Source of the DNA: Bacillus sp. NEB1478 | GTDB lineage: Bacteria; Bacillota; Bacilli; Bacillales; Fictibacillaceae | NCBI RefSeq assembly: GCF_031582965.1 | Contig: NZ_CP134049.1 | Location: 930,001-994,000 of the forward strand | Direction of reading: 5' to 3' | DNA: 64,000 bases | In this document: positions 1 to 64,000 of the stretch, piece by piece | Position numbering within the stretch: the first letter of the stretch is position 1 | Layout: each line of letters starts with the position of its first letter | Made by a program: the position numbers and the translations under genes | The notes under the pieces: model-generated | What the model saw: only the letters and a program-made list of their open reading frames with translations | Told to the model about the DNA's origin: nothing | The model's database searches: none

Positions 1-870
1 TCTGCAGTTTGGTCTGGTGGATCATTCATTTATGTTCCAAAAGGTGTTAAGTGTGATACACCGCTTCAAGCTTATTTCCGAATCAACTCTGAAAATATGG
101 GTCAGTTCGAGCGTACGCTTATTATTGCGGATGAAGACAGCTCTGTACACTATGTAGAAGGATGTACAGCTCCGGTTTATTCTACAAACTCACTTCATAG
201 TGCGGTAGTAGAGATCATCGTAAAGAAAAACGCTTATGCACGTTATACAACGATCCAAAACTGGGCGAACAACATTTATAACCTTGTTACAAAGCGTGCG
301 GTAGCAGAAGAAAACGCAACGATGGAATGGGTAGATGGCAACATCGGATCTCGTCTAACAATGAAGTATCCGGCTGTTATTATGAAAGGCCGCGGAGCAA
401 AAGGTACTATTCTTTCAATCGCGATCGCTGGTAAAGGACAGCACCAAGATGCTGGAGCAAAAGTATTGCACCTAGCACCAGATTGTTCTTCTACCATTGT
501 TTCGAAGTCCATTTCGAAGCATGGCGGGAAAGTAACATACCGTGGTATCGCTCATTTCGGGCGCAAATCTGATGGATCTAAATCTAACGTTAAGTGTGAT
601 ACGCTTATCATGGATAACCAGTCTACTTCAGATACAATTCCGTACAATGAAATCTTAAACAACAACATTACTCTTGAGCATGAAGCAACGGTTTCAAAAG
701 TTTCTGAAGACCAATTGTTCTACCTCATGAGCCGTGGTGTTTCTGAACAAGAAGCAACGGAAATGATCGTAATGGGCTTTATCGAGCCATTTACGAAAGA
801 ACTTCCAATGGAATATGCAGTAGAAATGAACCGCCTGATCAAGTTCGAGATGGAAGGTTCAATCGGATAA
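1..870 (+). CDS. sufB: Fe-S cluster assembly scaffold SufB (3' part; 5' end outside window)
   Basis: The reading frame is open from base 1 and ends with TAA at 868-870, giving about 289 C-terminal residues of a protein usually near 465 residues. The sequence ([20 protein letters not shown] near the window edge, FEMEGSIG at the C terminus) is typical of SufB. SufB is the core of the SufBCD complex that assembles iron-sulfur clusters in the cytoplasm. It is presumably the last gene of a sufCDSUB operon, because a strong terminator follows within 40 bp. Its last 30 bases recur twice downstream, at 14051 and 19563 (see findings). Confidence 0.96.
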
Positions 871-882
871 AGTCTGAAAAGC
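836..882 (+). repeat. sufB 3'-end repeat, copy A (in gene)
   Basis: The last codons of sufB and the bases just after them form copy A of a direct repeat found again at 14048-14127 and 19562-19635. The shared core reads AGTTCGAGATGGAAG followed by TTCAATC. In copies A and B the likeness continues through the stop codon and the terminator for more than 100 bp. This fits an attachment site at the 3' end of sufB that is rebuilt by each incoming element. Confidence 0.75.
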
Positions 883-915
883 CTTGGTATATAAGGAATA
901 TACCAAGGTTTTTTT
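882..915 (+). terminator. Rho-independent terminator after sufB
   Basis: Perfect 10-bp stem CCTTGGTATA/TATACCAAGG with a 7-base loop, followed by seven T. The same hairpin, almost base for base, is repeated at 14094-14127. Confidence 0.93.
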
Positions 916-1147
916 ATATGCAAATTAGTGTCGTGCCAACTCGAAATTTATTTCTTTGCATTTTAAGTTATAAAATTCTTCTTATTCAACAAACGGGCAA
1001 GATTTTGGAATAAGTAACTACTCTGTTGTTAAAAGTACATCTATGTTAGTATTTGATGCAAACGTAGTTTTAAATTATTGTGTTAGTGAGTAATTACATC
1101 TTTACAATGAACATAACCCATGAGTATGAAATTCAACAGTTTCAAGT

Positions 1148-1300
1148 TTCTAAAATTGCTGAAACCTAAAGGTAAGGGGAACGGTTTATTGGATTTTTTA
1201 ATTCCAAGGAGTGAATCCTTAAGCAGGTAGGGCTACTCAAAGGCCAGATTCCGACAGCTAATCTCATATGTGTTTATGAGAAGGAAGGTAAAGCTTGTAA
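1148..1300 (+). promoter_or_regulatory. c-di-AMP riboswitch (ydaO-yuaA type), apparently orphan
   Basis: The conserved blocks of the ydaO/yuaA aptamer appear in order: AAGGGGAACG, GGAGTGAATCCTT, GGTAGGGCTACT and CCGACAGCTAATCTCAT. In Bacillus this RNA senses c-di-AMP and usually controls potassium or amino-acid uptake and cell-wall hydrolase genes. The next gene on this strand starts 400 bp away and is a sigma-54 activator, which is not a usual target, and a terminator at 1500-1530 lies between. The normal target gene was probably lost. Exact ends are approximate. Confidence 0.78.
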
Positions 1301-1499
1301 GACTAAAAAGTTTTTAATTTTAATTTACCCACCAAACTTTCCGCATTTTACCCACAAGAGTATCAACTTTGATATATTTTAATGTACACATATTTTTTAA
1401 AAGGGTTGATTTTCTGCGGTTTAAGGACCTATTAATACTTAAAAAACACACATAGTATCTGTTCCGTACGCAAGTTCATCCATGAAACATCCTAAAAGA

Positions 1500-1530
1500 C
1501 CCATGGCAATTTAAAAGCCATGGGTTTATT
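1500..1530 (+). terminator. Rho-independent terminator downstream of the orphan riboswitch
   Basis: 8-bp stem CCCATGGC/GCCATGGG with a 9-base loop, followed by TTTATT. It ends any transcript coming from the riboswitch before the regulator gene at 1705. The rest of 916-1704 holds no gene that I can support. Confidence 0.8.
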
Positions 1531-1704
1531 GTATATTTGAACTTTTGTAACTAGTAGTGCATGGATTTATAAACGATAATCAAATAATCTTTTAGATGGT
1601 GATCTTCAAGCAAAGACCCAGACTTTATAAAAAGAATATTTACCTAGCCTCTTTTTTTGCATTTGTATGTTAAATTATAAAACAAAGAAAGGAGTGTAGA
1701 GAAA

Positions 1705-3534
1705 ATGATCGCTTTGTATAAATTAAATAAAACACTAGAAGCTATCTTCACTCAACTATTAATCGAACAAGGTATTCAACCAACCTGCTTCCATTCTAAA
1801 AAATCGATTATCGATCATATGATGAACCCTTTTGTTTTAATTACTCCTTTACCTTATGTAAACGAGGTTCAATCCTTTTCTATCCCTATTGTACCTGTCT
1901 CCATTCATTTAAGTGATTTCGAAAAAACGATTAATGAACAAAATCTTTATGAACATAATCTCTTAATTTTGGTGTCAGATGAAGAAAAAAAGTGGTTAAA
2001 CACTGAAAATCTTCTGATGTATCAGAACCATTTTGATATTTGCAGCAAGGAATTTGTTGAACTCGGTAACGCCAATAAAAACACAACATTTCTTGTTCCT
2101 TCTTGGGAAAGTAGTCTCCCCGTTTCTAAACGAAATGAAAATGTCCTTTATGTTCATCCTTCAATGGATACCATGGTTTCCGCAACACGTCAGGCAATGA
2201 ACTTAACCGATGTGACGAAAGAGATGTTTAAAGAAAAATACCAGGTACAGGCCATTGCCGATTCTGCTCATGATGGTTTAATAGCGGTAGACAAGCAAGG
2301 GAAAATAACACTAACCAATAATAATGCGAAAAAGTATCTAGGGCTAGAAGGGGATGTGGTCGGACGGAACATTACAGAATATATCCCACATTCCGATATG
2401 CTGAGAGTGCTGCAAACTGGTAAGAAAGAAATAGGGGATGTAGCCAAGATACTTGATCGCCAAATCATTATAAACCGTTACCCCGTTATTCTTAACAACA
2501 CTGTCGTTGGAGCAGTATCCAATTTTAAAGAAATTACCGACCTGCAAAGAATGGAAATGAAACTAAGGAAAAAATTGCATGAAAACGGATTAGAAGCAAA
2601 ATACAGACTGGAGGACATTATTGGGGAAGTCAAAGAGATTCGTGAAGCTAAAGAACAGGCTAAGATCTTTGCGCAAACAGATGCAACGGTACTCATTACA
2701 GGAGAATCTGGGACAGGAAAAGAATTGTTTGCACAAGGAATCCATCTGCAGAGCAGCCGGGCAATTGGTCCATTTGTTGCGGTTAATTGTGCCGCTTTTC
2801 CTGAAAATTTACTAGAGACTGAATTGTTTGGTTATGAAGAAGGCAGTTTTACAGGAGCTAAAAAAGGTGGTAAGCAGGGACTGTTTGAATTGGCGCATGG
2901 AGGATCTTTGTTTTTGGATGAAATCGGAGAAATGCCTTTGCAAATTCAGTCTCACTTATTACGAGTTCTTCAGGAAAGATCGATCCGGAGAGTCGGAGGA
3001 CAACGAACCATTCCTGTTAATGTACGGATTATTGCAGCAACCAATACAAACATCGAAGACGAAATTGAAAAGAAGCAGTTTAGAAAAGATTTATACTATC
3101 GTTTAAATGTACTTTCACTTGAATTGCCGGCACTAAGAAACAGACTAGAGGATGTTCCCTTGCTTACCTGTCATTTTATAAAGCAATTTAATGAACAGCA
3201 TCAAAAGCAAATCGAAAAGATCGATGAAGATTTTTATTTAGTTTTACAAGACTATCACTGGCCAGGAAATATTCGTGAGTTACGAAATGTTTTAGAACGA
3301 ATCGTCTTGCTTCAAAAAGGTTCAGCCATAACGGCTAAAGATGCCTGGTTTTATTATCCTAAACTTAGAAAGAAGAGAACTCAAACAATTGCCAGCATTG
3401 CGACCATTAAAGAGAATGAAAAAGATTTAATTCAAGGTGCGCTTCAACAATATAACAGCAGAGGAGAGGCGGCAAAGTCTCTTGGAATTGACCGATCGAC
3501 CCTTTGGCGCAAAATCAAAGAATACAAGCTTTGA
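1705..3534 (+). CDS. Sigma-54-dependent transcriptional activator (PrpR-like sensor, PAS, AAA+, HTH)
   Basis: A 609-residue enhancer-binding protein. The N-terminal ~180 residues resemble the PrpR-type ligand-sensing domain. A PAS-like segment follows at about 185-285 ([19 protein letters not shown]). The AAA+ domain at ~300-535 has Walker A GESGTGKE, the sigma-54 contact loop GSFTGA (a GAFTGA variant) and [10 protein letters not shown] as Walker B. A Fis-type helix-turn-helix closes the protein ([20 protein letters not shown]). The start ATG has the site AAAGGAGTG 10 bases upstream. It directly precedes a -24/-12 promoter at 3643, so it very likely activates the catabolic genes downstream. 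The ligand is unknown. Confidence 0.93.
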
Positions 3535-3582
3535 TGCTTTATTTTGAAACAGATGATGCAAAATGAAACGAATATAGTGGAA

Positions 3583-3625
3583 TTTCTGATTTTTTATGCC
3601 CTATCATACCTAAAAAATTCAGAAA
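3583..3625. promoter_or_regulatory. Inverted repeat upstream of the sigma-54 promoter, candidate activator site
   Basis: TTTCTGATTTTTTA at 3583-3596 is matched by TAAAAAATTCAGAAA at 3611-3625, an inverted repeat with one extra base in one arm. It lies about 20-60 bp before the -24 element. It is AT-rich and has no proper T-tract, so an operator for the adjacent activator is more likely than a terminator. This is an inference. Confidence 0.45.
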
Positions 3626-3642
3626 ATTTAAAATTAACTGAA

Positions 3643-3660
3643 TCGGCATGAAACTTGCAT
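3643..3660 (+). promoter_or_regulatory. Sigma-54 (-24/-12) promoter
   Basis: TCGGCATGAAACTTGCAT has GG at 3645-3646 and GC at 3657-3658, separated by exactly 10 bases as sigma-54 requires, with the canonical TTGCA at -12. It sits 34 bp before the TTG start of the dehydrogenase gene and just after a sigma-54 activator gene. Confidence 0.85.
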
Positions 3661-3693
3661 TAATAATTGACAAACAAAAAATGAGGTGATAGC

Positions 3694-4779
3694 TTGCAAC
3701 ATTTCTCAATAGCGGCCATACCTGGAGACGGAATTGGACCTGAAGTCATGGCAGAAGGGTTAAAAACATTAAAGAAAATTGAGGAACTGCACGGAGGCAT
3801 TCATTTCTCCATTGACACGTTTGATTGGAATTGTGATTACTATTTAAAACACGGAAAGATGATGCCGGATAGTGGCCTGGACATTCTGCGGGATTACGAT
3901 GTGATTTTGCTTGGTGCCATCGGTGCACCAACTGTTCCTGACCACATTTCAGTATGGGAATTGATCCTCCCCATTCGCAGAGCCTTTCAGCAATATATCA
4001 ATTTGCGGCCTATAAAACTATTAAGGGGTTTAGAGAGTCCTCTTCGTTATAAAGCCCATAAAGATCTGGATTTTGTCGTAGTGCGTGAAAACACAGAAGG
4101 AGAGTACTCCAATATGGGAGGGAGGTTACATGAAAACACTCCCTTTGAGCTTGCGGTACAAAATAATGTCTTTACGAGATACGGAACCGAACGAGTTATC
4201 AATTATGCTTATTCGCTTGCTGAAAAAAGAACGAGGAAAAAGCTGACGTCAGCTACAAAATCGAATGGAATCAATCACTCGATGCCTTTCTGGGATGAAA
4301 TCGTCAAGGAAGTGAGCAAGCATCATCCTAGCGTCCAGACGGACATCTATCACATTGATGCACTGGCAGCTTATTTTATTACCAGACCTGAAGAATTGGA
4401 TGTTGTCGTGGCGAGCAATCTGTTTGGCGATATTTTAACAGATCTTGGCGCAGCTATTGTAGGTGGTTTAGGACTAGCACCTTCCGGAAACATAAATCCG
4501 GAAAAAAATTATCCTTCGATGTTCGAACCCATTCATGGTTCTGCGCCTGACATTGCCGGAAAGAAAATTGCCAATCCCATTGCGCAGATTTGGAGTATTA
4601 GCTTAATGATGGAGCATCTTGGTTTTTCTGATATTGCGAAATTGATCGTATCATCGATTGAAGAGGTTCTCATTGATGGAAATGTGTCTACCCCGGACCT
4701 CGGAGGGAAAAATACGACCAGTGAATTTGGAGAAGCTATTCTTCAGCAAATGACCAATAAACGTATAAATTTTATTTAA
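3694..4779 (+). CDS. Tartrate/D-malate-type decarboxylating dehydrogenase (isopropylmalate dehydrogenase superfamily)
   Basis: A 361-residue NAD-dependent beta-decarboxylating dehydrogenase closest in signature to TtuC/DmlA/YcsA: GDGIGPEV at the N terminus, [38 protein letters not shown] and [14 protein letters not shown]. The family oxidises (R)-malate, tartrate or related 2-hydroxyacids and releases CO2. The start is TTG at 3694 with GAGGTGAT 4-10 bases upstream. It is the first gene of the sigma-54-driven cluster. From context the substrate could be 3,3-dimethylmalate, giving 2-oxoisovalerate; tartrate or D-malate are the default alternatives. Confidence 0.88.
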
Positions 4780-4794
4780 GGAGATGAAAAAAGG

Positions 4795-6242
4795 ATGACC
4801 GAGACACAAACTTCTCTATTACATGAAAAAAAATACCCTTTATACATTAACGGGAAACATATTCAAACCGATCATCATATTCCTGTTTACCATAAGTACA
4901 CAGGAGAAGTGATTGCATCCATCGCGAAAGCGGATAAACATCATGTAGAGCAGGCCGTGGCTGCAGCTGAAGAAATCTTTCAATCCGACAAATTAACAGC
5001 TTTTCAACGATCTACTATTCTTTTAAAGGCAGCAAATCTAATGGAACAAAGACGGGAGGATTTTGAGCTTTCTTTAGTCAGAGAAGTTGGAAAAACCCGC
5101 AAAGATGCTGCAGGTGAATTGGATCGAACAATTAACACGATCCGTTTATCAGCGGAAGAGGCGAAACGGATTTCAGGAGAAATGATTCCACTGCAGGCGA
5201 CAGAAGGGGCAGACAACCGGTTAGGGTTTACCATTCGTGTTCCTAAAGGCGTTATAGGTGTGATTACCCCATTCAATTACCCTTTGTTATTAGGGGTCCA
5301 TAAAATTGCACCTGCTCTCGCTGCTGGCAACACCATCGTGATCAAGCCTGCTACCGCAACTCCGCTGGCTACCTTTCAATTAGTAGAACTTTTAGAAGAA
5401 GCAGGTCTGCCAAAAGGATATGTGAACATCATTACTGGATCAGGAAGTGAGGTGGGTGAATGGCTTTTGAATGATGAACGGATAGCGATGTATACGTTTA
5501 CCGGCTCAGGTGAAGTAGGTAAGCACATTAAGAACGAAGCGGTTTACGGCCGGTAGCACTTGAACTGGGAAACAACTCCCCGAATATAGTTCATAAAGAC
5601 GCAGATCTGGATCTTGCTGCCAAACTGACCGCAAGCCGCAGTTTTCATAATGCAGGACAAGCCTGTATAGCCGTTCAACGCCTGTTTGTGCATCAATCTG
5701 TATTGAATGAGTTTACAGAAAGCTATTTAGCGTATGTACAACAGCTGAAAGTCGGCGATCCGGAAAAACCAGAAACAGATGTAGGTCCGATGATTAGTGA
5801 GAAAGAAGCGATTCGGTCAGAGGAATGGGTGAATGAAGCGATCGAACAAGGAGCTAAAGCATTGCTTCCGATAAAGAGGGAAGGAGCGATCCTATTCCCA
5901 ACAGTACTCGTGGATACGAATCCTTCTATGAAAGTGGTTTGTAAAGAAGTCTTTGCTCCTATCGTTTGTATCATCCCTTATCAAGATATTGATGAAGCTT
6001 TTCACTCTGCGAATCAATCAGAGTATGGTTTACAAGCTGGGATTTTCACTCGTGATTTGCAGTTGGCAATGAAGGCGGCGAAGGTACTGCAATATGGAGG
6101 AGTCATTATTAATGATGTATCCACTTACCGTAATGATGTTATGCCTTATGGGGGAGTGAAAAACAGTGGAATTGGAAAGGAAGGTCCGTATTATGCGATT
6201 CAAGAAATGACAGATGAACGAATGGTGGTGATGAATCTATGA
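4795..6242 (+). pseudogene. NAD(P)-dependent aldehyde dehydrogenase, interrupted by a 1-base frameshift
   Basis: Two reading frames together make one 482-residue aldehyde dehydrogenase. The first part runs from ATG 4795 to a stop at 5554-5556. The second continues in the next frame to 6242. The family sequence EAGLRPVALELG is restored if one G is added near 5541, so one base is missing. The break lies just before the catalytic Glu loop (LELGNN) and upstream of the catalytic Cys (GQAC), so neither half could work alone. The N-terminal half has the ITPFNYP and TGSGEVGK motifs. It could be a true pseudogene or a sequencing error in an intact gene. The neighbours are all intact. Confidence 0.88.
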
Positions 6243-7012
6243 ATACTGGATTGCTAGAAAGAAAAACCGCCATTATTACTGGAGCAGGATCAGGTATGGG
6301 AAAAGCTGCAGCCAAACTATTTGCTGCACAAGGAGCAAACGTGGTGTTAGCGGATTTAAATATAGATGCTGCAGACCAAACTGCAAAAGAAATAAATCAG
6401 ACTGGACAAGTTCTCGTCATCCAAACGGATGTGGGAGACGATGAAAGTGTCCAGAATCTTGTAAATGAGACGTTCAATACATTTGAAGATATGGATGTAA
6501 TAGTTAATTGTGCCGGGGTTCCACAATTCTTTACACCGATTGAAGAAATGAGTATCAGTGAATGGGAAAAGATTATGTCAGTTAATACAAAATCCATTTT
6601 TCTAACCACACGTCATCTAGTCCCTTATATGAAAAAGAAGGGAAAAGGATCGATAATAAATATCGCATCCATTGCAGGGATCCGGGCTAGGCCTGGACTA
6701 AATGCCTACTGTGCATCTAAAGGAGCGGCCATTATGTTAACGAAAGCATTGGCGCTTGAATTAGCCCCATTTAAAATCCGGGTTAATGCAATTAATCCAG
6801 GGCCTGCTGAAACCCCAATGCTAGGGAAATTTTTGCCTGGCGATGCCCAACAAGTAGAGGAAGACAAAAAGAAAATCTTTATTGACAGTGTTCCATTAGG
6901 TACGCTAATCCAGCCTGAGGATATTGCCCAAGCAGCTTTGTATCTTGCTTCTGATCTCTCCAAGGCTGTTACTGGGGAAATCATGAATGTAGACGGAGGA
7001 AGAGGAATCTAA
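6239..7012 (+). CDS. Short-chain dehydrogenase/reductase (SDR)
   Basis: 257 residues with the classical SDR layout: the nucleotide-binding TGAGSGMG near residue 15, NCAG near 90, catalytic Ser in NIASIAG and the YCASK catalytic Tyr/Lys near 158, ending in the usual NVDGGRGI. The start ATG overlaps the stop of the aldehyde dehydrogenase frame by four bases (ATGA), so the two are translationally coupled. The family oxidises secondary or primary alcohols. Here it would supply the aldehyde for the dehydrogenase before it, which is an inference from gene order. Confidence 0.9.
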   Translation: MNTGLLERKTAIITGAGSGMGKAAAKLFAAQGANVVLADLNIDAADQTAKEINQTGQVLVIQTDVGDDESVQNLVNETFNTFEDMDVIVNCAGVPQFFTPIEEMSISEWEKIMSVNTKSIFLTTRHLVPYMKKKGKGSIINIASIAGIRARPGLNAYCASKGAAIMLTKALALELAPFKIRVNAINPGPAETPMLGKFLPGDAQQVEEDKKKIFIDSVPLGTLIQPEDIAQAALYLASDLSKAVTGEIMNVDGGRGI

Positions 7013-7051
7013 ATTGCTTAATAAATCCAGTAATGAAAAGGGGAGAATGTT

Positions 7052-8377
7052 ATGAATCAGCCGATTGTCACGATTGAAGAGCGCACTACTAAAAAAGTCT
7101 TTTGGAGAATCATTCCCTTTATTTTCTTGTTATATATTGTCGCCTTTCTTGATCGGGTAAATCTTGGTTATGCTGCATTAGATATGAATAAAGAGTTAGC
7201 AATTGCCAGCTCTACTTTCGGGTTAATCTCTGGAATTTTTTTCTTCGGCTACTTCCTGTTTGAGATTCCAAGTAATATACTGCTCCACAAGGTTGGCGCG
7301 AGAAAGTGGATTGCACGCATCATGGTCAGCTGGGGCATAGTAGTTATTTTGACAGCATGGGCTCAAAGCGCTACACACCTCTATATTTTACGTTTTCTTC
7401 TTGGTGTAGCAGAAGCCGGCTTTTTTCCAGGAGTTATTTTATATATTACTTATTGGTTCCGGGCGAAAGAACAGGCTAGAGCTTTTGCCTTATTCATGAC
7501 TGCGCTTGCAGCCTCCAATATTATTGGAGCTCCATTATCTACTTGGATCATGGATAACATTAGTTGGGCTGGGATGCAAGGATGGCGCTGGATGTTTATT
7601 TTGGAAGGAATACCCGCAATTATCATAGGGATAGTAACGTATTATTACTTAACCGATCGTCCACAAGAGGCAAAATGGTTAACAAAGGAAGAAAAGGAGT
7701 GGCTCATTCAAGAAATTCGCCATGAAAACGAGCAAAAAGAGAGCAACAAGCATCATTCTGCACGTCAAGTATTGACTAATCCTCACGTTTGGAGACTATC
7801 TTTCATCTACTTAACGCTAGTTATTGGTTTGTATGGTATTGGATTTTGGATGCCTACTATCATAAAATCATTTTCATCGATTCTCACGAATACGCAGGTG
7901 GGACTCATTACAATGGTTCCTTATATTGCCGGCGGTATTTGTATGATATTGTGGGCTCGACGGTCAGACAGGTCAGGGGAACGAAGAATGCACACTGCAT
8001 TGCCGCCATTATTAGGGGCGTTAGGTTTAATCGGTGCTGGAATGACTACTAATCCGTATCTGTCTGTTGTAATGATGTCCATTGCAACCATCGGAATTTA
8101 CAGCTTTTTTGGTCCTTTCTGGTCACTTCCCGCTTTCTTCTTGACAGGAGCTTCTGCAGCTGTTGGAATAGCGTTAATTAATTCAATTGGTAATCTCGGG
8201 GGATTTGTTGGTCCTTATATGATTGGTTATTTAAATGATCTTACTGGGAATATGGAGGCAGGGTTATATTTTCTAGGCTTTAGTTTGATTATTACAAGTT
8301 TGCTAGTGTTTAGCATTAAAAAACAAATTTCGGTTGTAAAAACAGAAGCACCGTTGGTGAAAAAGAAATCGTCATAA
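7052..8377 (+). CDS. MFS transporter, anion:cation symporter (ACS) type
   Basis: 441 residues with about 12 hydrophobic segments. The N-terminal sequence FLDRVNLGYAALDMNKEL and the loop GVAEAGFFPGVILYITYW are hallmarks of the ACS family, which takes up organic anions such as tartrate, hexuronates, phthalate or other hydroxyacids by proton symport. Start ATG 7052 has AAAAGGGGAG upstream. It lies 39 bp after the SDR in the same operon. A small hydroxyacid related to the pathway substrate is the likely cargo. Confidence 0.9.
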   Translation: MNQPIVTIEERTTKKVFWRIIPFIFLLYIVAFLDRVNLGYAALDMNKELAIASSTFGLISGIFFFGYFLFEIPSNILLHKVGARKWIARIMVSWGIVVILTAWAQSATHLYILRFLLGVAEAGFFPGVILYITYWFRAKEQARAFALFMTALAASNIIGAPLSTWIMDNISWAGMQGWRWMFILEGIPAIIIGIVTYYYLTDRPQEAKWLTKEEKEWLIQEIRHENEQKESNKHHSARQVLTNPHVWRLSFIYLTLVIGLYGIGFWMPTIIKSFSSILTNTQVGLITMVPYIAGGICMILWARRSDRSGERRMHTALPPLLGALGLIGAGMTTNPYLSVVMMSIATIGIYSFFGPFWSLPAFFLTGASAAVGIALINSIGNLGGFVGPYMIGYLNDLTGNMEAGLYFLGFSLIITSLLVFSIKKQISVVKTEAPLVKKKSS

Positions 8378-8407
8378 GTAACCGGTGGAGCTACAGGGGG
8401 GATTTTA

Positions 8408-9271
8408 ATGACAAAGCCTCTTATTCAGGTTAACAAGGTTTCTTTTGAATATAGCTTAAACAATAATCGTTCCATACAAGTACTGAATGAGGTTTCATTT
8501 GATATTTTTCCAGGTGAATATGTAGCTATTATAGGTCATAATGGCTCTGGTAAATCTACACTTTCAAAACATCTGAACGGTATCTTAAAACCTAGTAGCG
8601 GAGATGTTTTTATTAGCGATTACAATACAAAAGAACAAAAGCTGCAACGTGAAATTCGTAAGAAGGTAGGGATGGTGTTTCAGCATCCCGATAACCAAAT
8701 CATCGCTACCATTGTTGAAGACGATGTGGCTTTTGGGTTAGAGAATATCGAAGTACCTGCTTCAGAAATGAAAGAAAGAATTGATTTTGCATTGGAAGCG
8801 GTTGGAATGAGTGATTTCCGGAAAAGACCACCTCATCATCTCTCAGGAGGACAAAAACAGCGTGTCGCCATTGCAGGAATCCTTGCGATGAAGCCCGATT
8901 GTTTAGTGCTGGATGAGGCAACCAGCATGCTGGACACCTATGGCAGAAGAGATATTCTGGACGTTGTCCGCAAGCTTAATAACGAGGGAATGACGATCAT
9001 TTCAGTAACCCACCATATGTCAGAAGTAGCTGAAGCAAGCAGGGTCATTGTCATCGAAAAAGGCAAAATTGTAATGGTTGGCACACCAAGAGAAATTTTT
9101 CAGCACTCTGAACTGCTGCATCAGTTGCAACTCGATGTTCCTGTAGCCAATCAAATTGCGAGATCGGTTCATGAATATGACAATGAATTTCGGTCAGATT
9201 TAATTCATAATGACGAGATTATTCAAGAGGTTATGCGTTTGTCAGCCAAGAGAGGGGTGTATGTAGGATGA
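8408..9271 (+). CDS. ECF transporter ATP-binding subunit (EcfA1-like)
   Basis: 287-residue ABC ATPase of the CbiO/EcfA class: Walker A GHNGSGKST, Q-loop VFQHPDNQI, signature LSGGQKQR, Walker B LVLDEATSMLD and switch histidine in VTHH. One of two different ATPases of an energy-coupling-factor transporter. Start ATG 8408 follows AGGGGGG by 7 bases. It overlaps the next gene by ATGA. The housekeeping EcfA pair normally sits in the ribosomal-protein region, so this is an extra, dedicated copy. Confidence 0.92.
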   Translation: MTKPLIQVNKVSFEYSLNNNRSIQVLNEVSFDIFPGEYVAIIGHNGSGKSTLSKHLNGILKPSSGDVFISDYNTKEQKLQREIRKKVGMVFQHPDNQIIATIVEDDVAFGLENIEVPASEMKERIDFALEAVGMSDFRKRPPHHLSGGQKQRVAIAGILAMKPDCLVLDEATSMLDTYGRRDILDVVRKLNNEGMTIISVTHHMSEVAEASRVIVIEKGKIVMVGTPREIFQHSELLHQLQLDVPVANQIARSVHEYDNEFRSDLIHNDEIIQEVMRLSAKRGVYVG

Positions 9272-10140
9272 ATGATAATCCCATTTTAGAAGTAAATCAT
9301 TTACAGCATATCTATATGGAAAAGACACCTCTTGAACACCAGGCGCTCTCTGGAGTCAGTTTGCGGGTGTATGGTGGGGAATGCATAGCTATTATTGGAC
9401 ATACGGGATCAGGAAAATCTACTTTAATTCAGCATTTCAATGGGCTGATGCTGCCCCAGCGTGGAGAAGTAATCGTAGACGGCCAACTTTTATCTGATCC
9501 AAAGCTAGATGTTAAAGGATTGCGAAGAAAAGTTGGCCTTGTGTTTCAGAACCCTGAGGATCAAATTTTTGAAAAATTGATCGGTGATGATATTGCTTAT
9601 GGTCCATTAAAGATGGGGCTTCCATTAAAAGAAGTAAGAAACCGTGTGAAATGGGCAATGGAATTAGTTGGTCTTCCCTTTGAAGAACTGAAAGACCGGG
9701 TTACCTATGCCTTAAGCGGCGGCCAAAAAAGAAAAGTCGCCTTGGCAGGGGTGTTGGCTCTAAAACCTAAAATTTTGGTATTGGACGAGCCGACAGCCGG
9801 TCTTGATCCTCGCTCACGACAGGAGCTTTTGGACAATATTGTTCAGTTGAACAAAAAAGAAAACATGACCGTCATCTTTGTCTCTCACAACATGGAGGAA
9901 GTAGCGTATTTAGCCAAAAGAATTTACGTATTAGCAGATGGCAAAAATCTGATTGAAGGAACACCACGGGACATTTTTGGTAATAATGAAACCCTTGCAA
10001 AGCATCATATTGGAGCACCGCAAACGGTGGAGATCCTCACGAAGTTAAAAGAGCAAGGTTATGATGTCAATCTTAAAGCGTATGAAATAGAAGCAGCCAC
10101 AAAAGAAATCGTTTCTGTTCTTCAATCTTGTAGGAGGTGA
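9268..10140 (+). CDS. ECF transporter ATP-binding subunit (EcfA2-like)
   Basis: 290-residue second ATPase: Walker A GHTGSGKST, VFQNPEDQIF, signature LSGGQKRK and LVLDEPTAGLDP. It pairs with the preceding ATPase to form the asymmetric A1-A2 dimer typical of ECF transporters. Start ATG 9268 overlaps the upstream stop by four bases. The stop at 10138-10140 lies inside the ribosome binding site region of the next gene. Confidence 0.92.
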   Translation: MNDNPILEVNHLQHIYMEKTPLEHQALSGVSLRVYGGECIAIIGHTGSGKSTLIQHFNGLMLPQRGEVIVDGQLLSDPKLDVKGLRRKVGLVFQNPEDQIFEKLIGDDIAYGPLKMGLPLKEVRNRVKWAMELVGLPFEELKDRVTYALSGGQKRKVALAGVLALKPKILVLDEPTAGLDPRSRQELLDNIVQLNKKENMTVIFVSHNMEEVAYLAKRIYVLADGKNLIEGTPRDIFGNNETLAKHHIGAPQTVEILTKLKEQGYDVNLKAYEIEAATKEIVSVLQSCRR

Positions 10141-10145
10141 GGGAG

Positions 10146-10991
10146 ATGGCTAGTTTTGAATTCGAATTAACCCGCAATATTACGATCGGCCAGTATTTGC
10201 CGACTGGTTCACTCATTCATCGTCTTGATCCCCGTATTAAGCTTTTAGCCTTCACCATTCTTGTTATTGCAATGGCTGTATGCCACACCTACGTTGGAAA
10301 CATGATCGCACTTGCTTTTGCCTGTTATTTGTTTTACATCTCACGCATTCCGGTCAGCTATGGTTTATCCGGAGTTAAGCCAGCCATACCTTTCATTTTG
10401 ATATTAGCTGTCTTGCAGCTATTGTTCTATAGTGAAATCGCTTCAGGCGGAACGGTTATTGTTGACTATAGCTTTATCCTGATTACGAGTGATAGTATCC
10501 GCTTGGTAATCGTTTCTGCACTTCGATTTATTGAGATCATTTTTTTAAGCAGTGTATTAACGTTAAGCACTTCGACCACACAAATTACACATGGGATCGA
10601 GAGTTTGTTGGACCCTTTAAAACATGTGAAGTTTCCGGTCCATGAATTTGCGCTGATTATTACGATTGCGATCCGGTTTGTTCCTACGTTTGCGATGGAA
10701 ATGGAAAAAATGATGAAAGCTCAAGCTTCAAGAGGAGCAGAATTTGGAACGGGTGCCTGGTGGAGAATTATCCAGAGAACAAAAGATGTATTTCCTATTA
10801 TCATTCCTTTATTCAATGTTGCTATAGCACGGGCGGAAGATTTAGTGCTGGCAATGGAAGCCAGATGCTATACACCAGGAGGTGAGCGTTCCATCTATAC
10901 TAAGTATAAAGCGAAGAGCAGGGATTATATGGCGCTTCTTTCCTGTGTCTTGTTTGCTTTTCTCTTACTGGCTTTTCCTTTCCCCTATTAG
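10146..10991 (+). CDS. ECF transporter transmembrane subunit (EcfT)
   Basis: 281 residues with several hydrophobic helices and the two coupling-helix motifs of EcfT: an Ala-Ser-Arg-Gly motif (QASRGAEF) and a second Ala-Arg motif (MEARCYTPGG). These contact the ATPases. ATG 10146 is preferred over GTG 10137 because AGGAGG at 10132-10137 gives 8-base spacing to the ATG. It joins the A1, A2 and S genes around it into a complete ECF transporter. Confidence 0.9.
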   Translation: MASFEFELTRNITIGQYLPTGSLIHRLDPRIKLLAFTILVIAMAVCHTYVGNMIALAFACYLFYISRIPVSYGLSGVKPAIPFILILAVLQLLFYSEIASGGTVIVDYSFILITSDSIRLVIVSALRFIEIIFLSSVLTLSTSTTQITHGIESLLDPLKHVKFPVHEFALIITIAIRFVPTFAMEMEKMMKAQASRGAEFGTGAWWRIIQRTKDVFPIIIPLFNVAIARAEDLVLAMEARCYTPGGERSIYTKYKAKSRDYMALLSCVLFAFLLLAFPFPY

Positions 10992-11065
10992 ATTATTAAT
11001 CTGATCTTTCTGTAATAAGGACACACAATTATAGCATCTAATACAAATTTAAGGAGGGTAATAGA

Positions 11066-11623
11066 ATGGAAAGAGGATTAACTACTAGAAAGATTGTCAT
11101 TGCAGGAGTCTTAGGAGCAGTAGCTATTTTACTAGGTGTCACCCGGTTAGGTTTTATTCCTGTTCCAACTGCAGCAGGTAACGCTACCATCATGCATATC
11201 CCGGCTATCATTGGAGGCATCATGCAAGGACCGTTTGTTGGACTAGTCATCGGACTAATCTTCGGTGTGTCGTCGTTTCTTGATGCGACCATACCACTAT
11301 TTAAAGACCCGTTAGTAGCCATTATTCCTAGGCTGTTTATCGGAGTGGCCGCCTATTTAGCTTACGTTTCTATTAGGAGAGTAAATGAATATGCTGCTAT
11401 TGGTCTTGCGGGATTTGTTGGAGCTTTTACGAATACGCTACTCGTTTTGACAATGGCGGTAATTAGAGGTTATATTGCTCCGGGTGTTGCTGTTACAATC
11501 GCTTTAACCAACGGAATTCCCGAAGCGATCGTTTCTGTTATCATCACGCTGGCTGTGGTTGTTGCATGGAAAAAGCTGGACCATCGTGGGAACAAGAAAT
11601 CAAAGATCTCAAGAGAAATATAG
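11066..11623 (+). CDS. ECF transporter substrate-binding S component (PanT/FolT-like family)
   Basis: 185 residues, about six membrane helices, start ATG with AAGGAGGG 8 bases upstream. The segment IPAIIGGIMQGPFVGLVIGL is typical of the S-component family that includes pantothenate (PanT) and folate (FolT) binders. The S subunit sets the specificity of the transporter formed with the three genes before it. The close link with amidases and 2-hydroxyacid oxidation genes suggests pantothenate or a related amide as substrate, which is an inference. The last codons overlap the next gene (TAGTG). Confidence 0.82.
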   Translation: MERGLTTRKIVIAGVLGAVAILLGVTRLGFIPVPTAAGNATIMHIPAIIGGIMQGPFVGLVIGLIFGVSSFLDATIPLFKDPLVAIIPRLFIGVAAYLAYVSIRRVNEYAAIGLAGFVGAFTNTLLVLTMAVIRGYIAPGVAVTIALTNGIPEAIVSVIITLAVVVAWKKLDHRGNKKSKISREI

Positions 11624-12588
11624 TGGAACGGTTTCATAATATTACAGACGTTCCGGGCATTAAAATTGGTAATGAAGAAGACAAAATAGGTTATACAGGT
11701 TGTACCGTTTTATTGTTAGAGAAGGGTGCTGTTTGCAGTGTAGAAGTCAGAGGTTCTGCTCCTGGAACAAGAGAAACAGATTTACTTAATCCTATGAATC
11801 TCGTAGACCGTGTGCATGGTATCTGTCTAGCGGGAGGAAGTGCCTATGGACTTGATGCTGCAAGCGGTGTCATGCAGTATCTGGAAAAACAAGGCATTGG
11901 GCTTGATGTTGGAGTTGGAGTGGTTCCGATTGTTCCGTCGGCCGTTCTGTTTGATTTGCCGGTAGGAGATCCTGCTGCTCGGCCTGATCAAAAAATGGGA
12001 TATCAGGCGGCATTAAAAGCGAAACGTGGACGTTTTCCTTTCGGTAATTCAGGAGCAGGATGCGGAGCAACAGTTGGAAAAGTTGCAGGTCACCATCGAG
12101 CCATGAAAGGTGGACTTGGTTCGGCGTCTAAAGTTTTCCCAAATGGTTTAATTGTCGGAGCCCTTGTTGCAGTTAATGCAGTGGGGGAGATTCGAAATGA
12201 AACAGGAGAAGTAATTGCCGGTGCGAGAAATGATCAAGGGAGAATAAGGAGCAGTATAGAGTGGATGCTTGAACAGCCCGCCATTCCCCTGACAGCAGGT
12301 ACCAATACAACAATAGGGATTGTTGCATGCAATGCAAAGTTAACTAAATCGCAGGTCTCTAAGGTAGCCTCAATGGCACATAATGGTTTAGCAAGAACAA
12401 TTTATCCTGTTCATACGTTGTACGACGGAGACACCATTTTTTCATTGGCTACTGGGGATATTGATGCGTCTGTTGATCTGATTGGGACGATTGCTGCAGA
12501 CGTTTTGGCTGAAGCAGTCATCTTAGCGGTTAAGAATGCTGAAGGGATTGAGGGATTTCCATCAAGTAAAGATGTCTATGAATCTTAA
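11623..12588 (+). CDS. P1 family peptidase / beta-aminopeptidase-type Ntn hydrolase
   Basis: About 321 residues of the P1 (DmpA/BapA/NylC) family: DVPGIKIGN near the start, RGSAPGTRETDLL, ICLAGGSAYGLDA and the processing site region GNSGAGCGATVGK. These proteins cleave themselves, and the new N-terminal residue becomes the nucleophile. Here the residue at the expected place is Cys147 rather than the Ser or Thr of characterised members. GTG 11623 fits where the family normally begins and couples to the upstream stop; an in-frame ATG at 11566 would add 19 residues inside the S-component gene. Members cleave beta-alanyl or other small amides. Confidence 0.85.
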   Translation: MERFHNITDVPGIKIGNEEDKIGYTGCTVLLLEKGAVCSVEVRGSAPGTRETDLLNPMNLVDRVHGICLAGGSAYGLDAASGVMQYLEKQGIGLDVGVGVVPIVPSAVLFDLPVGDPAARPDQKMGYQAALKAKRGRFPFGNSGAGCGATVGKVAGHHRAMKGGLGSASKVFPNGLIVGALVAVNAVGEIRNETGEVIAGARNDQGRIRSSIEWMLEQPAIPLTAGTNTTIGIVACNAKLTKSQVSKVASMAHNGLARTIYPVHTLYDGDTIFSLATGDIDASVDLIGTIAADVLAEAVILAVKNAEGIEGFPSSKDVYES

Positions 12589-12606
12589 TAAGAAAGGACT
12601 TGAGCA

Positions 12607-13821
12607 ATGAATACTACGACAGAATCTATTCTTCAGTATGTTGATCAAAAAGAAGTGGTTGAACTAACAAGAACTCTTATACGTATTCAAAGTGTCTATC
12701 GTCCAAATGTCGAGGGTGGTAACGAAGCAAAGGTAGCTCGTTTCATAGTTGATTACCTCAAGAATATCGGTTTAGAGGTTTATTACGAAGAAGTAGTACC
12801 AGGCAGGCCAAATGTTATTGCCATTTATGACTCTGGTTTTCCAGGAAAAACCCTTTTATTTGAAGGACATACAGATGTAGTGACTGAAGGAGACCTTGAT
12901 TCTTGGACATACGATCCTTTTGGCGGAGAAATCAGTAACGGGAGAATTTATGGAAGAGGTTCCTGTGATACAAAGGGAAATTTAGCTGCTGCTATTTCTG
13001 CCGTTCATTCACTGAAAAAATCGGGCGCAGCTTTTACAGGGAAAATTATACTTTGCATCCCATGTGACGAAGAGGGGATGATGATCGGAATTAAAGATTT
13101 TATCAGAAGAGGCTGGGCTGATAACGTGGATGGAGCCATTATCTGTGAGCCAGAGGAAAATCAGCTGTGCATTACACAAAAAGGGGCGATGCGCATCGTT
13201 TTAAAAACGTACGGAAAAATGGCTCACGGTGCGATGCCACTCACAGGAATTAATCCTACTACACGAATGGCCAAATTAATTGTGGAATTGGATCAATTAG
13301 AACAAAGAGAAAAAGAACGGCTTGGTGAACATCCTTATCTTGGCTGGCCGAGTATTACACCAACTATTGTACAAGCACCTGTTAAGGGAGAGCCGCAAAT
13401 TAATGTTGTTCCGGCACAATGCATGACCGCACTTGATATCCGCACAGTACCTGGTCAGGAACATGAGCAATTGGCGAAGGAAATAGAAGGCATTATTGAG
13501 CGGCTGAGCAAGGAAGATCCAGATTTTAAAGCGACATTTGAACTCATCGAAGATAGGCCTTGGACGGAGACGCCTAAAGATCATGACGTGGTACAGGCAG
13601 TGGCGCAGGCTTATACACAAGTTACGGGAAATACCCCTGTCTATAATGGGGTACCAGGGGCGACAGATGGAACGTTCCTCCATCTCGCAGGTGTACCGAT
13701 CCTTACAACAGGTGCAGGTGATCGCTATATTCCTCATCATGCTGATGAATATGTAGATATTGATGAACTCATTAAGACCGTAAAAATCTATACACTTTCC
13801 GCCCTTAACTTTCTGAAATAG
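12607..13821 (+). CDS. M20 family metallo-amidohydrolase (ArgE/DapE-like)
   Basis: 404 residues. Zinc-ligand motifs are visible: FEGHTDVV (His and Asp), GRGSCDTKG (bridging Asp), the catalytic EEG and a C-terminal His in YIPHHADEY. This family removes N-acyl groups from amino acids. Start ATG follows AAGAAAGGACTTGAGCA. In this cluster it is the best candidate for hydrolysing an N-acyl amino acid such as pantothenate (pantoyl-beta-alanine). It is annotated only as an N-acyl amino acid deacylase because the substrate is not visible in the sequence. Confidence 0.88.
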   Translation: MNTTTESILQYVDQKEVVELTRTLIRIQSVYRPNVEGGNEAKVARFIVDYLKNIGLEVYYEEVVPGRPNVIAIYDSGFPGKTLLFEGHTDVVTEGDLDSWTYDPFGGEISNGRIYGRGSCDTKGNLAAAISAVHSLKKSGAAFTGKIILCIPCDEEGMMIGIKDFIRRGWADNVDGAIICEPEENQLCITQKGAMRIVLKTYGKMAHGAMPLTGINPTTRMAKLIVELDQLEQREKERLGEHPYLGWPSITPTIVQAPVKGEPQINVVPAQCMTALDIRTVPGQEHEQLAKEIEGIIERLSKEDPDFKATFELIEDRPWTETPKDHDVVQAVAQAYTQVTGNTPVYNGVPGATDGTFLHLAGVPILTTGAGDRYIPHHADEYVDIDELIKTVKIYTLSALNFLK

Positions 13822-13865
13822 AACATTAAAGGAAAAGCGTTCATTTTAAAGGAGGGGCACTAAAG

Positions 13866-13954
13866 ATGACAGTTCTACCACTTTACCAGAAGAAAGTCGA
13901 TTAATTATTAATCAGCCGTTAATACAAAAAGTGCTTCCAGGAGTTAATAGGTGA
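13866..13954 (+). pseudogene. Possible truncated gene at the end of the catabolic cluster
   Basis: A strong ribosome binding site (AAAGGAGGGGC) leads to ATG 13866, but the frame stops after 12 codons (MTVLPLYQKKVD). A neighbouring frame stays open to TGA 13952 and encodes LPEESRLIINQPLIQKVLPG. This looks like the start of a lost gene joined to other sequence, or a small frameshifted gene. I do not recognise the product. The rest of 13822-14050 is non-coding. Confidence 0.35.
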
Positions 13955-14047
13955 ATTATACCTCTATAAATCTGTTAAACCTATTAAACCTATCTCTATA
14001 ACATCAAGCGTAAGTATGGTTTATCGCGATTTAATGAAAACCTTCGT

Positions 14048-14127
14048 TAATCAAGTTCGAGATGGAAGATTCAATCGGGTAAACTCAAAAAGACCTTGGT
14101 ATATAAGGATTATACCAAGGTTTTTTT
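14048..14127 (+). repeat. sufB 3'-end repeat, copy B, with its terminator
   Basis: The bases encoding IKFEMEDSIG plus stop, then the hairpin CCTTGGTATA/TATACCAAGG and seven T, repeat the end of sufB (836-915) with only a few changes. The likeness extends past the terminator (TTAGT, TCGTGCC, ATTTATTT). There is no open frame before it, so it is a detached gene end, as left by site-specific insertion at the 3' end of sufB. Confidence 0.85.
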
Positions 14128-14207
14128 ATATTGAATTTAGTTCGTGCCGATAGGGATTTATTTTTTGTAATACAAGGGATAACAGAAGATGAACTCAATT
14201 TCTTTTC

Positions 14208-14396
14208 CTATTTTTCGTCTTTGCGTTTTACCTCGGTTGGTCCAAAACCCGGTTTTGCTACTAATTCATATTGATCTGATAATTCTTTTGCGAATTCGTA
14301 TTCATCACTTTCCGAATTCGAGATTTGAGCTTTAGGAACTTGAGGGAGAGAGGTTTTGTTTTTGTCCCGATTTCCCTTATGTCTATTGTGTCTCAT
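14208..14396 (-). CDS. Small YfhD-like basic protein
   Basis: 62 residues starting at ATG 14396 behind AAAGGAGAAAAAAG. The N-terminal MRHNRHKGNRDKNKTSLPQV matches the pattern of the small YfhD family in Bacillus (H..RDKNK..LPQ.P), followed by an acidic middle (SESDEYEFAKELSDQYEL). A longer frame to 14519 exists, but the internal ribosome binding site decides for the shorter start. Function is unknown. It lies inside the copper island, on the opposite strand. Confidence 0.6.
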   Translation of the reverse strand: MRHNRHKGNRDKNKTSLPQVPKAQISNSESDEYEFAKELSDQYELVAKPGFGPTEVKRKDEK

Positions 14397-14676
14397 CTTT
14401 TTTCTCCTTTCAATTTGATAGCTTCTTCTATAGACTGTGCTATCTAGGTCTATTTTAAAACCCTGAACAATATGTGCTTGTTCAACTAAAGATGCGTTAG
14501 TTAAAAATTCAGCGGGCAATAAAAGCTCTCTGTTTTATTCCATAACGGGTCCAAATTCTGGGGTAATTATTTCGCCCAATACCTTAGAAAACCGTCAGTT
14601 GTTCAAATATGAAATGAAAAAGTCTAATAACCCTGATCATCTCAATGGGTTAGTGGGCTTTTCTACAATAAATTTA

Positions 14677-14883
14677 TTAAGATTTTTTAATATTTGATGT
14701 TCCTTGTACTTGGTTAACTGCTGTAAGAGCTGATGTGATTTCATTTGTTGCTTGCTTGAGTGCTTCTTGGGCTAGTGTCGGATCGGAAGAGGATTTTTCA
14801 ATCGCTTGGCTTAATAACGATTGACTTAAAGTAACATTAGCTTTCGCTTGGTTTAATTGGTTGACATCAATATTTTGAGGCAT
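14677..14883 (-). CDS. Small helical protein of unknown function
   Basis: 68 residues from ATG 14883 behind TAAAGGAGAG. The protein is rich in Ala, Gln, Ser and Asn (MPQNIDVNQLNQAKANVTLS at the start) and looks fully alpha-helical with no Cys, membrane segment or signal peptide. I do not recognise the family. The composition recalls small Bacillus spore-associated proteins, which is only a guess. Confidence 0.6.
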   Translation of the reverse strand: MPQNIDVNQLNQAKANVTLSQSLLSQAIEKSSSDPTLAQEALKQATNEITSALTAVNQVQGTSNIKKS

Positions 14884-15169
14884 CTGAATCTCTCCTTTAA
14901 ATTTTAATACCTCTATATATTTACCATGCATCTAATATTTATTATTATAAATAATTACCTAAAATACTTTAAAAGGAAAATCATAATAAGGGAAATAATA
15001 TTTTGTAATGCTCAACCCTCCAAATGATCGTAGTTTTTTCATTATAATTTGTTTTTCACTTACAATCGCTGCAAAGTACGAAATTATTGAATGGTTATAT
15101 TTAATCAAAAAAGATTTTTTTGTTTATAAAATTCTGAACCCCTTTGATTTTCACAAAAAAATTAAGTAT

Positions 15170-15201
15170 TTGCCTTTACATAGGGTAGGGGGGTATAGTA
15201 A
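15170..15201 (+). promoter_or_regulatory. Copper-operon promoter with CsoR operator
   Basis: TTGCCT at 15170 and TATAGT at 15194 are separated by 18 bases. Between them lies ATAGGGTAGGGGGGTATAG, which has the G-rich, TATAC-flanked form of CsoR operators. It stands 25 bp before csoR, so CsoR would repress its own operon until copper binds. Confidence 0.7.
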
Positions 15202-15225
15202 GATGTAGAAAAGGGAGGCTACTTG

Positions 15226-15558
15226 ATGGAATTTAAAAAACCAGATGATCTAACTAATGATAATTGTGGTGTTACAAGTGAACGAAAAAGCCATCATTCA
15301 GATAAAGTAAAAAATAATTTAATTACAAGATTAAATCGAATCGAAGGTCAAATTAGAGGAGTTAAAGGACTAATTGATCGAGATACTTATTGTGATGATG
15401 TCATTACACAAATAGCTGCCATTCAATCAGCATTAAATAGTGTAGGTAAGATTTTACTGGAAGGTCACTTAAAAAGTTGTGTTGTTGAGAGACTTCAAGA
15501 AGGCGATCAAGAAGTACTGGATGAACTATTAATTACCGTAAAAAAATTAATGAAGTAG
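15226..15558 (+). CDS. csoR: Copper-sensing transcriptional repressor CsoR
   Basis: 110-residue all-helical repressor. The Cu(I) ligands of the family are present as Cys56 (DTYCDDV), His81 and Cys85 (EGHLKSC), with the family sequence RLNRIEGQIRGVKGLIDRD before them. It releases operator DNA on binding Cu(I). ATG 15226 fits the site GGGAGG; a TTG lies directly before it. First gene of csoR-copZ-copA. Confidence 0.93.
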   Translation: MEFKKPDDLTNDNCGVTSERKSHHSDKVKNNLITRLNRIEGQIRGVKGLIDRDTYCDDVITQIAAIQSALNSVGKILLEGHLKSCVVERLQEGDQEVLDELLITVKKLMK

Positions 15559-15584
15559 AACGATAAAGGGAGAGAGATATAGCG

Positions 15585-15791
15585 ATGGAAAAAGTAACAT
15601 TAAGTGTTGAAGGAATGTCATGTAACCACTGTGTAAATGCTATTGAGGGTAGTGTTGGAAAGTTAGAGGGTGTCTCCAGTACAAAAGTAAATCTTAGTGA
15701 AGGTAACGTTGCTGTAGAATATGATTCATCAAAAGTTAGCTTGGAGAAAATCAAAGATACGATTGATGATCAAGGTTACGATGTAAAATAA
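15585..15791 (+). CDS. copZ: Copper chaperone CopZ
   Basis: 68-residue heavy-metal-associated domain with the Cu(I) motif GMSCNHC (Cys13, Cys16). It carries copper to the CopA ATPase. It starts 27 bp after csoR in the same operon. A weak hairpin with a T-rich tail follows it at 15795-15822. Confidence 0.94.
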   Translation: MEKVTLSVEGMSCNHCVNAIEGSVGKLEGVSSTKVNLSEGNVAVEYDSSKVSLEKIKDTIDDQGYDVK

Positions 15792-15794
15792 TCG

Positions 15795-15822
15795 CGTGCT
15801 AATTATAGCACGTTCTCTTTTT
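15795..15822 (+). terminator. Weak hairpin between copZ and copA
   Basis: CGTGCT/AGCACG stem with a 6-base loop and tail TTCTCTTTTTATT. It may stop part of the transcription after csoR-copZ, leaving copA to its own operator just downstream. Confidence 0.55.
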
Positions 15823-15829
15823 ATTAAAA

Positions 15830-15850
15830 ATATACCCTATATAGGTATAT
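15830..15850 (+). promoter_or_regulatory. Second copper operator-like palindrome before copA
   Basis: ATATACCCTATATAGGTATA contains the inverted repeat TATACC/GGTATA directly upstream of the copA ribosome binding site. It resembles the operator before csoR, so copA may be controlled separately. Confidence 0.5.
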
Positions 15851-15867
15851 AGAAAGGAAGATAAGAC

Positions 15868-18276
15868 ATGAGTTCAAAAGAAACAACTTTACAAATATCC
15901 GGTATGACTTGTGCAGCATGTGCAGTCCGAATTGAAAAAGGGTTGAATAAGTTGGACGGCGTCGAGAAGGCAAATGTAAACCTTGCTCTTGAAAAATCAA
16001 CCGTTTCTTATGATCCTAAAATTTTAAAGGTAGCAGATCTCGAGAAAAAAATTGAGGATCTCGGATATGGCGTTATCAAGGAAAAAGCTGAATTCAATCT
16101 AACTGGAATGACGTGTGCAGCTTGTGCCACAAGGATTGAAAAGGGGCTGAACAAACTGCCTGGAGTGCTTAAAGCCAACGTGAATCTAGCTTTAGAAACA
16201 GGGTCTGTTCAATATAATCCCTCTGAAGTTTCTATTGTAGATATGATTAAAAAAGTTGACCAACTGGGATATGGTGCAGCCATAAAGGAAGATAACAAGG
16301 AATCAGTTGATCACAGAGCACTAGAAATTGAAAAACAAAAAGGGAAATTCATATTTTCTGTCATACTATCCCTCCCTTTATTATGGGCGATGGTCAACCA
16401 CTTTGAGTTTGCATCTTTTATATATCTACCTGAGATGTTCATGAACCCATGGGTTCAATTGGCGCTTGCAACGCCTGTGCAGTTTATTGTCGGTAAACAA
16501 TTTTATGTCGGGGCTTACAAAGCACTCAAGAATAAAAGTGCGAACATGGATGTACTTGTTGCTCTTGGAACATCGGCAGCCTATTTCTACAGTTTATATC
16601 TCTCTATCCTTTCCATCGGTACCAATGAGGGAATGGTTGAGATGTACTTTGAAACATCGGCGGTGTTAATCACTCTTATCGTTTTAGGGAAGCTTTTTGA
16701 AGCAAAAGCGAAAGGTCGTTCTTCAGAAGCAATCAAAAAGCTCATGGGACTACAAGCAAAAACCGCAATCGTTGTCCGTGAGGATAAAGAAATTGAGATT
16801 CCGATTGAAGAAGTTTTAACTGGAGACATCGTTTTTGTAAAACCGGGTGAAAAAGTACCGGTGGATGGTGAGATCATCGAAGGGCATTCCGCTTTGGATG
16901 AATCGATGCTAACAGGCGAGAGCGTTCCCGTAGATAAAACAGTTGGTGACACAGTAATCGGTGCGACGATAAACAAAAACGGTTTTCTAAAGATAAAAGC
17001 GACCAAAGTAGGTAAAGAAACAGCTCTCGCACAGATCATAAAAGTTGTAGAAGAAGCTCAGGGATCGAAAGCTCCCATTCAGCGACTCGCTGACCAAATC
17101 TCAGGAATATTCGTACCTATAGTAGTTGGGATTGCCATTCTAACGTTCATCATCTGGTTTTTCTGGGTAAGTCCAGGTGAGTTCGCTGTTGCGCTTGAAA
17201 AATTAATAGCTGTTCTCGTTATAGCATGTCCATGTGCATTAGGACTCGCGACTCCAACTTCTATCATGGCTGGATCTGGCCGATCAGCTGAGTTTGGGAT
17301 TCTATTTAAAGGTGGAGAACATTTAGAAACCACTCATCGAATCGATACAGTGATCCTAGATAAGACAGGAACCGTTACAAACGGAGCACCGGAACTTACA
17401 GATATACTTGTAGAATCTGCATTTAATGAAGAAGAAGTATTAAAACTTGTCGGTTCAGCTGAAAAAAATTCTGAGCATCCTCTTGCACAAGCTATTGTCG
17501 AAGGGATTACTAAAAAGGGAATTCTGTTAACCAAATCGGATCATTTTGATGCTATACCTGGGTTTGGAATTAAAGCAATTGTGGATAATAAGATTCTCCT
17601 TATCGGAACACGAAAGTTAATGAAAGAAAACAACATTACGATTAATGATCCAGACAGTCAGATGGAGACTTTTGAAAAAGCGGGGAAAACCGCCATGCTG
17701 ATTGCGATTGATAATCAATATGCTGGTATCATAGCTGTAGCAGATACCATTAAAGGGACTTCTAAAGATGCTATTGCCAGGTTGAAGGAAATGAATCTCA
17801 AAGTCATAATGATCACTGGTGATAACCAGCAAACCGCTAGATACATCGCAGATCAAGTAGGTATTGATCATGTGATCGCTGAAGTTCTTCCTGAAGGGAA
17901 AGCAGATGAAGTGAAAAAACTGCAGCAGCAAGGAAATAAAGTAGCGATGGTCGGTGACGGAATAAATGATGCTCCTGCACTAGCTGTAGCAGATATCGGG
18001 ATGGCGATCGGTACAGGTACCGATGTAGCTATGGAAGCTGCTGATGTAACGTTGATTCGTGGAGATCTAAACAGTATTGCTGATGCTATCTATATGAGTA
18101 AAAAAACGATTTTAAATATCAAACAAAACCTATTTTGGGCATTTGCTTATAACGCTTTAGGTGTTCCAGTTGCAGCACTAGGTTTTCTTGCACCTTGGCT
18201 TGCAGGGGCTGCGATGGCCTTCAGTTCAGTATCCGTAGTTTTGAACGCACTTAGACTTCAAAAGGTAAAACTATAG
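15868..18276 (+). CDS. copA: Copper-exporting P1B-type ATPase CopA
   Basis: 802 residues. Two N-terminal metal-binding domains each carry GMTCAAC (first at Cys15/Cys18, second about 70 residues later). Eight membrane helices follow, with the ion-binding CPC motif at 454-456, the phosphorylation site DKTGT with Asp498, then TGDN and GDGINDAPA. This defines a Cu(I) efflux ATPase of the plasma membrane. The site AAAGGAAG precedes the ATG. Confidence 0.96.
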
Positions 18277-18288
18277 GGAGGCTTTAAG

Positions 18289-19146
18289 ATGAGGAACAAT
18301 ATCGTTTTACGATGGACATTATCGGCTGTTGTAATCCTGTTGATCGTCATGGGGAGTTATCTCGGGTATGCGAGTATTGCTGGACCTACGACGGTTGAAC
18401 ATGAAGATCATGGTAAAAGCAGCAACTCTGCTGGACCAGAGGAAAAGCAAAATGATGAACACGGTGGTCACGGAGAACACAGATATGATAATACTTCTTC
18501 TGAAAGTGATGTCATTCCAACTGTTCACTATGAAGACGACACGATTCATATTGAGTTAAAAGATAAAGCGGGTAATGCAGTTGACGGAGAGGAACTTGAA
18601 GTTAATCATGAGAAAATAATGCATCTAATCATCGTTAGTGATGAGCAAAAGCAATACTTTCACCTTCATCCTGAAAAAAAAGGGAAAGGAGCTTTTACGG
18701 TTCAACATAACCTTTCTGAAGGCAGCTATAAAGCGTTCATAGATATTAAACCAAAAGATAAAAATTATGAGGTGAAGCCATTACCGATCAAGGTAGGCGC
18801 TGGTGAAACTCACGGTGAACATGTTTCATTAAAGCCAGATACGGAGTTTACTAAAACAGTCGATGACTACACGGTAACCATGACTCCTGAAACCTTTAAA
18901 TCAAATGAAGAAATCGTCCTAGATTTCGACTTAAAAGAAATCAAACCTGAGCCATATTTAGGTGCTCTTGGTCATGTTGTCATTTTAGACGAAAGTGGAG
19001 ATAAGTATGTTCACGTTCATCCCGCATCGGAAACAGATACAAGATTTGCAACAAAATTTGGTAAACCCGGTATCTACAAAATCTGGGCTGAATTTAAAAT
19101 GAATGGAAAAGTTCATGTTTTTCCATTTGTTGTTGATGTTAAATAA
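18289..19146 (+). CDS. Membrane-anchored His-rich protein of the copper operon
   Basis: 285 residues. One N-terminal hydrophobic helix (residues ~9-30) would anchor it outside the membrane. A linker rich in His, Asp and Glu follows (HEDHGK, DEHGGHGEHRYD). Then come two beta-rich segments with repeated HLHP/HVHP motifs, resembling YtkA-like extracellular domains. It lies 12 bp after copA and so is in the copper operon. It probably binds copper outside the cell; this is an inference from the His motifs and position. Confidence 0.8.
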   Translation: MRNNIVLRWTLSAVVILLIVMGSYLGYASIAGPTTVEHEDHGKSSNSAGPEEKQNDEHGGHGEHRYDNTSSESDVIPTVHYEDDTIHIELKDKAGNAVDGEELEVNHEKIMHLIIVSDEQKQYFHLHPEKKGKGAFTVQHNLSEGSYKAFIDIKPKDKNYEVKPLPIKVGAGETHGEHVSLKPDTEFTKTVDDYTVTMTPETFKSNEEIVLDFDLKEIKPEPYLGALGHVVILDESGDKYVHVHPASETDTRFATKFGKPGIYKIWAEFKMNGKVHVFPFVVDVK

Positions 19147-19188
19147 TCTTTAACTTGTAAATTCCAAATCTACGGGGTGAATCATCAT

Positions 19189-19509
19189 ATGGAACTAACA
19201 GGTGTTTCAAAGCATGTTCTTTTATGTAACGGAGTCAGCTGTTCAAAGAATGGTTCAGAAGAAGTGACTAATTTAATCCGACAAGAGATTAAAAGATTAG
19301 GATTAATGGAAAAAATTCATACCACAAAAACACTTTGTAACGGGAGATGTAAAGAAGGGCCTATAGTTATTGTTTATCCTGATGGTGACTGGTATAAAGA
19401 AATAACTCCCAAAAAGAGTAGTCAGCTGATTAATAAGATAAATAACAACGAAAAGTTAATCGACTCTCTTTCATATAAATTTGAAGGTAAATCATTTAAA
19501 ACAATATAA
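19189..19509 (+). CDS. Thioredoxin-like [2Fe-2S] ferredoxin domain protein
   Basis: 106 residues with the thioredoxin-like ferredoxin pattern HVLLCNGVSCSKNG, then TTKTLCNGRCKEGPIVIVYP. The four cysteines are in the positions that hold a [2Fe-2S] cluster in related ferredoxins linked to metal or cobalamin metabolism. ATG 19189 has GGGGTGA 8 bases upstream and is preferred over GTG 19177. Last gene of the copper island; why a ferredoxin is here is unclear. Confidence 0.8.
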   Translation: MELTGVSKHVLLCNGVSCSKNGSEEVTNLIRQEIKRLGLMEKIHTTKTLCNGRCKEGPIVIVYPDGDWYKEITPKKSSQLINKINNNEKLIDSLSYKFEGKSFKTI

Positions 19510-19561
19510 ACCTGGAAAACCTAGATTTAACAAGGTTTATTCATCTGAAAGTGTTCATTAA

Positions 19562-19635
19562 TTGAGTTCGAGATGGAAGGTTCAATCCAATCGGATAAAC
19601 ATTGAAAGACCTTGGCTGCATGCCTAGGTCTTTTT
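19562..19635 (+). repeat. sufB 3'-end repeat, copy C, with terminator
   Basis: TTGAGTTCGAGATGGAAG followed by TTCAATC, then a CAATC duplication, CGGATAA and a hairpin (GACCTTGG/CCTAGGTC at 19608-19630, then TTTTT). This is the third copy of the end of sufB plus terminator. It lies outside any open frame and closes the copper island. The hairpin differs from those of copies A and B, so it may be the original chromosomal terminator of sufB. Confidence 0.8.
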
Positions 19636-19669
19636 AAATGTATTCGTCACTTTTTTCGTGTTAATGCTC

Positions 19670-20263
19670 TTATTTGATTTCGATCGCCGATGCAACGTTG
19701 TTCCAATCCGAAGCCATATTAGCCGTTTTGCCATACCAATCGGAGTGTCTGAATAAGACTCCTCTGCCATATCCTTGAGATGAAGTATGCTCCCACAGTG
19801 TTGTTGAATAGCTTGAAGAAGGGGATGCTGTACTTAAAGATGAAATTCTGTCATTCCATCTGGAGGATAAGTTTGTAAACCCATCTCTCCAATAAATATA
19901 GGCGCCGCCTTTGTTTTTATATTCATAAAAATCAGTACAACAAGCACCGCTGCCCATTATATCCACTTTATTTTGAAGTCGCTGTTTATCTTTTTCGATA
20001 AATGTCTCCAAAGTTTCCCTGCTAGTAAATCCATACGCCAGCCAATCGCCTTTTTTATTTTGTATGGGAAGAACCATCGTTACTTTTATATTTTTATCTG
20101 ATTGTGTATTCACGTTTGCCTGTGAATTAATATCATTTCCGTCCATTGTTAAATAATGAAACGATTTAATCGTATAATCTTTTTCTGCATACGTCGACAA
20201 GGTTGTAAAGCCCACCGCAACTAAAAGAAAACCTATCATGGAAATACAAAGTTTTACTCGCAT
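19670..20263 (-). CDS. Secreted beta/gamma-crystallin-like protein
   Basis: 197 residues from ATG 20263 behind GGGAGTG. There is a signal peptide ending near STYAEK. The C-terminal ~85 residues contain two Greek-key-like repeats with the calcium-type motifs WNDRISSLS and WNNVASAIEI and a FYEYKNKGGAYIYW strand, as in microbial beta/gamma-crystallin or protease-inhibitor I36 domains. Two adjacent Cys (GACCTDF) precede it. Likely a small extracellular protein; its role is unknown. Confidence 0.72.
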   Translation of the reverse strand: MRVKLCISMIGFLLVAVGFTTLSTYAEKDYTIKSFHYLTMDGNDINSQANVNTQSDKNIKVTMVLPIQNKKGDWLAYGFTSRETLETFIEKDKQRLQNKVDIMGSGACCTDFYEYKNKGGAYIYWRDGFTNLSSRWNDRISSLSTASPSSSYSTTLWEHTSSQGYGRGVLFRHSDWYGKTANMASDWNNVASAIEIK

Positions 20264-20635
20264 TTTTTTCACTCCCGTATTATTTTATTTAGATACTTTC
20301 GTCTAATAATGATCGATACTGAAAGCTTCTGTTTAAAATCTAGACGGAACAGTAAATTCTGCTTGTAACCAATGTTGAATCCAGTCTTAATTAGATAAGG
20401 TTTCAGGTTTCCTCCTTTCCAAAGCTTCCGATCCGCTTTAGCAAAACGTGTCAGGTATGCTTTTTTTGTTTGGCTATTTTTGTGAGCGTTTTACTTCAAA
20501 TAACCAAGACACTGCCAATTTATCTTATTTGGGTATAATTGTAAATGAATAATTTGTCTTAATATTCTGTCGATTTATATTATATAAGGATATTGTATTA
20601 GATAATTAGTCTTAATTTGTAAATTTTTAAAAGCC

Positions 20636-20672
20636 AAAAACCCTTGGCGCAAGTCGCACCAAAGGTATTTTT
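20636..20672. terminator. Bidirectional terminator-like hairpin
   Basis: ACCCTTGG at 20640 pairs with CCAAAGGT ending at 20667 (one mismatch). AAAAA lies on the left and TATTTTT on the right, so it can act in both directions. It serves the permease gene read leftward from 22085. The rest of 20273-20714 shows no gene. Confidence 0.7.
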
Positions 20673-20714
20673 CTCGAATTCATTTGTAGTATTAATATAA
20701 TTGGATGAAATGCA

Positions 20715-22085
20715 TCAATTATTATTGCACTTTTTTTCAGTATTTCTCTTTGTAAACATATAGGCGATGATTATAATCACAAACCAGACCGGTGTGATGA
20801 AAAGGGCGATACGTGTATCAGATGCAAAACCGAGTACCACAAGCACAAAAGCAAAGAATACGAGTACAATCCAGTTAATAACTGGTGATAAGGGCATTTT
20901 AAACGAAATCTTTCGTACTTCCTCTGGTTTCAGTTTTCGAAAGCGAAGGTGAGATACAAGGATAATTCCCCATATCCAGATGAAACAGATCGTAGCGATG
21001 CTTGTGACTAGAGTGAACACCTTTTCTGGTAATAAATAATTAAGCAATACGCCAAAGGACAGGAAGAATGTCGACACGATCAATGCGGTGGCTGGAACTT
21101 GCTTCTTGTTGAGTGAACCAAGCTTTTTCGGAGCTTTTCCTTCATTCGCCAGTGTATACAGCATTCGCCCGGTACTAAATAGACCGCTATTGCAAGACGA
21201 CATCGCTGAGGTTAAAACAACAAAATTGATGATGCCTGATGCAGCCGGAATGCCAATCAGCTTAAAGACCGACACGAACGGACTGGTTTCAGGATCAATT
21301 TTATCCCATGGATAGATAGACATAAGAACAATCAGTGATCCGATGTAAAAAAGCAGAATCCGTGCTGGAATGTTGTTGATAGCACTTGGAAGGGTTTTGT
21401 CAGGGTCTTGTGCCTCACCGGCTGTTACACCGACAAGTTCCACCCCTGCAAATGCAAAGAGCGCCATCTGGAAAGCGAGAACAAATCCAGTAAATCCATT
21501 AGGGAAAAATCCTCCATGACTCACAAGATTGGATAACGAAGCTTGAGTGCCATGACTTTTGTATCCCATAACGATCAAGACGATCCCAATAATAATGAGT
21601 GCTAGTATAGTAATGATTTTAATAAGAGCGAACCAGAACTCGATTTCTCCAAACGCTTTTACAGCCGACAAATTAATAAGAAGCAATACGAGTACTGCGG
21701 CGAGTGCCGGCAGCCACTGAGGAATACTAGGAAACCAAAACTTAACGTAGAGTCCGATCGCCGTAATCTCAGCCATCCCAGTTACGATCCAGCAGAACCA
21801 GTATGTCCACCCAGTGAGAAAACCTGCCCAAGGACCGATGAACGATTCAGCAAAATATGTGAACGACCCAGATGTCGGATTGTACATAAGCATTTCACCT
21901 AACGCACGCATCATAAAAAACAGCATAACTCCAATCAGTGCGTAATTCAGCATGATGGATGGTCCAGCAAGGTTAATTGATTTCCCTGCCCCTAAAAAAA
22001 GACCTGTCCCAATTGCTCCGCCAATCGCAATCAGCTGGATATGCCGATTTTTCAAACCCCTCTTCAAATTTTCATCTTTCTTCAT
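20715..22085 (-). CDS. Amino acid permease (AAT/CycA-like family)
   Basis: 456 residues, about 12 membrane helices. The N-terminal LKRGLKNRHIQLIAIGGAIG and GTGLFLGAG are the signature of the AAT family of proton-coupled amino acid permeases (CycA, AnsP, RocE, LysP types). Start ATG 22085 is preferred over the upstream TTG because GGAAAGG lies before it. D-serine/D-alanine/glycine-type transport is plausible, but the sequence does not settle the substrate. Confidence 0.9.
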   Translation of the reverse strand: MKKDENLKRGLKNRHIQLIAIGGAIGTGLFLGAGKSINLAGPSIMLNYALIGVMLFFMMRALGEMLMYNPTSGSFTYFAESFIGPWAGFLTGWTYWFCWIVTGMAEITAIGLYVKFWFPSIPQWLPALAAVLVLLLINLSAVKAFGEIEFWFALIKIITILALIIIGIVLIVMGYKSHGTQASLSNLVSHGGFFPNGFTGFVLAFQMALFAFAGVELVGVTAGEAQDPDKTLPSAINNIPARILLFYIGSLIVLMSIYPWDKIDPETSPFVSVFKLIGIPAASGIINFVVLTSAMSSCNSGLFSTGRMLYTLANEGKAPKKLGSLNKKQVPATALIVSTFFLSFGVLLNYLLPEKVFTLVTSIATICFIWIWGIILVSHLRFRKLKPEEVRKISFKMPLSPVINWIVLVFFAFVLVVLGFASDTRIALFITPVWFVIIIIAYMFTKRNTEKKCNNN

Positions 22086-22257
22086 CTTTTTGCACAACCT
22101 TTCCTGCGGCAAATAAGACAATTTAACATCTTATTTTCTTTTAGTATGGCAATTAAAATCAGTTGGTAATCTAGGAAGTTCATGAATAGATAGCATGGAG
22201 TTAGGGAAATGAATCATTAAGTAAATATTAACTTAGTGAATAATAAGGAGGAACGCA

Positions 22258-23712
22258 GTGGATAAAGAGAAAGGAAATAAATTGCAGCAAGAAGACATAA
22301 CAGTGGTTGATAGTAAGATTGCAAAGCAGTCGATTTTAGGAACTTCACTTGGTAATGCCATGGAATGGTTTGATTTTGGTATTTATTCCTATTTAGCAGT
22401 AACGATCGGCAAAGTGTTTTTTCCTGAAGTTGACCCATCCGCTCAGGTTATTTATGCGTTTGCCACATTTGCGGTAGCATTTATTGCACGGCCGATTGGT
22501 GGAATTATTTTTGGAATGATGGGTGACAGACTGGGCAGAAAGAAAATATTAGCGATCACGCTGATTATGATGGCGATTGCTACATTGAGCATAGGGCTCA
22601 TCCCAGGTTATTCATCGATTGGCATTGCAGCGCCTATTCTATTACTGGTAGCCAGACTCGTTCAAGGTTTTTCAACGGGTGGAGAATATGCAGGCGCAAT
22701 GACATTTATTGCAGAGTCTACACCAGATAAAAAGCGAAGTATCATGTCCAGTGTTCTTGAAGTTGGAACTTTAGCCGGTTATATTGCCGGATCAGGTCTT
22801 GTGACACTTCTGACTTATATTCTAGGTTCAGAGGCTATGCTGGACTGGGGCTGGAGAATTCCTTTCTTTATTGCAGCGCCTCTGGGATTAATTGGGTTAT
22901 ATTTTAGGTCTCATCTAGAAGAAACACCGGCATTTCAAGCGATGGAAGAAGAGAAAGAAGAAAAGAAAAACGATTCTTCTTTGAAAGAAATATTCACGAA
23001 TCATTGGGGAGCACTATTAATTTGCACGGGTATTGTCCTCTTTTACAATACTATTGTTTATATGGTTTTAACGTACATGCCGACCTATCTGTCCGAACAG
23101 CTAGGCTATGGTGAAACAAAAGGTTTGCTCATTATTTTGATTGTAATGGTTATTATGATTCCCTTTGTTATTGGAATGGGCTATTTGGGAGACAAAATCG
23201 GCCGTAACAAGATATTGATAGGTGCCCTGATTTTAACTATTATGTTAAGCATTCCAGCGTTTATGCTCGCAGGAAACGGGAATGGCTATAATGCCTTTTT
23301 CGGTGTGCTTATCCTCGGCTGTTTGCTGACTGCTTTTCAAGGGACATTGCCTGCAACATTACCGTCTTTATTTTTTACCAATGTAAGGTATGGTTCACTT
23401 GCCCTCACGTATAATGTGTCCACTTCTATCTTTGGCGGAACAACACCGCTTATAGTGGCTTGGCTTGTAAAAGAAACAAATAACAAACTGCTTCCCGCTT
23501 ACTATTTAATGGCGGTCTGTGTGATCGGTATCGTTGTAGTCGCCTTCTTTGTAAAAGAAACGGCAGGGCGGTCACTAAGAGGATCACTCCCAGCAGTTGA
23601 AGAGCCAAGTGAAATTAAAGAAGTACTGCAAAATCCAGATGAAGCTTTATGGTGGGAAGAAGAATTACAGATTGCTGATGGCGAAAAGAATAGCAGAAAG
23701 CAGTCTAGTTAA
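22258..23712 (+). CDS. MFS transporter, metabolite:H+ symporter (ProP-like)
   Basis: 484 residues with GTG start 8 bases after AGGAGG. The sequences LGNAMEWFDFGIYSYLA, RPIGGIIFGMMGDRLGRKK and GFSTGGEYAGAMTFIAE identify the MHS family (proline/betaine ProP, alpha-ketoglutarate, citrate carriers). The C terminus is hydrophilic. Compatible-solute or organic-acid uptake is likely. It is divergent from the permease gene and ends in its own terminator. Confidence 0.9.
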   Translation: MDKEKGNKLQQEDITVVDSKIAKQSILGTSLGNAMEWFDFGIYSYLAVTIGKVFFPEVDPSAQVIYAFATFAVAFIARPIGGIIFGMMGDRLGRKKILAITLIMMAIATLSIGLIPGYSSIGIAAPILLLVARLVQGFSTGGEYAGAMTFIAESTPDKKRSIMSSVLEVGTLAGYIAGSGLVTLLTYILGSEAMLDWGWRIPFFIAAPLGLIGLYFRSHLEETPAFQAMEEEKEEKKNDSSLKEIFTNHWGALLICTGIVLFYNTIVYMVLTYMPTYLSEQLGYGETKGLLIILIVMVIMIPFVIGMGYLGDKIGRNKILIGALILTIMLSIPAFMLAGNGNGYNAFFGVLILGCLLTAFQGTLPATLPSLFFTNVRYGSLALTYNVSTSIFGGTTPLIVAWLVKETNNKLLPAYYLMAVCVIGIVVVAFFVKETAGRSLRGSLPAVEEPSEIKEVLQNPDEALWWEEELQIADGEKNSRKQSS

Positions 23713-23729
23713 ATTGATTTAAAGTTTAA

Positions 23730-23770
23730 AGACCAATTCTTTTAAAGGGAATTGTGTCTTTTTTTTTTGC
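23730..23770 (+). terminator. Rho-independent terminator after the MHS transporter
   Basis: Stem AAAGAC-CAATTC/GAATTG-GTCTTT with a T-run of ten or more. The following gap to 24261 (about 490 bp) shows no convincing gene or RNA element. Confidence 0.85.
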
Positions 23771-24261
23771 ACCTACCACTGTTTTAAGCGCGATGAAAAT
23801 CATTCTAACTCACTGGTGTGGAGCTTTATTTTTCAGCCCAGCTTTTCATCCCGTGAAGGTTCCAAAAGCATTGAGTTAAAATTAAACGTCTAAGTAAACA
23901 GGGCTAGTACATGTGAAAGAACTTGATAGTCTTTTGACGTTTAGTATTAGAAAAAGATAGCACAAGCACTATATGAGACTGTTCCAATAGTGAGTAAAGA
24001 AGACACTTTGAGGCAGTCTCTTTACATATTGATCTGAACAAGTTTTACGGTATCGTTCTTTTATCCGATACACGAATCCAAATAAATCTACCAGGAAGCA
24101 TCATAAAGCTCATTAGACACCAAAATACCTCACCAGGACATAATTGGTAAAAATAGAATTTTACAATAATAATACTTAATAATTACATTTGCCCCATAGA
24201 TTGTTGCATAAAGAAATCGCTATGATATTCATGTTACATATTCTTGAAAGGTGGTAAATTT

Positions 24262-25716
24262 ATGTCTCATAGCTTTTTGAAAAGAATTACTGTGCTTGTT
24301 TTTTCTATGGTGCTGGCATTTAATCTTGTACCGGACAATATGCAGAAAACAAACGCAGCAACCTATGATTCTGAAACGGTTTCCTTTGGACCAGGTCAAA
24401 CCGTAAATCTTGTAGATGCATTAGTTTCAGAAATTGATAAAGCAACTTCCACTATTGATGGGGCATTTTATGAAATCCGCTATCAGCCATTTGTAGATGC
24501 TCTTATTCAAGCCAAGAATCGCGGCGTTGCCATTCGCATTGTTACAGATTCAGACTACCTTACTAACAGTTTTACCCAACAGCTTATTGATGCAGGGATC
24601 TCAGTAAAAGGAGATAACCGGTCTGCTCTGATGCATAACAAATATGCGATCATTGACGGAAAAGAAGTTTGGATGGGATCAACAAACGCCACAGATACAT
24701 GTAATGCGAACAACTATAATAATACGATTCTATGGGACTCATCTTCACTTGCATCCATCTATAAAACAGATTTTGAGGAAATGTATGTATACAATCAGTT
24801 TACAAAAACGGCATCACCTTCAACTGTTAGCGAACAAAAAGTAACAGTTGCCACTTCCACAGCAAATATCCCGGTTGAAGTATATTTTGCACCGGAAGAT
24901 AATCCGATTTCAGCTATTATCGATGTTGTTAATAATGCAAAATATAATGTTTACTTTGATTATTTCTCCTTCACAGATGATAACTTACGTACGGCATTAA
25001 TCAATGCAAAGAACCGTGGAGTGAATGTAGAAGGGATCCTTGATCAAAGTCAATATGGAAGCAACGGCCCTTATGGAGAATTTGCCTATTTAGCAAAAGA
25101 GGGAATCCCGGTTAGTATTGCTGATAACCCATATAACGGAAAATTACACGACAAAGTTCTTATTGCAGATAAAGGATATACGAGTGCGGCAGTAGTCACA
25201 GGTTCATTTAACGCAAGTGCAAATGCAAATGATTCGAACAGCGAAAATTTGATGGTTATTCATGATAAGACGACAGCTGACAAATACTATAATGAATTTT
25301 TAAGAATTCGAGGTTCATATGGACGCGGAACGGTATCTATCGATAAGAGCACTGTTGCAGCCGGAAGCAATCAAACGGTTAATGTAACGTTAAAAGCACC
25401 TTCAACATATCCGATACAAAAAGTTGATATAATGGCTCCACCGAAATGGCCGGATCCAACAGCGTCTACGGTAACGGCTGTAAAGAGTGATGGGACGAAC
25501 GTTTCAAGCCAATTAAAATTTTCAGGAAATTATGTATATATTGATACTGCTAACTTGTTAGGAAACCAGAGCATTACGTTTACTTTTTCAAACTGGACTG
25601 CTCCAACCATAGCTGGAGATTATACATGGTATACCCAAACAGTTGCCAGCTCTGCAGCCGATCTTTATGATTACTTGCCTGTAAATTATCAGGCGGCTTC
25701 TCTAATTGTTCAGTAA
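24262..25716 (+). CDS. Secreted phospholipase D-fold protein
   Basis: 484 residues with a signal peptide (hydrophobic stretch, then TNAAT). Two HKD motifs are visible: MHNKYAIIDGKEVWMGSTN in the first lobe and LHDKVLIADKGYTSAAVVTG in the second. Both His and Lys catalytic residues are present, so the enzyme should be active as a phosphodiesterase on phospholipid or nucleic acid. A beta-rich C-terminal domain of ~130 residues follows. ATG 24262 fits AAAGGTGG better than TTG 24244. Confidence 0.88.
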   Translation: MSHSFLKRITVLVFSMVLAFNLVPDNMQKTNAATYDSETVSFGPGQTVNLVDALVSEIDKATSTIDGAFYEIRYQPFVDALIQAKNRGVAIRIVTDSDYLTNSFTQQLIDAGISVKGDNRSALMHNKYAIIDGKEVWMGSTNATDTCNANNYNNTILWDSSSLASIYKTDFEEMYVYNQFTKTASPSTVSEQKVTVATSTANIPVEVYFAPEDNPISAIIDVVNNAKYNVYFDYFSFTDDNLRTALINAKNRGVNVEGILDQSQYGSNGPYGEFAYLAKEGIPVSIADNPYNGKLHDKVLIADKGYTSAAVVTGSFNASANANDSNSENLMVIHDKTTADKYYNEFLRIRGSYGRGTVSIDKSTVAAGSNQTVNVTLKAPSTYPIQKVDIMAPPKWPDPTASTVTAVKSDGTNVSSQLKFSGNYVYIDTANLLGNQSITFTFSNWTAPTIAGDYTWYTQTVASSAADLYDYLPVNYQAASLIVQ

Positions 25717-25740
25717 AACACTCAAAAATTATCATGTAAG

Positions 25741-25772
25741 CTGGATAGCATAAAGGCTATCCAGTTTTATTT
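25741..25772 (+). terminator. Rho-independent terminator after the PLD-fold gene
   Basis: Perfect 9-bp stem CTGGATAGC/GCTATCCAG with a 6-base loop, followed by TTTTATTTTTTT. Confidence 0.9.
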
Positions 25773-25909
25773 TTTTGTGCTCAAACGTCATATTTAATCC
25801 ATATGCCCAATGATATTCAGTATAAAGTTAATTTTAAATTATATATTATTAAATCCGAGTTGACATATAGAATTAATTGACTTAAAATTAACCATAATTT
25901 AAAAAGTAA

Positions 25910-26024
25910 CTCTTATTAAGAGCAGGCAGAGGGAATTAGCCCAATGAAGCCCGGCAACCATCAATATAAATATGTTTATATTGAAACGGTGCTAAATCTA
26001 ACAGCAAAGGCTGAGAGATGAGAG
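25910..26024 (+). promoter_or_regulatory. SAM-I (S-box) riboswitch
   Basis: The P1 helix pairs CTCTTAT (25910-25916) with ATGAGAG (26018-26024). Inside are the S-box hallmarks AGAGGGA, GCCCAATGAAGCCCGGCAAC and GGTGCTAAATC followed by AGCA. It binds S-adenosylmethionine and normally switches off methionine/cysteine genes. The 3' arm of P1 (ATGAGAGAA) can instead pair with TTCTCTTAT in the terminator that follows. Confidence 0.93.
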
Positions 26025-26047
26025 AATATACGGAATTAAAAGTGATC

Positions 26048-26080
26048 AGCCGTGTTCTCTTATGAACATGGCTTTTTTGT
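26048..26080 (+). terminator. Expression-platform terminator of the SAM riboswitch
   Basis: Stem AGCCGTGTTC/GAACATGGCT, loop TCTTAT, then TTTTTT. Part of the 5' arm and loop is complementary to the 3' arm of riboswitch P1, giving the usual exclusive antiterminator. Confidence 0.88.
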
Positions 26081-26175
26081 ATTGGAAAAGGAGTGGATTT
26101 TCTGACTTCCAAGGATGATCAACTCTATCCATTAACAGAGCTATGTTTTAAAAAAGGAGAAAGGAGTTTTGTTCC

Positions 26176-26991
26176 ATGCAAAAGCAGGATTGTTTGAGTT
26201 GGAGAGGAAAGGAACTGGCACTCACCATTCATTACCCGTCACGGAGAATTGAAGATCGTATATATCCTTTAGTTATTATTTGCCATGGCTTTACAAGTAC
26301 CCGAATCGGTGTCGATCGCTTATTCGTTAAAGCTGCACAAAAATTTGAAAACCTTGGTTTTGTTGTAATTCGATTTGATTATGCAGGTTGTGGTGAAAGT
26401 GATGGGGATTATGGCGAAAATGAATTTGCCGATTTTATTGATCAGACAAAGGCAGTTATTTCTTATGGCAGTAAACTGAAGGCGATTGATTCCAATCAAA
26501 TCTCATTAATCGGTCATAGTTTAGGCGGGGCTGTGGCAGCCTGTACCGCGGCTGCCGACCAACGGATCAAGAATGCTGTTTTGTGGTCCGCAGTAGGTAA
26601 TCCATTCGAGGATATTACCCGAATCGTCGGTTTTAACAACCACCATTCTCAAAGGAAAGTAATTATTGATCACCTAGGATACGCTATTACCGATAAATTC
26701 ATTTCATCTTTAAGGCATTTTTCGCCGATAACAATCTGGAACCCATTTAAAGGTAACGTCCTTTTTGTCCATGGAACTGCCGACGATACCATTTCGCCTG
26801 ACTATTGCACCTTATATTATCAGCAAGCTAAACAGCGCCCGCATGGAAGAAGTGATATGACATTAATTGAAGGGGGAAATCATACATTTTCTTCGATTCA
26901 GCAATTTAATGAGCTTATTTCAGAGACCTCTCAATGGCTTTTAAAGCATGTGACAATAGATCATCATTATCTCCTGAAAAAAAGTATGTAG
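26176..26991 (+). CDS. Alpha/beta hydrolase under SAM riboswitch control
   Basis: 271 residues. An alpha/beta-hydrolase fold with oxyanion sequence CHGFTSTR, the nucleophile elbow GHSLGGA (Ser), the acid in HGTADDTIS and the His in EGGNHTF. It resembles cytoplasmic serine esterases/acyl hydrolases. It starts behind GGAGAAAGGAG. The only upstream control seen is the SAM-I riboswitch, so a role in sulfur metabolism is implied, but the substrate is unknown. Confidence 0.87.
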   Translation: MQKQDCLSWRGKELALTIHYPSRRIEDRIYPLVIICHGFTSTRIGVDRLFVKAAQKFENLGFVVIRFDYAGCGESDGDYGENEFADFIDQTKAVISYGSKLKAIDSNQISLIGHSLGGAVAACTAAADQRIKNAVLWSAVGNPFEDITRIVGFNNHHSQRKVIIDHLGYAITDKFISSLRHFSPITIWNPFKGNVLFVHGTADDTISPDYCTLYYQQAKQRPHGRSDMTLIEGGNHTFSSIQQFNELISETSQWLLKHVTIDHHYLLKKSM

Positions 26992-27021
26992 AGATACTAT
27001 TGTCTAAAAAAGGGGAATAGT

Positions 27022-27058
27022 AAAAGCGAATCCGAGTTTCTGCGGTTCGCTTTTTTAC
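27022..27058 (+). terminator. Rho-independent terminator after the alpha/beta hydrolase
   Basis: AAAAGCGAA/TTCGCTTTT stem with six T. It closes the riboswitch transcript before nfrA. Confidence 0.85.
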
Positions 27059-27110
27059 ATAAGAAAAGGATATAATGCAATCAATCTATTTACATAAAGG
27101 AGCTGCTGAC

Positions 27111-27857
27111 ATGAACAAAGTTATACAAACCATTTTAGCTCATAAATCCGTCCGAAAATTTAAGTCGGAAATAGTAAGTGATGAAATCGTTACAACACTC
27201 GTAGAATGTGCTCAGGCAGCATCTACGTCGAGCTATCAGCAAGTTTATACGATTATAGGTGTAGAAGACTCAGAGAAAAAAAGAAAGCTTGCAGAGCTGG
27301 CAGGGAATCAATCGTATGTTGCTGATAACGGCTATTTCTTTGTTTTTTGTCTAGATTACAACCGCCATTTGCTTGCGTCTGAAATGATGGAAACAAATGT
27401 GCAAGACACGGTTGAATCGACAGAAGGATTTATCGTAGGTACTATAGATGTTGCACTTGCGGCTCAAAACCTTGCCATTGCAGCTGAATCATTAGGTTTG
27501 GGTATTGTTTATATTGGTGGAATACGAAATAATTTAAAAGAAGTATCCGAACTTCTCGATTGTCCTGATTATGTACTTCCGCTGTTCGGGATGGCCGTCG
27601 GCTACCCAGATGCTGAGCCGGGGAAAAAGCCTCGGATGCCTATAGAAGGCGTATTCCATAAGGATAGCTATCAGAAGAAAGAAGATTCGTTAACTTATTT
27701 GAATCAATATGAAAAAGAGTCCGCTGACTATTATACGAAACGTACTGGCGGCAAGCGTATTGAAGGCTGGGTAAGTCAGATGGCCGCAAGTATGACTTCA
27801 CCAAAACGGACTTATATGAAAGAGTTTGTACGGTCGAAAGGATTGAATAAAAGATAA
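27111..27857 (+). CDS. nfrA: NADPH-dependent flavin/nitro reductase NfrA
   Basis: 248 residues. Nitroreductase-fold FMN enzyme with HKSVRKFKSE, AASTSSYQQVYTIIG, AELAGNQSYV and GLGIVYIGGIRN, closely like Bacillus NfrA. It reduces nitro compounds, FMN or disulfides with NADPH in stress responses. ATG 27111 follows AAAGGAG; an upstream in-frame ATG at 27075 lacks a site. It is followed 25 bp later by yunF. Confidence 0.92.
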   Translation: MNKVIQTILAHKSVRKFKSEIVSDEIVTTLVECAQAASTSSYQQVYTIIGVEDSEKKRKLAELAGNQSYVADNGYFFVFCLDYNRHLLASEMMETNVQDTVESTEGFIVGTIDVALAAQNLAIAAESLGLGIVYIGGIRNNLKEVSELLDCPDYVLPLFGMAVGYPDAEPGKKPRMPIEGVFHKDSYQKKEDSLTYLNQYEKESADYYTKRTGGKRIEGWVSQMAASMTSPKRTYMKEFVRSKGLNKR

Positions 27858-27882
27858 GAGAGGACAGGCGGGTGAGGATCAT

Positions 27883-28725
27883 ATGATTAAAATTGGGGTA
27901 ACTGGCTGGGGAGATCATGATTCGCTATATCCGGATGGTACGCCAGCAAAAGATAAACTTGCCGTCTACAGCGGTCATTTTCCAGTGGTAGAAGTCGATT
28001 CATCCTTTTATGCAGTACAACCGATAAAAAACTATGAAAAATGGGTTTCAGCCACACCTAAAGATTTTTCATTTGTCGTAAAAGCTTATCAAGGCATGAC
28101 TGGACATTCCCGTGGAAAGATCCCTTTTGATTCTGTAAAAAAGATGTTTGAGGCGTTCATACAATCCATTCAGCCTGTTATCTCATCCGGGAAGTTAGAG
28201 ATGGTTCTATTTCAATATCCGCCCTGGTTTGACTGTAAAAAAGAGAACGTCCAGATGCTCCGTTTTACGAAAGAAATGATGGGCGATATACCCGCAGCAC
28301 TTGAATTCCGGAATCAGTCATGGTTTACGGATGATTTGGAAGAAAAAACGCTTCAGTTCATTGATGAAGCGGGGTGGATTCATACAGTGTGCGATGAGCC
28401 GCAAGCAGGCAAAGGATCGATTCCGATTGTAATGCATACATCCGAAGACAAAACATTAATCCGCTTGCATGGCCGAAACGTTTATGGCTGGGAGAACAGA
28501 GGACAGCCAAATTGGAGAGAGGTTCGGTATTTGTACCGGTATAATCAAGCTGAATTATTGGATTGGAAGCAACGGATCGAAAATTTAGCTGAAGAGACGA
28601 GGGACTTAACGATCCTGTTTAATAATAATTCAGGCGGAGATGCTGCCGATAATGCAAAGCAGATGATCGAGATGCTAAATATTCAATATGACTTCTTAGC
28701 ACCGAGACAATTAGATTTGTTTTAA
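27883..28725 (+). CDS. yunF: DUF72 family protein YunF
   Basis: 280 residues. The N-terminal IGVTGWGDHDSLYP and VVEVDSSFYAVQP are the DUF72 (YecE) signature, a TIM-barrel-like family without a proven reaction. Start ATG follows GGGTGAGG. Gene and position match yunF of B. subtilis. Confidence 0.9.
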   Translation: MIKIGVTGWGDHDSLYPDGTPAKDKLAVYSGHFPVVEVDSSFYAVQPIKNYEKWVSATPKDFSFVVKAYQGMTGHSRGKIPFDSVKKMFEAFIQSIQPVISSGKLEMVLFQYPPWFDCKKENVQMLRFTKEMMGDIPAALEFRNQSWFTDDLEEKTLQFIDEAGWIHTVCDEPQAGKGSIPIVMHTSEDKTLIRLHGRNVYGWENRGQPNWREVRYLYRYNQAELLDWKQRIENLAEETRDLTILFNNNSGGDAADNAKQMIEMLNIQYDFLAPRQLDLF

Positions 28726-28838
28726 CAGAATTTCTTCCTAATATTACAAATTGGTTTCAAAAGTCTCTATCCGATTTAATTTTTCAAATGACTTGATATA
28801 CTTATAAAGTGCACTGGATGAAGAAAGTGGGGATACAT

Positions 28839-29021
28839 TTGGATTTAAAAAAGTTAGTTCAAATGATGTACTACTTGCAGATTGCCTTTGTCGTCAGCGG
28901 TCTTTATTTGCTATTTGTCTACATAGTAACGAACAACTCCAAAAGGATCCAAATACTCACACTTGTATTATGTATTAACTTAATCTCCCTAAAAGTCATG
29001 AGGGACCGATTTAAAGCATAA
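28839..29021 (+). CDS. Small membrane protein
   Basis: About 60 residues with TTG start behind GTGGGG (7-base spacing). Two hydrophobic helices (LQIAFVVSGLYLLFVYIV and ILTLVLCINLISL) are joined by a short basic loop. An upstream GTG at 28809 is possible but has no ribosome binding site. Function is unknown. Confidence 0.6.
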   Translation: MDLKKLVQMMYYLQIAFVVSGLYLLFVYIVTNNSKRIQILTLVLCINLISLKVMRDRFKA

Positions 29022-29028
29022 AAAGTAG

Positions 29029-29070
29029 ACGACTCAAAGGATAAATGAACCTCTTAGAGTCGTTTTTTTG
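29029..29070 (+). terminator. Rho-independent terminator, copy 1 of a repeated module
   Basis: ACGACTC/GAGTCGT stem, then TTTTTTT. The same stem and T-run followed by GTT-TTTT-AAGCCT occurs at 57231-57275 after nupN. Confidence 0.88.
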
Positions 29071-29169
29071 TTATTTTGAAGCCTTTTTTACGGCATTTTA
29101 TTGTAAAAACAAGATAAATCCTTTAGTCTGGCCAAAAACTTGTTGTTTTTGATCTTAAGAAGAAATCAT

Positions 29170-29260
29170 TTTTATTTAATTCCACGGTAATCTCCAATAT
29201 ATATCCACGTTAATTTCGATAATTCCATGTAACTCACAAATATTCGATTTTTCGACAAAA
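29170..29260. repeat. Degenerate array with 20-23 bp step (related to 57404 array)
   Basis: TCCACGG at 29181, TCCACGT at 29204 and TCCATGT at 29224 recur at 20-23 bp. The array lies between the terminators of two converging genes. Its units (TTAATTCCACGGTAAT, TATCCACGTTAATT, CGATAATTCCA) are nearly the same as those at 57400-57450. Confidence 0.65.
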
Positions 29261-29264
29261 AGAA

Positions 29265-29312
29265 TGACCCAAACGATTTATGGATCTTTTCTTGGGTCAT
29301 CATCTTATTTTT
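29265..29312 (-). terminator. Terminator after yunC
   Basis: On the minus strand TGACCCAA pairs with TTGGGTCA, followed by TTCTTTTTG. A similar AATGACCC/GGGTCATT hairpin closes yutM at 61966. Confidence 0.75.
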
Positions 29313-29339
29313 TTACACTTATCTAGTGTCAGCCATTCT

Positions 29340-29642
29340 TTAAAGCATCTTTAAAAGTGCTTTTCTCCCTTGCATACCAACCTCTATACCTCTTGCTTGC
29401 GCTTCGTACGTTATGGACTCAAGCGGTGCATCAAGAAGCTGTTCAATCGTACGTACTCCTACTGCACGGCCTGCAATGATTTTACGGTCAGCCAGCTTGT
29501 CATTCAATAAAGCGACATCTAAAGCTCCACACATAATGTATCCATTTTCATTAAAAACAGCCATGAAATTAGTTTTTGGTAAACGAAGGGTGACAGCGGT
29601 AAATGGATGTCCTTCTATGAAGATCGGGTTCATCTCTAACAT
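29340..29642 (-). CDS. yunC: DUF1805 family protein YunC
   Basis: 100 residues. Start ATG 29642 behind AAAGGAG. Sequence (GYIMCGALDVALLNDKL, GRAVGVRTIEQLLDAPL) is typical of YunC/DUF1805, a small conserved protein of unknown function in Bacillus. Position next to the yun cluster agrees. Confidence 0.92.
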   Translation of the reverse strand: MLEMNPIFIEGHPFTAVTLRLPKTNFMAVFNENGYIMCGALDVALLNDKLADRKIIAGRAVGVRTIEQLLDAPLESITYEAQARGIEVGMQGRKALLKML

Positions 29643-29773
29643 GCTTCCACTCCTTTCTCCTTACTATTTTTATGTGTGAATTAGAAAAAAGTGTTAGGTA
29701 TTGGCGTCAATTTTGTGACGAAATCATAAGCTTTCTATGATAGGATTAAAGAAAGACAAGGGGGCGAAATCAT

Positions 29774-30568
29774 ATGAAACAATACTTAAATTTTCTTCAA
29801 GATATTTTACATAACGGAACGAAAAAAGAAGATCGGACAGGCACTGGAACGGTATCTGTTTTTGGTCGGCAAATGAGGTTTAACTTAGAAGAAGGTTTCC
29901 CGCTTGTAACGACAAAAAAGCTTCACTTAAAATCAATCATTCATGAATTGCTTTGGTTTTTAAAAGGTGACACAAATATTGCCTACCTAAAAGAAAATAA
30001 CGTAAGAATTTGGGACGAGTGGGCAGACGAAGAAGGCAACCTGGGTCCAGTCTATGGACATCAATGGCGTTCTTGGTCAAATCCTGATGGAGAAACAATC
30101 GACCAGATCACAAACGTAATCCATGATATTAAAACAAATCCTGATTCGAGAAGACTGATAGTTTCAGCATGGAATCCTGCTGATGTGCCGAAAATGGCTT
30201 TGCCGCCATGTCATCTTCTATTTCAGTTTTATGTAGCGGATGGAAAGTTATCTTGCCAGCTGTATCAGCGGTCAGCAGATAGTTTTCTAGGTGTTCCGTT
30301 CAATATCGCATCATATGCGTTATTAACGATGATGATCGCACAAGTTACAGGCCTGAAACCAGGCGATTTTGTTCATACGGTTGGAGATGCACATATATAT
30401 AACAACCATATTGAACAAGTAGAATTGCAGTTATCACGTGAACCGAAACCACTCGCAAAAATGAAGCTGAATCCAAGCGTGACAAGTATATTTGATTTTA
30501 CTTATGACGATTTTGAACTTGTTGATTATGATGCGCATCCTCACATAAAAGGGGCGGTGAGTGTATGA
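29774..30568 (+). CDS. thyA: Thymidylate synthase ThyA
   Basis: 264 residues, the standard length. It converts dUMP to dTMP using methylene-tetrahydrofolate. Catalytic Cys in [13 protein letters not shown], nucleotide-binding [14 protein letters not shown] and the N-terminal [10 protein letters not shown] are present. The stop overlaps the dfrA start by four bases, a standard thyA-dfrA pair that recycles dihydrofolate. Confidence 0.97.
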
Positions 30569-31047
30569 TATCTTTCGTAGTCGCGATGGATGAAAACCGT
30601 GCAATCGGAAAAGACAATGACCTGCCTTGGTATTTGCCAAATGATTTAAAATACTTTAAAAAAGTAACGATGGGCAAACCAATTGTCATGGGACGCAAAA
30701 CGTATGAGTCGATTGGCAAACCGCTTCCGGGCCGAGAGAACATTGTTGTAACAAGAGATAAGCAATATCAAGCAGAAGGTACTACCGTTGTTCATTCTGT
30801 AAATGAGGTTTTGCAAATTGATGCTGAAGAAATTTGTGTAATCGGTGGGGCGGAATTGTTTAAACTGTTTTTGCCGAAAGCCGATCGTCTATATATTACG
30901 GAGATTCACGAAACATTTGAAGCCGATACGTTCTTCCCGCCGCTTAATGAGAGCGAGTGGCAAGAGGTTTCCCGTGAATCTGGAACGGTCGATGAGAAAA
31001 ACAAATATCCTCACGATTTTGTGGTATTAGAAAAAATTAAGTCGTAA
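30565..31047 (+). CDS. dfrA: Dihydrofolate reductase
   Basis: 160 residues. [31 protein letters not shown] and IGGAELF are typical of bacterial DHFR (Asp/Glu replaced loop residues in normal positions). It reduces the dihydrofolate made by ThyA. ATGA overlap with thyA. Confidence 0.97.
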
Positions 31048-31057
31048 AAGTTTGAAT

Positions 31058-31098
31058 GAGCCCCCCTCTTGTCTGCATATATGTAGATAAAGGGGGTT
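31058..31098 (+). terminator. Hairpin after dfrA overlapping the yunB ribosome binding site
   Basis: CCCCC and AAGGGGG pair around 31061-31096 with an inner TCT/AGA segment. The right arm, AAAGGGGG, is also the ribosome binding site for yunB, so the hairpin could both end dfrA mRNA and hide that site. Confidence 0.6.
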
Positions 31099-31104
31099 TG
31101 CCTT

Positions 31105-31968
31105 TTGCTGAAACGACGGAAAATGAAACTCCGAAAAGGTCCGCTTCCATTTCGGTTTGTTATATTAATCTCATTCACCCTTTTTGTATTTATCACACTG
31201 CAAGGGCTATGGCTTGTCAATAAAGGAATCGAGCCGACGTTGATGTATGTAGCACAAAGGAAAACAGAGGAAATCGCTTCATTAGCCATCAATGAGGCCA
31301 TCCTGAATAAAGTATTCGATTCTACAGATATGAAGGATATTTTAATTTCTAAAGAAGACAACGAGGGTAACATCGTTTTTGCGGGAGTAAATCAAAAAGT
31401 CGTCAACAGTGTTCAAAACCAAGCGGCAATTGTCGTCCAAGAGTTTTTAAAAGAAATAGAAGAAGGACATATACCTGACAGCATTGAGCCTGAAAAATTA
31501 GGTTTAGCAAAGAACTATACAAATCAGCCTGGTGTCATTATGGAAATTCCGTTAGGGCAAGCTACAAACAATTCATTGCTCGCTAACCTAGGACCGAAAA
31601 TTCCAATTAAATTTACAATCGTTGGTGACGTAAATACAGATATTGAAGAAAAGATTGAAACAGTGGGGATTAATAATACTTGGATCTCTATTAATATTAT
31701 CGTAACTGTAAAAGCCAAAGTAGTTATTCCATTCGCAACGGAAACGGCTACAGTTACCCGTCCAATACAGATCATGGGACAATTCATTCCTGGTGAAGTT
31801 CCTATTTACTATAATCAATCTGGTGACCCTATTCAGCCTGCACTCCCAATTGATCCGGACATAAAAGACAAAAAGGAAGCCGAAAAAAAGACTAAGAAAT
31901 CAGATAAAAACGCAGAAAAAGAAGAGGCGAGTGCAGATCACGAGTCATCCGAACCATCTGAAGAATAA
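31105..31968 (+). CDS. yunB: Sporulation protein YunB
   Basis: 287 residues. N-terminal basic segment, one membrane helix (VILISFTLFVFITLQGLWLV) and IPLGQATNNSLLANLGPKIP and INNTWISI match YunB, a sigma-E-dependent protein needed for efficient sporulation. The C terminus is a charged Lys/Glu tail that is longer than in B. subtilis. TTG 31105 has AAGGGGG 8 bases upstream; ATG 31123 is the alternative. Confidence 0.9.
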   Translation: MLKRRKMKLRKGPLPFRFVILISFTLFVFITLQGLWLVNKGIEPTLMYVAQRKTEEIASLAINEAILNKVFDSTDMKDILISKEDNEGNIVFAGVNQKVVNSVQNQAAIVVQEFLKEIEEGHIPDSIEPEKLGLAKNYTNQPGVIMEIPLGQATNNSLLANLGPKIPIKFTIVGDVNTDIEEKIETVGINNTWISINIIVTVKAKVVIPFATETATVTRPIQIMGQFIPGEVPIYYNQSGDPIQPALPIDPDIKDKKEAEKKTKKSDKNAEKEEASADHESSEPSEE

Positions 31969-31990
31969 AATCCTAAACCAAATGAATTTT

Positions 31991-32023
31991 CAAGTGTCTG
32001 GCAGTATAGCAGGCACTTTTTCT
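31991..32023 (+). terminator. Terminator after yunB
   Basis: AGTGTCTGGC/GCAGGCACTT stem with small internal mismatches, followed by TTTTTC. Confidence 0.65.
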
Positions 32024-32068
32024 TATGCTTTTAAAGTGTAATTAGCAGATAAAAAAGAGGTGGCTGAT

Positions 32069-32134
32069 ATGTATACGAGTCCAATTAAGATGATTGTTAT
32101 CAGAATGGTCAATCTTTGGGGCGGGTTCCCGTAA
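32069..32134 (+). CDS. Possible 21-residue peptide
   Basis: ATG 32069 follows AAAAAGAGGTGG, a good ribosome binding site, and encodes MYTSPIKMIVIRMVNLWGGF plus one residue. It is followed by a terminator-like hairpin (AAAAGCTG/CAGCTTTT, about 32172-32203). Only the ribosome binding site and terminator support it; it has no recognised family. Confidence 0.35.
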   Translation: MYTSPIKMIVIRMVNLWGGFP

Positions 32135-32227
32135 ATATTGCAAACATATTTCCTTTTCTAGAAAAAATATACGAAAAAAGCTGGTTCAGCAAAAAAACGA
32201 ATCAGCTTTTATATGTTTTTAAAGATA

Positions 32228-32310
32228 TACGACCGTCATGCGGAAAATGCGAGCGCTATGCGGAAAATATGCGCACCATACTGAAAATACGCACGGCATA
32301 CAAAAAAGCA
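32228..32310. repeat. Degenerate array with exact 20 bp step
   Basis: ATGCGGAAAAT at 32238, ATGCGGAAAAT at 32258, ATACTGAAAAT at 32278 and ATACAAAAAA at 32298 fall exactly 20 bp apart. The array lies between the convergent yunB and lytH units. Unit sequence differs from the other arrays, but spacing and position are alike. Confidence 0.7.
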
Positions 32311-32336
32311 AGCAGTCAATTCAGCTGCTTGCTTCC
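32303..32336 (-). terminator. Terminator after lytH
   Basis: AAGCAAGCAG/CTGCTTGCTT stem with a T-run on the minus strand (AAAAAA on the plus strand at 32303). It begins directly after the lytH stop codon. Confidence 0.85.
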
Positions 32337-32342
32337 TTCATT

Positions 32343-33344
32343 TTATCTTCTTCTAGCACTAATTCTGTCTTGACGTTCCCAAGCTTTTAAATAAGGATAA
32401 GGATCAAATGCCCATTCTGTAATGCCATTATCCCGATACATACCAAAATGAAGGTGAGGCGGGAATTTTCCTGAAGTGCCGGGCGGTCCATAACCTGAAC
32501 TCCCTACGTATCCAACCACCATTCCTGGTTCTACAATTGACCCTTTTTCAATTTCTTTATTGAAACTGCTCAGATGAGCGTAATAATGATACACATTATT
32601 GATATCGCGAATTCCAATACGCCAGCCGCCAAATCGGTTCCAGCCCTTTATTTCAACGATACCGAAGGATGCTGCTTTTACAGGAACACCATAGTCTGCA
32701 AAAATGTCAGTTCCTTCATGTATACGCAGTCCGCCATAACCGCGACGGTCTCCCCACGTGTTTCGGTAGCTATAATTTGATCGTAATGGGACAACGAAAC
32801 TGTGCTTATCAAGGGAAACTGTACCATACGTTTTATAAATTTTTGCATTTTCCATAATAATGTCTACTGCTTTATCTCTTTGGTAATAACTCCAAAGACC
32901 AATCCGAAAATTTTCGATATCGTGACCATGTTTTTGAACAATTTCTGCAAAAGTAAACAGCATGTCCTCATCATTGTTCCGGTCGGCGATGCCATCATTA
33001 TTTCCGTCTCTTCCAATACCGCCAAACATCGAAATACGATCAGGGTTCGTATCATCCATCTTTGGGTTCAGGGGACCCGACCATTGAATCGGTGAAAAAT
33101 AAATACCGACTAAACCTTTTCTAGCTGGTATATCTCTGCGCGCTTTCCTGACACTTCTTTCATATTGGTCAACGCCAGCAAAGTAATACCAAGGAATAAG
33201 CGTAACGGACTCCATTTTTTTATAGAGGCTGAGCCTTCCAACGTCTTCTTTTGTATATCGCTCGGCTGCCTCAGCTGTTCTTTCAGGAAGAAAAGTTATA
33301 AGAAAGGCGGCCAGAGTGAGGAACAGGATTGAAAATTTCCTCAT
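32343..33344 (-). CDS. lytH: L-Ala-D-Glu endopeptidase LytH (M23 family, sporulation)
   Basis: About 333 residues with a signal peptide (MRKFSILFLTLAAFLITFLP). The C-terminal half is an M23 peptidase with zinc-ligand motifs HEGTDIFADYG and HLHFGMY. In B. subtilis LytH (YunA) trims cross-bridges in spore cortex peptidoglycan. Start ATG 33344 follows AAAGGAG at long spacing; TTG 33353 and ATG 33371 are alternatives. Convergent to yunB and divergent from lipA, as in B. subtilis. Confidence 0.9.
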   Translation of the reverse strand: MRKFSILFLTLAAFLITFLPERTAEAAERYTKEDVGRLSLYKKMESVTLIPWYYFAGVDQYERSVRKARRDIPARKGLVGIYFSPIQWSGPLNPKMDDTNPDRISMFGGIGRDGNNDGIADRNNDEDMLFTFAEIVQKHGHDIENFRIGLWSYYQRDKAVDIIMENAKIYKTYGTVSLDKHSFVVPLRSNYSYRNTWGDRRGYGGLRIHEGTDIFADYGVPVKAASFGIVEIKGWNRFGGWRIGIRDINNVYHYYAHLSSFNKEIEKGSIVEPGMVVGYVGSSGYGPPGTSGKFPPHLHFGMYRDNGITEWAFDPYPYLKAWERQDRISARRR

Positions 33345-33547
33345 ACGTTCCAATCCACTCCTTTCTATCATTTATCTTTAGTTTGTTAAACTTCATGAAA
33401 AACATGAAGGAAAAATGTTGGAAAAAAACTCTGTTTGGAGTTTTAGCGGCGGTATGGTAGAGTATTGATGGGTGTAGAATGTTTAGAACCCACTCAACTT
33501 GATTGAAAAACAATGAATATTCAGCGATAAAATTTGGGGTGATTATT

Positions 33548-34432
33548 TTGGCTAAGAAGGAAGAATATTTACGTAAACCGGAATGGTTAAAAATAAAATT
33601 AAATACGAACGACAATTATAAAGAATTAAAAAAAATGATGCGCGAAAAGAAGCTACATACTGTATGTGAAGAAGCAAAATGTCCCAATATCCACGAATGC
33701 TGGGCTGTTCGTAAGACAGCAACTTTCATGATTTTAGGGGATATTTGTACACGTGCGTGCCGTTTTTGTGCGGTTAAAACGGGATTGCCTACTGAGCTAG
33801 ATCTTCAAGAACCTGAACGTGTTGCTGAATCTGTTGAACAAATGGGATTAAAGCACGTCGTGATAACAGCGGTTGCACGTGATGATCTTAAAGATGGAGG
33901 AGCTCATGTTTTTGCTGAAACGGTAAGACAAGTTAGAGCTCGTAATCCGTTCTGTTCGATCGAAGTATTGCCTTCAGATATGCTTGGTGACTTCGACGCT
34001 TTGAAAACGTTGATGGATGCAAAACCAGACATCATGAACCACAATATTGAGACAGTAAAAAGACTATCTCCAAGAGTTCGTGCTCGTGCTACGTATGAAA
34101 GAACTATGGAATTCTTACGCCGTGCAAAAGAAATGAATGCGAATATCCCTACAAAATCCAGTCTGATGATCGGGCTAGGTGAAACGTGGGAAGAAATTAT
34201 TGAAACAATGGATGACCTTCGTGCAAATAATGTTGATATCATGACGATCGGCCAATATTTGCAGCCAACGAAAAAGCATTTAAAAGTTCAAAAATACTAC
34301 ACACCTGAAGAATTTAAAGAATTACGTGATATTGCCTTCAGCAAAGGCTTCAAACATTGTGAATCAGGCCCGTTAGTTCGCTCTTCCTATCATGCAGACG
34401 AGCAAGTAAACGCAGCTGCGCAAAATAGCTAA
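33548..34432 (+). CDS. lipA: Lipoyl synthase LipA
   Basis: 294 residues from TTG 33548 behind GGGGTGA, giving [18 protein letters not shown] as in Bacillus LipA. Two [4Fe-4S] sites are visible: [12 protein letters not shown] (auxiliary cluster) and CTRACRFC (radical SAM). It inserts two sulfur atoms into the octanoyl chain on lipoyl-dependent enzymes. The C-terminal [10 protein letters not shown] is conserved. Confidence 0.97.
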
Positions 34433-34435
34433 AAT

Positions 34436-34486
34436 ACAAAAAGGTCTGGACCAAAAGCTAATGTACTTTTGAGCCAGGCCTTTATT
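34436..34486. terminator. Bidirectional terminator between lipA and yutC
   Basis: AAGGTCTGG-CCAAAAG pairs with CTTTTG-CCAGGCCTT, with A- and T-runs on both sides. The inner CCAAAAG/CTTTTGG motif recurs in the hairpin at 62204. Confidence 0.85.
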
Positions 34487-35096
34487 ACTTTCCGGTCATT
34501 TCATCTCTCATATTGTTTGTTTCACCGTTCATTTCACCATTCGGGTTTTCTCCATAGTTCCACTTTTTCCCTTGTGGTGATTTTTTCATTTGCTGGATTA
34601 AGCGGCCAATGATGCCTTCGATGTTTTCTGTATCCTTGTTCATCGCCTGATATTGCTCAATTTTATTGATCATGCCTTTTTCATCTGATACATAAACATG
34701 ATAATAACGAGGAACAACTGAAAATGCTGTCATTTTCACTTGATCGGCTGCTGCATTTCTGTCCTTATTTGTTGTTTTATACGCAATGAAAACTTCTTCA
34801 TCTGTTACAAGTGTTCCCACATCTTTAATATTTGGCAGTTGAAGAACCATATCTGAAATCATATCTGCAGCTTTCTGCCGATTAAGAGAAGGAACTTGAT
34901 TGCCCTTTTTTACGTTATCGCCTGATTGATGGCGCATATATCCGAAATCTCCAGTGTTTTGGTTGCTGCCAAGCCGGTTCTCATCTTTTACATTTGTTTT
35001 TGAAAATTTGTATTCCTGCCCCATTTTCTTTTGGTCATCACCACCGCAGCCGGAAAGCATGATGGAGAGAATCAAAAGCATACCTAATTTTTTCAC
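34485..35096 (-). CDS. yutC: Sporulation lipoprotein YutC (YhcN/YlaJ family)
   Basis: 203 residues. GTG 35096 follows AAGGAGGTG and gives MKKLGMLLILSIMLSGCGG, a lipoprotein signal with lipobox LSGC. The middle has the YhcN/YlaJ-type repeated alpha-beta region with AADMISDMVLQLPNIKDVGT. The C terminus is Asn/Gly/Glu rich. Expected in the spore membrane. Confidence 0.88.
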   Translation of the reverse strand: MKKLGMLLILSIMLSGCGGDDQKKMGQEYKFSKTNVKDENRLGSNQNTGDFGYMRHQSGDNVKKGNQVPSLNRQKAADMISDMVLQLPNIKDVGTLVTDEEVFIAYKTTNKDRNAAADQVKMTAFSVVPRYYHVYVSDEKGMINKIEQYQAMNKDTENIEGIIGRLIQQMKKSPQGKKWNYGENPNGEMNGETNNMRDEMTGK

Positions 35097-35219
35097 TGGT
35101 GTGTTCACCTCCTTATTCATTAGAATGACCTTAAATCACTTTCTTTTTACAAAGAAATTGTTGGCTGAAAAAGGAGAAAGCATGGTAAAATAAGTATCAG
35201 GAAATGAGGTGAAGCATTT

Positions 35220-35495
35220 TTGATTACAGTTGGTAATTATTCCTGGGAAGTGATTGAAGATGTAAAGGAAGCCTTTAATGAGGAACAATTTAAAGCGCGA
35301 TACAGTGAGATTTTACATAAATACGATTATATCGTAGGTGACCTCGGTTACGAACAGCTTCGTTTGCGTGGATTCTTTGAAGATAATCACGAAAAGGCTA
35401 CGTTCGACACAAAAATCAGCACGTTACCGGAATACATATATGAATATTGTAATTTCGGCTGTCCGTATTTTGTTGTAAAAAAAGTAAACCCCTGA
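35220..35495 (+). CDS. yutD: DUF1027 family protein YutD
   Basis: 91 residues from TTG 35220 behind GAGGTGA. MITVGNYSWEVIEDVKEAFN and DKYDYIVGDLGYEQLRLRGF-type sequence with a C-terminal CNFGCPYF match YutD. Function unknown; the gene order lipA-yutC-yutD is conserved in Bacillus. Confidence 0.9.
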   Translation: MITVGNYSWEVIEDVKEAFNEEQFKARYSEILHKYDYIVGDLGYEQLRLRGFFEDNHEKATFDTKISTLPEYIYEYCNFGCPYFVVKKVNP

Positions 35496-35516
35496 GTCCA
35501 TTCAGGGGTTTTTCTT
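35486..35516 (+). terminator. Terminator after yutD
   Basis: AAACCCCTGA/TCAGGGGTTT stem overlapping the stop codon, then TTCTTT. It may also serve the convergent gene at 35516. Confidence 0.85.
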
Positions 35517-35803
35517 TAGCCGCGAGAATCTTCATAAGGCTGTTCAGTATGGAGATCCGGATCATCATGGGTAGGATGGGCTCCAGGATACTGTCTTTCT
35601 AAACCTTCATGAAGGGATTTGTTTTCGTAGTTGAAAGCACTGTAATACCTTTGACTTTCTCTCCATGGTGTTGATTTGCCTAACTCGCGATTAACGGGAG
35701 ATCCATACGGACCCTCAGGCAAATCCTCTGGAAGTACGTTATTGCGTCCGGTCTCTACATTCGAAAAATCTGTATATATCTGCTTCTTTTCTTTTTCGAA
35801 CAA
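35516..35803 (-). CDS. Conserved hypothetical hydrophilic protein
   Basis: About 95 residues from TTG 35803 (site GAGAGGGTGG). Acidic and rich in Pro, Tyr and Glu (LPEDLPEGPYGSP, HPTHDDPDLHTEQPYED). No membrane segment or known domain. A spore-associated role is possible from composition and neighbours, but this is a guess. Confidence 0.65.
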   Translation of the reverse strand: MFEKEKKQIYTDFSNVETGRNNVLPEDLPEGPYGSPVNRELGKSTPWRESQRYYSAFNYENKSLHEGLERQYPGAHPTHDDPDLHTEQPYEDSRG

Positions 35804-35903
35804 AAAAACCACCCTCTCAGGCTATTTAAGGATAAAAATATCCTTAAACGGTATTCTGTCCTAGAGAGAATGATTCGTTCCTTGGTACATTTTGAGTTGT
35901 TGA

Positions 35904-36173
35904 TTAAACGACTTCTGCTAAAAAATCTCGAAGTTCCATCGCATCTTCTTCCGTTAAGTTAAAGGCATGCTCCAAATAGCCTTCCTCTTCCAAGTCATCT
36001 TGTCCAATAATGGCAAAATGGCTGCCCAGCATATTTAAGACAAGTGATTTTCCGTAGTGACGATTGGATTTTACTATTGCTAGATCAAACCTTGTATTTC
36101 TACCCATAAAGCTTACAAAACGCGTTTCTGTTTTTTCAGTATCATCATATAAGAAAAAGGTTTCTTCTGACAT
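35904..36173 (-). CDS. DUF3055 family protein
   Basis: 89 residues, start ATG 36173 with AGGGGGAAA upstream. FFLYDDTEKTETRFVSFMG and GSHFAIIGQDDLEEEGYLEH match the small DUF3055 family of Bacilli. Function unknown. Confidence 0.82.
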   Translation of the reverse strand: MSEETFFLYDDTEKTETRFVSFMGRNTRFDLAIVKSNRHYGKSLVLNMLGSHFAIIGQDDLEEEGYLEHAFNLTEEDAMELRDFLAEVV

Positions 36174-36281
36174 CTCTTGTTTCCCCCTTAAGAATATCTG
36201 CTCTCATTTTAAATCAAGTCGTAAAGGATTTCCTTCTTTTATGTTACACTTTAGTGGAGAAACTTACAAAAGGTGATGACT

Positions 36282-36722
36282 ATGTATTTTGTTGACCGAA
36301 AAAAAATAAATGAGCATTTAATGTACATGAATCAATTGATTGATACTTTTAAGACCACAGCGTATAAGGAAGATCATATTCAAAAGCTAGCTATTGAACG
36401 AATAGGGCATCTGCTTATTGAATCCATGATGGATATTGGGAATATGATTATAGATGGCTTTATAATGCGTGACCCAGGGAGCTTTGAAGATATTCTGGAC
36501 ATATTGATTGATGAGAAAGTACTTCCTGATGAAGAAGGCACATCATTAAAAAATGTGGTTAATCTTCGAAAAGCATTAGTGCAAGAATATCCGAGTGCAG
36601 ATGTGAAAAAAATCTTTGAAACCATATCGAAATATTTGCCTGAGCTGACGGCATTTCCATCACACATCACTCGTTATTTAGAAGAGGAACTCGGACCAGT
36701 TTCTGCCTTTTTACCTGAATAA
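36282..36722 (+). CDS. yutE: DUF86/HepT-like protein YutE
   Basis: 146 residues, ATG 36282 after AAAAGGTGATG. Helical bundle with the DUF86/HepT region (ERIGHLLIESMMDIGNMIIDG). HepT proteins are toxin RNases normally paired with an MNT nucleotidyltransferase antitoxin; no such partner is adjacent, so this is a solitary, probably housekeeping, copy as in B. subtilis. Confidence 0.85.
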   Translation: MYFVDRKKINEHLMYMNQLIDTFKTTAYKEDHIQKLAIERIGHLLIESMMDIGNMIIDGFIMRDPGSFEDILDILIDEKVLPDEEGTSLKNVVNLRKALVQEYPSADVKKIFETISKYLPELTAFPSHITRYLEEELGPVSAFLPE

Positions 36723-36812
36723 ATCGAAGGAATAGTTTATATACATTTTAGTTTAAAAAATGTACGAATTCGGTATTTTACGGTAAAATGGTAAAAAAGG
36801 ATGGTGATGACC

Positions 36813-37463
36813 ATGAAGAATCACACCTCTACTCGTGATGAGATCATCTATCTTTTAAAAAGACATAAGCGGATGACCGTAACTGAATTGGCTAAATCAC
36901 TTGGCATTACGGAAATGGCTGTTAGACGCCATCTGAATACATTAGAACGGGATCACGTTGTAGAAACGACTTTAGTTCGTCAAGCAATGGGTAGACCAAT
37001 TAATTTTTACCATTTATCAGCAGCTGGTGACGAACAATTTCCTCGTAATTACTCAGGGTTAACCGTGGAGTTATTAAAAGATTTGGAAGATATGAGCGGT
37101 ACGAATACGGTTGATGGATTATTTCAGAGACGTGAAGATCGTTTGCAAGATAAATACAAGAACCGGATGAACAGTCTTACGGACTTTGAAGAAAAGGTCA
37201 ATGAACTGGCAAATATTCAAAATGAAGCTGGATACATGGTCGATTGGAAAAAAGGCGAAGAAGCGGGAACCTATGTCCTGACCGAATATAATTGCCCAAT
37301 CGCCAAAGTAGCGAACGAATATCAGCAAGCTTGTTCTTGTGAATTATCGCTCTTTAAACGAATGCTCCATACAGATCATATTGAGCGTAAGACTTGTATG
37401 GCAAAAGGCGGCGATTATTGCTGCTATGTCATTAAAGATAATAAAGAAACATCTGAAGTATAA
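36813..37463 (+). CDS. SufR-like iron-sulfur transcriptional regulator
   Basis: 216 residues. An N-terminal winged helix-turn-helix (MTVTELAKSLGITEMAVRRH) is followed by a ligand domain with cysteines in CPIAKVANEYQQACSC, RKTCMAKGGDYCC. This Cys layout resembles SufR-type [Fe-S] repressors of the suf operon. ATG 36813 is preferred over 36801 because of the site position. Its target is not visible but the suf genes at the window start are an obvious candidate. Confidence 0.8.
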   Translation: MKNHTSTRDEIIYLLKRHKRMTVTELAKSLGITEMAVRRHLNTLERDHVVETTLVRQAMGRPINFYHLSAAGDEQFPRNYSGLTVELLKDLEDMSGTNTVDGLFQRREDRLQDKYKNRMNSLTDFEEKVNELANIQNEAGYMVDWKKGEEAGTYVLTEYNCPIAKVANEYQQACSCELSLFKRMLHTDHIERKTCMAKGGDYCCYVIKDNKETSEV

Positions 37464-37484
37464 AACCACTTCAGGTGTGTTTTT
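37448..37484 (+). terminator. Terminator overlapping the end of the SufR-like gene
   Basis: ACATCTGAAG/CTTCAGGTGT stem spans the stop codon and is followed by ten T. Confidence 0.8.
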
Positions 37485-37531
37485 TTTTGTACTTGGATAC
37501 AATGGAAATGTGAATAAAGGAGAGATACCAA

Positions 37532-38299
37532 ATGAAGTCTTATAAAGGATTTTTAATCGATTTAGATGGAACGATGTACCGTGGAACAGAACGAATAGAA
37601 GAAGCGGTTTTATTTGTAAAAAAATTAAATGAGCTGAACTTGCCTTACCTTTTTGTTACCAATAATTCATCGAAAACGAAACAGCAAGTAGCAGAAGTCT
37701 TAAAAGGATTTGAAATTCCTGCTAATTCTGAGCATGTATTTACAACAAGTATGGCAACAGCGAGCTATATCTCCAACTTAAAAAAAGAGGCGACCGTGTT
37801 TTGTATAGGAGAAGACGGTATTCGAGAAGCCCTCACCGAAAAAGGATTAAAGCTTGTTGATGAGAATCCAGATTATGTCGTGATCGGAATTGACAGATCA
37901 ATTACGTATGAAAAGCTAGCGAAAGCATGTCTGGCTGTAAGAAATGGTGCAACATTTATTTCAACAAATGGAGACATTGCTCTGCCGACAGAAAGAGGAC
38001 TTCTGCCTGGGAACGGTTCTCTAACCTCAGTTATTACGGTATCTACTCAAACAGATCCGATTTTTATCGGAAAGCCGGAACCTATTATTATGGAGATGGC
38101 ATTAGAGACATTGGGGACGAAAAAGGAAGAGACGCTCATGGTCGGTGATAATTACCAAACCGATATTTTAGCTGGTATTCGAACAGGGCTGGACACTCTT
38201 TTAGTTCATACAGGGGTTACAACAAAGAAACATTTAGAAGACATCGACATTCATCCAACTTATGCGGTGGATGGATTAGACGAGTGGGAAATTAAATAA
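37532..38299 (+). CDS. yutF: HAD family phosphatase YutF (NagD-like)
   Basis: 255 residues. HAD motif I GFLIDLDGTMYRG, motif II VTNNSS, motif III around GKPEPIIMEMA and motif IV GDNYQTDI. The class II cap identifies a NagD-like nucleotide/sugar phosphatase. Start follows AAAGGAGAG. Confidence 0.94.
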   Translation: MKSYKGFLIDLDGTMYRGTERIEEAVLFVKKLNELNLPYLFVTNNSSKTKQQVAEVLKGFEIPANSEHVFTTSMATASYISNLKKEATVFCIGEDGIREALTEKGLKLVDENPDYVVIGIDRSITYEKLAKACLAVRNGATFISTNGDIALPTERGLLPGNGSLTSVITVSTQTDPIFIGKPEPIIMEMALETLGTKKEETLMVGDNYQTDILAGIRTGLDTLLVHTGVTTKKHLEDIDIHPTYAVDGLDEWEIK

Positions 38300-38305
38300 A
38301 TAAAA

Positions 38306-38351
38306 AAGGGCTTAAGGCAAAAGAATGATTCTCTTGTCTCGAGCCCTTTTA
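38306..38351. terminator. Bidirectional terminator between yutF and yutG
   Basis: AAAGGGCT/GAGCCCTTTT outer stem with inner pairing, A-run left and T-run right. Confidence 0.85.
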
Positions 38352-38849
38352 TTATTCTTCATTTACTGCACGGTGAGCCAGGCGACTCGAAGCAGCTGCA
38401 GCAATAGCACCAACGATATCATCTAAGAATGTGTGAACTTTTCCGGTGGATTTGTCGTTTAACTTTTCCAGAATACCCGGTTTTTGTTTATCAATGAATC
38501 CGTAGTTTGTAAACCCGATCGAACCATATATATTCACAATTGATAATGCGATTACTTCGTCAATGCCATAAAGACTTTCATCTCTTGCTAATATCTCTTG
38601 AAGAGGCTGATTTAGTTTCTTTTCTTCAGCCAATACATCCAGCCCAATACCCGTAAGTATAGCATTTTGCACTTCTCGTTTTGCAATAACTCTATCCACG
38701 TTTTCTCTGCAAACGTCCATTTTTAAGTCAGGATGATAGGGAACTTGGAGAAAATAAACGAGTTCCGCAATATCGTTTACTGTAACGCCCCGTTCATTCA
38801 GCAATTTGCGAGCAGTTTCTTCGACGTTTTCCACTTTTTTGTTTGGCAT
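38352..38849 (-). CDS. yutG: Phosphatidylglycerophosphatase A-related protein YutG
   Basis: 165 residues. AELVYFLQVPYHPDL, GIDEVIALSIVNIYGSIGFTNYG and the C-terminal FLDDIVGAIAAAASSRLAHR match the YutG family related to PgpA. Probable membrane-associated phosphatase in phospholipid metabolism. Start ATG 38849 with AAAGGAG upstream. Confidence 0.9.
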   Translation of the reverse strand: MPNKKVENVEETARKLLNERGVTVNDIAELVYFLQVPYHPDLKMDVCRENVDRVIAKREVQNAILTGIGLDVLAEEKKLNQPLQEILARDESLYGIDEVIALSIVNIYGSIGFTNYGFIDKQKPGILEKLNDKSTGKVHTFLDDIVGAIAAAASSRLAHRAVNEE

Positions 38850-39043
38850 CCCTGTACTCCTTTTCTATAGTAGTCTCCACAGCTTTGTATAGTATATGTT
38901 TCCAGGCTAAAGTTATGAATTTATCAAAAAACGCTAACCACTTTGCCTAGTTGGGCATACAATGTTGTATCCATATATGCGGAGGTTTGAATGCGCCACC
39001 CTTAAACAACCGCAGGAAAGCTGAAGAGGTGGGGGGATCGCCT

Positions 39044-40066
39044 TTGTTTGAAAGAGACATTTTTCATTATTATCAATTAGTATGTGACGAAAGAAAATCT
39101 GAGTCAGGTTATCGGACGTTCACTTGTAGAGGTGACAGGTATATTGTAATTCCTCAACTCCAAATGTCCTATGAACTTCTGCAAGAAATGACATTTCTAA
39201 GCAGTGTCCTTCAGGAAAGAGGAGAAAATGAACTTCCTGTGCTCCAGCCGACCATCACGGGCATGCCCAGTGCGTATGTTGATGGAGAGTCGGTCATTAT
39301 TTTTAGAATGGAACATAAAAAGCAAGAAAGGAAAGTTGCTTCATTAGGAATGGAACTTGCAGAATTCCACAAACGCGGCAAAGGTGTTGAACAGTATTAT
39401 CCGGTCCAGCAGATCGCATATGGCCAATGGCCGCTGCTATGGATCTCGCGAGTAGATGAAATGCACAACAAATATGCAGAGATCTCAGTTAGAAAACAAA
39501 AGAATGATTTTGATACATTATTTTTAACAACATTTCCGTATTATGAAGGGCTCGCTGAAAACGCGATTCAGTATATCACGGATTATCAGATGGAAAGAGG
39601 GCCTAGAGGAATAGGTTCTGCGTCTATTTGCTATGATCGTTTCAGCGAACGCTCTTGGATTGAGACGGATAATGGATATATTAAAATGCCTGTAGGCTGG
39701 CTGATCGACAGTCCAATGCGTGATGTAGCTGAATGTATCCGTGAAAAAATCTATCAGCCTCAGTTTAGAAATAATGAGATAGTGGATCTGATCGACGATT
39801 ATGAAAAAGTGAAGCCATTATCAAAAGGTGCATGGAGATTGTTATATGGAAGACTGCTTTTCCCTACTCAATACTTCGACACGGTTGAAGGACATTATAA
39901 AAATGAGAGGGAAATTGGAATGGAACTCTATTCAAGCCGCTTTACTGACTTAATCTCGTATGAAAGACAAAATGAATATTTTCTAAAAAGCTTCTTCAGA
40001 TCGATCGGACTGCCTGTTCATGAATTGAATATTCCGATCGTCGACTGGCTCGTTCCTACCATCTAA
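39044..40066 (+). CDS. yutH: Spore coat-associated protein YutH
   Basis: 340 residues from TTG 39044 behind GAGGTGGGGGG; the open frame extends further upstream but without a good site. Kinase-like fold related to CotS (FHYYQLVCDERKSESGYRTF, LAEFHKRGKGVEQYYPVQQI). In B. subtilis YutH is a spore coat protein. Length agrees with the family (about 340). Confidence 0.88.
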   Translation: MFERDIFHYYQLVCDERKSESGYRTFTCRGDRYIVIPQLQMSYELLQEMTFLSSVLQERGENELPVLQPTITGMPSAYVDGESVIIFRMEHKKQERKVASLGMELAEFHKRGKGVEQYYPVQQIAYGQWPLLWISRVDEMHNKYAEISVRKQKNDFDTLFLTTFPYYEGLAENAIQYITDYQMERGPRGIGSASICYDRFSERSWIETDNGYIKMPVGWLIDSPMRDVAECIREKIYQPQFRNNEIVDLIDDYEKVKPLSKGAWRLLYGRLLFPTQYFDTVEGHYKNEREIGMELYSSRFTDLISYERQNEYFLKSFFRSIGLPVHELNIPIVDWLVPTI

Positions 40067-40069
40067 AGA

Positions 40070-40107
40070 AAATAAATGGTTGGGGTCTGACCCCCAACCA
40101 TTTATTT
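40070..40107. terminator. Perfect 16-bp palindromic hairpin after yutH
   Basis: AAATAAATGGTTGGGG at 40070-40085 pairs perfectly with CCCCAACCATTTATTT at 40092-40107 across the loop TCTGAC. It starts within four bases of the yutH stop. It lacks a long T-run after it, so it could act as terminator, RNA stabiliser or a dispersed palindrome. The rest of 40108-40285 shows no supported gene. Confidence 0.75.
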
Positions 40108-40286
40108 CCCATGCTCATTTTAGAATACAGTCCTGTATAAATGATCGGAAATTTGAGATTATATTAAGTATTTTAAATTTCATGGGTTCTGGGATGGATA
40201 ATATATTCTCTTTTGGAGGAGAAAATCGAATTCACAAGGCTGTTTGATGGTGAACCAGCATTATCATTGGATATGTAAAAACAAGC

Positions 40287-40320
40287 AAAAACGATCAGAT
40301 TTGTTTCTGATCGTTTTCTC
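40287..40320. terminator. Bidirectional terminator
   Basis: AAAACGATCAGA/TCTGATCGTTTT with loop TTTGTT; A-run and T-run on the two sides. It ends the ATP-binding gene read leftward. Confidence 0.85.
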
Positions 40321-40347
40321 ATTCTTCATGGTTTTTATTTGTTAGGC

Positions 40348-40875
40348 TTAATTTTCAATTACAATTTCGCCTTCACCTTTTGGTATTTCGAAACCATTAA
40401 GGTAGGATGTTAAAATTTCTTCTGTTATAGGGAATGCATTTGCATCAAAACGTTTGTTTCGGATCTTAAGTCGTTCACGCAAATCATCAGGATGAACTTT
40501 TAAATAAATAAGTTTCCATTTACCGCCGGCCATTTCTATAAGTTGTTTATAGTGATCTCTCCTTACTTGATCCCAAAAACTAAAGTCAATCACCACTTGT
40601 TGTTTATCATGAATTAGCTCAATTAATAGGTTGCGTAGTTTTCTTTCTGCCTCTTTTTTGTATTCTTCAACTTTTTCAATGGGGTAATCAATCCCATAAC
40701 GGCCATTGGTAGCCCATATTTCTTCATCAATAGAAAGACGTACAAAACCTTCTTTTTCTAATTGTTGTGAGAAAGTCGTTTTCCCAGAACCAGCTACTCC
40801 ACACATCATTACCACAAGAGGGGTGAATTCATCTCGTTCTTGATAAATTAAGTCAAAGTTAAAATTTCCAAACAT
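40348..40875 (-). CDS. P-loop kinase-like protein (AAA_33)
   Basis: 175 residues. Walker A GVAGSGKTTFSQ near residue 25, a lid with RNKRFDANAFPITEE and VIDFSFWDQVRRDHY. It resembles small P-loop kinases/zeta-toxin-like ATPases of unknown substrate. ATG 40875 is preferred (GGGGGG upstream) over 40923. Confidence 0.82.
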   Translation of the reverse strand: MFGNFNFDLIYQERDEFTPLVVMMCGVAGSGKTTFSQQLEKEGFVRLSIDEEIWATNGRYGIDYPIEKVEEYKKEAERKLRNLLIELIHDKQQVVIDFSFWDQVRRDHYKQLIEMAGGKWKLIYLKVHPDDLRERLKIRNKRFDANAFPITEEILTSYLNGFEIPKGEGEIVIEN

Positions 40876-41140
40876 CTGGATACGCCCCCCCAAAAATCTT
40901 TTTGATATTATATTCATCATCATTCTGTATAAGTTCTCAATCGACTTTTATACCAAACTGTTACGTTTGCTGAAAAAGTGACTGCTATATTCAAACTTAA
41001 TAAATAATTCTATTTAGCAGTCTTTTACTCCTCTTTTCGCCGGAATTGGGAAGCCATCATACAATAAACTAACTATCGACCCTAATTTTTTGTCTTCTCT
41101 TTTATGAAATGAGAAAATAGAGAAAAAGGGGTGGAAGCAG

Positions 41141-42106
41141 ATGAAAAAGCCATATGTATATGTGACGAGAAAGTTGCCGGAAGAAACACTGGCTGTTTTA
41201 AAAGAAACTGCCGAAGTTGGAATGTGGCCACATGAGGAGGAAGCAGTTCCAAATGAAGTACTGTATGCTGAAGCTGAGAAAGCACAAGGTCTGCTGACGA
41301 TGTTATCGGATAAAATTGATGCGAAACTGCTCAATCATGCAAAACCATTAAAAGTAGTTGCAAACCTAGCAGTAGGCTATGACAACATCGATCTAGAAGC
41401 AGCAAAAAATAAAAGCATTACAGTATGCAATACACCTGACGTTTTAACGGATTCTACAGCAGATTTAGCGTTCTCGCTCATGTTAGCTACCGCTCGCCGG
41501 ATTGTTGAATCAGCAAATTATGTACAAGAAGGAAAATGGAACAGCTGGGGGCCTCTATTATTAGCCGGAGCTGATGTTCATCATAAAACAATTGGAATCG
41601 TCGGTATGGGAAGAATTGGAGAAGCAGTTGCAAAACGAGCTAAAGGATTCGATATGAATATTCTGTATCATAACCGAAACCGTAAACCCGGAACAGAATA
41701 TGAATTAGGAGCTACATATAAAGAATTTCATGATCTATTAAAGGAATCTGATTTTGTGGTTTGTTTGGCACCATTAACGTCCGAAACAAAAGGAATGTTT
41801 AATAGAGAAGCATTTCAGTTCATGAAAAAAAGCGCCATATTTATTAACGCAGGAAGAGGGGCATCTGTGGATGAGGATGCATTAGTAGAAGCCCTCCAAA
41901 CTGGCGAGATTGCAGGTGCGGGATTAGATGTGTTTGTAAAAGAACCGATCGATCCGAATCATCCTTTATTAGCGATGAAACAAGTAGTCGCTTTACCGCA
42001 CATCGGAAGTGCCAGCGTGGAAACAAGATTAAAAATGTCTGAGCTTGCTTGCAGGAATATTGCAAGAATTCTAGAAGGAAAAGAAGCAGAAACGCCTGTG
42101 AAATAA
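41141..42106 (+). CDS. D-2-hydroxyacid dehydrogenase (glyoxylate/hydroxypyruvate reductase-like)
   Basis: 321 residues. Rossmann motif GIVGMGRIGEAVAKRAKGF, catalytic Arg in INAGRGASVDEDAL, Glu in DVFVKEP and His in ALPHIGSA. The NLAVGYDNID region fits glyoxylate/hydroxypyruvate/D-glycerate reductases. Start ATG behind AAAAAGGGGTGG. Followed by an SDR gene 45 bp later. Confidence 0.92.
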   Translation: MKKPYVYVTRKLPEETLAVLKETAEVGMWPHEEEAVPNEVLYAEAEKAQGLLTMLSDKIDAKLLNHAKPLKVVANLAVGYDNIDLEAAKNKSITVCNTPDVLTDSTADLAFSLMLATARRIVESANYVQEGKWNSWGPLLLAGADVHHKTIGIVGMGRIGEAVAKRAKGFDMNILYHNRNRKPGTEYELGATYKEFHDLLKESDFVVCLAPLTSETKGMFNREAFQFMKKSAIFINAGRGASVDEDALVEALQTGEIAGAGLDVFVKEPIDPNHPLLAMKQVVALPHIGSASVETRLKMSELACRNIARILEGKEAETPVK

Positions 42107-42151
42107 AATTTATGTAAAAGTTAGAATCTCCAACAAAAAGGAGGGTGAAAG

Positions 42152-42931
42152 ATGACAGAAACTCCATTGATGGGAATGACTGCAATCGTTACAGGAGCTG
42201 GCCGCTTAAACGGGATAGGTGCAGCAACTTGTTTGCAGCTTGCCAAAAAAGGCGCTAATGTATTTTTTACAACTTGGGGTGTGTACGATAAAGAATTTCA
42301 CGATGGCAACCATGAGAGTGATGCCGAAAAATTGCTTGCGAAACTGCGGGAATTTGGTGTGAAAGCGTCTTATGAGGAGATTGATTTAACCAAGGCAACG
42401 GAGTTTCCTCGATTGTTTACGAGAATAAAAGAGACAATTGGACAACCATCTATTTTGGTTAACAATGCCTGTTATTCACAAAATCACTCTTGGGAAGAAT
42501 TAACGGTTGATGTGCTGGATCGTCATTATGAAATCAACCTTCGTGCAACAACGCTTTTGAGCATAGAATTTGCGAAGTGTTTTGCGGGCAATAAGGGCAG
42601 TATCATTCATTTAACATCAGGTCAATCAAAAGGACCGATGGTAGGAGAACTTGCGTATGCAGCTACAAAAGGAGCTATTGAAGCTCTTACGGTTACTATG
42701 GCTGCAGAACTTGGAAACAAAGGGATTACCGTGAACGCAGTAAATCCTGGTCCGACCGATACAGGCTGGATGACAGAGGATCTGCAAAAGGTATTGCTGC
42801 CTAAGTTCCCGCTAGGAAGAATCGGGAAACCAGAAGACGCAGCGAAATTAATCGCCTTTTTAGCAAGTCCAGAAGCAGAATGGATCACCGGGCAAGTGAT
42901 TCATTCGGAAGGCGGGTTTTTAAGGCAATAA
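42152..42931 (+). CDS. Short-chain dehydrogenase/reductase
   Basis: 259 residues. Nucleotide-binding TGAGRLNGIGAA (expanded glycine loop), NNACYSQ, LTSGQSKGPMVGELAYAATK (catalytic Ser, Tyr, Lys) and a C-terminal TGQVIHSEGG. FabG-like, substrate unknown. Start ATG follows AAAGGAGGG. Confidence 0.9.
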   Translation: MTETPLMGMTAIVTGAGRLNGIGAATCLQLAKKGANVFFTTWGVYDKEFHDGNHESDAEKLLAKLREFGVKASYEEIDLTKATEFPRLFTRIKETIGQPSILVNNACYSQNHSWEELTVDVLDRHYEINLRATTLLSIEFAKCFAGNKGSIIHLTSGQSKGPMVGELAYAATKGAIEALTVTMAAELGNKGITVNAVNPGPTDTGWMTEDLQKVLLPKFPLGRIGKPEDAAKLIAFLASPEAEWITGQVIHSEGGFLRQ

Positions 42932-42980
42932 TCTGCATAAATAATGAAATATGCTGTCCGATTTTGGACATCCTCCTACT

Positions 42981-43022
42981 AAAAATTCCTTGTCTAGATG
43001 ATAGAACAAGGAATTTTTTTGT
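42981..43022 (+). terminator. Terminator after the SDR gene
   Basis: AAATTCCTTGT/ACAAGGAATTT stem with seven T. Confidence 0.9.
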
Positions 43023-43034
43023 TTAAAAAGATTT

Positions 43035-43195
43035 TCTCACATTTTTTTACTAAAATCCGAGAGTTTTCTCTCAAATTCCCACATATCTTAGCTTTTATCT
43101 CAGACATTTTATACAAAATGCCACACTTTTCCTATACTTAGCCACGAGTCTGCAAATTTCGACGCTAACCTCTCATACTAATCTCATCAGCATGG
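43035..43195. repeat. Degenerate array, eight units at an exact 21 bp step
   Basis: Unit starts TCTCAC, TCCGAG, TCCCAC, TCTCAG, TGCCAC, AGCCAC, GACGCT and TCTCAT lie at 43035, 43056, 43077, 43098, 43119, 43140, 43161 and 43182. The spacing is exactly 21 bp although the units have diverged. The array fills the gap between the SDR terminator and the arginine promoter. Confidence 0.75.
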
Positions 43196-43242
43196 TTATA
43201 CATACAATTTTCGAAAAAGAATAAAATTTTATAAATATACCC

Positions 43243-43271
43243 TTGAATTAATTTTTATACAGTCCTATAAT
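43243..43271 (+). promoter_or_regulatory. Sigma-A promoter of the arginine operon
   Basis: TTGAAT at 43243 and TATAAT at 43266 with 17-base spacing, 32 bp before argC. The AT-rich stretch AGAATAAAATTTTATAAATA just upstream and TGAATTAATTTTTATACA across it resemble ARG boxes for the repressor AhrC/ArgR, though imperfectly. Confidence 0.7.
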
Positions 43272-43302
43272 GAACCATAACTTATTAAAGGAGTGATATG
43301 AA

Positions 43303-44334
43303 TTGAGAGCAGGAATTATTGGAGTAACCGGATATGGTGGATTAGAATTGTTCCGGCTATTGTCTGCACATCCGGAGATTAAGCAAGTGTTTCTCTATTC
43401 ATCCTCCAAAGAAGGAAATTTACTCTCTGATGACGCTCAGCATTTATACGGGTTTACAGATCAGCTACGTTCTTTGGAACAGCTTGAATCAGATGAATTG
43501 GATGTATTGTTTTGTTCGGCTCCAAGCGGAGTATCTACAAAGCTGCTTCCTCCTTTTATTGAACGAAAAATGAAAGTGATCGATCTTGCTGGGGATTACC
43601 GTTTAAAAGATGCTGATGCCTATCAGAAATGGTACGGAAAAGAAGCTCCGAATACATCACTTATTAATGAAGCGGTGTACGGTTTAACAGAATGGAACAA
43701 ACAAGAGATTCAGCAAGCTGGATTTATTGCAAATCCCGGATGTTATCCGACAGCCACATTGCTCGGGATATTACCTTTATTAAAAGAAGGAATCATTAAT
43801 CCCGATTCACTGATCATCGATGCAAAAAGCGGTCTGTCAGGAGCGGGGGCAACACCTCAGAAAGCTTCTCATTTCGTCAAAGCGAACGATAGTATGAGTA
43901 TTTATAAAATGAACAACCATCAGCATATTCCTGAGATCGAGCAGACCATACAAATGATCGCGAATGTTGATACGAACATTACGTTTAATACACACCTCAT
44001 TCCGATGACAAGAGGCATCATGGCAACGATTTATGCAGATTTATCAAAAGATTTTCAATCTCCGGATGTAACCCGAGTCTTTCACGAATATTACGCCAGT
44101 AAGCCATTTGTCCGTGTTTTCAAAGAAAAAGCGGACTTATTCACCAAACAAGTATACGGATCAAATTATTGTGATCTTACATTTGGTATTGATGAACGAA
44201 CAAATCGAATCACTGTTGTATCTGTGATCGACAATTTAATAAAAGGTGCTGCAGGTCAAGCAGTGCAAAATATGAATGTCATGTTTGATTTTGATGAAAC
44301 AAAGGGACTTAACCAATCACCATTGTTCCCTTAA
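43303..44334 (+). CDS. argC: N-acetyl-gamma-glutamyl-phosphate reductase ArgC
   Basis: 343 residues from TTG 43303 behind AAAGGAGTG. GVTGYGGLELFRLLSAHPEI, catalytic Cys in ANPGCYPTATLLG and SGAGATPQKASHF identify ArgC. It catalyses the third step of arginine synthesis. First gene of argCJBD-carAB-argF. Confidence 0.96.
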   Translation: MRAGIIGVTGYGGLELFRLLSAHPEIKQVFLYSSSKEGNLLSDDAQHLYGFTDQLRSLEQLESDELDVLFCSAPSGVSTKLLPPFIERKMKVIDLAGDYRLKDADAYQKWYGKEAPNTSLINEAVYGLTEWNKQEIQQAGFIANPGCYPTATLLGILPLLKEGIINPDSLIIDAKSGLSGAGATPQKASHFVKANDSMSIYKMNNHQHIPEIEQTIQMIANVDTNITFNTHLIPMTRGIMATIYADLSKDFQSPDVTRVFHEYYASKPFVRVFKEKADLFTKQVYGSNYCDLTFGIDERTNRITVVSVIDNLIKGAAGQAVQNMNVMFDFDETKGLNQSPLFP

Positions 44335-44353
44335 TAATAAGGAGGCAAGATGC

Positions 44354-45580
44354 ATGCAAGCAGTGAAACCAGCTATACACAAAATAACAGGAATAAACAT
44401 TGCAACTCCGAAAGGCTATTATGCGAGCGGACTGCATTGCGGGATAAAACATAAGAAACTAGACTTAGGACTGTTATACAGTTTAGTTCCCGCAAATGCC
44501 GCCGGTGTCTACACGACGAACAGAGTTCAAGCTGCTCCTTTAAAAGTCACCCAAGAAAACATCAAACAAGAAGGAAAACTGCAGGCGATTATCGTCAATT
44601 CAGGAAATGCCAATGCAGTTACAGGTAAAAGAGGTCTTCAAGATGCTAAACTAATGCAGCTTGAAACGGCTCAGAAACTTGGAATTCCTTCTCATTTTGT
44701 TGGTGTGGCTTCAACCGGTGTTATCGGAGAGCACCTTCCGATTGAAAAAATTACAGCAGGTATTAAAAACCTCGTTCTTGATGACGAAATCAAAGGTTCG
44801 ATTGATTTCTCGCAATCTATTTTAACGACAGATACAGTATCAAAAAATACAGCTTACACATTAAAAATCAATGATAAAGACATCACGATCGCAGGTACTG
44901 CAAAAGGATCTGGAATGATTCACCCAAATATGGCAACCATGCTTGGTTTTATTACGTCAGACGCTAATATTAATCAAGCCGACCTTCACTCCGCACTTTC
45001 TTATGCCGTAGACCGAACGTTCAACTGCATCACAGTAGATGGCGACACTTCTACTAATGATATGGTGCTGATGCTAGCAAATGGAATGGCTGAAAATGAA
45101 GAACTGAACAAAGATCACCCTGAATGGGAACTTTTTTTAGACGCACTTGTTATGGTTTGTGAAGATCTAGGCAAACTTATCGCCAAAGATGGTGAAGGAG
45201 CCAGCAAGCTCATTGAAGTAACCGTTGAGGGAGCGCAGACGGATAAAGATGCTAGAGTAATTGCAAAAACCGTAGTCGGTTCACCTCTTGTAAAAACGGC
45301 GGTGTTCGGATGTGACGCAAACTGGGGAAGAATTTTATGTGCAGCAGGTTATAGCGGAGTATCGTTCGATCCAGATCAAATGAGGATATTAATCGGTGAC
45401 AGTGAAGTGGTATTAGATGGAGAACCCATTCCTTTTTCTGAAGAAGAGGTTCGGAATTATTTAAAAGGCCAGGAAATTCATATTACGGTTTTATTATCAG
45501 AGGGTGTTGGAAGCGGAAGAGCTTGGGGCTGCGATTTAACATATGATTATGTCCAGATTAACGCTAGTTACCGAACGTAA
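44354..45580 (+). CDS. argJ: Bifunctional ornithine acetyltransferase/N-acetylglutamate synthase ArgJ
   Basis: 408 residues from ATG 44354 behind AAGGAGG. The self-cleavage site ATMLGFITSDA (Thr nucleophile) follows KGSGMIHPN. ArgJ recycles the acetyl group from acetylornithine to glutamate. The frame runs upstream into argC but the site fixes the start. Confidence 0.96.
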   Translation: MQAVKPAIHKITGINIATPKGYYASGLHCGIKHKKLDLGLLYSLVPANAAGVYTTNRVQAAPLKVTQENIKQEGKLQAIIVNSGNANAVTGKRGLQDAKLMQLETAQKLGIPSHFVGVASTGVIGEHLPIEKITAGIKNLVLDDEIKGSIDFSQSILTTDTVSKNTAYTLKINDKDITIAGTAKGSGMIHPNMATMLGFITSDANINQADLHSALSYAVDRTFNCITVDGDTSTNDMVLMLANGMAENEELNKDHPEWELFLDALVMVCEDLGKLIAKDGEGASKLIEVTVEGAQTDKDARVIAKTVVGSPLVKTAVFGCDANWGRILCAAGYSGVSFDPDQMRILIGDSEVVLDGEPIPFSEEEVRNYLKGQEIHITVLLSEGVGSGRAWGCDLTYDYVQINASYRT

Positions 45581-45595
45581 AAGGATGTGGGAAAA

Positions 45596-46339
45596 TTGAT
45601 TCATGTGATTAAAATCGGGGGAAGCACGCTAGCAAACTTGAAAGATACTTTTTTTACGAGTTTACAGTCACGTCTGCATAATGGTGAAAAAATTGTGATT
45701 GTACACGGCGGAGGTCCAGAAATCAATAAAAAGCTTCAGGAGAAAAATCTCCCCGTGGAGATGATGGATGGCATACGGGTCACGTCACAAAATACGCTTT
45801 CTTGCGTTAAGGATGCTCTTAAAAACACAACAAATGCTAACCTCGTAAAGCGGATAAAGAAATCAAACATACAAGCAGTAGGATTATGCGGATCTGAAAA
45901 TCAACTGATCCAATGTGAATACTTAAATCAAGAGAAGTACGGTTTGGTCGGCAAGGTTAAGCAAGTGGATACAGCTGTTATCAAAAGCTACTTAGCAAAC
46001 GGAAAAGTACCTGTTATTGCTTCATTAGGCATCACAGAAGATGGCGAAGAAGTTAACATAAATGCCGATACCGTCGCAGGGGAAGTAGCATCTGCACTTT
46101 CTGCTGATTCTGTTTGTTTTGTGACTGACACGACGGGAATTCAAATAGATGGAAAGACAGCAAATGAATTGAGCATATCGGAAATAAACGATGGTATGAA
46201 TGACGGACAAATTTATGGCGGCATGGTACCAAAAGTAGAAGCAGCTATGAAATGCCTTGATTTAAACATTGAGGAAGTGGTCATTACAGATCAAACCCTT
46301 ACAGGCACACGTGTTTTTAAGGAGGTTTTAACAACATGA
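45596..46339 (+). CDS. argB: Acetylglutamate kinase ArgB
   Basis: 247 residues from TTG 45596 (AAAGGATG about 8 bases upstream); GTG 45587 is an alternative. IKIGGSTLANL, VHGGGPEINKK and NADTVAGEVASAL are typical of the amino acid kinase fold. The stop overlaps argD by ATGA. Confidence 0.95.
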   Translation: MIHVIKIGGSTLANLKDTFFTSLQSRLHNGEKIVIVHGGGPEINKKLQEKNLPVEMMDGIRVTSQNTLSCVKDALKNTTNANLVKRIKKSNIQAVGLCGSENQLIQCEYLNQEKYGLVGKVKQVDTAVIKSYLANGKVPVIASLGITEDGEEVNINADTVAGEVASALSADSVCFVTDTTGIQIDGKTANELSISEINDGMNDGQIYGGMVPKVEAAMKCLDLNIEEVVITDQTLTGTRVFKEVLTT

Positions 46340-47490
46340 GTGCATTATTCCCAACGTACAAAAGAAAAAAGTTTCAGCTTATAAAAGGAAGCGGAACATA
46401 TGTATTTGATGAAAACAATCATCGTTATTTGGACTTTACAAGCGGAATTGCTGTAACGAATCTGGGTCATTGTCATCCAGAAGTAGTTTCAGCCATTAAG
46501 AAACAGAGCGAACAAATATGGCATACATCTAACTTATTTCAGATAGAACAGCAAGAGAAACTAGCAGAAACACTCGTGAAGGACAGTCCATTGGATCTTG
46601 CGTTTTTTTGCAATAGTGGTGCTGAGGCGAACGAAGCTGCTATTAAACTAGCTAAAAAGTATACCGGGAAAAATAAAATCATAACCTTTGAAAATTCGTT
46701 TCATGGCCGTACTTTTGGCGGGATGTCTGCGACAGGCCAGCAAAAAATTAAAGAAGGCTATGGTCCGCTTGTTTCAGAATTCGTCCATATACCGTGGAAT
46801 GATACGGACCAGCTAAAGAATGCCGTAGATGAACAAACAGCCGCTATCATGATGGAAGTCTATCAAGGCGAAGGCGGTCTGCGTATGGCAGATGCTAGTT
46901 TCTATGAAACGGTTCAGAAAATGTGTGTGGAAAAAGGAATTCTATTAATTATTGATGAAGTCCAAACAGGCATTGGAAGAACCGGGAAGAGGTATGCGTT
47001 TGAACATTACAATCTAAATCCCGACATCGTTACTCTCGCAAAAGGATTGGGTAACGGATTTCCGATTGGCGCGATGTTAGGGAAGAATGAGTGCAAAGAA
47101 GCTTTTGGACCAGGAAGCCACGGCACTACGTTCGGAGGAAGTCCTTTAGCATGTGCTGTAAGCCAATCCGTCCTCGATGTTATTTTCCAAGATGCATTTT
47201 TAAGTGAAGTCGAAGAAAAAGGAAAACAATTTATAGAAACATTAGCCGAATCACTGCAAAATCAATCTTTTGTAAAAGAAGTTAGAGGAAAAGGGCTATT
47301 GATTGGAATCGAATGTGAAAAACCGGTTGCCAGTTACGTAGAATGGCTGGAGGAGCATGGGTTGCTAACTGTTCCAGCTGGGGAGAAAGTCATACGATTA
47401 CTTCCGCCTTTAACCGTATCAGAAGAAGAATTACAAACGGCAGCAGAAATTCTTAAACAAATGTTTGATCAATTTCATATAAGTTCTTAA
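46336..47490 (+). CDS. argD: Acetylornithine aminotransferase ArgD
   Basis: 384 residues. Class III PLP aminotransferase with NSGAEANEAAIKLAKK, HGRTFGGMSATGQ, IIDEVQTGIGRTG and the Schiff-base lysine in TLAKGLGNGFPIG. ATGA overlap with argB and a GGAGG in the argB tail. Confidence 0.96.
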   Translation: MSALFPTYKRKKFQLIKGSGTYVFDENNHRYLDFTSGIAVTNLGHCHPEVVSAIKKQSEQIWHTSNLFQIEQQEKLAETLVKDSPLDLAFFCNSGAEANEAAIKLAKKYTGKNKIITFENSFHGRTFGGMSATGQQKIKEGYGPLVSEFVHIPWNDTDQLKNAVDEQTAAIMMEVYQGEGGLRMADASFYETVQKMCVEKGILLIIDEVQTGIGRTGKRYAFEHYNLNPDIVTLAKGLGNGFPIGAMLGKNECKEAFGPGSHGTTFGGSPLACAVSQSVLDVIFQDAFLSEVEEKGKQFIETLAESLQNQSFVKEVRGKGLLIGIECEKPVASYVEWLEEHGLLTVPAGEKVIRLLPPLTVSEEELQTAAEILKQMFDQFHISS

Positions 47491-47526
47491 AACAAAGGAC
47501 GAATAATCCTTATTTTTTATACGTAT

Positions 47527-47546
47527 AAATGAATAAAAATACGAAC
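47527..47546 (+). promoter_or_regulatory. ARG box (AhrC/ArgR operator) before carA
   Basis: AATGAATAAAAATACGAA closely matches the Bacillus ARG box (CATGAATAAAAATKCAAKT). It lies in the 90-bp gap between argD and carA, the only wide gap in the operon, so carAB-argF can be regulated apart from argCJBD. Confidence 0.8.
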
Positions 47547-47580
47547 TGATAAATGTTTTATACAAGGAGTGGAATTAGAC

Positions 47581-48633
47581 ATGAAAGGCTGTATTACCTT
47601 ATCAAACGGCACTTCATTCGAGGGAGAATGGCTGGGAGACAACCAATATAGTACAGGTGAAGTTGTATTTTATACAGGAATGACAGGATATGAGCAAGTA
47701 TTGACAGATCCATCCTACCAAGGCCAAATCGTCGTGTTTTCATATCCGTTTATCGGAAATTATGGTTTTAAGCCCGAAAGCATGGAGTCTGCTGAGATTC
47801 AAGTATCGGGCGTTATCATGGCAGAATGCTTTCCTTTTCAATTGGAAGGAGATCGGCACTCACTCATATCTTACTTAAATGAAAAACAGATTCCTGCTCT
47901 AACGAATGTGGACACAAGGGCGCTTATTCAGCAAATTCGAAATGAAGGATCAGTCCCGGCAGTTATGCATACAAAGAGCGTTCCTGCAGATTCCTTTCAG
48001 CTAGAAGTGTGCTGGCCAAGAACAACGGTAAAAAAAGCAGGTAAAGGCGATAAACACATCGTGCTTATCGACTTTGGTTTTAAAAAATCAATCGTTGACT
48101 CACTTGTAAATGAAGGCTGTTCGGTTACAGTCGTTCCATTTGATACAGATATGACTGATATAGAAAAGCTAATGCCTGATGGATTTGTTTTTTCAAATGG
48201 TGCAGGTGATCCGATGAGATTCTCGAGTTATTTTCATCGCTATAAAAACATTGCAACACGCTATCCGGTTCTAGGCATTTGTCTTGGGCATCAAATACTT
48301 GCGTTGGCTTTTGGCGGTGAAACGATGAAACTCAAATTCGGGCATCGCGGAGCCAATCATCCTGTTATGAACGTTAAAACTGGCAAGGTGTCTATGAGTT
48401 CGCAAAATCATAGTTATGTCGTAAAGAAAGACAGTTTGAAATCTACAGGGTTCAATATTTGGTATGAAAATGTAAACGACAAGAGCGTCGAAGGACTGTT
48501 GCACAGTCAATATGAAATTTCCAGCGTGCAATTCCACCCGGAAGCAGCGCCTGGCCCGCAAGAACATGCTCAAATTTTTACAGATTTCATCACAACTGTA
48601 CAGCAAAAAGAGAAGGTGAGAAGTTATGCCTAA
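47581..48633 (+). CDS. carA: Arginine-specific carbamoyl phosphate synthase small subunit CarA
   Basis: 350 residues. N-terminal TGEVVFYTGMTGYEQVLTDP and a class I glutamine amidotransferase domain with catalytic Cys in LGICLGHQ and His/Glu in QFHPEAAPGP. It delivers ammonia from glutamine to CarB. ATG 47581 behind AAGGAG (11 bases); GTG 47569 is an alternative. The stop overlaps carB by 8 bases. Confidence 0.95.
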   Translation: MKGCITLSNGTSFEGEWLGDNQYSTGEVVFYTGMTGYEQVLTDPSYQGQIVVFSYPFIGNYGFKPESMESAEIQVSGVIMAECFPFQLEGDRHSLISYLNEKQIPALTNVDTRALIQQIRNEGSVPAVMHTKSVPADSFQLEVCWPRTTVKKAGKGDKHIVLIDFGFKKSIVDSLVNEGCSVTVVPFDTDMTDIEKLMPDGFVFSNGAGDPMRFSSYFHRYKNIATRYPVLGICLGHQILALAFGGETMKLKFGHRGANHPVMNVKTGKVSMSSQNHSYVVKKDSLKSTGFNIWYENVNDKSVEGLLHSQYEISSVQFHPEAAPGPQEHAQIFTDFITTVQQKEKVRSYA

Positions 48634-51600
48634 ACAACACGACATAAAAAAAGTACTCGTAATCGGTTCTGGTCCTATCGTAATCGGGCAAGCGGCAGAA
48701 TTCGATTATTCAGGTACACAAGCATGTAAAGCATTGAAAGAAGAAGGAATCGAAGTTGTCTTAATCAACAACAATCCGGCAACAATCATGACAGACAAAA
48801 CGTTTGCTGATGAAATTTACTTTGAACCACTAACAGTTGAATACGCGGAACAAATTATAAAAAAAGAAAAACCGGACGGACTTCTGGCGACAGTTGGTGG
48901 CCAAACAGGACTTAATCTCGCGATGGACTTGGATGAAGCAGGCATATTGAAAAAATATAACGTGAAACTGTTGGGTACAGATATTAACTCCATTCAAAAA
49001 GCAGAAGATCGTGATGCATTCCGTTCACTGATGCAAGAATTGAACGAACCCGTTCCAGAGAGTGAGATTGTTTTCTCGGTTCAAGATGCACTGGTGTTTG
49101 CTGATAAAACTAGCTATCCCGTAATCGTTCGTCCTGCCTATACACTCGGCGGGTTTGGCGGCGGAATTGCAAAAACGAAGCAGGATCTTTCAATCCTTGT
49201 AAAACAAGGATTATCAGCTAGTCCGATCAATCAATGCTTGATCGAAAAAAGCATCGCAGGCTATAAAGAGATTGAATATGAAGTGATGCGTGATGAGAAT
49301 GGGACTTGTATTACCGTTTGTAATATGGAAAACGTGGATCCTGTCGGAGTCCATACAGGTGATTCCGTCGTTGTTGCTCCGAGCCAGACGCTCACTGATG
49401 ATGAGTACCAATCATTACGAAAAGCATCACTAACAATAATTAATGCACTGGAGATCGTAGGAGGCTGTAACATTCAGTTTGCTCTTCACCCTCATAATTC
49501 TGAATATTATTTGATCGAAGTTAATCCGCGTGTCAGCCGTTCTTCTGCATTGGCGTCTAAGGCAACAGGATATCCAATCGCTAAAATCGCAGCAAAGCTG
49601 GCACTGGGATACAATCTGCATGAACTTAAAAACCCAGTGACAGGGACGACGTTTGCAAGCTTTGAACCTGCTTTGGATTATGTCGCTGTAAAAATGCCGC
49701 GCTGGCCGTTTGATAAATTCCACCAAGCAGATCGAAAACTTGGCACGCAAATGAAAGCGACCGGAGAAGTTATGGCGCTTGAGCGAAACATGGCAGCTGC
49801 GTTCCAAAAGGCCATACGATCACTCGAACTGAAAACAAACGGAATGTACTTAACAGAGCTCACATCCGTGAAGGAAGATGTTTTATATGAATTAGCAGCT
49901 GAAGCTGATGATCGCCGATTCTTTGTCGTTCTGGAACTTTTGAGACGCGGGGTATCCACAGCGAAAATTCATGAGATAACGAAAATCACACCCTATTTTT
50001 TATCGGTGTTTAACCAAATGGTCCAAATCGACAAAACGCTAAGCGAATTGGACCTAGACACAATAGAAGAATCACAACTGCAGCTTGCTAAGAAATTTGG
50101 CTTTTCAGACCAGTATTTGTCTGGGATCTGGTCGGTTTCTGAGCAACAAGTCCGAAGCAAAAGGGAACAACTGAACATCGTTCCTTCATACAAAATGGTC
50201 GACACGTGCGCTGCCGAATTCGAAGCAAAAACCACATATTTTTATTCCAGCTGGACCGGAGAAAACGATAAGAAACCTGAGGCAAAGAAAAAGGTTGCAG
50301 TCGTTGGCTCAGGACCCATACGTATCGGCCAAGGAGTCGAATTTGATTATTGCTGTGTGCATAGCGCATTAGCTTTAAACAAGATGGGGTGTGAAGCAAT
50401 ACTCATCAACAACAACCCGGAAACGGTGAGTACAGACTATGAAGTTTCAGATTCCTTATACTTTGAACCATTAACGTTTGAGGATATTTATAATGTTTTG
50501 CAATTTGAAGGCATATCTGAAGTTATTCTTCAGTTTGGCGGACAGACTTCCATCAACTTAGCTAATGAATTAGAGAAGGCGGGAATTCATGTTCTGGGGA
50601 GTCCAGCCGATACAGTTGATCAAATGGAAGATCGAGATCGTTTTTATCAATTTTTAGATAAAATCAGCATTCCTAAACTCGAAGGCTACACGGCTCATAA
50701 TGAAGAGGAAACGAAAAGCTTTGCAGAAACACTAGGATTCCCGGTACTTGTACGTCCGTCTTATGTAATTGGCGGAAGCGGAATGAAAGTATTTTATTCA
50801 CATCAAGAACTAAGTACTTTCTTACAGAACGAGCCTGTAAGCTATCCAATCTTAATTGATACCTTCCTGCAAGGGAAAGAAGCGGAAGTCGATGTGCTAA
50901 CTGATGGAGATGAGATTTTCATCCCGGGAATCTTTGAACATATTGAAGGTACAGGAGTCCACTCAGGAGACAGCTTGACCGTAACGCCTCCACAGACTCT
51001 TTCCAAACACATTCAAGATCATTTAATAGCCTTATCCAAAAAAATCGCTGTAAATATAAATTACAAAGGCTTATTTAACATTCAGTTTGCGATTAAAGAC
51101 GATGATGTGTATGTAATCGAAGTGAATCCGCGGGCTTCTCGAACAGCTCCGATCATGAGCAAGATCACAAATGTAAATCTCGTTCAAAAAGCGACTGAAT
51201 TATTGCTAGGAACACCGTTAAGTGAGTTGAAGCTTGAAAAAGAGCATAATGGTCAGCCGTTCATTACTGTAAAAGCGCCTGTTTATTCTACGATTAAGTT
51301 GCCTGGGGTGTCGCCTGTATTATGTCCGATGATGACTTCAACTGGGGAAGCGATTGGCACAGATACTGATTATACGGAAGCGCTTCTTAAAGCGTTGAAA
51401 GGATCAACATTGCAGCTGAGTGATCTATGGAATTTTAAAGGAAGTATTTTTGCAGAAGGTGAGTCTGCAAAATCAGAAGCTGAAAACTGGAGTAAATTAG
51501 GCTACAGCATAGTAACGAAAGAAAACATGCCTTTTGATGAATGGTTGAAGTCAGATGAAAAAATCGCTTATATGAATTTTGCAGCCGAAACCGACAGCAC

Positions 51601-51718
51601 ATCTGCAAAAAATGCAGTTCTTGAAAGAATTCATGTTTTCAGCAGAAAAGAGACAGCACAAAGCTTCTTACAAGCTGTATCGCATATGCGAAATACAAGA
51701 AAGGAAGTGTTGATCTGA
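48626..51718 (+). CDS. carB: Arginine-specific carbamoyl phosphate synthase large subunit CarB
   Basis: 1030 residues, two homologous ATP-grasp halves (each starting with [19 protein letters not shown] and [19 protein letters not shown]). The length matches the arginine-type CarB of Bacillus and is shorter than the pyrimidine-type enzyme (about 1070). The C-terminal end is the shortened allosteric region. It ends one base into argF (TGATG overlap). Confidence 0.96.
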
Positions 51719-52665
51719 TGTCAATTGCTCATCCCTTACTCACAACGAGAACAAAAAAAGATCTTCTGACATTAATGGATTATACGACGAATGAGATCAT
51801 TGATTTATTAAATTTAGCAAAAGAATTAAAAAAACAAGGACCAGCCACACCGCCATTGTTAAAAGGGAAAATTCTAGGAATGATTTTTGAAAAATCTTCG
51901 ACACGTACGCGTGTTTCCTTTGAAGCGGCTATGCTCCAGTTAGGCGGTCATGCGATTCATTTGAGTACGCGAGATATTCAGATGGGCAGAGGGGAGTCTA
52001 TATCAGATACAGCGAAAGTATTATCTGGTTACTTGGATGGCATAATGATCCGCACGTTCCACCAATCAACAGTAGAAGAACTCGCATCAAACAGTACCAT
52101 TCCAGTCATTAATGGTCTGACAGACGAGTTTCACCCTTGTCAAATACTTGCAGACTTGTTAACAATATTGGAATATAAAGGATCATTTAAAGGTAAAAAG
52201 CTTACTTATATCGGAGACGGAAACAACATGGCTCATTCCTTAATGATTGGTGCAGCAAAGGTTGGAATGGATTGCACGGTTATTGCTCCAGAGAAGTATG
52301 GACCAAAGAAATCTATTGTTTCATACGCACAGCAAATTGCGAAACAAACTGGTGCGGTGATTCATGTTACGAATGATCCGGTAAAAGGGATAAAAAATAG
52401 TGATGTCATCTACACAGATGTATGGGCGAGCATGGGGCAGGAGAGTGAAGCAGAGGAAAGAATGAATCATTTTGAATCTTTCCAAGTGAATCAGGAACTC
52501 GTATCACACGCAAAAAAGGACTTTATCTTCATGCACTGTTTACCGGCACATCGTGGAGAAGAAGTTACCGCTGAGATTATTGATGGAGATCACTCTGTCG
52601 TTTTCCCAGAAGCGGAAAACAGACTGCATGCTCAAAAAGCATTGCTTGTTCATTTGATGTCATAA
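51718..52665 (+). CDS. argF: Ornithine carbamoyltransferase ArgF
   Basis: 315 residues. Carbamoyl phosphate site SSTRTR, ornithine loop around the [12 protein letters not shown] motif and [10 protein letters not shown]. It joins ornithine and carbamoyl phosphate to citrulline. Last gene of the operon. Confidence 0.96.
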
Positions 52666-52674
52666 AAACGAATA

Positions 52675-52712
52675 AAAAAAGCCGCTCACAAACTTGAGCG
52701 GCTTTCGCATTA
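52675..52712. terminator. Terminator after argF (shared with yutI)
   Basis: AAAGCCGCTCA/TGAGCGGCTTT stem with loop CAAACT, A-run before and T-rich tail after; it can act for both converging units. Confidence 0.9.
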
Positions 52713-52718
52713 TTAAAC

Positions 52719-52964
52719 TTAAAATACTTGTTCTAATTCAACAACGCCAGGTACTTCTTCAAGAAGTGCACGTTCAATACCAGCTTTTAGTGTAATTGTT
52801 GAACTTGGGCAGCTTCCGCAAGCTCCCATTAGACGTACTTTTACAACGCCTTCTTCAATATCCACTAATTCCACGTCACCACCATCACGAAGTAGGAACG
52901 GGCGTAATTTATCAAGAACTTCTTCTACTTGTTCACGCATTTCTAAGTTTTGAGTTTCAGCCAT
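52719..52964 (-). CDS. yutI: NifU C-terminal domain protein YutI
   Basis: 81 residues from ATG 52964 behind [26 protein letters not shown] and the cluster motif GACGSCPSS identify an NfuA/NifU-C Fe-S carrier. The longer open frame upstream is not translated. Confidence 0.94.
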
Positions 52965-53121
52965 ATCTATCAGGCTCCTTTCATAAAAAGAACTTATCTT
53001 TAGTATACGGGATATGGAATAAAAAATCCATGAGCAAGCATCATGATATTTGCTCCTTTTTCTTTTCGGAGAAATAAGGTATGATGAAAGCAAATAAGCG
53101 CATCTATAGAGGTGAATTCTT

Positions 53122-53445
53122 ATGCAAAATTCTCTTATTATTAAAGTATACGGAGCAGAGCAAAAGTGTGCAAGCTGTGTGCATTTGCCTTCTGCAAAAG
53201 AGACCGCAGAATGGCTGGAAGCAGCGATATCCAGAAAGTTTCCGAACAGTTTGTTTCAAGTTTTGTATATAGATATGGAAAAACCAGATCATGAAGATGA
53301 TCGATTATTTTCAGAAAGAATTATTGAAGAAGATCTTTTTTACCCAGTTGTCGTTATCAATGGGGAGATCGCAGCAGAAGGAAACCCGAATCTAAAAACC
53401 ATTTATAGCATAATTGAACAGAACGGATATGGCGCTGTAAGTTAA
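53122..53445 (+). CDS. yuzD: YuzD-like thioredoxin-fold protein (DUF1462)
   Basis: 107 residues from ATG 53122 behind [27 protein letters not shown] with a CxxC pair and a [15 protein letters not shown] strand matches YuzD, a probable disulfide oxidoreductase-like protein. Divergent from yutI, as in B. subtilis. Confidence 0.92.
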
Positions 53446-53535
53446 AGCGCCTATTTTTTTTCTTTTGGGTTTGTACACATGCCTCTATATACACCACGGA
53501 ATATGATGTATGGAATTAAAAGGAGGCAAATAAAA

Positions 53536-53850
53536 TTGTTGAACCCTTTAAAAGGTAAATTTTTTAAAGACGAATCTTCATCCCACTGTGGGTGCCATCA
53601 TAAGCATTTTCATGATCTTTGCGAGATGTACATGGGACAGCACGTAACGATTGAGCTGAATGATGGCAACGAGTATCATGGAAAGCTTCACAGCTATGAT
53701 AACAACAATATGTATTTAATCACTGCTGGTGAAGGTGAACAACGCAACAGCCGAATCATATTCGTAGGTCCATTCTTTCCGGGCTTCGGCTTGTTCGGAT
53801 TTCCATTTTTTCGTATACGCCGTTTTCGTCCATTCCGTCCTTGGTGGTAA
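53536..53850 (+). CDS. LSm-like small protein with aromatic/basic C terminus
   Basis: About 104 residues from tandem TTG codons (53536, 53539) behind AAAAGGAGG. The middle, GQHVTIELNDGNEYHGKLHS and NNNMYLI, has the shape of an LSm/Sm beta-barrel strand pair. The N-terminal part has Cys and His (SHCGCHHKHFHDLC) and the end is a run of Phe, Pro, Arg and Trp. Such ends occur in Bacillus spore-surface proteins. I do not recognise a named family. Confidence 0.75.
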   Translation: MLNPLKGKFFKDESSSHCGCHHKHFHDLCEMYMGQHVTIELNDGNEYHGKLHSYDNNNMYLITAGEGEQRNSRIIFVGPFFPGFGLFGFPFFRIRRFRPFRPWW

Positions 53851-53914
53851 TTTTATTGTTATCTGATTCTCCTGTTTAATGTAGGTCAACTTACATGGAC
53901 GAATCGGTTTAATA

Positions 53915-53948
53915 TGAAAGTCTTGCAGTACGCAAGGCTTTTTTTAAT
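53915..53948 (+). terminator. Terminator after the LSm-like gene
   Basis: AAAGTCTTGC/GCAAGGCTTT stem, loop AGTAC, then a T-run. Confidence 0.85.
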
Positions 53949-54006
53949 TGAAAAACGCATTTTTGCAGAAGCGAACAGGGGGTTTTTTTAGGTTGAAAAG
54001 TGTTAT

Positions 54007-54118
54007 TCCCAGAATTGTTGAGCAGATACTCAGACTTTTTAACGTAATTCCCAGAATTTTTTTGTTAAATCCCACACTTTTTCGCAATAATCCTACATTT
54101 TTATACAAAAATGCGTGT
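54007..54118. repeat. Degenerate array at an exact 21 bp step
   Basis: TCCCAGA, ACTCAGA, TCCCAGA, TCCCACA, TCCTACA and TGCGTGT start at 54007, 54028, 54049, 54070, 54091 and 54112. The step is exactly 21 bp. It lies between two convergent genes. Open frames across it on both strands are by-products of the seven-codon period. Confidence 0.75.
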
Positions 54119-54186
54119 CTAGTCTTACTCAACTTGCACATAAAAAGGTGACCCAGCTATTAGCCAAATCACCTTTCAGTATCATA

Positions 54187-55251
54187 TTACACTTGATATT
54201 TATAGAGCCATAAGATTCCGGATTTCAATAGTCTCGGAACTCGGCCGATTAATGCAGTGCTGCCCATTGTTCCGAATCCGCTTTTCTTACCTAATGATCC
54301 CATAACGCCTTTAAGTTTAATTTCGTGCATTTCAGGAAGCGGCTGTTCGTTCCAGCGCGCTAACAATACTTGTGATATTTGTTCTGCTTGTTCTTCAGCA
54401 AGCTGTGCGCTTGGTGCATATGGAAGACTTGCGCAATCACCAACGACATACACATGCTCGTTAGAAGGAAGGTAGTGATATTCACTAAGTACAACACGGC
54501 CTTGGCTGTCTTTCTCAACATCCATAGCACGAACGATGTGACTAGGCTGAATTCCGGCTGTCCATACAATTGCATCACATTCTACTTTTTCATCGTGGTT
54601 GTATAGAGCGCCTTCTTCAACTTTTGTTACGTTCGAATTGTTGATGACTTCAACACCATGCTCTTCAAACCAGTTTTGTACATAGTTGCTTAATCTTTTC
54701 TTATAAGCAGAAAGAATCATTTCTCCGCGGTCAAAAAGTTTGATGTTTAAATCAGGGCGGCTTTCACGCAGTTCAGAAGCAAGCTCAACTCCTGACAATC
54801 CTGCCCCGACAACCGCAACTACAGCATTTGCATGCAAGTTATTAAGGATTTGGTACGTCTGTCGCGATTTATCAATCGTTTGAATACTCAATGTAAATTG
54901 ATCAGCGCCTGGAACATTATGATATTTGTCTTCACAGCCTAAGCCTATAACAAGGTCATCATATGAAACAGCATCTTGATCTTTTAATAAGACTTTCTTT
55001 TCATTAACATCGATGCCCGTTACTTCACCATATTTGATGGACAAGCGCGGGTGGTCAGGAAAAGTTACACGCACATGATGGTCAGAAATTGTACCTGCAG
55101 CTAATGCATAGTATTCTGTTTTTAAACAATGATATGGTACACGGTCAATCAGTGTAAGCTGAATATCTTCTGGGAGGTCTGAGGAATTTAGAAGCCTCTT
55201 TAACACACGCATATTTCCATATCCTCCGCCAAGTAAAACGAGGTGCTTCAT
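54187..55251 (-). CDS. yutJ: NADH dehydrogenase-like flavoprotein YutJ
   Basis: 354 residues. FAD-binding LVLLGGGYGNMRVLKRLL, NAD-binding VAVVGAGLSGVELASELRE and VYVVGDCASLPY. Type II NADH dehydrogenase-like, but without the long C-terminal membrane helix of Ndh. Start ATG 55251 with GGGGAAATG upstream. Confidence 0.92.
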   Translation of the reverse strand: MKHLVLLGGGYGNMRVLKRLLNSSDLPEDIQLTLIDRVPYHCLKTEYYALAAGTISDHHVRVTFPDHPRLSIKYGEVTGIDVNEKKVLLKDQDAVSYDDLVIGLGCEDKYHNVPGADQFTLSIQTIDKSRQTYQILNNLHANAVVAVVGAGLSGVELASELRESRPDLNIKLFDRGEMILSAYKKRLSNYVQNWFEEHGVEVINNSNVTKVEEGALYNHDEKVECDAIVWTAGIQPSHIVRAMDVEKDSQGRVVLSEYHYLPSNEHVYVVGDCASLPYAPSAQLAEEQAEQISQVLLARWNEQPLPEMHEIKLKGVMGSLGKKSGFGTMGSTALIGRVPRLLKSGILWLYKYQV

Positions 55252-55466
55252 TTGTCATTTCCCCTTTTCTATCAAGACAATTCTTATCTATAATTGTTGA
55301 AAATTTTTCATGCACGAAGTAAACGATTTCACGTTTTTAACATGTTTAAGTATAGCACTTTGCTATAAATTCACAACTCTTTTGTGGAAAAAACCAATTG
55401 AAAAAACTGTATACATTGACTAGCGTTTTATAAAAAGTTAGGATGTATTCATCAAGAGGTGAAAAG

Positions 55467-55703
55467 ATGAGACCAATAATTGAATTTTGTGTAAGCAATT
55501 TAGCGAGTGGCGCACAAAAAGCACTTGAAGAGCTGGAGAAAGATTATGATCTGGATGTGATCGAATATGGATGTCTCGGTTATTGCGGACAATGCGCTAA
55601 ATCTTTATTTGCATTAGTAAATGGAGATATCATACATGGAGATACATCAGATGAGCTCGTTAAAAATATTTACACTCATATAGAAGAAAATTTTAATTTC
55701 TAA
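55467..55703 (+). CDS. yuzB: DUF1450 family protein YuzB
   Basis: 78 residues from ATG 55467 behind AGAGGTG. A ferredoxin-like Cys pattern is visible: IEFCVSN near the N terminus and GCLGYCGQC in the middle. Function unknown; yutJ-yuzB divergent pair is conserved in Bacillus. Confidence 0.92.
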
Positions 55704-55737
55704 ACAGCTTTCCAATTAAAAGGAGAGCTGTTTTTTT
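55703..55737 (+). terminator. Terminator after yuzB
   Basis: AACAGCT/AGCTGTT stem with inner pairing and seven T, starting right at the stop codon. Confidence 0.85.
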
Positions 55738-55937
55738 GTTCAAGATTAATTGGTGAATCTCTTATTCATCACAATATCGCCTATGATTGCAGTACATAGT
55801 TATTATAAAAGTTTTCCTTGCTATTGAATGGACAAACAATATAAAAGTGTATAGAGAAAAATTTATTGTAAAAAATAACTAGAATGAAAATCTTGAAAAA
55901 GGATTGCAATTTTGTCGAAATTTGTTACATTATTATA

Positions 55938-56030
55938 GGGTCAGTCATTCGATGTCTGACGTCTTACTTGAAAGCGCAATCAAGTTTCGCCATACGGAGA
56001 AATTCGAAATACATTTTTTTAGGATTATAG
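55938..56030 (+). promoter_or_regulatory. Structured leader upstream of nupN
   Basis: Two short hairpins occur in the leader: GTCAG/CTGAC (55943-55963) and CTTGA/TCAAG (55970-55987), after a TATTATA-like -10. The leader does not fit the purine riboswitch consensus, so the control mode is unknown. The rest of 55738-56043 is non-coding. Confidence 0.4.
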
Positions 56031-56043
56031 GGGGAAAATCAAA

Positions 56044-57219
56044 ATGACAATTTTATTTGGAATACTGGGTATCATATTGATGCTTGCAATCGCTTTTATT
56101 ATGTCAAATGACAAAAAGAATATTAACATTAAAGCGGTTGTTATTATGATGGCAGTACAATTAGGTATTGCTTACTTCATGCTAAATACTTCAATAGGTA
56201 AAACAGTATTGAATAAAATAGTAAACGCATTCAATAAAGTTCTATCTTTTGGTCATGATGGTATCGCATTCGTATTCGGAGATTTAAGTGATAAAAACTA
56301 TTTCTTCATAAATGTACTTATGATGATTGTATTCGTTTCAGCATTGCTTTCAATCTTAACGTATACAAGAATCTTGCCTTTAGCTATTAAATACATTGGT
56401 GGTGCAGTTGCTAAAATCACTGGTCTTCCAAAGATCGAATCTTTCGTAGCTGTAAACTCAATGGTGTTCGGTGATACAACAGCAATCATCTCTGTTAAAT
56501 CACAATTGCACAAACTATCAGCAAACCGTTTATTTGTAGTTGTAACTTCTTCTCTAGTAGCAGTAAGCTGTTCAATCTTAGGTGCTTATATGCAAATGGT
56601 ACCTGCTGAATATGTTTTAGTAGCACTTCCGATTAACGTATTCTCTGGACTTATTCTTTCTTCTATTGTGTCTCCTGTAACTTCGGACGAAGATGAAGAG
56701 ATTGATGTTAAAGAAATGATTCCTGAAAAGTCATTGTTCGAAGCAATTGGAAATGGTGCATTAGATGGAGGTAAAGTTGCCTTAATCGTTGGTGCCATGC
56801 TAATTACTTATATTGGTTTACTTTCAATGGTTAACTTTGCTTTTGATGCAGCATTCGGTATGACGTTCCAAAGAGTATTAGGATATGTTTTTGCGCCTAT
56901 CGCTTTCATTATGGGTATTCCTGCTAATGAAATTGTCCGAGCTGGTTCAGTAATGGGAACTAAAGTTGCGGCTAATGAGTTCGTAGCGATGCTTGACTTC
57001 ATGAAAATGATTCCAAAGATGGATCATAAAACTGTAGGTATTGTTTCATCATTCTTGATTTCATTTGCTAACTTTTCATCAATCGGGATTATCTTAGGTA
57101 CAGTTCAAGCAATCAATGGTGAAAAAGCTTCACTCCTTGCAAAAATGGGCTTAAAAGTATTGTTAGTTGCAACGATGGGTTCTGTATTAACAGGAACAAT
57201 CGTAGGACTATTCTTATAA
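56044..57219 (+). CDS. nupN: Concentrative nucleoside transporter NupN (CNT family)
   Basis: 391 residues, about ten membrane helices. VNSMVFGDTTAIISVKSQL and NEIVRAGSVMGTKVAANEFVA are the CNT nucleoside-binding motifs. It imports nucleosides by proton or sodium symport. Start ATG follows AGGGGG. Corresponds to yutK (nupN) of B. subtilis. Confidence 0.9.
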   Translation: MTILFGILGIILMLAIAFIMSNDKKNINIKAVVIMMAVQLGIAYFMLNTSIGKTVLNKIVNAFNKVLSFGHDGIAFVFGDLSDKNYFFINVLMMIVFVSALLSILTYTRILPLAIKYIGGAVAKITGLPKIESFVAVNSMVFGDTTAIISVKSQLHKLSANRLFVVVTSSLVAVSCSILGAYMQMVPAEYVLVALPINVFSGLILSSIVSPVTSDEDEEIDVKEMIPEKSLFEAIGNGALDGGKVALIVGAMLITYIGLLSMVNFAFDAAFGMTFQRVLGYVFAPIAFIMGIPANEIVRAGSVMGTKVAANEFVAMLDFMKMIPKMDHKTVGIVSSFLISFANFSSIGIILGTVQAINGEKASLLAKMGLKVLLVATMGSVLTGTIVGLFL

Positions 57220-57230
57220 AACTAGATGAA

Positions 57231-57275
57231 GACGACTCAAAAGAGTATTAAACTCTTTGAGTCGTTTTTTGTTGT
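57231..57275 (+). terminator. Terminator after nupN, copy 2 of repeated module
   Basis: ACGACTCAAAAGAGT/ACTCTTTGAGTCGT stem and six T, followed by GTT-TTTTAAAGCCT as at 29029. The two intergenic regions are clearly related for about 80 bases. Confidence 0.88.
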
Positions 57276-57394
57276 TTTAAAGCCTGTTTTTCCATTTTTT
57301 TCTGCTATTTTACTCTAAAAACAATACATAAATGTTAACCAGGGCATCTTATCCTAAAATCCTTTTTGTTTCTAATGTTTTTGAGCCAGCATTT

Positions 57395-57455
57395 GTATTT
57401 AATTCCACGGTAATGACCAATATATCCACGTTAATTACGATAATTTCACGTTAGT
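57395..57455. repeat. Degenerate array, copy of the 29181 array
   Basis: AATTCCACGGTAAT at 57401, ATATCCACGTTAATTACGA at 57422 and AATTTCACGTTAG at 57442 repeat at 20-21 bp and match the units at 29170-29235. Both arrays follow the same terminator module. Confidence 0.65.
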
Positions 57456-57537
57456 CCCAGCAGCCCGTTTTTCCGCAGGAGTGTCGGAGATTTTCTCTGC
57501 AATTTTAACAACGATGTTTAACAGAGTCTAAATAATA

Positions 57538-57578
57538 AAAAAAACCGCCAGGACGAACATTCATCCCAGCGGTTTCAA
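57538..57578. terminator. Terminator between nupN region and ribU
   Basis: AAACCGC/GCGGTTT with inner GG/CC pairing; A-run on the left gives a T-tract for the leftward ribU transcript. Confidence 0.85.
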
Positions 57579-57581
57579 TAT

Positions 57582-58163
57582 TTATGCTTGTTGGCTTCTC
57601 ATCTGCTTCATTACCCATGGCTTTAAACGGGTAAATAGAGCTATAAATAATAATGCAATAATTGTGCTTTTGATTAAATTAAACGGTGTTACCCCTTTTA
57701 ACACAAAGTCAAGCATCATTTGGCTGGACATTTGTTGTGCTCCAAGAAACCAAGTATAGGCAGGCAGGATAATCACATAATTCAAGAATCCCATCATAGT
57801 TGTCATTAAAATAGTACCGGTAATTAATCCAATAGAAAGCTGCTTTACCGTATGTTGTTTCCGGAACATATAAGATACTGGAAGAATGAACAGGGTGCCA
57901 GCGATAAAGTTTGCTAATTCGCCAACAGGTACACCAGTAAAGCTTCCTACAATACCGTAATGAAGCATATTCTTAATCGCCTCAACCATAATCCCTGCAG
58001 CTGGTCCAAAAATAATAGCTGCCAGTAAGGCTGGTACTTCACTAAAATCAATTTTTAAAAATGCCGGCAGTCCTGGAAACGGAAAATCGAGCATCATAAG
58101 CAGATAGGCAATCGTGCTCAACATCGATACAGCTACCATTTGTTTAACTTTTCCCTTTTGCAT
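57582..58163 (-). CDS. ribU: Riboflavin ECF transporter S component RibU
   Basis: 193 residues from ATG 58163 behind GAGGAGAG. Six-helix S component with FLKIDFSEVPALLAA and EAIKNMLHYG, which are conserved in RibU. It binds riboflavin and uses shared EcfA/EcfT subunits. An FMN riboswitch lies directly upstream on the same strand, which fixes the function. Confidence 0.95.
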   Translation of the reverse strand: MQKGKVKQMVAVSMLSTIAYLLMMLDFPFPGLPAFLKIDFSEVPALLAAIIFGPAAGIMVEAIKNMLHYGIVGSFTGVPVGELANFIAGTLFILPVSYMFRKQHTVKQLSIGLITGTILMTTMMGFLNYVIILPAYTWFLGAQQMSSQMMLDFVLKGVTPFNLIKSTIIALLFIALFTRLKPWVMKQMRSQQA

Positions 58164-58227
58164 TGAAATCTCTCCTCTTTTGTCGTGCGCCATCTATGAT
58201 TTCAAATGCGGTACAGGCTATTTCACA

Positions 58228-58266
58228 CAAAAAAACCTTAGTCTCAAATAGAAGAGGACTAAGGGA
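58228..58266 (-). terminator. Expression-platform terminator of the FMN riboswitch
   Basis: On the minus strand CCTTAGTC pairs with GACTAAGG and is followed by seven T or more. It lies between the riboswitch and ribU and would stop transcription when FMN is bound. Confidence 0.88.
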
Positions 58267-58357
58267 GTTTGTTGAAAAACAGCGTATGAAAGAAGCATTT
58301 TTTATTTAAAAATGCACACTCAAACATAAGCTCACTCATTAAGAATGAACCGCTGTA

Positions 58358-58547
58358 CCAACATCTTCTCCCATCCAGACTGTACTGTCGGCTCTGGAGT
58401 TACACCAGATCAGCAAAGAGATGACATCGACGTGATGTCCAGTTTCAACAAAATTGTTTCTACATTTCTCATTCGCTCACGGGCTGATGAAGAGGGAATC
58501 TTCAATTACCGCCGGTCGGGAATTTCACCCTGCCCCGAAGATGGATC
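58358..58547 (-). promoter_or_regulatory. FMN riboswitch (RFN element)
   Basis: On the minus strand the aptamer reads ATCTTCGGGGCAGGGTGAAA, then TTCCCGACCGGCGGT, AGCCCGTGAGC, CTGGTGTAACTCCAGAGCCG and GACAGTACAGTCTGGATGGG, then AGAAGAT. These are the conserved RFN blocks in order. It controls ribU. Confidence 0.96.
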
Positions 58548-58643
58548 GCTATTGTATTTTATTACACCACCTATTATACTTTAAAAAATAAAGAATGTGA
58601 ATAAAAGAGCAATGTCTAACCTTCCAAATAGAGGATGAAACAC

Positions 58644-58886
58644 ATGAAATTAACCTTTGAATATACATGGCCATATGAAAGAATGATGAATGATATCTAT
58701 ATTTTCGAATGCCCGTTTTGCAAAGCTTCCAACGTATTGACGAGCTTTAAAGAAGAACAATTAACTCTTGCTAAAGAAGGAGTTAAACAACGATTAATCA
58801 TGCCTTGTTGTCATGGTAAAATGACGATTTTAAATGCTGACGACGATTATTTTTATACAGATGAAAAACTAAGAGCCCGATCATAA
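58644..58886 (+). CDS. Small zinc-ribbon-like protein
   Basis: 80 residues from ATG 58644. Two Cys pairs, FECPFCKASN and MPCCHGKM, could bind zinc. The first part (KLTFEYTWPYERMMNDIYIF) is beta-rich. It is followed 16 bp later by dapF. No named family recognised. Confidence 0.72.
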   Translation: MKLTFEYTWPYERMMNDIYIFECPFCKASNVLTSFKEEQLTLAKEGVKQRLIMPCCHGKMTILNADDDYFYTDEKLRARS

Positions 58887-58902
58887 GGAGTAAATACCGA
58901 GC

Positions 58903-59766
58903 ATGAAAACTTTGAGATTTACAAAAATGCATGGACTAGGAAATAATTATATCTACGTAAACATGTTTCAAGAAAAAATTCCAGAAGCTGATTTAGCAAG
59001 CCTGGCAATAGCCGTTTCTAATCCATATACCGGGATTGGATCGGATGGAATGATTTTAATTTGTCCTTCTGAAACAGCACCTGTAAAAATGAGGATTTTT
59101 AATAATGATGGTTCTGAAGCAAAAAATTGTGGAAATGGACTCCGTTGTGTTGCAAAGTATGCTTATGAAAACGGCATCGTCAAAGAGACTGAATTCAAGA
59201 TTGAAACGCTCGGTGGTCTGGTTACAGCTAAGCTGATAATAGATGACGAGGATAACGTATCACTAGTTACTGTTAATATGGGTCAGCCCATTTTAAAACC
59301 TGATCAAATTCCTGTTAAAGGGTTCTCAGAGTATGACTCCCTTATTGATGAGACCGTTATATTCGCTGAAAATGAGCTCCAAATGACAGCAGTTTCGATG
59401 GGAAATCCTCATGTGGTCTTTTTTGTAGACAATATTGAAGACGCACCATTACATTCATTAGGTCCCATTATTGAAAAAGATCCGATGTTTCCAGATTGGG
59501 TTAATGCAGAATTTATTGAGATCGTTTCAGCAGAAGAAATGCATTTCCGTGTGTGGGAAAGAGGATCGGGAATCACACAAGCCTGTGGAACAGGAGCTTG
59601 TGCAGCAGCAGTTGCTGCCATATTAAATAAAAAAGCAGAGCGAAATACAGATATCACTGTCCATTTAGCTGGCGGAGACCTGATTATCAATTGGCATTCG
59701 AATGGCGATGTTTATATGACAGGTCCAGCTGAAGTCATTTGTACAGGTGAATTTATCATAAGATAA
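58903..59766 (+). CDS. dapF: Diaminopimelate epimerase DapF
   Basis: 287 residues. The two catalytic Cys lie in NCGNGLRC and [14 protein letters not shown] motifs ([30 protein letters not shown]). It converts LL- to meso-diaminopimelate for lysine and peptidoglycan. Position corresponds to yutL/dapF in B. subtilis. Confidence 0.96.
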
Positions 59767-59769
59767 AAA

Positions 59770-59806
59770 AGAAAGTGCAGGCCTTTGAGCCTGCACTTTT
59801 TTAATG
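59770..59806. terminator. Terminator between dapF and mqnE
   Basis: AAAGTGCAGGC/GCCTGCACTTT stem with loop CTTTGA, A-run before and T-run after. Confidence 0.9.
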
Positions 59807-59812
59807 ATTTTC

Positions 59813-60910
59813 CTAGTATTTTTGCACGATGTTATAAAACGTATCGCGTTCTACCGGTACTTTATTTGCTGTTTTTATTAAATGAACGAGTTCTTTTCTT
59901 GTAATACCCGCAGATGTTAGTGCGCCTACAGCATGTGAGATTCGTTCTTCGATCAATGTTCCATGAATGTCATCTGAACCAAATGTTAGGGCCATTTGTG
60001 TTAGTTGAACACCGATATTGATCCAATAAGCTTTAATGTGATCAAAATTATCAAGCATCAGACGGCTGATTGCAATAGTTCTCATATCGTCAAATGCAGA
60101 AGTTCTTCTCATTATCCCCATCGATTGTGTTCGAGGCTGCATAGCAAGCGGGATAAATACCATAAAGCCATTTGTTGAATCTTGAAGCTGACGCAATCGA
60201 TCCATGTGGATTAAACGTTCTTCTTTCGTTTCAATCGAACCATAAAGCATCGTAGCGTGTGTTTTAAGTCCAAGACCATGAGCAATTTCATGTGCTTCAA
60301 GCCATTGGTCTGTTGAAGCTTTGTCAGGACTCATTTTTGCACGATAACGTTCTGTTAAGATTTCTGCACCCCCGCCAGGCAATGTGTCTAATCCAGCTTT
60401 GATCAGTTCTTGTAAAACTTCCTTCATCGAGATGCCGGCAATTCTGGAGAAGAATTCAATTTCAGCACCAGTATATGCTTTTACCGTCACTTGCGGAAAA
60501 TGTTTTTTAAGAGTTTTGATTGTATTTAAATAATAGTCAAAAGGAACTTCATGGTTATGTCCGCCAACAATATGGAACTCACGAATGTTGTCATTCCATC
60601 TTTTTTGTACATATTCCAAAAGCTGCTCGTCATTCATTGTATATGCGCCATCTTCACCAGGCTTGCGTTTGAATCCGCAGAAGCTGCAGGTTGCTTCACA
60701 AACATTTGTAGGGTTGATGTACAAATTTTCAATAAAATAGACATGATCGCCATTTTTTTGTTTGTTTACTTCATTTGCAAGACGGGCAATACTTAGTAAA
60801 TCGTCCGTTTCATACAGGAACAAGCCGTCTTCAATCGATAACCGTTCACCGTGCTTAAGTTTCTCAGCAATTGCTTCCATTCTCGTATCTAAAGTTAAAA
60901 TGTTCGCCAT
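59813..60910 (-). CDS. mqnE: Aminofutalosine synthase MqnE (radical SAM)
   Basis: 365 residues from ATG 60910 behind AGGGGG. Radical SAM motif CEATCSFC with GFKRKPGE after it, HIVGGHNHEVPFDYYL and AYTGAEIEFFSRI, LDTLPGGGAEIL typical of MqnE. It makes aminofutalosine in the futalosine route to menaquinone. No other mqn gene is in the window. Confusion with MqnC or FO synthase is possible but less likely. Confidence 0.85.
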   Translation of the reverse strand: MANILTLDTRMEAIAEKLKHGERLSIEDGLFLYETDDLLSIARLANEVNKQKNGDHVYFIENLYINPTNVCEATCSFCGFKRKPGEDGAYTMNDEQLLEYVQKRWNDNIREFHIVGGHNHEVPFDYYLNTIKTLKKHFPQVTVKAYTGAEIEFFSRIAGISMKEVLQELIKAGLDTLPGGGAEILTERYRAKMSPDKASTDQWLEAHEIAHGLGLKTHATMLYGSIETKEERLIHMDRLRQLQDSTNGFMVFIPLAMQPRTQSMGIMRRTSAFDDMRTIAISRLMLDNFDHIKAYWINIGVQLTQMALTFGSDDIHGTLIEERISHAVGALTSAGITRKELVHLIKTANKVPVERDTFYNIVQKY

Positions 60911-61207
60911 TTCTAATCCCCCTAATTTTTCAGTGGTCATTTTAAATGTTAAGCGTAAATCACGCTCTCCTTTTACCATTTTTACACGAATACTATGTAA
61001 AATAGGGAAGTTGCTTTTAAATAAAAATATTACATCATGTTAAGCACCAAAGCGCCTATATCATTATAATCCTTATAGTTAATAAGGACAAGGAAAGTCG
61101 CTTTTTTGATAATATTATCCAAATAATAAATGGTTTATTGTTTGTTAATTGAAATAAATGTAAAATAGGAATATGAAGTTTTAGAATGCAGAGTGGAGTG
61201 ACATGAT

Positions 61208-61387
61208 ATGAAAGCCACATCAGAAGCAAAGAAAATTCAAAATATCGAACAACTGGAATCTTTACGCAATAAAATGATTCAAACAGCTAATACATTTGGG
61301 ATTCATCACCCAATGGTACTTAGTTACAGCAGAAAAATTGATGAAACACATAATACTATTATGAAACTCCAGCAAATGGAGGAATAA
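61208..61387 (+). CDS. Spo0E-like aspartyl-phosphate phosphatase
   Basis: 59 residues from ATG 61208, too short for most gene callers. IEQLESLRNKMIQTANTFGI and LSYSRKIDETHN match the Spo0E family (LR..M......G......L..S..LD), with SRKID in place of the SQELD signature. Such proteins dephosphorylate Spo0A-P and delay sporulation. A weak GGAGTG site lies upstream. Confidence 0.75.
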   Translation: MKATSEAKKIQNIEQLESLRNKMIQTANTFGIHHPMVLSYSRKIDETHNTIMKLQQMEE

Positions 61388-61461
61388 GATTCAGTGAAGC
61401 CTATTTCTTGAGAAGAAACACGGCACAAGATATACTAATATTATAATCCTTATATATACTG

Positions 61462-61575
61462 TCATTACGTATAACTTGTCTACTTGATGATAAACGACGC
61501 AGTGACAAGTTTAAGTTTGAAGTATAAGTGCGACTAAGGCTGATTGATAAATCACCAGCCAAGTTTACTAAAAAG
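61462..61575 (+). promoter_or_regulatory. Structured leader upstream of yutM
   Basis: ACTTGTC/GACAAGT (61474-61510) and GGCTG/CAGCC (61538-61560) form two hairpins in the ~130-base leader after a TATAAT at 61442. No known riboswitch consensus recognised. Confidence 0.4.
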
Positions 61576-61586
61576 GAGTGAACAAA

Positions 61587-61943
61587 ATGATCGTTGAAAT
61601 TACAGAATCAGCAGCCAGTAAAATCAAAGAGATGCTTGCTGCGGAAGAAGACCAAAACCAGTTTCTGCGAGTCGCTGTAAAAGGCGGAGGATGCAGCGGA
61701 TTATCTTATGGACTAGGTTTTGATAGTGATAAAAATGAAAAAGACCAAGAGTTTACGATAGAAGGCATTCAAGTAATCGTGGATGAAGAAAGTGCTAAAG
61801 TATTAAAAGGGACTGTAGTCGATTTCAAACAAAACATGATGGGCGGCGGATTCACCATCACGAATCCAAATGCAATCGCATCATGCGGCTGCGGATCATC
61901 TTTCCGAACAGCAACAAACGCCGGTGCGCCGGAAGAGTGCTAA
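61587..61943 (+). CDS. yutM: A-type Fe-S carrier YutM (HesB/IscA/SufA-like)
   Basis: 118 residues from ATG 61587 behind AAGGAG. The cluster-binding cysteines are Cys36 (GGGCSGL) and Cys100/Cys102 (CGCGSS). It carries [Fe-S] clusters to targets. Another Cys is the last residue. Confidence 0.95.
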   Translation: MIVEITESAASKIKEMLAAEEDQNQFLRVAVKGGGCSGLSYGLGFDSDKNEKDQEFTIEGIQVIVDEESAKVLKGTVVDFKQNMMGGGFTITNPNAIASCGCGSSFRTATNAGAPEEC

Positions 61944-61965
61944 AAAAATCGAATTTAAAAGAGAA

Positions 61966-62020
61966 TGACCCAGAAAGACGCGAATTAGCGGATTTTTTGG
62001 GTCATTCTTTTCTTTTTTTT
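61966..62020 (+). terminator. Terminator after yutM
   Basis: GAATGACCCA/TGGGTCATTC stem followed by TTTTCTTTTTTTT. Same stem family as at 29265. Confidence 0.85.
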
Positions 62021-62048
62021 AGGCTTTTTATAGTTCTTTTATGATGAA

Positions 62049-62165
62049 TTCCTAGATTTTAAAATAATCCAACGAGTTTCGAGCATAATCCAACGGGTTT
62101 TCGCTTTAATCCAACGAGATTTACTATTATTCCAACGGATTTTCCTTAAATACTCCCGAGTTGAC
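62049..62165. repeat. Degenerate array at an exact 21 bp step
   Basis: TCCAACG starts at 62068, 62089, 62110 and 62131 (exactly 21 bp apart), with flanking weaker units TTCCTAG (62049) and CTCCCGAG (62153). It is the least diverged array in the window: unit TCCAACGAGTTTTCGCTTTAA. It lies between convergent transcription units. Confidence 0.8.
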
Positions 62166-62203
62166 AGAAAACGACAAAAGTAGAAGGCTGCCCTCAAATA
62201 AAG

Positions 62204-62243
62204 GGAGGCTGATCCAAAAGTTTATACTTTTGGATCAGCCTCC
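62204..62243. terminator. Perfect 18-bp hairpin, bidirectional terminator
   Basis: GGAGGCTGATCCAAAAGT at 62204-62221 pairs perfectly with ACTTTTGGATCAGCCTCC at 62226-62243 (loop TTAT). It lies directly after the stop of the small minus-strand gene at 62257. Confidence 0.85.
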
Positions 62244-62256
62244 TTAGTTAACGTTT

Positions 62257-62409
62257 TTATTTAAACAGCACGTATACTCCAATTAAATCTGAAAGTATGG
62301 ATGCCCCTATGATTAAGTATTTTTGTTTGCCTGTTTGTTTTAAACCTAATGGCATTAAAACAGTTCCTATAATAAAGAATAATATGCCCAATATCAAGTT
62401 CCATTCCAT
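62257..62409 (-). CDS. Small two-helix membrane protein
   Basis: 50 residues from ATG 62409 behind AAGGAG. Two hydrophobic segments (LILGILFFIIGTVLMPL and YLIIGASILSDLIGVYVLF) joined by a short basic loop. Function unknown. Confidence 0.65.
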   Translation of the reverse strand: MEWNLILGILFFIIGTVLMPLGLKQTGKQKYLIIGASILSDLIGVYVLFK

Positions 62410-62431
62410 AATGGTTAACTCCTTCATAAAT

Positions 62432-62460
62432 GACAAAAATAAAACCCGATGCGCCAACAC
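62432..62460 (-). terminator. Hairpin with T-tract upstream of the small membrane gene
   Basis: On the minus strand ACCCG/CGGGT is followed by TTTATTTTTG. It lies just before the site of the small membrane gene and could be an attenuator or the end of an upstream transcript. Confidence 0.5.
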
Positions 62461-62545
62461 CGGGTAAATGCTTTAAGGTTTCAGCGGCACTTGTCCGCCT
62501 CACAAATGATTGTAACAAACATTGAAAAGATAATCCATATGGAAA

Positions 62546-62719
62546 TTATTCCAATGTATTCTTTTCCAACTCAATTAAAAGTTTTTTAAGACGCGGCAGC
62601 TTCATTTTTGTATCCTCTAGAAAAGATTCATCCGTAATATGCAGTTGTCCTATAATCTGGTTGATCTCATTTAAGCAATCAGCGGCATGCATTTCTTCTT
62701 CCGTAAACTGTCTGTTCAA
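62546..62719 (-). CDS. Small hypothetical helical protein
   Basis: 57 residues from TTG 62719 behind AAAGGAG (8-base spacing). Acidic-basic helical sequence (NRQFTEEEMHAADCLNEINQ, LPRLKKLLIELEKNTLE). No family recognised; follows yumC on the same strand after a terminator. Confidence 0.6.
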   Translation of the reverse strand: MNRQFTEEEMHAADCLNEINQIIGQLHITDESFLEDTKMKLPRLKKLLIELEKNTLE

Positions 62720-62747
62720 TTTATAAACTCCTTTCATTTGTGCAATC

Positions 62748-62777
62748 AAAAAAGCCGGAAATCATCCGGCTTCCTAC
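62748..62777 (-). terminator. Terminator after yumC
   Basis: On the minus strand AGCCGGATGATTTCCGGCT, then TTTTTT. Confidence 0.88.
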
Positions 62778-62791
62778 TATACTACACACGT

Positions 62792-63769
62792 TTAAAACAT
62801 ACTCGTACTATGCATAGGCTGTGTTTTTGCCTTTGGATCAATGTATGTTTTGGCATTGTTTACAGCAGTTGGTGCTTCGCCAAATCCTGAGGCGATTAGT
62901 TTTACTTTCCCATCATAAGAACAAACATCACCAGCTGCGTAGATTCCCTTAATATTCGTTTCCATTCTGGAGTTTACTACGATAGAGTTTTTCTCGATAT
63001 CTAAGCCCCATGTTTTAATCGGTCCGAGAGAAGAGACGAAGCCGTAGTTTACAATTACTGCATCTACTTCAATCGTTTCTTTTAGATCACCATTTTCTAA
63101 AACTACTGCTGATATGTTTTCGCCGTCGCCAATCAGTTCTGTAATCTGATATGGCGTTTTTACAGCTACTTTTGAGTTCATTAATTGTTCAACACTATGT
63201 TCATGAGCGCGGAACTTGTCACGACGGTGTGTTAATGTAACTTCTGGAGCAATTGGCTCTAGCATTAATGACCAATCGAGAGCTGAATCTCCTCCGCCGC
63301 AAACCAAGACTCTTTTCCCAGCAAAAGAGTTAAGATCATCTACAAAATAATGCAGGTTTTTTCCTTCATATTGTTTTGCAGCATCTAATTCTAGACGGCG
63401 CGGCTGGAAAGCGCCAACTCCAGCGGTTATCAATACAGCTTTACTATAATGAACGGTTTTATCCGTTGTAAGTTCAAAGATGTCCTCTGTTTTTGCTACA
63501 TTTTGAACAGATTCTTCTAATACAATAGCAGGATTAAACTGCATCGCTTGTTCTTTTAGATTATTCACAAGATCTTGAGCAAGAACTTTCGGGAAACCTG
63601 CTACATCATATATGTATTTTTCAGGATATAATGCGGAAAGCTGTCCGCCAAGCTGCGGCATACTTTCAATAATCTTGACTTTCATTTGTCGCATTCCGCC
63701 GTAAAAAGCAGCGAACAAACCTGAAGGGCCACCCCCGATAATGGTAATATCATAAACTTCTTTTGACAT
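62792..63769 (-). CDS. yumC: Ferredoxin/flavodoxin-NADP+ reductase YumC
   Basis: 325 residues. FAD site [20 protein letters not shown] site [10 protein letters not shown] and C-terminal [20 protein letters not shown]. Thioredoxin-reductase-like ferredoxin-NADP reductase that lacks the redox CxxC pair. Start ATG 63769 behind AGAGGTGAG. Provides electrons or NADPH balance; essential in B. subtilis. Confidence 0.95.
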
Positions 63770-64000
63770 AAACTTCTCACCTCTTCTGTTTTCTGTGGCT
63801 GATAAACATGTATATGTTCAGACTAAGAACACCTTGCTATCTCTCATTTTAGATTCTTGATAAAGATAAAAAGTCCTTCTTTTCATTAGTATAATTTGAC
63901 AGAAAGACTCACCTTGCAGAATATGAGAAATACCATTAGAAAATATACATAAAAGGCAATTAATCATTATAAATTTGAATACTATCATAACGAAAAAAAG

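Follow-up and report, generated by a model that had tools for sequence, protein, structure and literature searches.

A candidate pantothenate catabolic operon with its own ECF importer in Bacillus sp. NEB1478

Pantothenate degradation in Pseudomonas fluorescens was described as a set of enzyme activities, namely pantothenase (EC 3.5.1.22), pantoate 4-dehydrogenase (EC 1.1.1.106), the dehydrogenase of the resulting aldehyde (EC 1.2.1.33), and dimethylmalate dehydrogenase (EC 1.1.1.84). The pantothenase of Pseudomonas works through an acyl-enzyme; an S58 hydrolase or another Ser/Thr amidase would suit this better than an M20 enzyme. ThnT, a member of the S58/P1 hydrolases, belongs to thienamycin biosynthesis and acts on pantetheine. 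Cleavage of pantothenate in Escherichia coli and several other bacteria was reported in a 2023 paper (PMC10393543), the available text of which cites a 1966 paper on pantothenate hydrolase and calls the pantothenase protein unknown though the activity was known from P. fluorescens. The first-pass annotation described the genes for several of these steps as poorly assigned. ECF importers are described as micronutrient scavengers, and the ECF module of L. delbrueckii serves several S components, according to the available text of PMC7755397. Among the open-licence papers listed by literature searches, none concerned a gene cluster of the kind described below. The pathway is already known biochemistry, and comparison with relatives yields candidate genes for its steps.

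All enzyme classes needed for the P. fluorescens pathway were found in one operon of Bacillus sp. NEB1478 (Fictibacillaceae), which differs from the described pathway by adding an S58 hydrolase and an ECF-PanT-type importer. From sequence comparison, this operon very likely serves the catabolism of pantothenate or of an amide yielding it. The joint proposal appears probable on balance: the M20 protein would be the first bacterial pantothenase assigned to a gene; the operon-side TtuC/DmlA-type decarboxylating dehydrogenase (TTC), SDR, and aldehyde dehydrogenase (ALDH) would be dimethylmalate, pantoate 4-, and aldopantoate dehydrogenases; the system would extend over many Bacillota families with ECF-PanT, PanF, and PanS-like importers swapped; and a variant at locus L236 may reverse PanE and PanB. 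The comparison names testable genes for the pantothenase step and three more steps, and it separates the operon enzymes from the D-malate and tartrate enzymes merged with them by automatic annotation, under which operon genes now carry such labels as "tartrate dehydrogenase" and "M20 peptidase". If true, the annotation of many Bacillota genomes would be corrected, with consequences for judging which bacteria produce vitamin B5 and which break it down.

Layout and control of the cluster

The window is the whole stretch of DNA analysed (64,000 nt). The operon occupies positions 3644-13821 with all genes on the plus strand, in the order TTC, ALDH, SDR, MFS, EcfA1/EcfA2/EcfT, PanT-like S component, S58/P1, M20, and is preceded by an activator gene. 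TTC, SDR, and ALDH together are called the oxidative arm. The features are as follows.

838..958, no strand: sufB 3' end and terminator, with a similar copy at 14050-14167
1705..3534, plus: sigma-54-dependent activator with PAS domain, AAA+, and Fis-type HTH (domain and model matches)
3583..3625, no strand: imperfect inverted repeat (13-nt arms, 92% complementary), candidate activator-binding site
3644..3660, plus: sigma-54 -24/-12 promoter element (element search)
3694..4779, plus: TTC-type decarboxylating dehydrogenase, proposed (R)-3,3-dimethylmalate dehydrogenase (EC 1.1.1.84)
4795..6242, plus: ALDH, frameshifted, proposed dehydrogenase of the 4-aldehyde of pantoate (EC 1.2.1.33)
6239..7012, plus: SDR, proposed pantoate 4-dehydrogenase (EC 1.1.1.106)
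7052..8377, plus: MFS permease (HpaX is the best model, at 358 bits against a cut-off of 615)
8408..9271, plus: ECF ATPase EcfA1 (sequence match)
9268..10140, plus: ECF ATPase EcfA2 (sequence match)
10137..10991, plus: ECF transmembrane protein EcfT (sequence match)
11066..11623, plus: PanT-like S component, the sole match of its protein in the genome at E <= 0.001
11623..12588 (start approximate), plus: S58/P1 (ThnT/NylC-type) hydrolase (PF03576 Peptidase_S58, 160 bits)
12607..13821, plus: M20 amidohydrolase, ArgE/DapE-like, proposed pantothenase (EC 3.5.1.22)
14093..14121, no strand: terminator-like hairpin within the second sufB 3'-end copy, flagged on the minus strand

Every gene named by the first-pass annotation for 3643..13821 was found in its place on one strand, and the start given there coincides with the -24/-12 element at 3644; it overlooked the frameshift in ALDH and the regulator at 1705-3534. 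That activator is part of the operon's unit, and its gene is linked to the operon in other loci too. It is PrdR/PrpR-like, with scores under the cut-offs of those models. A -24/-12 element lies after the regulator gene in 34 of the 36 loci that carry the regulator, compared with 27 of 720 random stretches from the same loci. In the window the element adjoins the activator gene, the arrangement by which a sigma-54-controlled operon was recognised, and the activator would act on the promoter at 3644.

The two sufB 3'-end copies are 88% identical over 92 nt with a start-to-start spacing of 13212. The whole cluster lies between them, and they would mark an insertion boundary. By eye, a T run follows the hairpin at 14093..14121 on the plus strand.

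The importer and its replacements in other loci

The S component, earlier read as PanT/FolT-like, had only two PDB matches below E = 0.1, 4rfs_S (1.5e-9) and 6zg3_C (7.1e-7), which places it closer to solved PanT entries than to RibU (5kbw, E just 0.88). We take 4rfs and 6zg3 to be PanT entries, as is borne out by the R and N of the published PanT pocket sitting at the published numbers in both chains. In the pocket (R95, N131, and W64 in L. brevis numbering), R and N were kept in 46 of 46 S components, and W64 was replaced by F in all 46. The 6zg3 alignment has V at published pocket place 69, so either the published numbering is off or the alignment is shifted. Compared with the ECF-PanT of Lactobacillus, the S component is homologous with a conserved R and N, but its pocket W is F, and a dedicated ECF module accompanies it in the proposed catabolic operon. 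The other EcfT homologs of the genome lie elsewhere (38% and 26% identical). ECF-PanT, with its own EcfA1-A2-T and S, would import pantothenate as a carbon and nitrogen source, suggesting a catabolic use for an ECF vitamin importer.

Transporters were counted as PanF, a pantothenate symporter unrelated to the S component, or as PanT-like S components (>=50% identity), within 9.5 kb of an M20 ortholog. By this count 43 of 51 M20 loci (38/44 at class level and 5/7 further loci at phylum level) had one of the two, and 8 had neither, compared with 0 of 55 control loci (0/33 other S58 loci and 0/22 TTC loci without the SDR-ALDH arm). Scores of 619-723 bits against TIGR02119 (cut-off 328) confirmed PanF in 8 loci, and in L207, L213, L214, L235, and L237 it was assigned by BLAST alone. 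At L168 and L171, where no M20, S58, or amidase-family match was found, TTC-SDR-ALDH stands beside PanS-like transporters, whose NF047939 scores of 286 and 303 bits fall short of the cut-off of 400. An amidase-family gene was seen in L182. PanF and PanS-like transporters adjoin the same catabolic genes in relatives and are not in the window cluster. By sequence, a pantothenate-type importer belongs to the cluster, as a PanT-like S component here and as PanF in other loci. The substrate is very likely pantothenate or an amide yielding it.

Two candidate amide hydrolases

Two candidates for the release of pantoate and beta-alanine lie in the cluster, M20 and S58/P1. Both had been listed as amidases in the first reading; the comparison makes M20 the likelier pantothenase, and S58 looks accessory. 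In M20, the H and D of GHTD, the D of GRGSCD, DEE, the E of CEPEE, and the H of PHH were each kept in >=98% of 62 proteins, and we take these His, Asp, Glu-Glu, Glu, and His residues to be metal ligands. The S58 start is likely the GTG at 11623, because relatives begin nearby. Its window motif is GTNTTIG, in which TT, presumably the nucleophile and Asn-Thr self-cleavage site, was kept in >=98% of 48 proteins. Solved ThnT entries match the window S58 at 171-174 bits and share this nearly invariant TT; the polyamide hydrolase 9cxr is closer (251 bits).

Nine loci have M20 next to PanF, and 4 have it next to a PanT-like S component, with S58 absent in each case; M20 is for this reason the best candidate and probably the pantothenase. 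It would cut the amide of pantothenate to give (R)-pantoate and beta-alanine. The reverse assignment, with S58/P1 as the pantothenase and M20 acting on another amide, would suit the kinship of S58 to the pantetheine-acting ThnT, the Thr/Ser nucleophile expected from the acyl-enzyme of Pseudomonas, and the presence of S58 in 42 of 46 loci having M20 and a PanT-like S component. It is rather improbable given the loci with M20 and no S58, which make a sole-S58 reading less likely; the loci with an S component found by S58, all of which have M20 (10/10); and the 13 TTC-found loci, with M20 in 4 and S58 in 0. In addition, S58 adjoins peptide-type ABC genes in L163 (by eye), with the same labelled genes in L208 and L209, and OPT-type genes in L235, as judged by eye, and in L236, where the best model stays under its cut-off, suggesting another substrate. 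The S58 search for related loci gave only 4 relatives, and in 33 of 36 other S58 loci of the order there was no TTC, S, or M20 match.

S58 would probably free pantothenate from a larger amide such as pantetheine, and its designation as a pantetheine-type hydrolase is tentative. That the operon as a whole degrades pantetheine or another coenzyme A breakdown product, with S58 freeing pantothenate for the same route, is unlikely: the ThnT kinship and the peptide-type transporter genes adjoining S58 in other loci speak for it, and the PanT resemblance of the S component and the loci where PanF or a PanT-like S component occurs and S58 does not speak against it. It departs from the reading with pantothenate as the imported substrate in the first substrate alone.

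The oxidative arm and the distribution of the cluster

Genes of the right enzyme classes for each of the three steps between pantoate and 2-oxoisovalerate are adjacent. The SDR would oxidise the 4-hydroxyl of pantoate, ALDH would oxidise the resulting aldehyde to (R)-3,3-dimethylmalate, and TTC would decarboxylate this to 2-oxoisovalerate. In this genome a single-base frameshift near 5549 breaks ALDH into two ORFs (4795-5556 and 5688-6242). It is a recent lesion or else a sequencing error, and the pathway may accordingly not run in this strain. Fictibacillus barbaricus is an intact relative. ALDH is open with no stop in 7 of 7 other cluster-bearing genomes of the family, two of which (L014 and L063) are near-copies in the TTC tree.

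TTC passes the "tartrate dehydrogenase" model TIGR02089 (539 bits, cut-off 470) and shares with the tartrate/D-malate dehydrogenases 3flk and E. coli DmlA both this pass and the Iso_dh subfamily, but it lies across a supported branch from them. TTC loci were taken for 35 of >150 matches, mostly the best. The tree, from which L065 and L164 (length filter) and L157, L180, and L211 (ORF absent from the set) were left out, separates 37 arm-linked rows plus L165 and L166 from 20 non-arm rows plus E. coli DmlA by a branch of 96/89; E. coli DmlA sits on a long branch, and its position is unsure. The window loop is W-E-L-I, where E. coli DmlA and 3flk have W-G-x-L. With the long-branch pair L215/L216 also omitted, the operon side has E in 35 of 39 and I in 38 of 39 proteins, and the other side has G and L in 18 of 18, as do E. 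coli DmlA and 3flk. Among TTC-found loci, PanF or PanS-like genes occur in 8 of 12 with the SDR-ALDH arm and in 0 of 22 without it, L166 (TTC without SDR-ALDH) being counted on neither side. The TIGR02089 match, and the trio beside TRAP-type genes with no amidase match in L176-L178, could mean that the arm breaks down tartrate, D-malate, or a different hydroxyacid and only happens to adjoin a vitamin transporter, which is very improbable given the 8/12 and 0/22 counts and the parting of the two kinds by tree and loop. TTC as a tartrate/D-malate enzyme was rejected on gene context, tree, and loop residues.

Beta-alanine would be handled by a class III aminotransferase and MmsA; their genes lie away from the cluster in this genome and adjoin it in some relatives. 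Beta-alanine genes were found in 9 of 74 pan loci and 0 of 55 controls, with MmsA confirmed by TIGR01722 in L013 and L067. The four-step pantothenate chemistry first suggested for this DNA gains support from the transporter swaps, these genes, the TTC tree, and the loop residues. Of the 44 class-level M20 loci, 20 showed no TTC arm, though at least one of these, L205, is a short contig. Of the 7 further M20 loci at phylum level, a single one showed TTC, so M20 there may serve salvage only. That the window cluster too only recycles beta-alanine and pantoate for coenzyme A would agree with these loci and with the beta-alanine reuse after pantothenate cleavage reported for several bacteria in the available text of PMC10393543, but it is improbable, since the window operon includes the genes for oxidation as far as 2-oxoisovalerate together with a sigma-54 activator, suggesting catabolism.

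A plasmid search with M20 gave 17 records, each <60% identical, and one with the L181 TTC gave 473 records, with the SDR-ALDH-PanF set in 0 of 5 examined, so the pathway was not traced outside Bacillota. PanB was present in 11 of 11 cluster-bearing genomes searched, which as the one gene considered suggests that these genomes are able to make the vitamin. In L236, from another class of the phylum, PanF and M20 are joined with PanB and PanE-like pieces, and this variant may run PanE and PanB backwards.

Cluster layout and regulation

The chemistry proposed for the cluster, in which an amidase would split pantothenate (vitamin B5) into pantoate and beta-alanine and a TtuC/DmlA-type dehydrogenase (TTC), an SDR, and an aldehyde dehydrogenase (ALDH) would take pantoate through dimethylmalate to 2-oxoisovalerate, is that of the known Pseudomonas pantothenate degradation pathway. 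To our knowledge, the three steps other than that of pantothenase have no assigned genes. No gene cluster of this kind was found in the open-licence literature among the matches listed, and the pantothenase protein is given as unknown in the accessible part of PMC10393543. The cluster is probably a variant of the known pathway with candidate genes for its steps.

The window genome is a single contig of 3.93 Mb. The regulatory features of the cluster are:

1705-3534, + strand, sigma-54 activator
3644, sigma-54 -24/-12 element

The activator is followed by eleven same-direction ORFs on the + strand, representing ten genes (the ALDH is counted as two ORFs), in the order TTC, ALDH, SDR, MFS, EcfA1, EcfA2, EcfT, PanT-like S component (S), S58/P1 hydrolase (S58), and M20 amidohydrolase (M20). 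A -24/-12 element lies at most 450 nt after the regulator in 34 of 36 regulator-bearing loci versus 27 of 720 random stretches. The ALDH is broken by a one-base frameshift near 5549, and its frame is unbroken in 7/7 cluster-bearing family relatives; other ALDH genes in the window genome might substitute for it. The S58 start is probably the GTG at 11623, because the S58 genes of relatives begin near there. Upstream of the activator, a c-di-AMP (ydaO) riboswitch aptamer was matched at 1147-1287 (45.9 bits, cut-off 38), with no ORF of at least 60 aa between the two in the window. The same search gave no match in the Fictibacillaceae locus L016 and was also run on L061, L062, and L063, whose stretches extend too little upstream of the activator to cover it.

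Transporters and amidases around M20

The main test was the swap of transporters around M20. Orthologs of M20 (E <= 1e-120) were found in 45/398 genomes of the class and 8/398 genomes of a phylum sample, the window genome included in both, and the other 44 and 7 loci were fetched. Counting a PanT-like S or a PanF at least 50% identical to the query within 9.5 kb, a transporter was present in 38/44 class-level and 5/7 phylum-level loci, compared with 0/33 S58 loci outside such clusters and 0/22 TTC loci without the SDR-ALDH arm (symporter matches of 29-30% identity in two of the latter, L211 and L212, were not counted as PanF). Fisher's test of the swap against the controls gave 7e-22 on rows that are not independent, many class-level loci being from one family (f68); tallied by family, at least one locus with PanF or PanT-like S occurs in 10 of 11 class-level families. 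PanF scored far above the TIGR02119 cut-off in all loci checked (L161, L162, L167, L169, L181, L182, L236, and L238).

M20 loci with neither transporter were L147, L149, L150, L163, L208, L209, L240, and L241. The first three combine M20 with the TTC-SDR-ALDH trio, and the symporter of L147 and L149 has MctP as its nearest model (212 and 232 bits, below the cut-off of 625). In L163 (by eye), L208, and L209 (same labels), peptide-type ABC genes adjoin the cluster.

The 74 cluster-type loci comprised 51 found by M20, 13 by TTC, and 10 by S58. M20 with no S58 is seen next to PanF in nine, next to PanT-like S in four, and elsewhere in five. S58 without M20 occurs in none of the 74, by construction for the 51 found by M20; M20 is present in 10/10 of the S58-found loci, and the TTC-found loci hold M20 in 4 of 13 and S58 in none. 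S58 itself adjoins the peptide-type ABC genes of L163, L208, and L209, and OPT-type genes in L235 (by eye) and L236 (best model 143 bits, cut-off 182). Given M20 loci lacking S58, and S58 beside peptide-type ABC or OPT-type genes, M20 appears the better pantothenase candidate, with S58, a relative of ThnT, perhaps a feeder acting on larger amides.

Two loci differ in layout. L182 (2946-13287, one strand) carries an aminotransferase, MmsA, PanF, an amidase-family protein in the place of M20 (best model PRK07869, below cut-off), TTC, SDR, and ALDH. L236 (431-9136, one run) carries PanF, M20, an aminotransferase, PanB (TIGR00222, 345 bits, cut-off 208), an OPT-type transporter, S58, and two PanE-like pieces, possibly either a reversed pantothenate biosynthesis route or a mixed salvage cluster.

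The dehydrogenase trio and the S component

In L168 and L171, TTC-SDR-ALDH adjoin a transporter with PanS as best model (286 and 303 bits, below the cut-off of 400), and no M20, S58, or amidase-family match was found in either locus. As far as the accessible text of PMC6593275 goes, PanF and PanT are B5 transporters, PanS is a Salmonella pantoate transporter, and PanT is found mostly in B5 auxotrophs. The pattern in L168 and L171 is as expected if the trio acts on pantoate and the amidase on pantothenate. Here the PanT-like S occurs in genomes with PanB (11/11 of those searched, in a biosynthesis check that covered PanB alone). Separately, in L176-L178 TRAP-type transporter genes accompany the trio, as does a GlcD-type oxidase (divergent in L176); these neighbours were read by eye, and no amidase match was found.

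A tree of 60 TTC proteins placed 37 arm-linked rows plus L165 and L166 on one side (branch support 96/89) and 20 non-arm rows plus E. coli DmlA on the other; the root is a midpoint only, and the long DmlA branch makes the placement of DmlA less sure. One loop reads W-E/D/Q-x-I on the operon side (E in 35/39, I in 38/39), whereas it is W-G-x-L in DmlA and the tartrate enzyme 3flk, with G and L in 18/18 proteins off the operon side. In isopropylmalate dehydrogenase this loop lines the substrate pocket, and the change could plausibly reflect a larger group at C3 of the substrate, for example the gem-dimethyl of dimethylmalate.

In the S component, the PanT pocket R and N are kept and the pocket W is replaced by F in 46/46 proteins, with pocket residues as given in the accessible part of PMC7755397. 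No second match of its kind was found in the window genome, where the operon EcfT is 38% and 26% identical to its homologs elsewhere.

Spread, beta-alanine genes and insertion boundaries

The nearest named cluster-bearing genomes are Fictibacillus barbaricus and others of the same family. S58 matches were found in 8/34 genomes of the family and 38/348 of the order (E <= 1e-60), and the cluster in 2/18 genomes of the genus, window genome included. The first-pass annotation, which proposed a pantothenate catabolic operon, suggested looking for the whole set in other genomes. Among the 43 S58 loci examined for neighbouring cluster genes, seven Fictibacillaceae loci hold TTC-ALDH-SDR, ECF-S, S58, and M20 in window order (MFS is missing from the table for L016). 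The set is present in a different order in L065 and L067, from another family; L064 has ECF-S-S58-M20 with TTC not nearby, and 33/43 loci had no TTC, S, or M20 match.

In the F. barbaricus locus (L013), M20 is followed directly by MmsA, which scores 622 bits against TIGR01722 (cut-off 448), and by a class III aminotransferase; L067 also has both. One or both (at least 50% identity, fetched stretch) occur in 9/74 cluster-type loci versus 0/55 controls, L013 being counted by construction as the source of the queries. The window genome has such a pair away from the cluster, at C1:1394336, adjoining a PucR-like gene.

The sufB 3' end is present three times in the window (838-958, 14050-14167, and 19546-19615), the copies flanking two successive inserts, the cluster (13.2 kb) and then a block of ~5.5 kb. 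In genome G004, the cluster and sufB are on different contigs, with one 3'-end copy in the 2.5 kb from the sufB end. The 3' end of sufB appears to be a hotspot for insertions. No recombinase was noticed among the ORFs of the cluster insert; the ~5.5-kb block carries CsoR- and CopA-like ORFs (by eye).
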